Origin: Syntrophaceae bacterium
GTDB lineage: Bacteria > Desulfobacterota > BSN033 > UBA1163
Length of the DNA stretch: 32,393 nt
Assembly (NCBI GenBank): GCA_013388645.1
Contig: JACAEV010000157.1
Location: 1 to 32,393, forward strand
Reading direction: 5' to 3'
Part shown: in pieces, positions 1-32,393 of the stretch
Numbering within the stretch: the stretch's first letter is position 1
Layout: the number at the start of each line of letters is the position of its first letter
The notes under the pieces: model-generated
Told to the model about the DNA's origin: nothing
Seen by the model: the letters and a program-made list of their open reading frames with translations, nothing else
The model's database searches: none
Position numbers and translations under genes: made by a program

Positions 1-440
1 ATATTATTCATACAAGATCCAACAAAAAATCTTGTGCTTAAAAGGGGATGGACTCTGTTTAAACCTTTCTCTAAAAAGATGGCGTACTGTTCTTCGGCTT
101 GTGGATTCCCGCCAACTGAGGAACCAACGGCAACACCTATTATGTTTTCTTCTAATTTTCCCAAATTTATATTTGAATCTAATAAAGCCATCTTAGAACA
201 CACAACACCAAACTGTGAAAATCGGTCCATCCTCCTCGCATTTTTGTGGTTTATATAATCTTTTGTATCAAACTCTTCAACCTCACCAGCAATTTTAGAA
301 GGGTAAGAAGATACATCAAATTGTTGGACTGCTTTAATCCCAGATCGGCCATTGACCAAAGAATCCCAGAAGTTATCTATCCCAATCCCGTTGGGGGCGA
401 CTACTCCCACTCCAGTTATAACAACTCTTCTTTCTTTCAT
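1..440 (-). CDS. fabF: Beta-ketoacyl-ACP synthase (FabF-like), N-terminal part, runs off left edge
   Basis: Reading leftwards from the ATG at 438-440 gives 146 uninterrupted codons to the window edge, so the gene is truncated by the window and not necessarily broken. The product starts MKERRVVITGVGVVAPNGIG, the typical N-terminus of KAS II-type condensing enzymes, followed by the usual segment with DRFSQFG. The enzyme would elongate acyl-ACP with malonyl-ACP in fatty-acid or polyketide-type synthesis. The catalytic Cys-His-His triad lies beyond the edge and cannot be checked, so a chain-length-factor or secondary-metabolism ketosynthase is possible. A ribosome site (AAAGGA) lies about 8 nt upstream and a good promoter lies at 516-544. 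It is divergent from the gene at 662. Confidence 0.85.
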   Translation of the reverse strand, partial: MKERRVVITGVGVVAPNGIGIDNFWDSLVNGRSGIKAVQQFDVSSYPSKIAGEVEEFDTKDYINHKNARRMDRFSQFGVVCSKMALLDSNINLGKLEENIIGVAVGSSVGGNPQAEEQYAIFLEKGLNRVHPLLSTRFFVGSCMNN

Positions 441-515
441 AAAATTATTTCCTTTATAAGTATTAAAAATAAATCTTATAAATACTATTTTCTATTCAAT
501 TTAAAAAACAAATAT

Positions 516-544
516 ATTATCATGACATTTTTGGAATTTGTCAA
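516..544 (-). promoter_or_regulatory. Sigma-70 type promoter for the fabF-like gene
   Basis: On the minus strand a perfect TTGACA (539-544) is followed after 17 nt by GATAAT (516-521), 5 of 6 matches to the -10 consensus. It lies about 75 nt upstream of the fabF start and points at it. The whole divergent intergenic region (441-661) is strongly AT-rich. Confidence 0.6.
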
Positions 545-607
545 CAATTTTGTACATTTTTAGGGGGCAGTAAATTTTTCTTTTTATTATGACGGATTAC
601 AAAGCTC

Positions 608-636
608 TTGAAGTCATTATGAAATTGTGCTAATTT
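608..636 (+). promoter_or_regulatory. Putative sigma-70 promoter for the 662 operon
   Basis: TTGAAG (608-613), a 17-nt spacer and TAATTT (631-636) lie just upstream of the gene starting at 662. Spacing is ideal but both hexamers are imperfect, so this is a moderate-confidence call. Confidence 0.4.
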
Positions 637-661
637 TATTAATCTATAGAAGGAGTATAAT

Positions 662-901
662 ATGCATATCGATGAGAACAAAAAATTTGATAAAAGAAAT
701 TTAGAAAAAAATATTAAAAACGGTATTATTTCCAAAAAAGACTACGACCTCTACTTATCTAAGTTGCCGGATGTGAGTGATAAGTTATTTAATCCTGAAG
801 AGGCAACGAATGATTCTGACGAAATTGGATTAAAAAAGGATGAGGAAGGAGCTACTAAAAAACGAGTGATAAAAAAGAAAATTAAAGGAAAAGGGAAGTA
901 A
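662..901 (+). CDS. Small charged hypothetical protein (79 aa)
   Basis: The family is not recognised. The 79-residue product is highly charged: the first half is rich in Asn, Asp and Lys, the middle is acidic, and the last 20 residues are Lys/Arg-rich (KKKIKGKGK at the end). No signal peptide, membrane segment or Cys motif is visible, so it should be soluble and might bind nucleic acid or an acidic surface; that is only a guess. It is probably real: a strong ribosome site (AAGGAG) lies 7-8 nt before the ATG, a plausible promoter lies at 608-636, and its stop is only 2 nt from the start of the zinc-ribbon gene at 904, as in an operon. Confidence 0.65.
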   Translation: MHIDENKKFDKRNLEKNIKNGIISKKDYDLYLSKLPDVSDKLFNPEEATNDSDEIGLKKDEEGATKKRVIKKKIKGKGK

Positions 902-903
902 TT

Positions 904-1242
904 ATGCCAATTTATGAATATCGATGCAATCAATGCGAGAAGGAATTCAGCGAATTGATTCTCAACCAAAGGGAAATCAATAAAGTGAGATGTAAATACT
1001 GCCTCAGCCGTAACCTCACCAAATTGGTTTCGTCCTTCAGGGTGCATCAAACAGAAGGCGCTCGGTTGGCAAATTTCGATACTTCAAAACCTCGAAGCAA
1101 CGATTTTTATAAGGATTCAAGAAATATTGGACTTTGGGCGAAAAAAAGAATGAAAGAGTTAGGGGTTGATTTGGGACCCAAAATGGATGAAATCGTCGAA
1201 AAAGGTCGGACGGGAAAGATTCTGGATGATTATAATAAATAA
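904..1242 (+). CDS. FmdB-family zinc ribbon protein
   Basis: The 112-residue protein starts MPIYEYRCNQCEKEF and has a second pair, CKYC, at about residues 30-33. That is the CxxC...CxxC zinc ribbon of the FmdB/putative regulatory protein family, found as a small stand-alone protein in many bacteria; its biochemical role is generally not settled. The C-terminal 60 residues are hydrophilic and carry no recognised domain. It follows the 79-residue gene after 2 nt and has a purine-rich ribosome site (AAGGAAAAGGGAAG), so the two are probably co-transcribed. The next gene, dnaJ, is separated by 163 nt containing an inverted-repeat element. Confidence 0.8.
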   Translation: MPIYEYRCNQCEKEFSELILNQREINKVRCKYCLSRNLTKLVSSFRVHQTEGARLANFDTSKPRSNDFYKDSRNIGLWAKKRMKELGVDLGPKMDEIVEKGRTGKILDDYNK

Positions 1243-1251
1243 GGTGAGAGT

Positions 1252-1389
1252 TTGAGGGTTAAGGTTATGGTTACGAACCCTGTTTCGTTTAAAAAAGATT
1301 ACGTTCATCGTCTATTAATCTTTTTCACCTTGCCGTGACCAGTAGCCGAAACGGGCATCGTTACCCTGACCGAATAACGAAACCCTTAA
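1252..1389. repeat. Large imperfect inverted repeat in front of dnaJ
   Basis: Three nested complementary pairs are visible. The outer pair is TTGAGGGTT (1252-1260) with AACCCTTAA (1381-1389), 8 of 9 pairs. The middle pair is 1269-1287 with 1347-1365, 15 of 19. The inner pair is AAAAAGATTA (1292-1301) with TAATCTTTTT (1316-1325), a perfect 10-bp stem. The RNA or DNA could fold into one long hairpin. Its left block (1256-1284) and right block (1369-1383) recur at 29773-29825, so this is a dispersed element and not only a local terminator. It resembles a REP/MITE-like sequence; the mechanism is unknown. Confidence 0.6.
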
Positions 1390-1405
1390 TTTATTATTAA
1401 ACAAT

Positions 1406-2524
1406 ATGGAAGAAAAGGACTATTATCGCATTCTTGGGGTCTCAAGAAACGCTTCGGAAGAAGAAATTAAGAAAAGCTATCGTAAAATAGCAATGCAATA
1501 CCACCCCGATCGAAACCCCGGTAATAAAGAAGCAGAAGAGAAATTTAAAATCGCCTCAGAGGCCTATGAAGTTCTTAGAGACCCAGAAAAAAAAGAGATC
1601 TATGATCGCTACGGAATAGAAGGTTTGAAAGGAACTGGATTTACAGGTTTCAGGGGATTTGAAGATATCTTTTCCACTTTCGGAGATATCTTCGAAGACT
1701 TTTTTGGATTTGGAACTACCCAACGGCGAAGAACGGGAGCTCGTCCCGGAGCAGACTTAAGATATGATATGAAAATCTCATTTTATGAAGCCGCCTTTGG
1801 AAAAGAAACAGAGATTGAAATTCCTAAAAATGTTTTATGTGATCACTGCAATGGTACGGGAGCGAAACCTGGGACTTATCCTACTCACTGTCCAAGCTGT
1901 AAAGGTACAGGTCAAGTGACACGATCTCAAGGTTTTTTTACCATCAGTACCACCTGTGGCCAGTGCCGGGGTGAAGGAAATATCATCCCAAACCCCTGTA
2001 AAGAATGTCGTGGACATGGAAAAGTAAGGAAATCAAAAAAAATTCAAATAAAAATACCACCAGGAGTGGATACCGGGTCAAAATTAAGGATTCGCGGGGA
2101 GGGAGAAGAAGGAGAAAAAGGGGGTCCACCAGGTGACCTTTTTGTGTTTCTCTATGTAGAGCCCCACGAATTTTTCTCAAGAGAAGGAGATGATATCGTT
2201 TGCCAAGTCCCCATCAGTTTTCCTCAAGCGGCCCTGGGAACAGAAATGGACGTTCCAACCTTAAATGGTAAAAAAAGTTTAACCATTCCGAAAGGGATAG
2301 AGAGCGGAGACATTCTAAAAATAAAAGGTGAAGGTTTCCCAAAGATAAGAGGATATGGACGGGGCGATCAAATCGTCCAGATCATCGTCAAGACGCCGAA
2401 AAATTTAACAAAAAAGCAAGAAGAACTACTCCGTGAATTTGAGGAAATTGCCCGAAGAAAAGAGGGCGGAGAAGAAGGTCGTACTGATGGTCAATCGACC
2501 TGGAGAAAGATATTTAAATCCTAA
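1406..2524 (+). CDS. dnaJ: Chaperone DnaJ (Hsp40)
   Basis: The 372-residue protein has the full type I DnaJ layout. A J domain (about 1-70) carries the HPD tripeptide in YHPDRNPG, which stimulates DnaK ATPase. A Gly/Phe-rich linker (about 75-110) contains repeated [12 protein letters not shown]-like segments. Four CxxCxGxG zinc-finger repeats (about 145-205) are [24 protein letters not shown] and CKECRGHG, followed by the two C-terminal substrate-binding beta domains. It acts in the cytoplasm with DnaK/GrpE, but neither gene is nearby. Just before the ATG I see no Shine-Dalgarno sequence; the inverted repeat at 1252-1389 ends 16 nt upstream. The short Gly/Glu/Arg-rich tail is a usual variable end. 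Confidence 0.96.
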
Positions 2525-2563
2525 AGATTGAAGTTTACATAATATATCTTATCAGACATAAAT

Positions 2564-3166
2564 TTGGATACGCAACATCCCATTACTGGAATTATCCTGT
2601 CGGGTGGAAAGAGCATTCGGATGGGAGAAAATAAGGCATTCATCGAGATTGAAGGAATTCCCATCATCCGCCGAATTCTTGATTTATTTAAAGAGTTATT
2701 TGAAGAGACCATTATCGTCACGAATCAAAAAGAATTATTTTCAAATTTTGAGTCAAAAATTTACAACGATCTCATTCCGGATAAAGGCGCCTTGGGGGGA
2801 TTATATACTGGAATTTATTTTTCCCATCATGCATATTCCTTTTGCGTCGCCTGCGATATGCCTTTTATTAAAAAGCCTTTGGTTCAATATTTGGTTGGAC
2901 TTATTAACGGTGAGGATGTCATTGTTCCCCAAACCAGTGATGGATTGCAACCCCTCCATGCCATTTATTCAAAAGGTTGTTTAAAACCGATAAAGAGGGT
3001 CATGGACCAGGGAAAATATAAGATCATTGACATTTATGATTCGGTCAAAGTTAAAATTGTTCAGGAAAAAGATTTTGTCACTTTTGACCCTTTTCGGGAG
3101 TCCTTCATCAATGTGAATACACCATCTGAATTGCAGTCAATTAGAAGAGAAAAGAAATCACAATGA
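2564..3166 (+). CDS. mobA: Molybdenum cofactor guanylyltransferase MobA
   Basis: The 200-residue nucleotidyltransferase has the signature LSGGKSIRMGENKA at about residues 10-23, the GTP-binding loop with the catalytic Lys, and CDMPFI at about residues 98-103, whose Asp binds Mg. MobA attaches GMP to molybdopterin to give the bis-MGD cofactor of formate dehydrogenases, nitrate reductases and related enzymes. The start is TTG at 2564, 39 nt after dnaJ, without an obvious ribosome site; no ATG in frame would keep the GTP loop. The stop overlaps the start of the next gene (ATGA at 3163-3166), which suggests translational coupling. No molybdoenzyme is visible in the window. Confidence 0.9.
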   Translation: MDTQHPITGIILSGGKSIRMGENKAFIEIEGIPIIRRILDLFKELFEETIIVTNQKELFSNFESKIYNDLIPDKGALGGLYTGIYFSHHAYSFCVACDMPFIKKPLVQYLVGLINGEDVIVPQTSDGLQPLHAIYSKGCLKPIKRVMDQGKYKIIDIYDSVKVKIVQEKDFVTFDPFRESFINVNTPSELQSIRREKKSQ

Positions 3167-5073
3167 ACGGCAGGAAAAAGATCCTTTTTTGTATGGTGAT
3201 GTGGATTTGGACATATGGATTCCTTTTGATTCAAGAGGTCCACTCGAAAAATTCTCAAGAAGATGAACAGTGGATCAGGGTCGGAATCGGCGCCTTTAAA
3301 GATGGCTTTTATGATATTGCAGAAAAACAGTTTTTTAATTTTATTAAGATCTACCCGAAGCATGATAAAGTTTATGAGATTTATTACCTTTTAGGGCGAA
3401 CCTTATTCATGCGAGGGAGGCTTAAGGAAGCCAAGGATCTTTTTTTGAAGGTCATGAACGAAGCGAAAACCTTTGAAAATATGGAGGATACCCTCTTAAG
3501 TCTGTCAGAAGTGGAGATAAAACTGGGCAACCGAGAAGAGGCCTCGAAACTTCTCCATATGCTCGTCAAACGGTTTCCTAAGTTTGATCAAATCGATTAT
3601 TCCTATTATTTATTAGGTTTAACCGAATTGGGATTGAATCGACTGACGGCCGCGGAGGCTACGTTTAAAAAAATTTCTCAGGACCCCAAGCAGAACGACC
3701 TTCTTCAATTTTCTAAATTTTGGTTGGGCATCTTATCCTTCAAACAGCGGCAATATGAAACGGCCATTCATTATTTTCAACCCCTGTGGGAGAACCCAAA
3801 ATCAATTTCTCCTGAATATATAAAATATGCCGTATTTTGGTTGGGCGAAGCCTACCTCCGACTGGGCAGATACCCTGAAGCCAGATTGTATTACAAAACG
3901 TTTCATGACCGATATAAAATGGATTCGCTTCTACCGGAAGTGATATGGAGGCTGGGTTTTTGCGAATATCAATCCGGAAATGTCCAGAATGCATTAGAAA
4001 CGTTTCATTTATTTAAAAACCAATTTAAGGAATCTCCCCTTCTCTTCTACACCCATTATCTTTTGGGTAAAATACTGATGATGAGGGGAGATCACCTCTC
4101 CTCGATCAAAGAACTAAATTCTATTCTTAATTCTTCACAGGAAAATACTTGGGGAGGGGCCGCCCTCCTGACACTGTATTGGAACTATCTTCAACTTGGA
4201 GAGGACGATGGCGTTAATCGAACTTTCCAGCGACTGCAAAGATCAAACCAATTCGAAGAGGAGAAAGTATTTCTTCAATGGTTAAGCGCTGAAATGTATT
4301 TTTCAGGGGGGGAGATATCGGAATCTCTCCCTTACTATTTCAATATTCTCAATACAAAGTTTAGAGAAAGAGCCCTCCTTCAAATAGGAAAAGGAAATTT
4401 CTTCGAAAATAAATTTAGAGAAGCCATCACCAATCTCGATATTTTACTCCTGGAATATCCGACCTCACCCTATTTGGAGGAAAGTTTGTTTCTCAAGGGA
4501 GAATGCCTCTTTCAATTAGGCAATGTAGCCCCTGCCTTAGAGGCTTATGAATTCATCCTACGTCATCACGGGAATCCTCGATGGCAACTATTCGCGTTGA
4601 TGCAATTAGCAAGTCTCCATATCATCCAGAAGGACTACGAGAAGGCTGAAAATGCCTTCAGGAAGGTATTAGACGATTTTCCCAATCATCCCCTTTTCTA
4701 CCAGGCAGCACTGCAATTGGGAAACTTATCTTTTATTCAAAAGAATATTGTCGGAGCCGTACCATATTATTCGATCGTCCTGAAAGGGAATGTTTTAGAA
4801 CTATTCGGTGAAGCCTACTTCGCTTTGGGGGAAGCCTTTTTTCAGCAAGGAAGATATGATAAAGCCCTTTCCAGCTTTGAGACAGCCATGCAATATGTCA
4901 AGGAGACCTCTTCGTGGTTTTTCCTCACCCAGTTGGAAATTGGAAATTTAAAAAGGAGGGGAGGAAAATACGAAGAGGCCAAAAAATCCTATCTCACCAT
5001 CATCAACCAAACAAAAGACGAAGAGATCAAGAACGCCGCAAGTGAACTATTAAATCGGATGAGTTCCAGATGA
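3163..5073 (+). CDS. Exported tetratricopeptide repeat protein
   Basis: The 636-residue protein starts with a basic then hydrophobic segment (about residues 3-28, MNGRKKILFCMVMWIWTYGF onwards) ending at VHSKN. This looks like a Sec signal peptide or a single membrane anchor. The remainder is almost entirely helical tandem repeats of TPR type, for example YYLLGRTLFMRGRLKEAKDLF, YEKAENAFRKVLDDFPNHP and YDKALSSFETAM, about a dozen units. The style is that of BamD/YbgF-like TPR_6 proteins of the periplasm. The partner is unknown; a role in envelope complex assembly is inference. Its ATG overlaps the mobA stop and its stop overlaps the rimI start by 4 nt each, so it is embedded in the operon. Confidence 0.8.
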   Translation: MNGRKKILFCMVMWIWTYGFLLIQEVHSKNSQEDEQWIRVGIGAFKDGFYDIAEKQFFNFIKIYPKHDKVYEIYYLLGRTLFMRGRLKEAKDLFLKVMNEAKTFENMEDTLLSLSEVEIKLGNREEASKLLHMLVKRFPKFDQIDYSYYLLGLTELGLNRLTAAEATFKKISQDPKQNDLLQFSKFWLGILSFKQRQYETAIHYFQPLWENPKSISPEYIKYAVFWLGEAYLRLGRYPEARLYYKTFHDRYKMDSLLPEVIWRLGFCEYQSGNVQNALETFHLFKNQFKESPLLFYTHYLLGKILMMRGDHLSSIKELNSILNSSQENTWGGAALLTLYWNYLQLGEDDGVNRTFQRLQRSNQFEEEKVFLQWLSAEMYFSGGEISESLPYYFNILNTKFRERALLQIGKGNFFENKFREAITNLDILLLEYPTSPYLEESLFLKGECLFQLGNVAPALEAYEFILRHHGNPRWQLFALMQLASLHIIQKDYEKAENAFRKVLDDFPNHPLFYQAALQLGNLSFIQKNIVGAVPYYSIVLKGNVLELFGEAYFALGEAFFQQGRYDKALSSFETAMQYVKETSSWFFLTQLEIGNLKRRGGKYEEAKKSYLTIINQTKDEEIKNAASELLNRMSSR

Positions 5074-5564
5074 ATCCATTCACTGCCCCTGTTGGTTTTA
5101 AAAAAATAGGATGGGAAAAAATTGACATTCAACGAATGGAAATCCGAGATTTAGAAGATGTCCTCTCCATCGAAACCACCTCTTCTCCCACTCCCTGGTC
5201 TCTGAACATGTTTGCTCATGAACTCCAGCATCCAAATGCCTTTTGTTTTGTCATGAAGCCTGCGAAGGGAGGCCCACCGTTAGTGATCGGTTTTATCTGT
5301 TTCAGGAATGTAATAGAAGAATCTGAACTCCTCAACATTGCGGTGCATCCCCATCATCGACGGTTAGGTTACGGGAAGAAGCTGATGGAATTCTATATTG
5401 ATTTCTGCCGTCCGTTAGGGATTAAAACATTCTATCTTGAGGTCAATCCCTCCAATCAAGCAGCCATTCATCTTTATCAGATCTTTGATTTTAAATGCGT
5501 TGGGAGGAGGGAAAAGTTCTACCAGGGGAGGTTCGATGCCCTCCTCTTCAGGAAGAACATCTAA
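5070..5564 (+). CDS. rimI: GNAT acetyltransferase, RimI-like
   Basis: The 164-residue protein has the GNAT fold: NIAVHPHHRRLGYGKKLM at about residues 89-106 contains the acetyl-CoA pyrophosphate loop (R-x-x-G-x-G/A pattern, here RRLGYG). It is followed by LEVNPSNQAAIHLYQIFDF, the classic RimI C-terminal motif. RimI acetylates the N-terminal Ala of ribosomal protein S18; related enzymes have other protein targets, so the substrate is inferred. The N-terminus is about 20 residues longer than usual, and an internal Met at about residue 23 (MEIRDLEDV) could be the true start. The longer start overlaps the TPR gene stop by ATGA, which favours it. Confidence 0.8.
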   Translation: MNPFTAPVGFKKIGWEKIDIQRMEIRDLEDVLSIETTSSPTPWSLNMFAHELQHPNAFCFVMKPAKGGPPLVIGFICFRNVIEESELLNIAVHPHHRRLGYGKKLMEFYIDFCRPLGIKTFYLEVNPSNQAAIHLYQIFDFKCVGRREKFYQGRFDALLFRKNI

Positions 5565-5571
5565 ACGATTT

Positions 5572-6387
5572 ATGCCTTTCCAGATCGATGGAACTGTAGT
5601 TCAGAACAGACAGATCAAATCGGTCTATTTCATTTTAGGAATTCATTGCCCTCCCATTGCCAACCTCATCCAACCCGGCCAATTCATTATGCTTAAAATT
5701 TCGGAGGATCATTCACCTCTCTTAAGAAGACCTTTTAGTGTTTATAAAACGTATCCAGAAAATCATCCAGCAAAGGAAAAGAGAGGGTGTCTCTTCATCT
5801 GCTATAAAGAAGTAGGAAAAGGGACTCATAAGATGACGACTCTCCAAAAAGGGAAAATATTAAACCTCATCGGTCCATTGGGAAATGGTTTCACCCCCCC
5901 TCCCCTTCCCTCTTCCGCAAATATTATTTTAATAGGAGGAGGCGTGGGAATTGTTTCGGTTTACCCCTTCGCTGAAGCATTTAACCACTTGAAACTATTT
6001 GTTTTTATCGGTGGAAAAACAAAGAAGGATATTTTATGTGTCGAGGACTTTAAAAAATTGAATTCAAAAATTTTTGTTTCTACTGAGAACGGAAGCCTCG
6101 GCTTCCGAGGGACAGTGGTTGATCTCTTCTTATCTCAAAGAAAAATATTTACAGAGGATAAAAAATACTACCTTTACGCCTGTGGTCCTATGCCCATGTT
6201 AAAAGCTTTGGCAGGAAAGATAAAATCCAGAAATTTTATCGCTCAAGCGTCCCTTGAAGCAAGAATGGGGTGTGGTTTTGGCGCTTGTTGGGGATGCGTT
6301 ATCAAAACGAACCATTCCCAAACTCCTTACCAACGAGTGTGTAAAGAGGGTCCTGTTTTTTCATTCAAGGATATCTGTTGGGATTAA
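5572..6387 (+). CDS. pyrK: Dihydroorotate dehydrogenase electron transfer subunit PyrK
   Basis: The chosen start at 5572 (MPFQIDGTVV) lies 7 nt after rimI and gives 271 residues. A longer frame from 5437 would read through the rimI coding sequence and has no family support. The layout is that of the ferredoxin-reductase-like PyrK: RRPFSVY for FAD binding, GGGVGIVSVYPFAE for NAD(H) binding, CGPMPML, and a [2Fe-2S] cluster site near the C-terminus (CGFGACWGC, then RVCKEGPVF), four Cys in a C-x4-C-x2-C-x12-C pattern. It passes electrons from PyrD to NAD+ in pyrimidine synthesis. pyrD follows after 12 nt, the usual pairing. Confidence 0.92.
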   Translation: MPFQIDGTVVQNRQIKSVYFILGIHCPPIANLIQPGQFIMLKISEDHSPLLRRPFSVYKTYPENHPAKEKRGCLFICYKEVGKGTHKMTTLQKGKILNLIGPLGNGFTPPPLPSSANIILIGGGVGIVSVYPFAEAFNHLKLFVFIGGKTKKDILCVEDFKKLNSKIFVSTENGSLGFRGTVVDLFLSQRKIFTEDKKYYLYACGPMPMLKALAGKIKSRNFIAQASLEARMGCGFGACWGCVIKTNHSQTPYQRVCKEGPVFSFKDICWD

Positions 6388-6399
6388 GACGGTGTTTCG

Positions 6400-7314
6400 A
6401 TGCGAAACAATAATCTCAGAATAAAAATAGGGAAGATGGTACTTAAAAACCCCGTGATCGTTTCTTCAGGGACATTTGGATTTGGCGAAGAATTTGAGGA
6501 TTTCTTTGATCTGAATCAACTGGGCGCGGTCGTCTCAAAAGGAATATCATTAAAACCCATGGTTGGTAATCCCCCCCCTCGGATTTTTGAGACAGAGGGA
6601 GGTCTCATTAATTCCATCGGACTTCAGAACCCTGGTCTCCAAGAATTTATTAGAAATAAACTTCCTTATTATCGTCGTTTGAAAACTCATTTGATCGTCA
6701 ATATTTTTGGAAATACCCAAACAGAATATATTGAATTGGCAAAACGCTTAGAGGGGGTTCGAGGTATTTCAGGGCTTGAAATGAATATCTCCTGTCCCAA
6801 TATTAAAAAGGGAGGTATTGTTTTTGGCTCGGATCCCCGAATGGCCTTCCACCTCATCCGGAAAGTCCGGAAAGCCACCACCTCGACACTCATCGTCAAA
6901 TTATCTCCGAATGTCACCGATATCGCATCGATAGCTAAAAGTGTTGAAGAGGGTGGAGCCGATGCTGTTTCGCTGGTTAACACGTTTAAGGCTATGGCTA
7001 TTAACATTCATTCAAAAAAACCGGAGGTAGGCAATATCATAGGGGGCCTTTCAGGCCCGGCCATTAAACCGATTGCCTTGAGGATGGTTTGGGAGGCCCA
7101 TCAGGCTATTAAAATCCCCATCATCGGGATGGGAGGTATTATGAAGGCGGAAGATGCCATCGAATTTATTCTGGCAGGGGCTTCAGCGATTCAGATGGGG
7201 ACCGCCAATTTAATTAATCCAAGAGCGGCGATAGAAACCATTCAGGGCATCAAAAAATATCTGGTTCAAAATAAAATAGACCGCATTCAAACATTAATCG
7301 GTGCTTTTGGGTAA
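6400..7314 (+). CDS. pyrD: Dihydroorotate dehydrogenase, class 1B catalytic subunit
   Basis: The 304-residue FMN-barrel enzyme oxidises dihydroorotate to orotate. The class 1 active-site segment NISCPN (about residue 130) carries the catalytic Cys that replaces the Ser of class 2 enzymes, and the adjacent pyrK marks it as class 1B (NAD-linked heterotetramer in the cytosol). Further family marks are VSSGTFGFG near the N-terminus, INSIGLQNPG, LSGPAIKPIALRMV and GMGGIMKAEDAIEFILAGA for FMN phosphate binding. Length is normal. It is the last gene of the plus-strand run; the strong hairpin at 7320-7354 lies right behind its stop but has its T-tract on the other strand. Confidence 0.95.
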   Translation: MRNNNLRIKIGKMVLKNPVIVSSGTFGFGEEFEDFFDLNQLGAVVSKGISLKPMVGNPPPRIFETEGGLINSIGLQNPGLQEFIRNKLPYYRRLKTHLIVNIFGNTQTEYIELAKRLEGVRGISGLEMNISCPNIKKGGIVFGSDPRMAFHLIRKVRKATTSTLIVKLSPNVTDIASIAKSVEEGGADAVSLVNTFKAMAINIHSKKPEVGNIIGGLSGPAIKPIALRMVWEAHQAIKIPIIGMGGIMKAEDAIEFILAGASAIQMGTANLINPRAAIETIQGIKKYLVQNKIDRIQTLIGAFG

Positions 7315-7354
7315 AAAAACCCCCTGACCCTCTTCTCTAAGATGGGTCAGGGGG
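7313..7354 (-). terminator. Intrinsic terminator of the pilMNOPQ operon
   Basis: A perfect 11-bp stem, CCCCCTGACCC (7320-7330) with GGGTCAGGGGG (7344-7354), has a 13-nt loop. On the minus strand it is followed immediately by seven T residues (complement of 7313-7319), a textbook rho-independent terminator about 40 nt after the pilQ stop. On the plus strand the same hairpin follows pyrD by 5 nt but lacks a T-tract, so it may only weakly end the pyr transcript. Confidence 0.85.
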
Positions 7355-7391
7355 GCGCGGGGTCAGACAAGAGCGGAGAAATGGATCTTCG

Positions 7392-10190
7392 TCAAATCTG
7401 ATCTTTGATGATCTTGGGTGAGATAAATATCAGCAAATCCTTTCTGCTGTCTTCTTTATTCTCTCGTTTGAACAGCCAGCCCAGAAGTGGGATCTTATTA
7501 AAGAGGGGAACCCCTTCGGCTCCCTCGCTTTTCTGGATGGTGTAAATTCCTGCAATGGCAATAACCGCACCATCTTTGACCAATACTTCCGTGATGGCCT
7601 CTTTCTTATCAATGCTCGGCACTCCCTCAACGACGATGCTTGTATCCGGTGCATCCTTCTTTGCTTTAATATTTAGTTTGATGTGCCCATCATTGGTCAC
7701 ATGAGGAGTCACTGATAATTTGAGGTTGGCATCGATAAAATCTGTCGTCACGGTACCCTCCGTGGTCAACTTGAGATATGGGATTCTCAATCCCTGTTCT
7801 ACCGAGGCCTCTTTGTTATCGAGGGTAGCAATCTTTGGGCTCGAAATGATCTTAAGATCTCCTTTGTTTTCGTGGGCAGAAATAGCGACATCCAGTTTTT
7901 CTAATCCGTAAATAGAGGTGAAAAGAAATTCAAACACACCGGATGACCCCGCTCCAAGAGCCCCTAATCCAGAGCGAGCGACCGCAGGAAGATTCACTAT
8001 ATCACTGGTGGCGGTCCCCTGAGTCGTGGTCGTATTCCCTCCTCCCACCTTTACCTTCCTGCTATCCCCACCTGAAGCGACGAAACCCCATCGGGTACCT
8101 AATTCCCTTTGAAAATTTGTGCTGGCCTCCACGATTCTCGCTTCGATCATCACCAGAGGTGTTTTCGTATCCAATGACTTTACTAAATTTTTAACGGCAG
8201 GAATGTTTTTGGCTATATCCTTCACGATCAATGTGTTAGTTCTTTCATCCACCTTCACATCCCCCCGCTCGCTCAAAACGCTCTTCACCTGAGGCATCAT
8301 TTCTTTTGCTGTAGTATAGTTGAGGGGGATCAGTTCCATCACTAAATCCTCTAACCTTTCCTTTGCCCTTTTGGCTTCTAATTCGGCCTGGACTTCCCTT
8401 TTGAGAGACTCCAACGGAGCAATTCGCACGACATTCCCTACCTGGCTCATCCCAAGGTTCTTGGATTGCAAAATAATCTCGAGGGCTTGATCCCAGGGGA
8501 CATCCACCAATCGCATGGTGATCTTCCCAGTCACATCATCCCCTGCAATGATATTTAAATTGCTTACCTCGGCGATCAATCGAAGGATATTTTTGATGTC
8601 TGCGTCTTTAAAATCAAGAGATAGTTTTCTCCCTGAGTAAATTTTTGGGGGACGTCCCTCTTCCGAGATTTTTGTGATTTGGAGTTTGGGAATCGGTTTT
8701 TGTTCCACCGAGGGTTCCTTCTCTGACTTTAACTCCTCAATGGGTTTTTCGACTTTTTTAACTTCTTCTTCCTTCTTGAGCTCCTCTTTCTTGACTTCCT
8801 CTCTCTTGGCCCCCTTTGTCTCTACCCCCTCTTTTTTGGGTTCGATTGGGGTTTCAACTTTGGCCTCCCCTTTTTGGGGTTTTTCGATATCGATAAAGAG
8901 AGAATTCCCCTCCGTCGATGTCTCAAATGGCAGCGCTTCTTTTATTTTGATGGAGATCCGTACATCACTCGTCTTCCCAGTTTTGACATTTTGAATGGTG
9001 ATGTATTGGATTCCGCTTTCAAATTCACTGGTATCGAGACCTCGCTGAAGATGCTTAGGGACAAAGGCATTTTTGATATCCACCGCAATGATATTTTTTG
9101 AAAGGGTATAAGACTCAAATTTAGGTTCATCCGTCAACATCACAACGATCCTTGATTTATGATCCATCTGCTTAAAATTAATTTCGGTTAAAGAGCTTGT
9201 TTTTTCTTTTTTCGTAGTCCCCTCCGGGGGAGTGGGATTTTTGACCACTGTCGGAGCAGGTGCTCCTCCTTTCAGCTTTCCCTCTAATAAAATTTGAGGT
9301 TCCGAAGGTTGTGGAACACTTCCCAGAGCAACGATCAATTTTTCATCAATTCGATTAATCTGATAGGGAGGAAGTTCGGATTTAGAGGCGTCGAAAACAA
9401 GCCTCAGCTTATCTGGATGTTGTCCGAGGCGAACGGCTTTCACAAATGGATTGTTCATTTTAATCGATTTTTTGGGGTAGCGAGATTCTATTCCCCAAAG
9501 ATCGACCACTAACCTGGCAGGCGAATCCAATTTAAAAGAGTCGTAGTTCTCAATTCTTCCATTCCCGATGATATTGAACGTCACCCTATCATTTTTTTCT
9601 TCGATGAGCACATTGGCCACTTCTTTCGCTTTGCTCACAATAGTTGGAGTAGAAGGAGATTCTTCTATTTTCGATTCTGCCGGAGGGGGATTTATTTTAC
9701 TCTCTTTCAGGGCGACTTCCTCATTTTTGATTTCCTTGGCCTCGGCCATTGGTTTAATCTTTTCAATATCGATGATGAGATGTTTATCTTCCTTCGAAAT
9801 ATTGTAATTCGTCATCTGGATCAAACTGATTTCAATCCTCCCTTTATCATCATACTGGGTGGTCAGGACTTCACCAACGGTCCCATTCTCAATTTTTAAA
9901 GGGTCCCTAATCTGTTTAAGATCGATGTTGGGGACATCAATGGCAATTCTTGTCGGGTCCGTTAATAATTTATACAATGGGGGAGCAATGGTGTCAGACC
10001 CTTCAATCTGAATTCGTGTGAAATTTTCTCCTTCGGTAAAGGTGATCTTCTCAATTTGAGAGACCTTTCCCATCGGCCCCGATTCTTCCGGTTTTTGAGC
10101 GGGGGCTAAAGCGTTTCCAGTGGCACCCCCTATGATGAAGATTAAAAAAGTAACCCAGAACGTCATAACAAGGATCTGAGACCGTCTCAT
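7392..10190 (-). CDS. pilQ: Type IV pilus secretin PilQ
   Basis: The 932-residue outer-membrane secretin starts with a signal peptide (hydrophobic 8-28). Three AMIN-like peptidoglycan-binding domains follow at about 43-145, 193-290 and 334-438, then a Lys/Glu-rich low-complexity linker (about 440-500). Next come an N0/STN domain (about 522-592), an N1 secretin_N domain (about 613-673) and the secretin barrel (about 677-930), with VMIEARIVEAS at its start and VLVKDGAVIAIAGIY near its end. It forms the gated pore through which the pilus emerges. The ATG overlaps the pilP stop by 4 nt (ATGA). The charged linker and three AMIN copies make it longer than typical 700-residue PilQ. Confidence 0.95.
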   Translation of the reverse strand: MRRSQILVMTFWVTFLIFIIGGATGNALAPAQKPEESGPMGKVSQIEKITFTEGENFTRIQIEGSDTIAPPLYKLLTDPTRIAIDVPNIDLKQIRDPLKIENGTVGEVLTTQYDDKGRIEISLIQMTNYNISKEDKHLIIDIEKIKPMAEAKEIKNEEVALKESKINPPPAESKIEESPSTPTIVSKAKEVANVLIEEKNDRVTFNIIGNGRIENYDSFKLDSPARLVVDLWGIESRYPKKSIKMNNPFVKAVRLGQHPDKLRLVFDASKSELPPYQINRIDEKLIVALGSVPQPSEPQILLEGKLKGGAPAPTVVKNPTPPEGTTKKEKTSSLTEINFKQMDHKSRIVVMLTDEPKFESYTLSKNIIAVDIKNAFVPKHLQRGLDTSEFESGIQYITIQNVKTGKTSDVRISIKIKEALPFETSTEGNSLFIDIEKPQKGEAKVETPIEPKKEGVETKGAKREEVKKEELKKEEEVKKVEKPIEELKSEKEPSVEQKPIPKLQITKISEEGRPPKIYSGRKLSLDFKDADIKNILRLIAEVSNLNIIAGDDVTGKITMRLVDVPWDQALEIILQSKNLGMSQVGNVVRIAPLESLKREVQAELEAKRAKERLEDLVMELIPLNYTTAKEMMPQVKSVLSERGDVKVDERTNTLIVKDIAKNIPAVKNLVKSLDTKTPLVMIEARIVEASTNFQRELGTRWGFVASGGDSRKVKVGGGNTTTTQGTATSDIVNLPAVARSGLGALGAGSSGVFEFLFTSIYGLEKLDVAISAHENKGDLKIISSPKIATLDNKEASVEQGLRIPYLKLTTEGTVTTDFIDANLKLSVTPHVTNDGHIKLNIKAKKDAPDTSIVVEGVPSIDKKEAITEVLVKDGAVIAIAGIYTIQKSEGAEGVPLFNKIPLLGWLFKRENKEDSRKDLLIFISPKIIKDQI

Positions 10191-10729
10191 AATTCTCCTC
10201 CCTCTTCAACTTTATGAAGAATTAGTAAAATTTCTTGTGTCTTGGTCTGACCAAAAATATCTTGATAAGCCTCCTCAATGACCACTTTATCTTTGAGAAT
10301 TTTGGTCACCTTTCCATCATTTTTACCCACCCAGGTTCCTTTCTTTAAAAAATACCCTTTTCCCGTTGCGTCTTCCACCATGGCAATATTTCCTTCCGGG
10401 GCAGAAATGATCGCAACGAGTTTTATTTGACTGATATCATATTTCTGCAAGGGGGTAAGGGGTGTCTTCCTCAAGGCCTCCCTGACCGGTGTCAGTTGAA
10501 TAAAGGGTTTGAACGGATCGGGTTTTCCTTCCGGGTTATATGTAAATTCTTTTTCTTCCTTTTTCTCTGGCTCCTTTTTCTCAGCCACTTTGGTTGGCTC
10601 TTCTTTTTTCTGCTCCGCGGAAGGAGGTTTCGCTTTCCCGGCAGGGACAGGGGGTGGAGAGCTGCTCCCCCCACAACCCCCTATCACAAATAGAAAGGCG
10701 ATCAACACCGCGCCCCCCCACCTCCACAT
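10187..10729 (-). CDS. pilP: Type IV pilus lipoprotein PilP
   Basis: I place the start at the ATG at 10729, which gives MWRWGGAVLIAFLFVIGGCG, a lipoprotein signal with the acylated Cys in the IGGC box, 180 residues in all. A longer frame from 10828 adds 33 Lys/Arg-rich residues that only re-read the pilO tail in another frame and would bury the signal. A Pro/Lys/Glu-rich linker (about residues 25-70) follows, then the PilP beta domain: DPFKPFIQ, LTPLQKYDISQIKLVAII, GKGYFLKKGTWVGKNDGKV. PilP sits in the periplasm between PilNO and the PilQ N0 domain. No clear ribosome site precedes 10729, so it may depend on coupling with pilO. Its stop overlaps pilQ. Confidence 0.9.
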   Translation of the reverse strand: MWRWGGAVLIAFLFVIGGCGGSSSPPPVPAGKAKPPSAEQKKEEPTKVAEKKEPEKKEEKEFTYNPEGKPDPFKPFIQLTPVREALRKTPLTPLQKYDISQIKLVAIISAPEGNIAMVEDATGKGYFLKKGTWVGKNDGKVTKILKDKVVIEEAYQDIFGQTKTQEILLILHKVEEGGEL

Positions 10730-10769
10730 TTTATTTTGTTCTGATTTTTGAAATTCCCTTATCCAATCT

Positions 10770-11402
10770 TTACTTTTTCGGGATGGCTTTCTTTTCTTCA
10801 CTTTTCTTTTCCTCGCTTTTCTTTTCAATAAATCGATACGTATTGATTAAACAGGAACTCTTGATCAAATTTTCTGTCTCGCCAATCTTCCCTTTCACAT
10901 CCTTTGCCCTTGTCATATTAAAATCGACCACGTTGATAATTCTTGGAAGTTTGCTCACTTTATCAAAAAACATCCCGATATTGTGGTAGTTTCCTAAGAC
11001 CACCAATTCGATAGGGACCTTTGCATAAAATTGTTGCGGTTCTTCAGGCTTAGGCCGAAAGAGAGTAAATTCCAGATTCGATTCTTTGCCGAGGCTGGAG
11101 ATATTCTTTAATATTTCGGGGATCTCTTTCTCATTGGGAAGTTGGGTCAATGCGGTCTTCAATTCCTCATTCAATTTTGCAATTTGATCTTTAAATTTTT
11201 GAAGTTCTCGAGCAATGGCTTTGCTTTCATTTAATTCTTTGGTCAATCGGCTCATCTCCAACCTCGCCATATTGAGTTCCTCTCGCCCCGGGAGGAAAAA
11301 GAAATAAAGATAGAGAACCGTGATGGCTGCGAGAATGGCCGCCAAGAGGGTAATCTTTTTAGATGTCGGGAGCTTCAACAAAGAATCCATTGTCATTGCC
11401 AT
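10770..11402 (-). CDS. pilO: Type IV pilus inner-membrane protein PilO
   Basis: The 210-residue bitopic protein has one membrane helix (about residues 17-37, ITLLAAILAAITVLYLYFFF), then a coiled coil (about 43-90) and a ferredoxin-like periplasmic domain (about 95-190) containing PIELVVLGNYHNIGMFFDKV, as in PilO. It pairs with PilN to form the periplasmic ring linking the PilM/PilB side to PilP-PilQ. The C-terminus ends in tandem Lys/Glu units (EEKKSEEKKSEEKK), a low-complexity tail not typical of PilO. A strong ribosome site (GGAGAGGGG) precedes the ATG; the pilN stop is 16 nt upstream. Confidence 0.9.
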   Translation of the reverse strand: MAMTMDSLLKLPTSKKITLLAAILAAITVLYLYFFFLPGREELNMARLEMSRLTKELNESKAIARELQKFKDQIAKLNEELKTALTQLPNEKEIPEILKNISSLGKESNLEFTLFRPKPEEPQQFYAKVPIELVVLGNYHNIGMFFDKVSKLPRIINVVDFNMTRAKDVKGKIGETENLIKSSCLINTYRFIEKKSEEKKSEEKKAIPKK

Positions 11403-11418
11403 GGTACACCCCTCTCCT

Positions 11419-11961
11419 CTACATTAAAATGATTTCGCAGGACAGAATGAATTTTTTTAACTTAATTTTACTTTGCTCCACCTGCTCACTCACGATGAGA
11501 TCGACATTTTTAAAAAGGTTTGACTTCCGAAGGTTGGTCATGAAGGTGGCGATCGTCTCGTCATCTAAGGCGATCCCTTCGATTCCCAATTTTGTTCCAT
11601 CTTTCCGAAGTGATTCGAGATGAATTTTTTCAGGTTTATCGATACTTAACTCATCTAAGACTTTCGCAGGGGTGGATTTTTCCTTTCTCAATGAGTTAAT
11701 GATGTTCAATTTCTCCTGTAACGTCTTTTGGGCCTCCTTGGCCTTGTTGACTTCTGTGGTGAGAGATTTATATCGGGCGATTTCATCTCGGGTATGAGCG
11801 ATTTGAGTTAATGTATCTTCTTTCTCTTTCCCTAATCTCCATTGAGCGAAGCCGAGAACCAGAAGCAAAAGGACGACGGAAAGAATGAGAACAAGATATT
11901 CTTTCCTCAGCCCCGCCTTCTTTTTTTCTTTCCTCGCAAGAAGTAGATTAATTTTGATCAT
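11419..11961 (-). CDS. pilN: Type IV pilus inner-membrane protein PilN
   Basis: The 180-residue protein begins MIKINLLLARKEKKK, the INLL cytoplasmic motif that inserts into PilM. A membrane helix (about residues 23-42, YLVLILSVVLLLLVLGFAQW), a coiled coil (about 45-100) and a compact periplasmic domain with LESLRKDGTKLGIEGIALDD follow. It forms the PilN/PilO heterodimer of the alignment subcomplex. The ATG overlaps the pilM stop by 4 nt (ATGA), with an AGGTAGG ribosome site upstream. Confidence 0.92.
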   Translation of the reverse strand: MIKINLLLARKEKKKAGLRKEYLVLILSVVLLLLVLGFAQWRLGKEKEDTLTQIAHTRDEIARYKSLTTEVNKAKEAQKTLQEKLNIINSLRKEKSTPAKVLDELSIDKPEKIHLESLRKDGTKLGIEGIALDDETIATFMTNLRKSNLFKNVDLIVSEQVEQSKIKLKKFILSCEIILM

Positions 11962-13016
11962 CGATCGCCTACCTTTCTGGAAGCCAGACCAACTCCCACT
12001 GCCATGATCGGACCAATTTCCCGGATATATTCCATGTCAAAATTTTTTCCACTATATTCGATTTTTTTAAAGGGATTGACCACCTCGACAGGAATTCCAA
12101 TCTGTTGCTGTAAAATCATATCAAAATCCTTTATCTTCGATCCTCCCCCGCTTAAATAAATCTTTGCAATTTTTTCATAGGTGGTGGTGGATTGAAAGAA
12201 ATCGAGGGAGTTTCCGATTTCGACGGCTAACGATTCAGAGGCTGTTTTTAAAACAGTTTGAATCACCGGTTGCGTCGCGAGATCGACTTTTGTCCCCACT
12301 TTAATTTTCTCTGCCTCCTCATGGTCCATATGAAGCTGCCTTTGAATTTCTTCTGTAATTTGATTCCCTCCTTTAAAAATATCCCGGGTAAAGGCAGAGA
12401 GGTTGTTTTTGATGATATTGATGTTCGTGATACTTGCCCCCACGTTGGCGATCGCAACCGTCTCCTCTTTGTCAATCTCGTAATTCATCGCTAGCATATT
12501 TTCTAATGCAAAAGAATCTGTATCAATGATGACAGGATTTAATCCTGATTCCATAATGACCGAGACATAATCATTGATAATATCTTTTTTGGCGGCGACC
12601 AATATGACCTCCATCACCTCCGGGTTGTCCGGTGTTGAGCCGAATATTTGAAAGTCAATATTGACATCATTGATATCAAATGGAATATACCTTTCTGCCT
12701 CCCACTGAATCGATTCCTCCAGCTCCGCCTCTGTCATAAAAGGCAACGAAATTTTTTTAACGATCACAGAATGGCCGGACACGGAAGTGACCACATCTTT
12801 TGTTTTGGTCCTGGAAGTGTTTACCACATCCCTGATCGCATCGATAATGGTGACGGAATCCATTAAAGCTCCATCAACGATGGCTTCTGGAGGAAGGGGA
12901 GAAAATGCCAGATTTTGTAATTTGAAACCATTTTTATCCTCTTTTAATTCCACCAGTTTAATAGAGCTACACCCGATATCTAAGCCGATGACATCTTTCT
13001 TTTTGCCCCAAATCAT
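11958..13016 (-). CDS. pilM: Type IV pilus assembly ATP-binding protein PilM
   Basis: The 352-residue actin-like cytoplasmic protein has a phosphate-1 loop GLDIGCSSIKLVEL near the N-terminus and the PilM signature VSGHSVIVKKISLPFM (about residues 79-95). It also has EAERYIPFDINDVNIDFQI, the middle IANVGASITNINI loop and the adenosine loop YLSGGGSKIKDF. PilM binds the PilN N-terminus and connects the periplasmic ring with the assembly ATPases. It is the first gene of pilMNOPQ; a good ribosome site (GAGGGG) lies 7 nt before the ATG, and a probable promoter lies 45-75 nt upstream. Confidence 0.95.
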   Translation of the reverse strand: MIWGKKKDVIGLDIGCSSIKLVELKEDKNGFKLQNLAFSPLPPEAIVDGALMDSVTIIDAIRDVVNTSRTKTKDVVTSVSGHSVIVKKISLPFMTEAELEESIQWEAERYIPFDINDVNIDFQIFGSTPDNPEVMEVILVAAKKDIINDYVSVIMESGLNPVIIDTDSFALENMLAMNYEIDKEETVAIANVGASITNINIIKNNLSAFTRDIFKGGNQITEEIQRQLHMDHEEAEKIKVGTKVDLATQPVIQTVLKTASESLAVEIGNSLDFFQSTTTYEKIAKIYLSGGGSKIKDFDMILQQQIGIPVEVVNPFKKIEYSGKNFDMEYIREIGPIMAVGVGLASRKVGDR

Positions 13017-13060
13017 ATTTTACCCCTCGTTTCTGTAAAATCGTGTAAAATGTTGGAAAT

Positions 13061-13090
13061 AGATTATTAATAAATTCTCCCAAAAGTCAA
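13061..13090 (-). promoter_or_regulatory. Putative sigma-70 promoter of pilMNOPQ
   Basis: On the minus strand TTGACT (13085-13090) is followed after 15-18 nt by the AT-rich TAATAATCT (13061-13069), which offers several overlapping -10 choices. It lies in the 171-nt gap between the NtrC-family gene and pilM and points at pilM. I see no -24/-12 pair here, so pilMNOPQ does not look sigma-54 dependent. Confidence 0.4.
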
Positions 13091-13187
13091 GAAAAATATT
13101 TTAGTAAATGATAAATGTTATAATGAGTATTCATTCAAACTTAATAAATTATTTTAGTATTTATCAATAAGCCATTAATATATTTTG

Positions 13188-14564
13188 TTAATTATTTTCT
13201 AAATGATATTTCTTGATCTTTGCTCTCAAAGTCGCCCTCGAAACACCTAAGACCTTTGATGCCTTCGATTTATTCCATTCCAATTTCCTTAAAACGTTAG
13301 AGAGATGGATCTCTTCCATCTTTTCTAAAGACATATCGTCTTTTATGCTAAGGCATGGATGTTCGAAATGACCATTAGGACACTTTTCCATCTGTTTCAA
13401 TTCAAATGGAAGATATTTGGGAATGATGACCTCTTGGTCAGATAGTATCATTGCCCTCTCGATCACGTTTCTTAATTCCCTCACATTTCCAGGCCAGTTA
13501 TATTGAATCATGAGTTTTTTGGCTTCCTCTGAAAATCCTTTGATATTTTTGTTATATTCTCTATTATTTTCCTCGATAAATAAATTTGAAAGCAGTAGGA
13601 TATCCTCAACCCGATCGCGCAGCGGAGGCATCTCGACAACCATTACCTTCAAGCGATAGTACAGGTCCTTTCGAAAAAGCCCCTCTCGCACCATCGCTTC
13701 TAAATCTTTATTCGTCGCTGCGATGATGCGAACGTCCACCTTTATTTCTTTTTCGCCTCCCACCCGCATAAAGGTTTGACCTTCCAACACCCTCAAAATC
13801 TTTGATTGTAAAAAAGGGTTCATGTCCCCGATCTCATCTAAAAAGAGAGTTCCCCCATCAGCCAATTCAATGAGCCCCTTCTTGCCATTTTTTGCATCGG
13901 TAAATGCACCTCGTTCATATCCAAATAGCTCGGACTCCAATAATGAATCGGGGATGGCACTGCAGTTGATTTTCATGAGCGGTTGATCGCTTCGTTTGCT
14001 ATGATAATGGATGGCATTGGCGGCCAATTCTTTTCCTGTTCCACTTTCACCTTGGATCAACACGGAAGTTTTATAAGTCTTGCTAATCATGCTGATTAAT
14101 TCTTTCACATAATGGATTTGTGGACTGACTCCGTAAATATGGCTATTTAAATTTTTTTCATTTTGCTGCCGATGAAGTCTTCTCACTTCATGAATGAGAC
14201 TTTTCGTTTCTAACCCCTTTTCAATCAATAACTTTAACTCTTCTAATTCAAAAGGCTTATTGATATAATCGTAAGCCCCTGACTTCATTGAGGAAACAGC
14301 AGTTTGAACATCTGAATAGGCGGTCATGATAATCACGATGATTTCGGTATCAAATTCCTTTATTTTTTTTAAAACCTCTAAGCCATCGATATCAGGCAGC
14401 CTCATATCAAGTAAGATAAGATCCGTCTCGTTTTTTTTGATGGTCGCAAGGGCTTCATGACCTGAGCCGACCGAGAAGGTTTCATATCCTCTCCTTTTCA
14501 ATACGTCTGAGAGGGTTTGTCGCATCACTTCATCATCGTCGACAATCAGAATAGAGGGTTTCAT
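13188..14564 (-). CDS. NtrC-family sigma-54 dependent response regulator
   Basis: The 458-residue regulator has a receiver domain (about 1-120) with acidic pocket DDD at 9-11, phospho-acceptor D53 and K103. An AAA+ domain (about 142-370) follows with Walker A GESGTGKE (172-179), the sigma-54 contact loop GAFTDA (219-224), Walker B GGTLFLDEIGDM and the arginine-rich LRDR segment. A Fis-type helix-turn-helix is at the C-terminus (NKSKASKVLGVSRATLRAKI). Once phosphorylated it should remodel RNA polymerase-sigma-54. Its kinase lies directly upstream (1-nt overlap, TAATG). Position next to pilMNOPQ suggests a PilR-like role, but the receiver-AAA-Fis layout alone cannot separate PilR, AtoC or ZraR types. 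Confidence 0.93.
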   Translation of the reverse strand: MKPSILIVDDDEVMRQTLSDVLKRRGYETFSVGSGHEALATIKKNETDLILLDMRLPDIDGLEVLKKIKEFDTEIIVIIMTAYSDVQTAVSSMKSGAYDYINKPFELEELKLLIEKGLETKSLIHEVRRLHRQQNEKNLNSHIYGVSPQIHYVKELISMISKTYKTSVLIQGESGTGKELAANAIHYHSKRSDQPLMKINCSAIPDSLLESELFGYERGAFTDAKNGKKGLIELADGGTLFLDEIGDMNPFLQSKILRVLEGQTFMRVGGEKEIKVDVRIIAATNKDLEAMVREGLFRKDLYYRLKVMVVEMPPLRDRVEDILLLSNLFIEENNREYNKNIKGFSEEAKKLMIQYNWPGNVRELRNVIERAMILSDQEVIIPKYLPFELKQMEKCPNGHFEHPCLSIKDDMSLEKMEEIHLSNVLRKLEWNKSKASKVLGVSRATLRAKIKKYHLENN

Positions 14565-15721
14565 TAATTTTCCAATATCTCAGGTAAATTGATGATAAAA
14601 GAAGTCCCTTGTTCCCAATGGCTCTCCACCTTAATCGTTCCTCCATGTTTCTTAATAATCTGATAGGTGATGGAGAGACCCAGCCCGATCCCCTTCGATT
14701 TTGTTGTAAAAAATGGGTCAAAGATTCTATGGACAATATGCGAGGGAATCCCTCGCCCGGAATCTGAAACAACAATTTTTATAACATTTTCTTTCAATCC
14801 ATCTGGCGAGATGGATTGAACGGGAGATGCTTCAATTTTTAGCATTCCTCCATTCGGCATGGCTTGGATCGCATTTAAGAACAAATTAAGGAAAACTTGG
14901 TGCATTTGGGTTTTGTCGACTTTGATCTTGGGAAGTTGAGGATGATAACTTTCAACAAAGCGAATTCCCTTATCGGCTATCTCTTTGATAAGAAAAGGAA
15001 CGATCTCATTGATAATGTCTTTAATCTGACAATGGACCAAATTTAATTTTTGTGGCTTCGCAAATGAGAAAAATGTTTTCAAGAGGTCATTCAGTCGATC
15101 AATCTCTTTTGTGATCCGTGTTAAATATTCTCTTCGTGAATCGTCCTCAGGCATTTCTTCACCCAGCGCCTGTGCCGTTGTTTTAATCCCCGCCAGTGGA
15201 TTTCTTAGCTCATGGGCGATTCCCGAAGCGAGTTTTCCCAACGAAACCAATCGATCCATTCTTAATATTTCTTCCTGAATTTTATAGACATTGGTTAAAT
15301 CACGGAAGACAACGATCTTCCCTATTCTTTCACCCCGTATGCTCAAATGATTGTTAATTGTAAACCCGACTGGAAATTCGGTCTGGTCTTTTTTCTTCAT
15401 CCAGCCCTCTTTCCTGGTATCCAAGTCATCTGGGTTATTGAGAAAGGATGGCATCGCAGGTGGTTTCTCTTTCAATCCAAAAATGTTAAATGGTTTGCCG
15501 TAGAGCTCCTCTTTCGAGAACCCCAACATTCTCTCCCCCGCCTTATTGATATAGGTGATCGTATCATTCATTTCGGTGATAATAATTCCACTCCCAATAC
15601 TCTGAATAATACTTTCGGTAAAATTTTTGACATCCTCTAATTCACGCCCTAAATGTTCGATGACTTCTTCTTTCTGAGCAATCTTTTCTTCTAAGTCATT
15701 CCATGACAGGGTTTGATTCAT
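14564..15721 (-). CDS. PAS-domain histidine kinase, partner of the NtrC-family regulator
   Basis: The 385-residue kinase has no membrane segment, so it should be cytoplasmic. A coiled coil (about 9-35) leads to a PAS domain (about 35-150), then HisKA with the phospho-acceptor H170 in GIAHELRNPLAG. The HATPase domain shows the N box NLFLNAIQA, G1 DSGRGIP, F box FDPFFTTK and G2 GIGLGLSI. It resembles NtrB-type soluble kinases more than PilS, which normally has six membrane helices, so the signal is likely internal or delivered by a partner. It overlaps the regulator by 1 nt and lies 13 nt after the CheW-domain gene. Confidence 0.93.
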   Translation of the reverse strand: MNQTLSWNDLEEKIAQKEEVIEHLGRELEDVKNFTESIIQSIGSGIIITEMNDTITYINKAGERMLGFSKEELYGKPFNIFGLKEKPPAMPSFLNNPDDLDTRKEGWMKKKDQTEFPVGFTINNHLSIRGERIGKIVVFRDLTNVYKIQEEILRMDRLVSLGKLASGIAHELRNPLAGIKTTAQALGEEMPEDDSRREYLTRITKEIDRLNDLLKTFFSFAKPQKLNLVHCQIKDIINEIVPFLIKEIADKGIRFVESYHPQLPKIKVDKTQMHQVFLNLFLNAIQAMPNGGMLKIEASPVQSISPDGLKENVIKIVVSDSGRGIPSHIVHRIFDPFFTTKSKGIGLGLSITYQIIKKHGGTIKVESHWEQGTSFIINLPEILEN

Positions 15722-15734
15722 AAAAGATGAACCC

Positions 15735-17141
15735 TCAAATCCTCTTTAAATCTAAGATCGGTATCTCAACCGGTTGTTCCTGATAAGTGTATTGGATCAC
15801 CCCAGAAAAATATTCTCCCTCTCCTTTTCTCTGAGACGACAGCGTTGACAATTGGTTGAGGACCTGATCGATCATAAACCCCCTCACCCTACCATTGTCC
15901 TTTACGGTGAGGATCCTTATTTCATTTTTGGGAGTTTCTGGTTGAATGGAAAGCAGTTTCCGTAGATCAATCATCTCCACTTCAAGGTCTTTTAATCGGA
16001 CTTTCGGTTGGTTCGAATATTTCTCTGGAAATGTATTGGGGACTTTAAACAATTTATAGACCTTCTGGCTCTCCACTCCAAATAACTTTTCGTCTACCTT
16101 AAAAATCGTTACCTTGACATTCAAGGATGGATCTTCGAGTCGTTCTGAAAATTTAGAGGTCCATGTCCCAAGCTCAGATAAATAGGATTCGATCTTTCCC
16201 ATCACGTCATCCATCTTTCCTGAAATCACATTCATTTGATTCAAAGCATCCTGAAATCTCTTCTCTATTTGGAGGAACTTCTCTTCATCGACTCTCTCCT
16301 GCCTCGGGGCTACGGGAGGGGAAGAGACAGAAGGTTTTTCCGCCTCTTCTAAGCAGGTAAATCTGGCTTCGATCCCATGGTAAGCTAATTGCTTATAAAT
16401 ATGAATTTCTCCTTCCGGCTCCTTTTTCATCAGGAGTTTGATGGTTTCTTTCGAATCCAATAGGAATTTCATCCAGGAGGGTTGGATGTTCTCTTCGCTT
16501 TTCATCATGCGGGTTAAGATGCTCTCCATCCAATTTAAGGTAGAAGCGATATCGGCCTTCTGCTTCATTAAATCTCTTAATAGGAGAACCTCTTCTCTGG
16601 TTCTCTTCAGTTTTTCCTCAGTAATCTCCCACTCCAATGAAAGAAGTTGGGCTTCCATTTTTTCCATCGATTTTAATAGAGGGATGGGGACGAGGGGTGG
16701 ACTTGGGGGACTTTCAATCTGAAGGGTTTTCTCAACTTCTTCATGTGGTTCTGATTCCACAGGAATCGGTTTGACCGTAGATTCCATGAAAGTCGTCTCG
16801 ATAAAGGATGACTCACCCGGGGATGGTTCCAACGTAGGTTCTGAAGAAAGCTCTGAAGGAAGCTCTAAAGAAGGCTCAATAGGAGGTTCAATCAAACTCT
16901 CCATTGGGGTTGCTTTGAGAGGTTCGATCGAAAGGGGGGTCGGAGAAGGTTCAAAGGTCGGGGGGGGTAATGGTTGTTCTGAAACGAATGGTTTCAAAGG
17001 GGTCTCCGACCGCAACGACTCCATGAAAGGGGTGTTGGCCACTCCTTTCTTTTTCTCAACAAAAAGTCGCTCGACGGCATTATCGATTTCTTCTTCCAAC
17101 CCTTTTAATTCTTCTTCTTCCATCATTTTTTCCATGACCAT
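15735..17141 (-). CDS. CheW-domain protein with long Pro/Glu/Ser-rich N-terminus
   Basis: The 468-residue protein has three parts. Residues 1-25 are acidic and helical. A low-complexity Pro/Ser/Glu region (about 35-150) carries near-repeats such as EPPIEPSLELPSELSSEP. A long helical, probably coiled-coil section (about 155-315) follows. The C-terminal 140 residues form a CheW-like domain: VTIFKVDEKLFGVES, VEMIDLRKLL, GFMIDQVLNQL, VEIPILDLKRI. CheW domains dock on chemoreceptors and CheA, so this looks like a scaffold between a chemosensory array and the MglA or kinase module; that role is inference. No receptor or CheA is in the window. The ATG at 17135 is better spaced from the AAAGGGG ribosome site than the one at 17141. 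Confidence 0.75.
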   Translation of the reverse strand: MVMEKMMEEEELKGLEEEIDNAVERLFVEKKKGVANTPFMESLRSETPLKPFVSEQPLPPPTFEPSPTPLSIEPLKATPMESLIEPPIEPSLELPSELSSEPTLEPSPGESSFIETTFMESTVKPIPVESEPHEEVEKTLQIESPPSPPLVPIPLLKSMEKMEAQLLSLEWEITEEKLKRTREEVLLLRDLMKQKADIASTLNWMESILTRMMKSEENIQPSWMKFLLDSKETIKLLMKKEPEGEIHIYKQLAYHGIEARFTCLEEAEKPSVSSPPVAPRQERVDEEKFLQIEKRFQDALNQMNVISGKMDDVMGKIESYLSELGTWTSKFSERLEDPSLNVKVTIFKVDEKLFGVESQKVYKLFKVPNTFPEKYSNQPKVRLKDLEVEMIDLRKLLSIQPETPKNEIRILTVKDNGRVRGFMIDQVLNQLSTLSSQRKGEGEYFSGVIQYTYQEQPVEIPILDLKRI

Positions 17142-17236
17142 TTCCCCTTTACTCAGGTAATCAGGATTTGATCAAACACTCAGCGTTAAAATACCCGTTA
17201 CCCCATTCGATTAGGTTGTTCGTCGTTTCATGAAAA

Positions 17237-17863
17237 TTACCTTAATTGCTTGTCCAATAACATAATCTTTCTACTGACGTCTTTGACGACTAATTTACTT
17301 ATTTCTCTCAGGGTCTCGAAGACTCCATTTCCCTTCAAGGCACTCGCGGAGAAAGAGGGGACTTTTAACATCGAATTGAGATCCTTTTCTAAGATGTCAA
17401 ATGGGAGAATTTCAGAATCTGTCCCATCCAAATCGCGTTTATTATATTGAATGACAAGCGGGATGCTCCGGATGCTGATCCCCTTCTCTGCTAAATTTTT
17501 TGCCAGGTTAATGAGACTCTCGATATTCTTTTTTCGCTGAACCTTTAATGAATCTGCCACAAAAACCACACCATCGACTCCCTTTAAAACTAATTTTCTG
17601 GTAGCATCATAATGCACCTGACCGGGAACGGTATAAAGCTGTACTCGTATGTCAAACCCTCTGATTTTTCCCAAACTTAAAGATAAAAAGTCAAAGAATA
17701 AAGTTCGATCGCCCTTCGTATCGATCGACACCATTTTCCCTTTAATGTCTTCCATGGTCTGATTGTAAATATATTGAAGGTTCGTGGTCTTTCCACAAAA
17801 TCCCGCCCCGTAATAAACGATTTTGCATTGTATCTCATCTTTACTGAAATTAATGAAAGGCAT
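17237..17863 (-). CDS. mglA: MglA-type small Ras-like GTPase
   Basis: The 208-residue GTPase closely matches bacterial MglA throughout. Features are FINFSKDEIQCKIVYYG at the N-terminus, P-loop GAGFCGKTT (19-27), DRTLFFDFLSLSLG, the MglA-specific TVPGQ in place of the usual DxxG of Ras proteins, RKLVLKGVDGVVFVADS and NKRDL for guanine recognition. MglA in its GTP form marks the leading cell pole and directs T4P and gliding machinery in Myxococcus. Its neighbours support such a role: a roadblock protein 15 nt upstream as probable GAP partner, and T4P genes downstream. The C-terminal 20 residues are basic and Lys/Leu-rich. Confidence 0.95.
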   Translation of the reverse strand: MPFINFSKDEIQCKIVYYGAGFCGKTTNLQYIYNQTMEDIKGKMVSIDTKGDRTLFFDFLSLSLGKIRGFDIRVQLYTVPGQVHYDATRKLVLKGVDGVVFVADSLKVQRKKNIESLINLAKNLAEKGISIRSIPLVIQYNKRDLDGTDSEILPFDILEKDLNSMLKVPSFSASALKGNGVFETLREISKLVVKDVSRKIMLLDKQLR

Positions 17864-17878
17864 GAAAATGGTTTCCCC

Positions 17879-18349
17879 TTACGAAGAAGGGCGAAAGGGA
17901 TCGCTCAATTTTACCCTTCCCTTTTCAAAGATTGAAAAAAGAATACTCGAAAGCTCGTCAATAATTTTGTTAATTTGTAACCGAATCAATCCTAAAGAGG
18001 TCCGGTCATCGAAGAGGGTGACCAGGATGACATGTTCGCCAACGGCTGAAAAATAAACATTTTCATTTTTCCCTTTATGGAATAGTAAGGTGAACTCTTC
18101 CTCTCCTAAAATTCGAGCAATTTCCGCTGTCGCTCCAAAGTTGGCAGCCGTCAAAGCAGATAGGGAAAGAATATCAAGCTCTGGTGTATTCCCATGATGG
18201 GCGATGAGTTGCCCTGATCGATCAATCAATAAAACGGAATGGGCCATGGACGAAGACACCATTTTATTTAAGCAATAATTTATTTTTTTCATATCCTTGT
18301 CTGTAATGACGATGTTCATATGAATTGTTTTATTTTCAATCCTTTTCAC
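17879..18349 (-). CDS. Roadblock/LC7 domain protein (MglB-like)
   Basis: The 156-residue protein matches the roadblock/LC7 fold: VLLIDRSGQLIAHHG, LSALTAANFGATAEIARILGEEEF, NVYFSAVGEHVILVTLFDD and the terminal long helix. In MglB this fold dimerises and acts as GAP for MglA; adjacency to mglA supports that, but no biochemical residue proves GAP activity. The frame opens with GTG at 18349, 11 nt after the regulator gene; an ATG at 18319 (MNIVITDKD) is an alternative with no better ribosome site. Length is close to classical MglB (about 160). Confidence 0.85.
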   Translation of the reverse strand: MKRIENKTIHMNIVITDKDMKKINYCLNKMVSSSMAHSVLLIDRSGQLIAHHGNTPELDILSLSALTAANFGATAEIARILGEEEFTLLFHKGKNENVYFSAVGEHVILVTLFDDRTSLGLIRLQINKIIDELSSILFSIFEKGRVKLSDPFRPSS

Positions 18350-18360
18350 CCAAAGGTCAT

Positions 18361-19050
18361 TTAGGATTGTTCGTCATTTCTGCGCATCGCCTCGACTAAG
18401 AGATGTTCCCAATTTTGATAAATCGTCTGAAGTGGGGAAGTCGCCCCAATATTGGACACGAATTCGCCTTCTTGCCAGCCTAAAATTTTATAAAAAGCAT
18501 CGGTCCCTTTCTGATCTCCACACTCCGCATGGATGATTTCCCCTTCATTCAGATAGATAATCCCTCTTTCTCCATTTCGGGTAATAATGAGTGCAGTGGT
18601 TAACCGACTCAAGCAATTCATTTGAATAATGTCTGTGAGTTGAAGCCCGAATACTTTTCCTTGGAATCCCTTCTTCTTCCCGATCAAATCGATAATAATT
18701 TTTCTTATGTCAGAAATCTCAAAAGGTTTTTCTACGTAAAAGAGCGATCCCCTCCGATTGGCTTCTTTCTGAACATCTGAGGAACCATAGGCAGTCATGA
18801 TGATGACCCTTGTCTGAGGGTATTCCTTTTTTATTTTGACAAGGAGGTCCAATCCATTGATGTCTGGCATTCGGATATCGGAAATGACTAAATCAATTTC
18901 ATTCTTTTGGAGAAGATTAAGGGCTTCTTTTCCATTATTGGCTATCATCACTTCAAACTTATCCTTATCTTTTGAGAGACTTCTTGCCATACTCCATGTC
19001 AACGTCTCTTCATCATCAACAATCAGCACCTTCTTTAGACCCTTTGCCAT
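18361..19050 (-). CDS. Response regulator with PATAN (DUF4388) output domain
   Basis: The 229-residue protein has a receiver domain (about 5-125) with acidic DD at 12-13, phospho-acceptor D58 in ISDIRMPD, switch T and the conserved K in VEKPFEISD. A PATAN/DUF4388 domain (about 130-215) follows: LQLTDIIQMNCLSRLTTALII, GIIYLNEGEIIHAECG, KILGWQEGEFV. PATAN-type regulators in cyanobacteria and deltaproteobacteria work through protein contacts, not DNA, in motility control; here the target could be the roadblock/MglA pair. It is the first gene of the operon; a -24/-12 promoter at 19121-19135 gives a leader of about 60 nt. The ribosome site is weak. Confidence 0.88.
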   Translation of the reverse strand: MAKGLKKVLIVDDEETLTWSMARSLSKDKDKFEVMIANNGKEALNLLQKNEIDLVISDIRMPDINGLDLLVKIKKEYPQTRVIIMTAYGSSDVQKEANRRGSLFYVEKPFEISDIRKIIIDLIGKKKGFQGKVFGLQLTDIIQMNCLSRLTTALIITRNGERGIIYLNEGEIIHAECGDQKGTDAFYKILGWQEGEFVSNIGATSPLQTIYQNWEHLLVEAMRRNDEQS

Positions 19051-19120
19051 ATAACTGAAGTTTTTATTCCATTTGAGTTGAAACTGGTGAATTTATTGGC
19101 TAATAGTTATTTTAATGAAA

Positions 19121-19135
19121 GCAAAATAAGTGCCA
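19121..19135 (-). promoter_or_regulatory. Sigma-54 (-24/-12) promoter of the regulator-mglA-kinase operon
   Basis: On the minus strand TGGCAC (19130-19135), a 5-nt spacer and TTGC (19121-19124) followed by T match the sigma-54 consensus at every key base, with the required 10 nt between GG and GC. It points at the regulator gene at 19050. Two TGTC tetramers (19145-19148 and 19150-19153, plus strand) lie just upstream. TGTC is the core of PilR sites in Pseudomonas, but here they are closer than usual activator sites. Confidence 0.75.
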
Positions 19136-19505
19136 GTTTTTGTATGTCATGTCATCAGCAAAATAGTTAATGATTTCAAATGGTTGTTAAAATTTATATA
19201 TTTTGCACCTATAACAAAAATAGCCATCATGGTCAATATTTTACCACTGGCAAAACCATAACTGTTATCTTTTCCCGCTTACACAGAATGCCCCACCATC
19301 CGGAAGGACGGGGATGAAGGCGAAAAGGGTATCCTCCGAAGCTCTTGTATGCCTAAAAAACACACCTGCCAGCACGAAGCATTTTGGCGAAGTTATGTTT
19401 GGCGAATATCTATTGGTTAGCAAAATACATTTTCTTTACGAAAGGAGGAGCGATATGATGATCTTTAAAATCAAGTGCTTCATTTCAACCAATATTTTTT
19501 AAAAC
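19136..19505. other. Gene-free stretch with potential RNA structure
   Basis: No convincing protein gene is seen in 19051-19558. The part 19248-19410 holds complementary pairs. CATAAC in the left flank can pair with GTTATG near 19395. A GC-rich hairpin near 19292-19315 (CCCC...TCCGGAAGGA...GGGG) competes with an alternative pairing of the same GGGGAT with ATCCTCC 20 nt further on. That is the kind of switch seen in RNA leaders, but I recognise no known riboswitch family. Several GGA triplets are present. A 62-codon frame at 19314-19502 is not supported by a well-placed ribosome site. Confidence 0.3.
19455..19502 (+). CDS. Possible 15-residue peptide with a perfect ribosome site
   Basis: A consensus AAAGGAGG (19441-19448) sits 6 nt before ATGATG, which opens a 15-codon frame (MMIFKIKCFISTNIF, stop TAA at 19500-19502), hydrophobic with two Lys. 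It ends just before a TTGACA element and about 56 nt before the TPR gene start. It could be a leader peptide or the remnant of a lost gene; nothing besides the ribosome site supports it. Confidence 0.25.
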   Translation: MMIFKIKCFISTNIF

Positions 19506-19538
19506 TTGACATTTTTAAGTTCATTAGCTAATTATAAT
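19506..19538 (+). promoter_or_regulatory. Weak candidate promoter for the 19559 TPR gene
   Basis: A perfect TTGACA (19506-19511) and a perfect TATAAT (19533-19538) lie just ahead of the TPR gene, but 21 nt apart, longer than the usual 16-18. A less perfect -10 (TAATTA, 19529-19534) would give 17 nt. Confidence 0.3.
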
Positions 19539-19558
19539 TAATATTTTGGGAGTTGAGT

Positions 19559-20497
19559 TTGGCAATCGATAAAGAAAAAATATTAGATATTGCACAGAAG
19601 TACATTCTTAAAGGGCAATCCAAAAAAGCCATTAAAGAATACCTAAAATTAATTGAAGGGAACCCCCAAGATAAACGATTGCACCTTAAATTGGGGGATT
19701 TGTATATCAAAAATGGAGAGGAAGATAAAGCCATCCAATCCTACCTCAAGGTGGCAGGCCTCTACGGCGAAGAGGATTTGAATTTTCGAGCTATCTCCAT
19801 TTATAAAAAGATCCTTTCGATTAACCCCAAGCATATTGAAGCATTCCAAAAGATAGCAGAATTGTATTTGAAAGAGGGGCTGGCAGGAAGTGCAAAGAGT
19901 TATTACCAAAGTATTTTAGACATTGATCCCAGTAACCCAGAGGCAATAAAAGGCATTGAACAAATAGAAGGGGCCCAGCAACCAAAAGGCAGAGGGATCC
20001 CTATAGCACCTCACGAGCCCCTACTGACCCAACACCCTCCCATTCCTGGGAAAAAACCTTTTGAGGAAAATACTGCCCTACACTCTCCCCCTGATGCGAA
20101 CCAAAAAATTTCAGCTTTTGATAAGGACGCAGAGATGCATTATCACTTGGGGATTGCATACAAAGAAATGGAGCTCTTCGATTATGCCATCACCGAATTT
20201 GAGCTGGCATCTTCAAGTTCTCCCATGCAATTTGATTGTTATATTATGTTGGGAAATTGCTATATGGAGAAAGGGGATTATAATAAATCGATTGAATACT
20301 ATAAAATGTCCTCTGAAATCCAAGGATTATCAAATGAACGATTGGCTCGCCTCCATTTCCATTTAGGTTTGGCCTATGAGGCAAGCGGAATGATCACGGA
20401 GGCGATTGATACCTTCAACCTTGTTTTAAAATTGGATCAATCTTTCCCCGAGGCGAAAGAAAAGCTTCAAAAGCTCCAAAGCTCCCAACATGAATAG
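19559..20497 (+). CDS. Cytoplasmic tetratricopeptide repeat protein
   Basis: The 312-residue protein has no signal peptide and two TPR blocks. The N-terminal block (about 5-140) has KGQSKKAIKEYLKLIEGNP, GEEDKAIQSYLKVAGLYG and LKEGLAGSAKSYYQSILDIDP. The C-terminal block (about 185-305) has YHLGIAYKEMELFDYAITEF, KGDYNKSIEYYKM and ITEAIDTFNLVLKLD. A Pro/Gly-rich linker (about 140-180) joins them. The start is the TTG at 19559, because GGGAG lies 6 nt before it; the TTG at 19553 directly abuts that site. TPR proteins mediate contacts, and a T4P or motility partner is plausible from context only. It converges on the PilZ gene with 5 nt between stops. Confidence 0.8.
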   Translation: MAIDKEKILDIAQKYILKGQSKKAIKEYLKLIEGNPQDKRLHLKLGDLYIKNGEEDKAIQSYLKVAGLYGEEDLNFRAISIYKKILSINPKHIEAFQKIAELYLKEGLAGSAKSYYQSILDIDPSNPEAIKGIEQIEGAQQPKGRGIPIAPHEPLLTQHPPIPGKKPFEENTALHSPPDANQKISAFDKDAEMHYHLGIAYKEMELFDYAITEFELASSSSPMQFDCYIMLGNCYMEKGDYNKSIEYYKMSSEIQGLSNERLARLHFHLGLAYEASGMITEAIDTFNLVLKLDQSFPEAKEKLQKLQSSQHE

Positions 20498-20502
20498 AAG
20501 GG

Positions 20503-20979
20503 TCACGCACCACTTCCCTGGGAGATCTGTTTCACTAATTGGATATGCCTATCAGACATCTTGATGAATCGGACACCCATTCCACGATTTACAACCTTAT
20601 CCTCGGGGACATTGACATTTGACCACACGACTTGGGCGGTGGCCTTCACAGGTTCATCACCAGGAGCCATCATGGTCAGGTGAAAAACCTCCCCAATCGG
20701 TAGTGGCCTCTTACAGCAGATAAACGCCCCACCTAAACTAATATTTTTCACTTCTGCATCGATCGTTCCGTCGGGGATTTCCATGGACACAGGCCAATTA
20801 ATATCCATTCTCGGATGTTGACGTCTCTGCTCTCCGGCCTCTGGAGATAATTTCACAGGAGCATGAAGATCGAGGTCAGTGCGATTATGGATTTTCCAAA
20901 AGTAGTAGACCAAAAAGATGACGACGAACCCTAAGAAGCATATAATTCCTCCAAAAGCGAGTATGGCGTTCATGCCCAT
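20503..20979 (-). CDS. Membrane-anchored PilZ domain protein (c-di-GMP receptor)
   Basis: The 158-residue protein has one N-terminal membrane helix (about residues 5-28, ILAFGGIICFLGFVVIFLVY) and a cytoplasmic PilZ domain (about 50-150). Both c-di-GMP contact motifs are present: RRQHPR (52-57, RxxxR type) and NISLGG (79-84, matching the D/NxSxxG motif). MGVRFIKMS near the end closes the PilZ barrel. It should sense c-di-GMP at the membrane. The ribosome site AGGAG lies 6-7 nt before the ATG. It lies 133 nt downstream of pilY1 on the same strand, so it may share control with the minor-pilin operon, in which a c-di-GMP-type riboswitch is also found. Confidence 0.9.
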   Translation of the reverse strand: MGMNAILAFGGIICFLGFVVIFLVYYFWKIHNRTDLDLHAPVKLSPEAGEQRRQHPRMDINWPVSMEIPDGTIDAEVKNISLGGAFICCKRPLPIGEVFHLTMMAPGDEPVKATAQVVWSNVNVPEDKVVNRGMGVRFIKMSDRHIQLVKQISQGSGA

Positions 20980-21112
20980 GGTGATCTCCTGTTGAATAGT
21001 CCGCTACGATAAGAACTTATTGATAATGAATGCCACTATACTGGAAAGAGAACCAGAAGTCAAGATACGCCTCTCCCGAGGTGGGGGTCACCCATCTCTA
21101 ATCTGTGCCATC

Positions 21113-24100
21113 TTAGAAAACCGTCCTCCAATAAAGGGGGATGATATTTCTCTTATTCGATATCTCCGGAGAATAGACGCCCCCCCCTACCCCTATATAT
21201 CCGACTAACTCTCCTTTTACGATTCCAATCACCACTTGGGATGGAATTCCGGCCCCGATCGCAAGGGATCGATCGGATTTATAAATGGTCGGGGGCTGAC
21301 CATCGGTATCATTGGTTAAGTCAAGATTAAACATTGCCATTCCAGTCTTATACTGTAATGCATAGACCCTTCCGGTTCCTCCTTTTAAAGAACAGATGTC
21401 CCCATCGTCCGGATAAGATGGGGTAAAGGTCGTATAATAAACCGCCCCCGAATAGATAACCGGGGAGGCAAGACATTTCTCCCCCTTGTTTTCAAGGGTA
21501 ATATACCAACCGTTTTTATTTTTCAAATCATTTAGAATTTGGTTCTGGAGAATGATATCCTCACTCGTTGGATTGGGTTTTTGCAAAATATCGCTGGTGA
21601 CATCCACCAGATTGGATTCGGTTAAGGGAGTGGAGGGATTCGTGTCCTTAAGCCCGTATAATCGATTCTGAGTAGGAAAGCCCACCGTACCGGTTTCTTG
21701 TTTTGGATTCTCTCGATCTCCTGCTCCAAAGTAAACCCATTCATATGTGGATTCTGGAGACACATCGGGCGGATAGAATATTTTTCTTTTCTCACTCGAG
21801 GACTGGTTGGATTTAAAAATCACCTTTCCCGTCCAAGCATTCGTATTGTTTAAATTTCCGACATCAAATCGCCAGAGCTGTCCTCCCAAATCTCCAACGT
21901 AAAGTCGATCAATCTTATAGTCTCCATTGATATCCAGGGCGGCGATATCACTCGGGATGGAATAGGTCATGGCCGTGTTTTCATTTTTTGAGAAACTCCA
22001 GAGTAACGAGCCATTTTCAACATCGATTGCATAAATGGCATTGCCCTTTTGTTCTGAAGATCCACAACTTCCATTAGGGTCATTACATGGATCGTAGCCC
22101 CCCGCAAAGAAAGCAACGACCTTCTTCCCTTCTCCATCCGCAACTTCTCTGATCACCGGAGTGGACCATGTCTGCCCCAGTCTTCCAAAACCTGTTGTAA
22201 TTTCATGGCCCAATAAAGGGGATGAGGTAGGGGGGGCAATCTCCCATAAAAATCTTGGGGAATCAGGATCGGTCACATCCAAGGCGATATATCGGTCTCC
22301 CCCCCTTCGCAGCCCAAAGAGGATGATCGCTTTGGTGACCACACCACTTTTATTTTTTTCAACATAGGCTCTTGGAGACCCATCGACAAAGACTTGGATT
22401 GTATTGTAAGTTTCGAAATCTTTTAATTTTGGCAATAAGCTGGGTGGGATAAAAGCCCATAATTCCCTTCCATCAACGTCACCAAAAGCATGGAACATCC
22501 CGTCATTGGCGCCTGCATAGATCACAGACTTGTTGGAGTAGTGAATGATCAGCGGCCGTGAGTGAATAAAAGCTCCTAAGATCCATTCTCTCCAAGTCTG
22601 AGTTTCTTCATCAAACCATTTTCTTTTTTCATTCCGATCCCCATTTGAATTCCAATCATAAGAATCATATCCATGAACAAATTTGATAATCCTTTCCCTC
22701 TGAGTGGGATCTGAGGAGATACCCAATTTCGAATAAGTGATGTTGGGGTTATCAACCTTGAAGGCATTTTCTGCCTCGGTCAATAACTTTTTATTCGTGA
22801 GTCCCACATAGGTATAAATTTGTCTTGGATCGCTCATTAAATCCCGATCCCTTAATTTTTCTCCAACCCCTCCAAGCTCAACCTCTCCTCCATCCAATCC
22901 CGAACTCCAGTAAGATTGAGCATTTTTATCGATCTCATTTTGAGGCGTTATGGCCAGGATGGGAGGAGTGGCTGCATCGATCACATCTCCTATCTCAATG
23001 TTTCCTCCCGACTGATCTGCGATCCCAAATTTTTTGATGTTGCCATTCCATAAACTTTTTAGGGTCGGTTTAAACATCGCCAAGTAAAGTCGGTTCATCG
23101 AACTTGTGCTTTCCATCTGACTGATCGGGACAACTGGTGCTACATAGGAAGTTGATCTGGCAAGGAGGTTGAGGATATAGTCTTTGATGTCCATCAAGGT
23201 CTGTTCAAGTTGAGAGGGGTTTTCAGCAAAATAGGCATAGCCTGAAATATTCTGCGTCCCTGGGTCTGTCGTGTTGCTTGAACAACTGGTGATGCCCGAT
23301 GGATAGAGCTTTCCGGAAGGAATGACGTAGGTGCCCGTGATGGAATTTTCAACCGATTGATTGTCCGTTCCCCCGTAATAGGCTGCCCAGTTTAAGGTAT
23401 TCCTGAGGTTGTTAGGCAAGGGCGCTCCAAAACCTACGACAAATACTTTATATCCTGCATCTCCAAGAGCCTTTGCCATGGCGATTGTCTCTCTCCTTCT
23501 TTTATACTGATCGGATTGTGACTCTGAGCCATTCCCATTGCAGGCCAGCGTATCCTCGCCGTCTGAAATTAAAATGACATACTTGTTTCGGCATGCCTTC
23601 GCATTATCCCCGCTCTTGTGATAATCAAGATAAAGTTTTGCCTCTTTCAGGGAGCTTGCGAGATGAGTCCCGCCGCTGGCCCCCGCGCTATTGATAGAGC
23701 TCCATATGGCACTATAAGAAGTTCCAATTCCATTAATCAATCGGTTACAACCGGAAGAGTAATTATCCCCTGAATCGGTTCCACAGTCATAAAATCTCAT
23801 ATATCCCAATCTCATGCTGAGGGTATTCTCATCATTGATATCTATCGCTCCATCAGGGGTTGAAACAGGATAGGCATCAAGGATACTTTTAATGGCTCTC
23901 TTCGCGATGGCAACCCTGCTGCAATTCGTGGTATGAGTTCCACTTGAAGTCTTGTAGAACCCAGTAGTATCACTACAAGATGAGTCGCCATATATTGGAC
24001 CAGACTGAGAATAAGGAATATCATTACATTGATATGTATGCCCTGTACCTGATTGAGAATAATATGGACCATTATAATTATTATCATAGGTATTTTTTGT

Positions 24101-24304
24101 GCAATTGCTGTTTTCATTTACATATAAGGTACTCCCTGCCGGTGTCCAGTTCATACTACCAGACAAATCAAGGACAAATAATATATCCGGGGGGATCTGC
24201 TGGATGGTCTGGTCAAGAACATAAACATCCGTATCAGCCGCAAAAGTATAAGTGAAAGGGGCTAACCCAACCAATAAAATGAATACATAAAACTTCTTCT
24301 TCAT
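21113..24304 (-). CDS. pilY1: PilY1 tip adhesin/assembly protein with VWA domain (complete copy)
   Basis: The 1063-residue exported protein has a signal peptide (about 1-23) and a von Willebrand A domain (about 40-390) with an intact MIDAS: DLSGS (46-50), a Thr in GGTHLASSLKEAK and ILISDGEDT. The PilY1 beta-propeller domain fills the C-terminal half (about 560-1063), with IHSRPLIIHYSNKSVIYAGA, LRRGGDRYIALDVTDPDSP and the calcium-loop candidate DINGDYKID. PilY1 caps the pilus with the minor pilins and affects surface sensing and adhesion. After the MIDAS the VWA domain carries an insertion (about 55-115) rich in Tyr, Ser, Cys and Asn with two YSQSG units. A strong ribosome site AGGAGG precedes the ATG; pilX ends 13 nt upstream. 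Confidence 0.93.
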   Translation of the reverse strand: MKKKFYVFILLVGLAPFTYTFAADTDVYVLDQTIQQIPPDILFVLDLSGSMNWTPAGSTLYVNENSNCTKNTYDNNYNGPYYSQSGTGHTYQCNDIPYSQSGPIYGDSSCSDTTGFYKTSSGTHTTNCSRVAIAKRAIKSILDAYPVSTPDGAIDINDENTLSMRLGYMRFYDCGTDSGDNYSSGCNRLINGIGTSYSAIWSSINSAGASGGTHLASSLKEAKLYLDYHKSGDNAKACRNKYVILISDGEDTLACNGNGSESQSDQYKRRRETIAMAKALGDAGYKVFVVGFGAPLPNNLRNTLNWAAYYGGTDNQSVENSITGTYVIPSGKLYPSGITSCSSNTTDPGTQNISGYAYFAENPSQLEQTLMDIKDYILNLLARSTSYVAPVVPISQMESTSSMNRLYLAMFKPTLKSLWNGNIKKFGIADQSGGNIEIGDVIDAATPPILAITPQNEIDKNAQSYWSSGLDGGEVELGGVGEKLRDRDLMSDPRQIYTYVGLTNKKLLTEAENAFKVDNPNITYSKLGISSDPTQRERIIKFVHGYDSYDWNSNGDRNEKRKWFDEETQTWREWILGAFIHSRPLIIHYSNKSVIYAGANDGMFHAFGDVDGRELWAFIPPSLLPKLKDFETYNTIQVFVDGSPRAYVEKNKSGVVTKAIILFGLRRGGDRYIALDVTDPDSPRFLWEIAPPTSSPLLGHEITTGFGRLGQTWSTPVIREVADGEGKKVVAFFAGGYDPCNDPNGSCGSSEQKGNAIYAIDVENGSLLWSFSKNENTAMTYSIPSDIAALDINGDYKIDRLYVGDLGGQLWRFDVGNLNNTNAWTGKVIFKSNQSSSEKRKIFYPPDVSPESTYEWVYFGAGDRENPKQETGTVGFPTQNRLYGLKDTNPSTPLTESNLVDVTSDILQKPNPTSEDIILQNQILNDLKNKNGWYITLENKGEKCLASPVIYSGAVYYTTFTPSYPDDGDICSLKGGTGRVYALQYKTGMAMFNLDLTNDTDGQPPTIYKSDRSLAIGAGIPSQVVIGIVKGELVGYIGVGGGVYSPEISNKRNIIPLYWRTVF

Positions 24305-24317
24305 GGACCATAGCCTC

Positions 24318-24797
24318 CTATTCTTTCACTACCTCAAAAATGGATTCATCCTTGGGCAGTATCCTTACCACATTTTGCTCGATGACGGTTGTCGATTTGT
24401 GGCCTGCTCCGGTTAAATCATTTCCTTTTGATTCGACCCAAAAATAGGCATATAAATTATTGATGGAAGAGAATCCCTTGGGTGGCCCAATTTTATTTGG
24501 ATCAAAGTCAATTTTTACTTCAGCATGAGTGGGATTTTGATTTTGAGGATCGGAAAAGGGATTATAATTGTACCGGTCCGGAACAAAGTTCACATACTTC
24601 GATAAAACGATATTAACGCCACCCTCTGCCGCATAGAACGCATCCGTCGATTTTCTTTTTTCTCCCGAGAGCATGATTTCAAAGGTGGAGGTAAAGGTGG
24701 ACGCCAGACCAATGAGGGTCAATACGATCATCATGATTAAGACGATGACTAATGTCGCCCCCGATTCATTTATTAAGTGTTTCTCTTCTTTATTCAT
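24318..24797 (-). CDS. pilX: Minor pilin PilX (copy 1)
   Basis: The 159-residue protein has a prepilin-type start: cleavage after Gly in NESG, then ATLVIVLIMMIVLTLIGLA as hydrophobic helix. Position +5 of the mature protein is Ile, not the usual Glu; loss of Glu5 is typical of PilX/GspK subunits that sit at the pilus tip. GEKRKSTDAFYAAEGGVNIVL after the helix is the PilX N-terminal signature. The short C-terminal part has no Cys. A good ribosome site (GAGGGA) precedes the ATG. It lies between pilW and pilY1, the normal order of tip complex genes. Confidence 0.88.
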   Translation of the reverse strand: MNKEEKHLINESGATLVIVLIMMIVLTLIGLASTFTSTFEIMLSGEKRKSTDAFYAAEGGVNIVLSKYVNFVPDRYNYNPFSDPQNQNPTHAEVKIDFDPNKIGPPKGFSSINNLYAYFWVESKGNDLTGAGHKSTTVIEQNVVRILPKDESIFEVVKE

Positions 24798-24844
24798 ATC
24801 TAATTCCCTCTTTCAAGAGAAGTTTCAGGCTAAAGGAAATGCCC

Positions 24845-25534
24845 TCACATTTTTTTTAAGGCTAAATTTCTTAATGCCACCGTTGAAGTTAAAGTCCTCG
24901 GAGTGATCATCTTTAATCGGTCGTCTTCTGGGTTGGCCTGGACTGGTCTGGCTGTGAGGCTGATGCGGAGGGCAATCACTTTATCCCTGTTCATATCGAT
25001 GGTCCCGCAATTGACCCAATGGTCCACCACTCCATCTTGGGTCGCCTCATCACCGATGATCCCATCTCTTCCACAGGTAAAATCCAATGCCTCGACATTC
25101 CTTAATAGGGCTTCGGTGGTGGCATTCCCTCCGTCGACCGTCAGCTGTCTTTCTAAGGTCGTCCCATTTAAGGTGTAAGTGATGGCGTGGGCTTCGGAAA
25201 TTAAGGGAGGACCGAGAGGGTTTGAAGGATCCTTCTGATAGTATTCATACCACACCGTGATTGAATTTCCAGCAACCTGATAAGGGATGTTCGGAATATG
25301 GATCGCCGAGGTGGTGTTATCATAATCAAATCCTGTCATGCTCAGGTCTCTCACTAAAATTTCCATGGCATTTCTGATATCCTGTTGAACCTCGGCAACC
25401 TGGTCCTGAACGGTATAGGCTCTGCTTTGGGCAATGAAGATACGATAGAATCCAGCCACCACGATCCCAGCAATGACCATGACCACTAACAATTCCACCA
25501 GGGTAACGCCTCGCTCATTGAATTTGATTCTCAT
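24845..25534 (-). CDS. pilW: Minor pilin PilW (copy 1)
   Basis: The 229-residue protein has a class III prepilin leader with cleavage after Gly in NERG, mature start VTLVELLVVMVIAG, Glu at +5. Downstream, FIAQSRAYTVQDQVAEVQQDIRNAMEILVRDLSMTGFD is the PilW hallmark. The C-terminal globular part contains two Cys (about 150 and 175) that could form a disulfide. The segment VQDQVAEVQQ recurs almost unchanged in PilW copy 2. It is a core component of the priming tip complex. A gap of 47 nt separates it from pilX. Confidence 0.9.
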   Translation of the reverse strand: MRIKFNERGVTLVELLVVMVIAGIVVAGFYRIFIAQSRAYTVQDQVAEVQQDIRNAMEILVRDLSMTGFDYDNTTSAIHIPNIPYQVAGNSITVWYEYYQKDPSNPLGPPLISEAHAITYTLNGTTLERQLTVDGGNATTEALLRNVEALDFTCGRDGIIGDEATQDGVVDHWVNCGTIDMNRDKVIALRISLTARPVQANPEDDRLKMITPRTLTSTVALRNLALKKM

Positions 25535-25562
25535 AAAGGATTTGCTCCTTTTCCTTTTTCAT

Positions 25563-25934
25563 CTACGAAGTTCTGAAAATAACCGAACGAAAACCCACCG
25601 AATGGCTTGTCTTATCGTTCCATTGGATGGTAATCGTAATTTCTTTAACCGTATCGTTGGGTGGGGCCGCATTTGGAACCACTACCCAGCTTCTCGAATA
25701 ATTGATCCCAGTGGACCCCTGCATCTCGTCATTCCCCGTCACCACGTTGTCCCACAAAGATACCTTTAAATTCTCTAACTGATCCTGAGCGAATGTTGCC
25801 GCTTCCGTGATATGGCAACCAAAGGAATTATTATTCGTCGTCTGAACCATGAGCCCTGTTAATCCCAATATGGCAATGGATAAAAGGACTAAGGAGACGA
25901 GCACCTCAACTAATGAATAACCTTTCTTATTCAA
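25563..25934 (-). CDS. pilV: Minor pilin PilV (copy 1)
   Basis: The 123-residue prepilin starts MNKKGYSLVEVLVSLVLLSIA: cleavage after Gly5, Tyr at mature +1, Glu at +5. The PilV signature LGLTGLMVQTTNNNS is followed by ITEAATFAQDQLENLK. The start is TTG at 25934, overlapping the fimT stop by 8 nt in another frame, the same arrangement as in copy 2. The C-terminal part is short with ITIQWNDKTSHSVGFRSVI, close in layout to copy 2 (TVTVRWTERGPHAVSFTTI). Confidence 0.88.
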   Translation of the reverse strand: MNKKGYSLVEVLVSLVLLSIAILGLTGLMVQTTNNNSFGCHITEAATFAQDQLENLKVSLWDNVVTGNDEMQGSTGINYSRSWVVVPNAAPPNDTVKEITITIQWNDKTSHSVGFRSVIFRTS

Positions 25935-26364
25935 TTTTTATCTTCCCTGTCAGCCCGGATACACGGACCGTAGTGGACCCTTTTGAATTATTCAGGGTGA
26001 TTCTTCCATCTGCCGCTCTCGAATTGGGAAAGAAGGTAATCAGATTTCCTGCAAAAGTGGTTTGATATTTCACCCCTGTGGGCATGGTTTGAGTCACCCC
26101 TTCTGTCACCCAATTTCCTCCGGTGTCTTGATATTGGAGGAAGTAACGGTCATGAGCAGGTTCAAAAATAACCTGATAATGGGTGTGATTTGAAATAGCC
26201 TTAAGCTGGGCGACACGCATGATCGAAACCACATCTCGAGTGGCACTTCTCAGCCGGTAATTCGTTAGCCAAGTACTGATATTCGGAGTGGTAAGCAGAG
26301 CCCCAAAGGCTAAGATGACCATGACAACGATTAATTCCACCAATGTCACTCCTCTTTGATTCAT
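25927..26364 (-). CDS. fimT: Minor pilin FimT/GspH (copy 1)
   Basis: The 145-residue prepilin starts MNQRGVTLVELIVVMVILAF, cleavage after Gly5, Glu at +5. It is followed by TPNISTWLTNYRLRSATRDVVSIMRVAQLKA, the GspH/FimT signature, and ends TGKIKIE. It is the first gene of the minor-pilin operon and carries an unusually elaborate leader: sigma-54 promoter (26602-26616), GEMM-I riboswitch (26440-26577) and intrinsic terminator (26381-26430). A ribosome site AAGAGGG lies about 11 nt before the ATG, just after the terminator T-tract. Confidence 0.9.
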   Translation of the reverse strand: MNQRGVTLVELIVVMVILAFGALLTTPNISTWLTNYRLRSATRDVVSIMRVAQLKAISNHTHYQVIFEPAHDRYFLQYQDTGGNWVTEGVTQTMPTGVKYQTTFAGNLITFFPNSRAADGRITLNNSKGSTTVRVSGLTGKIKIE

Positions 26365-26380
26365 CTGTCGATTACCCTCT

Positions 26381-26430
26381 TAAAATTAAAAACCGGATTC
26401 CCGATTAGGCCGTGCCACGGAAATCCGGTT
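26381..26430 (-). terminator. Intrinsic terminator in the fimT leader (riboswitch expression platform)
   Basis: A perfect 9-bp stem, AACCGGATT with AATCCGGTT (26422-26430 and 26391-26399 as read on the minus strand), is followed by TTTTT and an AT-rich tract. The 22-nt loop contains a small inner stem CCGT/ACGG. It lies right after the riboswitch aptamer and before the fimT ribosome site, so it most likely controls read-through into the operon. The 5' arm (TAACCGG) can also pair, with one bulge, with CCGGGTTA of the aptamer 3' side, which would prevent the terminator. Confidence 0.75.
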
Positions 26431-26439
26431 ATCTCATTC

Positions 26440-26577
26440 ACCTCGGTAACCCGGCCATCCCAAGGTTTTGGGATCCGTGGCTTTCCCCGCCTGCGCCATC
26501 TCTGGAGCAGCGGGCCCCCCGCCGGCTATGGCGGGCAGGCGTCCTACGATTACTCGTAGTTTGGCTTTATCGGGTTT
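26440..26577 (-). promoter_or_regulatory. c-di-GMP-I (GEMM-I) class riboswitch, with an insertion in its core
   Basis: Read on the minus strand, the order of conserved GEMM-I parts is as follows. GCCAAA is followed by a perfect 6-bp hairpin CTACGA/TCGTAG capped by a GNRA tetraloop (GTAA), then GGACGC (26539-26544). The junction AAAGCCACGG (26475-26484) comes next, then a second hairpin ATCCCA/TGGGAT, then GGCCGGGTTACCGA (26443-26456). Between GGACGC and AAAGCC, normally contiguous, lie 54 extra nt (26485-26538). GEMM-I RNAs bind c-di-GMP, or cGAMP in Geobacter-type variants, and often control pilus genes. The base before CAAA is C where reference sequences carry the ligand-contacting G (or A), so ligand choice is uncertain. 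Confidence 0.82.
26485..26541. repeat. GC-rich palindromic element inserted in the riboswitch
   Basis: This is a 54-nt insert (26485-26538) plus shared edge bases, very GC-rich in an AT-rich region. Its ends are inverted copies: CGCCTGC at 26488-26494 and its complement GCAGGCG at 26535-26541. Inside are a perfect 6-bp hairpin CCCGCC/GGCGGG (26518-26523, 26530-26535) and a second hairpin with a GNRA-type GAGA loop. No second copy occurs in this window. It resembles a small REP/MITE-like element; family unknown. Confidence 0.6.
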
Positions 26578-26601
26578 TTTATTATTACAATATTTAGATT
26601 A

Positions 26602-26616
26602 GCAAATGGTATGCCA
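26602..26616 (-). promoter_or_regulatory. Sigma-54 (-24/-12) promoter of the fimT-pilVWXY1 operon
   Basis: On the minus strand TGGCAT (26611-26616), 5 nt, then TTGC (26602-26605) followed by TAAT gives the exact 10-nt spacing between GG and GC. Only the last base of the -24 block differs from consensus (T for C). A transcript would start near 26590, about 12 nt before the riboswitch aptamer, exactly where a riboswitch leader should begin. The rest of the gap up to the previous gene (26617-26725) shows nothing else that I recognise. Confidence 0.65.
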
Positions 26617-26725
26617 ATGAAGGAAAAAATTATAACTCATTAAAATGAATACCTATTTTAGGACTTCGTTTTATTTATCAAAGTTTAGGGACCAAAAATT
26701 GTCTCCGGGGCTATGAAATTTTTTC

Positions 26726-27916
26726 TTAAAATATTTCTCTCCAACGGTTCATTTTTAAAGGAGGAACGATACTTTTTAAATGATTTGACACTCCGCTACA
26801 ATAAATAAACCCTAAATCTCCACCACTCCCTGCTGTAACAGAAGCAGTTCCGCCCGATAGAAGACCACCTGTCAGATTCTTTTCCCCGCTTCCTGTGATG
26901 ACGACTGACCCCGTCGTCAAGATGACTCCATACCAGGTGAAATCCCCGTTGACCACGAGATTCCCTTCAACGAGAAGAAGGCCTGCCCCATGGGAGCCCC
27001 CTGCGAGTGTCAATGTTTTATCCCCATTCATATTGAAATAAATAATATTCATTGGACCGCTGTAAGTAATTGGAAGATTTGAATCATGACTGATAGGCAT
27101 TCCCCAGCTATTTGAATATCCAGTTAATGTATGGTTTTCACTATAACTATATTTGAAATTGGCATCTCCTTTTATGTAATCAATCATCTCTTTGATTGGC
27201 AGGATCGGGAGGAGTGGATAGTTCATTCGTGTCATTTTTGGGGGTGAACCATCGATGGGAGGATTATCCAATTCTATAATGGGTGGAAGAGTGGTAGTAG
27301 GAGTCATCACACCGGGCTTATGATGGATGGATGCACAACCATTATATCCATTGATATAAGTTGAATTTCCTTGAATGGAAATCGGCCTCTCCGAATAAAT
27401 GGCAGCAGGGGGATCATACCCAGAGCTTTTTCTTATCTCTACTTCTAATGCCTTATTCCCTCCATCTCTTGTAAAGCCAAAGCTTCTTAAAATATAAATC
27501 GGGGCTCCTCCGTAAGTCACAACTTGATTCATAGAATCTATTTTATGTTTTATTTCAACACCATAATCTAATTTAGTCTGTAGACTTAGATAGGAGTTTG
27601 GGTTAGCAGAGGAATAGCCTATCTGGGTTGCTCCTTTCCCAGGATAGCTTGCAAGGAGAACTTTCCAGTTAGGATTGGTTGGATCGCTATCGACTATTTC
27701 ATGAGTGGCCCCCTCTCTGAATCGCCCCATAAACTCATGGATCCCCGCTTCAGCAACATAAAAGGCTTGAACCGATGTCCTTTCGTTACCTGCGATGAGG
27801 ACGTCAACCATGCTTGTATTTAAAGCATTAATCCCGATGAGCGTAGCGACTAAAAGCAATAGCATCCCTAAGATTAATGCCACTCCTTTTTCTTCGCCGA
27901 TTTTCATTGTCTTCAA
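26726..27916 (-). CDS. Enlarged PilX-like minor pilin (copy 2)
   Basis: The 396-residue protein has a prepilin start: cleavage after Gly in EEKG, mature VALILGMLLLLVATLIGINA with Leu at +5 instead of Glu, as in PilX/GspK. AGNERTSVQAFYVAEAGIHEFM is the PilX N-terminal signature. It is more than twice the length of PilX copy 1. The C-terminal 200 residues are rich in Gly, Ser, Thr and short beta strands (NGDKTLTLAGGSHGAGLLLV, VNGDFTWYGVILTTGSVVIT), suggesting a beta-solenoid-like domain. Two Cys lie at about residues 198 and 376. The start is TTG at 27916 or ATG at 27907. No PilY1 gene follows; the next downstream element is the sigma-54/riboswitch region. Confidence 0.8.
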   Translation of the reverse strand: MKTMKIGEEKGVALILGMLLLLVATLIGINALNTSMVDVLIAGNERTSVQAFYVAEAGIHEFMGRFREGATHEIVDSDPTNPNWKVLLASYPGKGATQIGYSSANPNSYLSLQTKLDYGVEIKHKIDSMNQVVTYGGAPIYILRSFGFTRDGGNKALEVEIRKSSGYDPPAAIYSERPISIQGNSTYINGYNGCASIHHKPGVMTPTTTLPPIIELDNPPIDGSPPKMTRMNYPLLPILPIKEMIDYIKGDANFKYSYSENHTLTGYSNSWGMPISHDSNLPITYSGPMNIIYFNMNGDKTLTLAGGSHGAGLLLVEGNLVVNGDFTWYGVILTTGSVVITGSGEKNLTGGLLSGGTASVTAGSGGDLGFIYCSGVSNHLKSIVPPLKMNRWREIF

Positions 27917-27938
27917 CTTTCTTCTTCCTCTGATCGGG

Positions 27939-28739
27939 TTAAAGTCCCATATTCCTCACCTGGATATTGGTGAACAATGTCCTTCTCCGATATCCCCCCT
28001 CCCCCTTATAGTCGGGATCGATTAGATTTGTTTTGGAAGTCACTACCAATTTAACCAATCGAATCTCGGAGGGGTTGGAAGTAACATTTCCATTTGCATC
28101 ATAATAGGTAAATTGGAGGCCTTCGATATTTTCGGCCACGGGCTGGGCACCTCCCCCTGTATTCTCATTTCTTCGCAGAACGGGCTTGCCTCCACTCATG
28201 CCAAGGCTGTAGGTGATCGCCTTAACGATATAGACCGGTTCATTGGCCAGATGGTCTTCGGTTAACGAAGTCGTTAAAGTGAGGGTATCAGAAACGATGT
28301 TCTGAATTAAATAATTATTCTGTCCATTCAAACACAAATATTTCTTTTTATCCGTGTTAAAGGAGCTTGCATTGGTCACCTTTAACTGATTCGTTTCTTT
28401 TGGAGCGTTTTGTTTTAATACCCCAACCTGGTCCGCCAGGAGGATGGTGATCGAGTTATTAGCAGGGGTGATGATATGGTTAAATCCGTTAATTGCCCCA
28501 AATATTGCCAATAAGTTGCCTCCGTAGCCAGCCATTCGGATTTCCCGGGTCATTTGATCGACTGCCACTCTGATATGTTGTTGTATCTCTGCTACTTGAT
28601 CCTGAACCGAGTAGGTTTTATGTTGGCGGATAAATATTTGATATAGAGCGGCGATTAGGATACTGCTCAGCACCAAAGCGATGAGCAATTCGATGAGGGT
28701 CAGCCCATGCCTGCCCTTAACAATTCTCCAGTTCATCAT
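27939..28739 (-). CDS. pilW: Minor pilin PilW (copy 2)
   Basis: I choose the ATG at 28739, which overlaps the pilV stop (ATGATG/TGA) and gives 266 residues starting MMNWRIVKGRHGLTLIELL. The longer frame from 28790 would add 17 residues read from pilV and an over-long leader. Cleavage follows Gly in GRHG; Leu is at +1 and Glu at +5. FIRQHKTYSVQDQVAEIQQHIRVAVDQMTREIRMAGYG is the PilW hallmark and parallels copy 1. The C-terminal domain is longer than in copy 1 and ends RRTLFTNIQVRNMGL. It lies 22 nt before pilX copy 2. Confidence 0.88.
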   Translation of the reverse strand: MMNWRIVKGRHGLTLIELLIALVLSSILIAALYQIFIRQHKTYSVQDQVAEIQQHIRVAVDQMTREIRMAGYGGNLLAIFGAINGFNHIITPANNSITILLADQVGVLKQNAPKETNQLKVTNASSFNTDKKKYLCLNGQNNYLIQNIVSDTLTLTTSLTEDHLANEPVYIVKAITYSLGMSGGKPVLRRNENTGGGAQPVAENIEGLQFTYYDANGNVTSNPSEIRLVKLVVTSKTNLIDPDYKGEGGYRRRTLFTNIQVRNMGL

Positions 28740-29113
28740 TTCGATCTGATCGTTGTAAAAGAAACGGCGTGAGGTCCTCGTTCTGTCCATCGAACCGTCA
28801 CGGTAATGGTCTTCATTGAATTTCCTGAATCCTCCGCCACCTCAATGAACCGTGTGAAAAGAGTGCCCGGTACTATGCCTTCATCATGGATTCCGTGATT
28901 TAAATTAGAGTCGTTATAAGACAGGTTTTTCAAATATTCCAATTTATCCTGGGCTAAAATAGTGGCCTGGGTCATATCATGACTAAAATGATTACTCCGG
29001 GTGGAGGTGATTTGCATGGCGGCAATGCCAAGGAGGCCGACTGCCAAAATAACCAGAGCGGCCACCACTTCAATTAGAGTAAACCCTTTTTGACGTTTAA
29101 GAGCATTATTCAA
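28736..29113 (-). CDS. pilV: Minor pilin PilV (copy 2)
   Basis: The 125-residue prepilin starts MNNALKRQKGFTLIEVVAAL, with cleavage after Gly10, Phe at +1 and Glu at +5, the only one of the eight prepilins here with the canonical Phe. LLGIAAMQITSTRSNHFSHDMTQATILAQDKLEYLKNLSY is the PilV family segment. The start is TTG at 29113, overlapping the fimT copy 2 stop by 8 nt, as in copy 1. Its stop overlaps the pilW start. Confidence 0.88.
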   Translation of the reverse strand: MNNALKRQKGFTLIEVVAALVILAVGLLGIAAMQITSTRSNHFSHDMTQATILAQDKLEYLKNLSYNDSNLNHGIHDEGIVPGTLFTRFIEVAEDSGNSMKTITVTVRWTERGPHAVSFTTIRSK

Positions 29114-29567
29114 TTCTTACCCTCCCCGTCGCAGTGGTCAGTGTAATCCTTTTTTGAGCTCCCTTGTTATTAATGAGTGATACCCCTCCTGGAGAAGAGG
29201 TGGAATTTGGATTGAATTGTGCAAAGGGTTTTCCACCTAAGGCACCGTTGGGTGGAAACGTATTATTAACAAATTGCACTCCGCTCGGAAGATGGATAGG
29301 AGCTCCTTCAGGAATTAATCCACCTGAGGACCGATAAAGCTGACATGAATTTGCATCAAAAGCCACCCCGTAGGGAATGTTGGTCGAGACCGCTTTCATC
29401 TGTGCTGTTCTCATTGTTGAAGCCACATCTCTTGTGGCACTCCTTAGACGATAATTAGGTAACCATGCTCCGATATTGGGGATCAATAATACAGCTCCAA
29501 TGGCAATGATGACAAATACGACCACTAATTCTATTAAGGTGACTCCTTTCTTGTTCATTCGTTTCAT
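29106..29567 (-). CDS. fimT: Minor pilin FimT/GspH (copy 2)
   Basis: The 153-residue prepilin starts MKRMNKKGVTLIELVVVFVI, cleavage after Gly8, Val at +1, Glu at +5. It is followed by IPNIGAWLPNYRLRSATRDVASTMRTAQMKA, almost the same as copy 1, and ends TGRVRIE. A Gly-rich ribosome site (GGGGTGAGGA) precedes the ATG. The C-terminal domain differs from copy 1 apart from the end. It is first in its cassette and has its own sigma-70 type promoter (29598-29625), in contrast to copy 1. Confidence 0.9.
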   Translation of the reverse strand: MKRMNKKGVTLIELVVVFVIIAIGAVLLIPNIGAWLPNYRLRSATRDVASTMRTAQMKAVSTNIPYGVAFDANSCQLYRSSGGLIPEGAPIHLPSGVQFVNNTFPPNGALGGKPFAQFNPNSTSSPGGVSLINNKGAQKRITLTTATGRVRIE

Positions 29568-29597
29568 GTTATATCCTCACCCCTTTTGGCTAAATTG

Positions 29598-29625
29598 ATT
29601 TTATTTAATAAAATAGTTTTGTCAA
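29598..29625 (-). promoter_or_regulatory. Sigma-70 type promoter of minor-pilin cassette 2, with palindrome over the -10
   Basis: On the minus strand TTGACA (29620-29625), 16 nt, then TAAAAT (29598-29603) lies about 30 nt upstream of fimT copy 2. The 17-bp perfect palindrome ATTTTATT-T-AATAAAAT (29598-29614) covers the -10 box and could be an operator, though AT-only palindromes also arise by chance in AT-rich DNA. Confidence 0.5.
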
Positions 29626-29772
29626 TATATTTTACTCTTTCGAGGAGGCTTCGTTTTACAGGAATTGACATTCCTTAACAGGTTTTCAAAAAAAATTCGG
29701 AAGAGTTGAACTTCTTGAGCAACTATTCAGGAAAGAACAGTCTTTCGTGTATAGGTATTGGTAAAGTTATTC

Positions 29773-29825
29773 GTTTCGTCATTCGGTTATTTACTGAACG
29801 GGCTTCGTAGCCATCGCCTTAACCC
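29773..29825 (-). repeat. Second copy of the dispersed repeat seen before dnaJ
   Basis: On the minus strand 29797-29825 starts GGGTTAAGG and matches 1256-1284 at 24 of 29 positions. 29773-29787 matches 1369-1383 at 14 of 15 (ACCGAAT, then ACGAAAC). The two blocks are 9 nt apart here and 84 nt apart at the dnaJ site. It lies in the 291-bp gap between the lipoprotein and fimT copy 2, in which I see no gene. A short pair GGAAT/ATTCC near 29665 is the only other structure noticed. Confidence 0.6.
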
Positions 29826-29858
29826 ATAGCGTGGCAGCAGATACGGGGGGCCAATGAA

Positions 29859-30845
29859 TCATCGAAAATCAATGGCCAATGTATAGCGCTGTATGGTTTT
29901 GGCCCCTGAGTCATCCGACACTTCAATTTCGACAGGATGAGTCCCTTGATATTCTTTTCGAATCTCCCATCTTATCAATCCTGTCTTCTCATCCATCTGC
30001 ATCCCTTTGGGGCCTGTCTTCAAATGAAATAGGATGGGCTCGTTGTCTGGATCAGCAGCTCTGACTTGATATAGATACGTCGTCTTTTCAACAGAAGTCG
30101 GTGGAGAGGAAAGGATAACAGGAGGGCTATTGGAAATAATAAGGGGCTCAGATTTCTTTGGAATACCTAAAGTTTCTCGATCGTCAGGGGTAACTTTCAC
30201 AACGACTGAATCTCCTTTTTTAAAATGTCCCTTCTCGAGAAACTCTCCCCTTTCATCATTTAAAACGTTTCCATTTATTTCCCATTGATAAGTATAAAAA
30301 ATAAAATCTCCATCCAAATCAGAGCTTTTAATATTGACTTTTAATTGGTCCGTCGCATAAGCAATCTTGGGTTCAATCCATACCTCTTGTATGACCGGTG
30401 GAGAGTTAACTATCTTTGTAGGTGCTGATAAAAATGGTGTTCCCTCGACCTTTCCATCGGAAGGCGTCACCCTCGCCTGGAGGAGATCCCCCTTTTTGAA
30501 GGAGCCACCTTTTAAAGTATTTTTATTCTCTCCGACCATTTCTTCGCCATTTTTCATCCACTGATATTGATAGGTGATGGGGTCCCCGTCTGGGTCTTGA
30601 CTCTGGATAAATAAATTTAATTCACTATCTTTATTTGGCTTATCTGGAAGGATGCTAACAGAAGAAATCACCGGAGGGGTATTGGGTTTCGATTTAAGAT
30701 CCGGCCCTTTTTCTTTCCCACAGGAGAGAATACTGAAAAGAAAAATAGTTATAACGAAGAAAGGGAATATCCCCATAGATCGCCACCGATTTGTGACATC
30801 CTTCTTTTTACATGAAAAAATAAAGATAGCTCCTTTTTTCATCAA
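29859..30845 (-). CDS. Lipoprotein with Ig/cadherin-like repeats
   Basis: The frame opens with TTG at 30845. The ATG at 30776 gives a standard lipoprotein signal, MGIFPFFVITIFLFSILSCG, with the acylated Cys in the ILSC box, and is the more likely start (305 residues). Two similar repeats of about 95 residues follow, each with PPVI at its start, DPDGDPITYQYQW or DLDGDFIFYTYQW, KKGD and VTPxD. A third, Put_Ig/cadherin-like unit follows with ADPDNEP and WEIRKEYQGTHPVEIEVSDDSG. The Asp-rich loops suggest calcium binding. It lies 78 nt after the truncated pilY1 and may act as a surface or tip-associated adhesin; no specific family is recognised. Confidence 0.75.
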   Translation of the reverse strand: MMKKGAIFIFSCKKKDVTNRWRSMGIFPFFVITIFLFSILSCGKEKGPDLKSKPNTPPVISSVSILPDKPNKDSELNLFIQSQDPDGDPITYQYQWMKNGEEMVGENKNTLKGGSFKKGDLLQARVTPSDGKVEGTPFLSAPTKIVNSPPVIQEVWIEPKIAYATDQLKVNIKSSDLDGDFIFYTYQWEINGNVLNDERGEFLEKGHFKKGDSVVVKVTPDDRETLGIPKKSEPLIISNSPPVILSSPPTSVEKTTYLYQVRAADPDNEPILFHLKTGPKGMQMDEKTGLIRWEIRKEYQGTHPVEIEVSDDSGAKTIQRYTLAIDFR

Positions 30846-30923
30846 CTTGGATGGAAGGTTGAAAATTGCCCTTTACTATACCTCTCTCATGTATGAAAGT
30901 CAAAATAGAAATGGTTACTAAAG

Positions 30924-32393
30924 TTAGAAAACCATTTTCCAGTTGAGTGGGATGAGGATCTTCTTTTTCAAAACTTCGGGGACATAAACGCCTCCACCTA
31001 TCCCTACATATCCTGAGGACATCCCCCCAATGATGGTTACGATGACACTTGACGGAATAGCAGGTCCAATGACCTTGGATCGGTCACTCCGTTTAATGAC
31101 TTCCCCTTGGGTTGTATCATTCGTCGCATCTAAATTAAAAACCGCAGTTCCTGTTTTATAGTCAACCGCATAGAAAATTCCGCTGCCTGGACCAAGGTAA
31201 CAGATATTGGTTTGATTCTGAACAGTAGGAGCAAAGGTTGTGTAATAGACGACTCCATAGAAGACGACCGGACTGGAAAGACACTTTTCACCTGGTCTTT
31301 GATCTAATTTTATGTACCATCCATTTTTCCCTCTCAATTCATTGATAATACTAGTTTTGATAGAATCAGGAGTACTGGGTTCTTGTAATAGATCTTCGGT
31401 CACATCTTTTAAATCACTTTCTGTCATTGGAGTATGGGGGTAAGGTGTTTTGTCCTTGACAGCATAAAGCCGATTGATATAGGTGAGATCCCCTTTCGGG
31501 TTTTCTCGATCTCCTGTGCCAAAGAAAAGCATTTCATAATTGCCGGAGTCATTTTCAAGTGTGACATCTGGCGGATAAAATATCTTCCCATTTCCTTGAA
31601 ATATAATATTCCCTGTCCAGCTGGCGACATTACTCGCATCCCCAATGTCAAACCTCCAAATCCTCCCCCCTGTATCCCCAACATAAAGCCTGTCAATTTT
31701 TCCATCTCCGGTCACATCCAGTTTCGCGATATCACTGGGAATTGAATAAACCATCCTGGAAGGATCCTCATCTTTTGTATATCGCCATATCTTTTCCCCT
31801 GTTAAAATATCCACTACATAAATTCCTCTTCCCATCGTATCTGCGTTTAACACAGGGATGTTATCCTGGTTAGGATCGTATCCGGCAGCAATAAAAGCCA
31901 CCCACTTCTCGCCGGACCCGTTTCGAATCTTTCCAATCTGTGGGGTGCTCCAGGTCTGGCCTAACTCTTTATAATCGGTAGTGTTATATGTTGTGGTTTC
32001 AAATATTCTTCCAGATGGATTTATCTCCCATAGAAATTTTGGGTTAAGACGGTCGGTCACGTCCAATGCGGTGTAGCGATTACCACCTCTTCGCTGCCCG
32101 AAGATAAGGATAGCCTTCGTGATATTGTTAGATCCATCTCTTTCTACATATATCTTCGGAGACCCGTCAACAAAAAACTCAATTAATGACCCATTTAAAT
32201 TTTTTAATTTGGGTAGTAAGTTTGAAGGAATAAAGGCCCAGAGTTCCCCTCCGGTGGCATCATCAAAAGCGTGGAGCATGCCATCATTTCCTCCGACAAA
32301 AATAACGGATTGATTTGACCCGTAATGTAAAATCAACGGTCTTGAATGGATATAAGCGCCGAGGCCCCAGCACCTTTTTACATTGGTCACACC
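30924..32393 (-). CDS. pilY1: PilY1, C-terminal beta-propeller part, runs off right edge (copy 2)
   Basis: The frame is open to the window edge, so the N-terminal half (presumably signal peptide and VWA domain) lies outside; the GTG at 32390 is only an internal codon. The 490 visible residues match the second half of the complete PilY1: IHSRPLILHYGSNQSVIFVG, FGQRRGGNRYTALDVTDR, the calcium-loop candidate DVTGDGKID, LYVGDTGGRIWRFDIG, and the same C-terminal end pattern (IPLNWKMVF versus IPLYWRTVF). It is a clear paralogue with many differences, so the duplication is not recent. It probably closes a further minor-pilin cassette beyond the right edge. Confidence 0.92.
   Translation of the reverse strand, partial: GVTNVKRCWGLGAYIHSRPLILHYGSNQSVIFVGGNDGMLHAFDDATGGELWAFIPSNLLPKLKNLNGSLIEFFVDGSPKIYVERDGSNNITKAILIFGQRRGGNRYTALDVTDRLNPKFLWEINPSGRIFETTTYNTTDYKELGQTWSTPQIGKIRNGSGEKWVAFIAAGYDPNQDNIPVLNADTMGRGIYVVDILTGEKIWRYTKDEDPSRMVYSIPSDIAKLDVTGDGKIDRLYVGDTGGRIWRFDIGDASNVASWTGNIIFQGNGKIFYPPDVTLENDSGNYEMLFFGTGDRENPKGDLTYINRLYAVKDKTPYPHTPMTESDLKDVTEDLLQEPSTPDSIKTSIINELRGKNGWYIKLDQRPGEKCLSSPVVFYGVVYYTTFAPTVQNQTNICYLGPGSGIFYAVDYKTGTAVFNLDATNDTTQGEVIKRSDRSKVIGPAIPSSVIVTIIGGMSSGYVGIGGGVYVPEVLKKKILIPLNWKMVF

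Follow-up and report, generated by a model that had tools for sequence, protein, structure and literature searches.

In GEMM-I riboswitches, an A at position 20 marks c-GAMP preference. The ligand is contacted by G20, A47 and C92, and an interhelical C-G pair is universal (PMC4744006), with position 20 as a selectivity factor (PMC9262584). The closest described families, RF01051 and RF03167 (c-di-GMP-I-GGC), have a P2 with a GNRA loop, a P3, the residues G20, A47 and C92, a C44 equivalent and a terminator-based expression platform, all of which were also found in the window (the whole stretch of 32,393 nt that was analyzed). The window departs from both families in carrying two additional hairpins at the C44/G45 joint and in having C-G where they have G21-C46. 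Residue numbers are those of Vc2, and C44, G45, G46, A47, G20, G21 and C92 denote the equivalent window positions. The coordinates of all features are collected in Table 1.

The aptamer, read from 26575 to 26442 on the (-) strand, matched RF01051 at 36.2 bits (cut-off 35, E 0.001) with the 54-nt insert retained, so that the GEMM-I aptamer originally claimed was recovered by Infernal even in its interrupted form, and the low score was attributed to the insert. Against RF03167, the same aptamer with its insert scored 38.8 bits, below the cut-off of 59, and the intact paralogs L001-L003 scored 63-70 bits. The continuous P2 strand GGACGC-AAAGCC, typical but not strictly defining of the class, is replaced by a strand with 54 nt between GAC and GG; as the window is still accepted by the curated RF01051 model, this break was regarded as a variant of the lineage. 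Six other RF01051 matches above the cut-off were identified in the same genome, five of them uninterrupted and one (contig 153) carrying, at the corresponding position, an insert that is also 54 nt long. No family other than GEMM-I was matched on the window strand in the Rfam scan. The insert was also considered as another known RNA, and this was rejected, as the sole match was to anti-hemB on the opposite strand (weak, E 0.17).

The 54 extra nucleotides are real, as judged by the gapless fit of the remainder to uninterrupted aptamers. Excision of exactly 54 nt (after GGAC at 26541 and before GGAAAGCC at 26486) left a sequence that aligns without gaps to L001 and L012 (65 and 66 of 75 positions identical, respectively), and an intact paralog matched in this way itself scores 72 bits; 26486-26539 is a placement equivalent to 26487-26540. 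The limits first proposed, 26485-26538, were corrected, since an excision there ends in ...GCAAAGCC with a C-C clash; the intact paralogs show the true joint, GAC/GGAAAGCC, and those most similar to the window read GGRCGGAAAGCC. The insert lies within the P2 strand, one step earlier than the GGACGC/AAAGCC joint originally named, at C44/G45. On one side of it is the P2 internal loop with its GAC strand, on the other the two base pairs carrying AAAGCC, and AAAGCC, with the ligand-stacking A, remains joined to its base pairs. The uninterrupted leaders proposed for comparison exist both in this genome and within its genus (L001, L002 and L012); they have the antiterminator design of the window and, for L001 and L012, a similar core, but no hairpins at the joint. 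G015_C28 was considered as an exact empty orthologous site and rejected, as it has the same controlled gene family without upstream synteny and is a related intact leader.

Table 1. Positions of the riboswitch, its expression platform and the genes that follow (numbering of the window).
Feature	Position	Strand	Evidence or remark
Whole c-di-GMP-I (GEMM-I) aptamer including insert	26442..26575	(-)	RF01051 match
G equivalent to ligand-contacting G20 of Vc2	26565	(-)	Unpaired conserved G preceding paired column, Rfam alignment
P2 5' part: CC (pairs with GG 26485-26486), AAA, hairpin CUACGA-GUAA-UCGUAG with GNRA loop, GAC	26541..26564	(-)	Sequence, fold, 14-homologue alignment
54-nt expansion, two tandem hairpins without unpaired linkers, between C44 and G45 equivalents	26487..26540	(-)	Gapless match after removal, 14 homologous inserts, covariation
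Hairpin 1, GCCU G CCCGCC-AUAGCC-GGCGGG GGGC	26514..26540	(-)	Fold; covariation
Hairpin 2, CCGCUGCUCC-AGAGAU-GGCGCAGGCGG	26487..26513	(-)	Fold; covariation; loop conservation
GG closing P2 (G45, G46) and first A (26484), ligand-stacking A47 equivalent	26484..26486	(-)	Invariant in 15/15
P3 arm and 3' strand GGGUUACCG, C92 equivalent in UUACCG	26445..26482	(-)	RF01051 alignment
Antiterminator 5' strand GCCACGGAUCC, part of P3	26471..26481	(-)	8-bp perfect complement TCCGTGGC at 26414-26421
Antiterminator 3' strand, within terminator	26414-26426	(-)	
Intrinsic terminator AACCGGATTTCCG...CGGGAATCCGGTT and U tract	26384..26430	(-)	13-bp inverted repeat, 92% complementary
GspH/FimT-like pilin, first controlled gene	25927..26364	(-)	N_methyl and GspH, both above Pfam cut-off
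pilV-like	25563-25934	(-)	N_methyl match and gene order only
PilW	24845-25534	(-)	Pfam
PilX	24318-24797	(-)	Pfam
PilY1	21113-24304	(-)	Pfam
PilZ-domain protein, after pilY1	20503..20979	(-)	PF07238, E 2.4e-18

Two tandem hairpins were predicted in 14 of 15 inserts, and the complete four-way junction was the unconstrained optimum in five sequences. The insert of one member, G008_C109, is rearranged. In the 14-member alignment, 91% of cells paired in the whole two-hairpin structure vs. 46-64% in slid structures, with values of 92% for hairpin 1 (four pairs changed on both sides) and 90% for hairpin 2 (three pairs changed on both sides). The covariation was significant: 7 pairs and 15 cells had two-sided changes, vs. 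3.4 +/- 1.2 pairs and 3.9 +/- 1.5 cells in shuffles, although counts of this kind are somewhat inflated by the relatedness of the 14 sequences. Chance was excluded on the basis of the 14 homologues and the covariation. The hairpin 2 loop (consensus AGARAU) was about as conserved as its own stem, unlike that of hairpin 1 (conservation 0.86 vs. 0.69), and the internal loop of hairpin 2 was about equal to the stems. The fold model suggests that P2 is most likely turned into a four-way junction of P2 base, P2 tip with the GNRA loop, hairpin 1 and hairpin 2. An extra structured element inside the aptamer, with halves able to meet, was upheld, but closure through GCCTGC/GCAGGC was not, as the window preferred two hairpins (probability of the 5' GCC pairing in hairpin 1 0.92 vs. 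0.08). This single stem can form in most members, and was rejected as the main fold because of its absence of two-sided changes and its low predicted probability. The outer pairing CGCCU/AGGCG can form in nearly all members, also without two-sided changes; a one-stem fold through it is possible, and the outer single stem may have a competing role.

Within the core, C26541 (C44 equivalent) was invariant in the alignment with the 14 homologues and the P2 loop is GUAA (26550-26553), consistent with a GNRA loop and interhelical C44-G83 pair, the G83 partner being judged from the alignment alone. The ligand contacts G20, A47 and C92 correspond to G26565, A26484 and a residue of UUACCG (26444-26449), with the C92 column placed by eye. 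The C before CAAA had been read as a changed ligand-contacting base; its column is paired in the Rfam alignment (partner G26485), and the contacting G is present at 26565, where GEMM-Ib (c-GAMP) would have A. Intact paralogs likewise have C21-G46 in place of G21-C46, so nothing in this pair points to a different ligand. Four GGDEF domains were found in the genome, each with the GD residue of c-di-GMP synthases. With G20, A47 and the GUUACCG strand kept as well, the proposed change of ligand was not borne out, and judging from the sequence, ligand choice of the window riboswitch is probably unaltered.

Seventeen genomes of the family were scanned with RF01051 and afterwards with R1, a model built on the expanded form. 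The expansion was found at the same joint in 14 GEMM-I leaders from 10 of the 17 genomes and three genera, and a 15th leader had a degenerate version; several expanded members fell below RF01051 detection and were recovered only with the tailored model. The insert was not a one-off, as homologous leaders carry the same extra structure, an outcome that the original prediction had itself named as speaking against an insertion. Synteny was seen at one expanded locus in two genera, whose upstream proteins are 76% and NifU-like proteins 90-92% identical; all four copies have the insert, including that on contig 153 of the same genome. Other expanded leaders preceded pilins, small Cys-rich proteins and proteins that by eye resemble sensor kinases. 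Several pilin-ortholog loci were unreadable by motif, and among the leaders that could be read by motif search only G010_C273 had GEMM-I, and with the insert. Across 395 genomes of the phylum (stricter filters with E <= 1e-8, matches outside the family read in part), the two-hairpin expansion was seen only in this family. A scan of genome contigs by pattern, for GEMM-I with 35-65 nt at the joint, returned four hits, all attributed to chance. Four leaders of sister family f2 (GEMM-I copies in G378, G178 and G399) had extra structure at the same joint as the window, but with one hairpin (UCCGC... paired with ...GCGGA or GGUGGA) where the window family has two. No description of the two-hairpin expansion was found in the open-access literature, mostly at the level of titles and abstracts.

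The expression platform had a predicted fold of -22.5 kcal/mol, and the P3 strand GCCACGGA was fully complementary to TCCGTGGC in the terminator 5' region. Similar complementarity of 8-13 bp was identified by automatic search in most expanded members, with no significant complementarity in G015_C116, G002_C6, G016_C186, G006_C151 and G008_C109; in multiply expanded members, the strand and terminator picked by this search are unsure. In G013_C50, the aptamer change GCCGCGG was mirrored in the terminator (TCGCGGC). After the first controlled gene, the rest of the minor-pilin operon occupies 21113..25934 (-). On the same strand, at 26726-32390, the riboswitch is immediately preceded by another minor-pilin/PilY1 cluster (PilX, pilin-like proteins, GspH and PilY1 beta-propeller).

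These arrangements suggest how the switch would work. The hairpins sit behind the nucleotide bridging P2 and P3 and before the two pairs holding the ligand-stacking A, and leave the ligand core unchanged. Binding of c-di-GMP would stabilize P3, so that its 5' strand GCCACGGAUCC would be unable to pair with the antiterminator strand; the terminator would thereby be released, and the element is predicted to be an OFF switch, with the terminator formed and the minor-pilin operon off at high c-di-GMP, and the antiterminator formed and the operon on when there is little c-di-GMP.

The observation of an interrupted GEMM-I aptamer was partly confirmed and its original interpretation partly supported. 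Sequence comparison establishes that the insert is shared, that its pairs covary and that the core is conserved; the element is most likely a working c-di-GMP-I OFF switch with the two hairpins built into P2 as an inherited peripheral expansion. A dead switch, in which a mobile palindromic element landed recently and broke the aptamer, had been proposed and is very improbable, as the core, terminator and antiterminator are all kept, and 14 leaders from three genera have this insert at one and the same joint, its pairs bearing compensatory changes. What speaks for such an event is that dispersed CGCCTGCC...GGCAGGCG palindromes occur in genomes of the family, that four stand-alone sequences match 14 nt at the start of most inserts, and that another dispersed element does occupy P3 in other GEMM-I copies. 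The dispersed palindromes have ends in common with the insert (GCCTGCCCGCCGTA in the four stand-alone copies), but are single, lie outside riboswitches and are without the two-hairpin architecture. Elsewhere in its own genome, the 54-nt element recurred only in the contig 153 riboswitch: a DNA search returned the element itself and that copy. An insert covariance model, built from the 14 copies and run on 23 class genomes with at most 150 candidates scored per genome, returned only the 14 GEMM-embedded copies and one weak match (E 0.0025), so that among the candidates scored, no convincing copy lay at a non-riboswitch locus, where those of a mobile palindromic element would be expected. Insertion of a palindrome in an ancestral copy, afterwards reshaped and retained, is plausible because of the dispersed palindromes in relatives, and the hairpins may derive from such a repeat.

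The hairpins might also act together as a second receptor, for a metal, ligand or protein or as a tertiary dock, by which the aptamer would be gated. The AGARAU loop and internal loop of hairpin 2, nearly as conserved as the stems, would fit this, as would the junction adjoining the ligand site and the conserved alternative pairing CGCCU/AGGCG, which could render the element bistable. However, the conserved unpaired part is small, no other Rfam family was matched on this strand, intact paralogs manage without the hairpins, and genes with nothing in common lie behind one and the same expansion, as would be expected of a scaffold more than of a dedicated second signal. That a further module for sensing or docking gates c-di-GMP binding through the loop or the alternative pairing is rather unlikely; if present, it would be a natural allosteric composite inside an aptamer stem, not in tandem. 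A switch to c-GAMP or another ligand through an altered core is scarcely credible: it draws on the C that replaces the second G of the Rfam consensus GGCAAA, but that C is the paired G21 equivalent, compensated by a G at 46 and swapped identically in intact paralogs, G20 is retained, and the four GGDEF domains found include none with the Hypr serine. In the c-di-GMP OFF switch preferred here, the hairpins would be an old inherited scaffold, most likely stiffening or positioning P2 for docking. Against this reading, related genes in these genomes are also controlled by paralogs that have no insert, so that the hairpins would be dispensable for switching in general.

These comparisons suggest that a four-way junction beside the ligand site is tolerated by the GEMM-I core and has been kept through the divergence of genera, with the same joint expanded otherwise in sister family f2. 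The lineage seems to add modules at three aptamer places (P2 joint, P3 tip and P3 bulge), and provides natural sets with and without peripheral helices for testing their effect on a riboswitch. The C44/G45 joint is pointed to as a permissive engineering site. Such expanded RNAs score near or below the Rfam cut-off, which is a warning for their detection.

Other GEMM-I leaders were noted in passing. Those of L012, L013, L047, L067, L068 and L071 precede small Cys-rich proteins (GYCDxD motifs), with a NifU-like protein nearby in four, and these loci are likely an uncharacterised c-di-GMP target operon. A different element, ACGCCTGCGTGCC...GGCGTGCAGGC, lies between GCC and ACGGG at the P3 bulge of other copies (L056:1448-1646 of G000:C101, L050, L052, L053, L058, L072, L080, L081, L082 and L090); its ends are scattered over intergenic loci (e.g. 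L127-L132), and it looks like a REP/MITE-like element recurring at the same riboswitch site. Multi-hairpin extensions of the P3 tip were observed in L039, L040, L041, L042, L043 and L057, and in L124 and L125, either on their own or alongside the two-hairpin insert; a different family of this phylum, f21, has them too. Still other families of the phylum have GEMM-I aptamers in tandem or repeated at close distance (L122 in G083 and L123 in G347).
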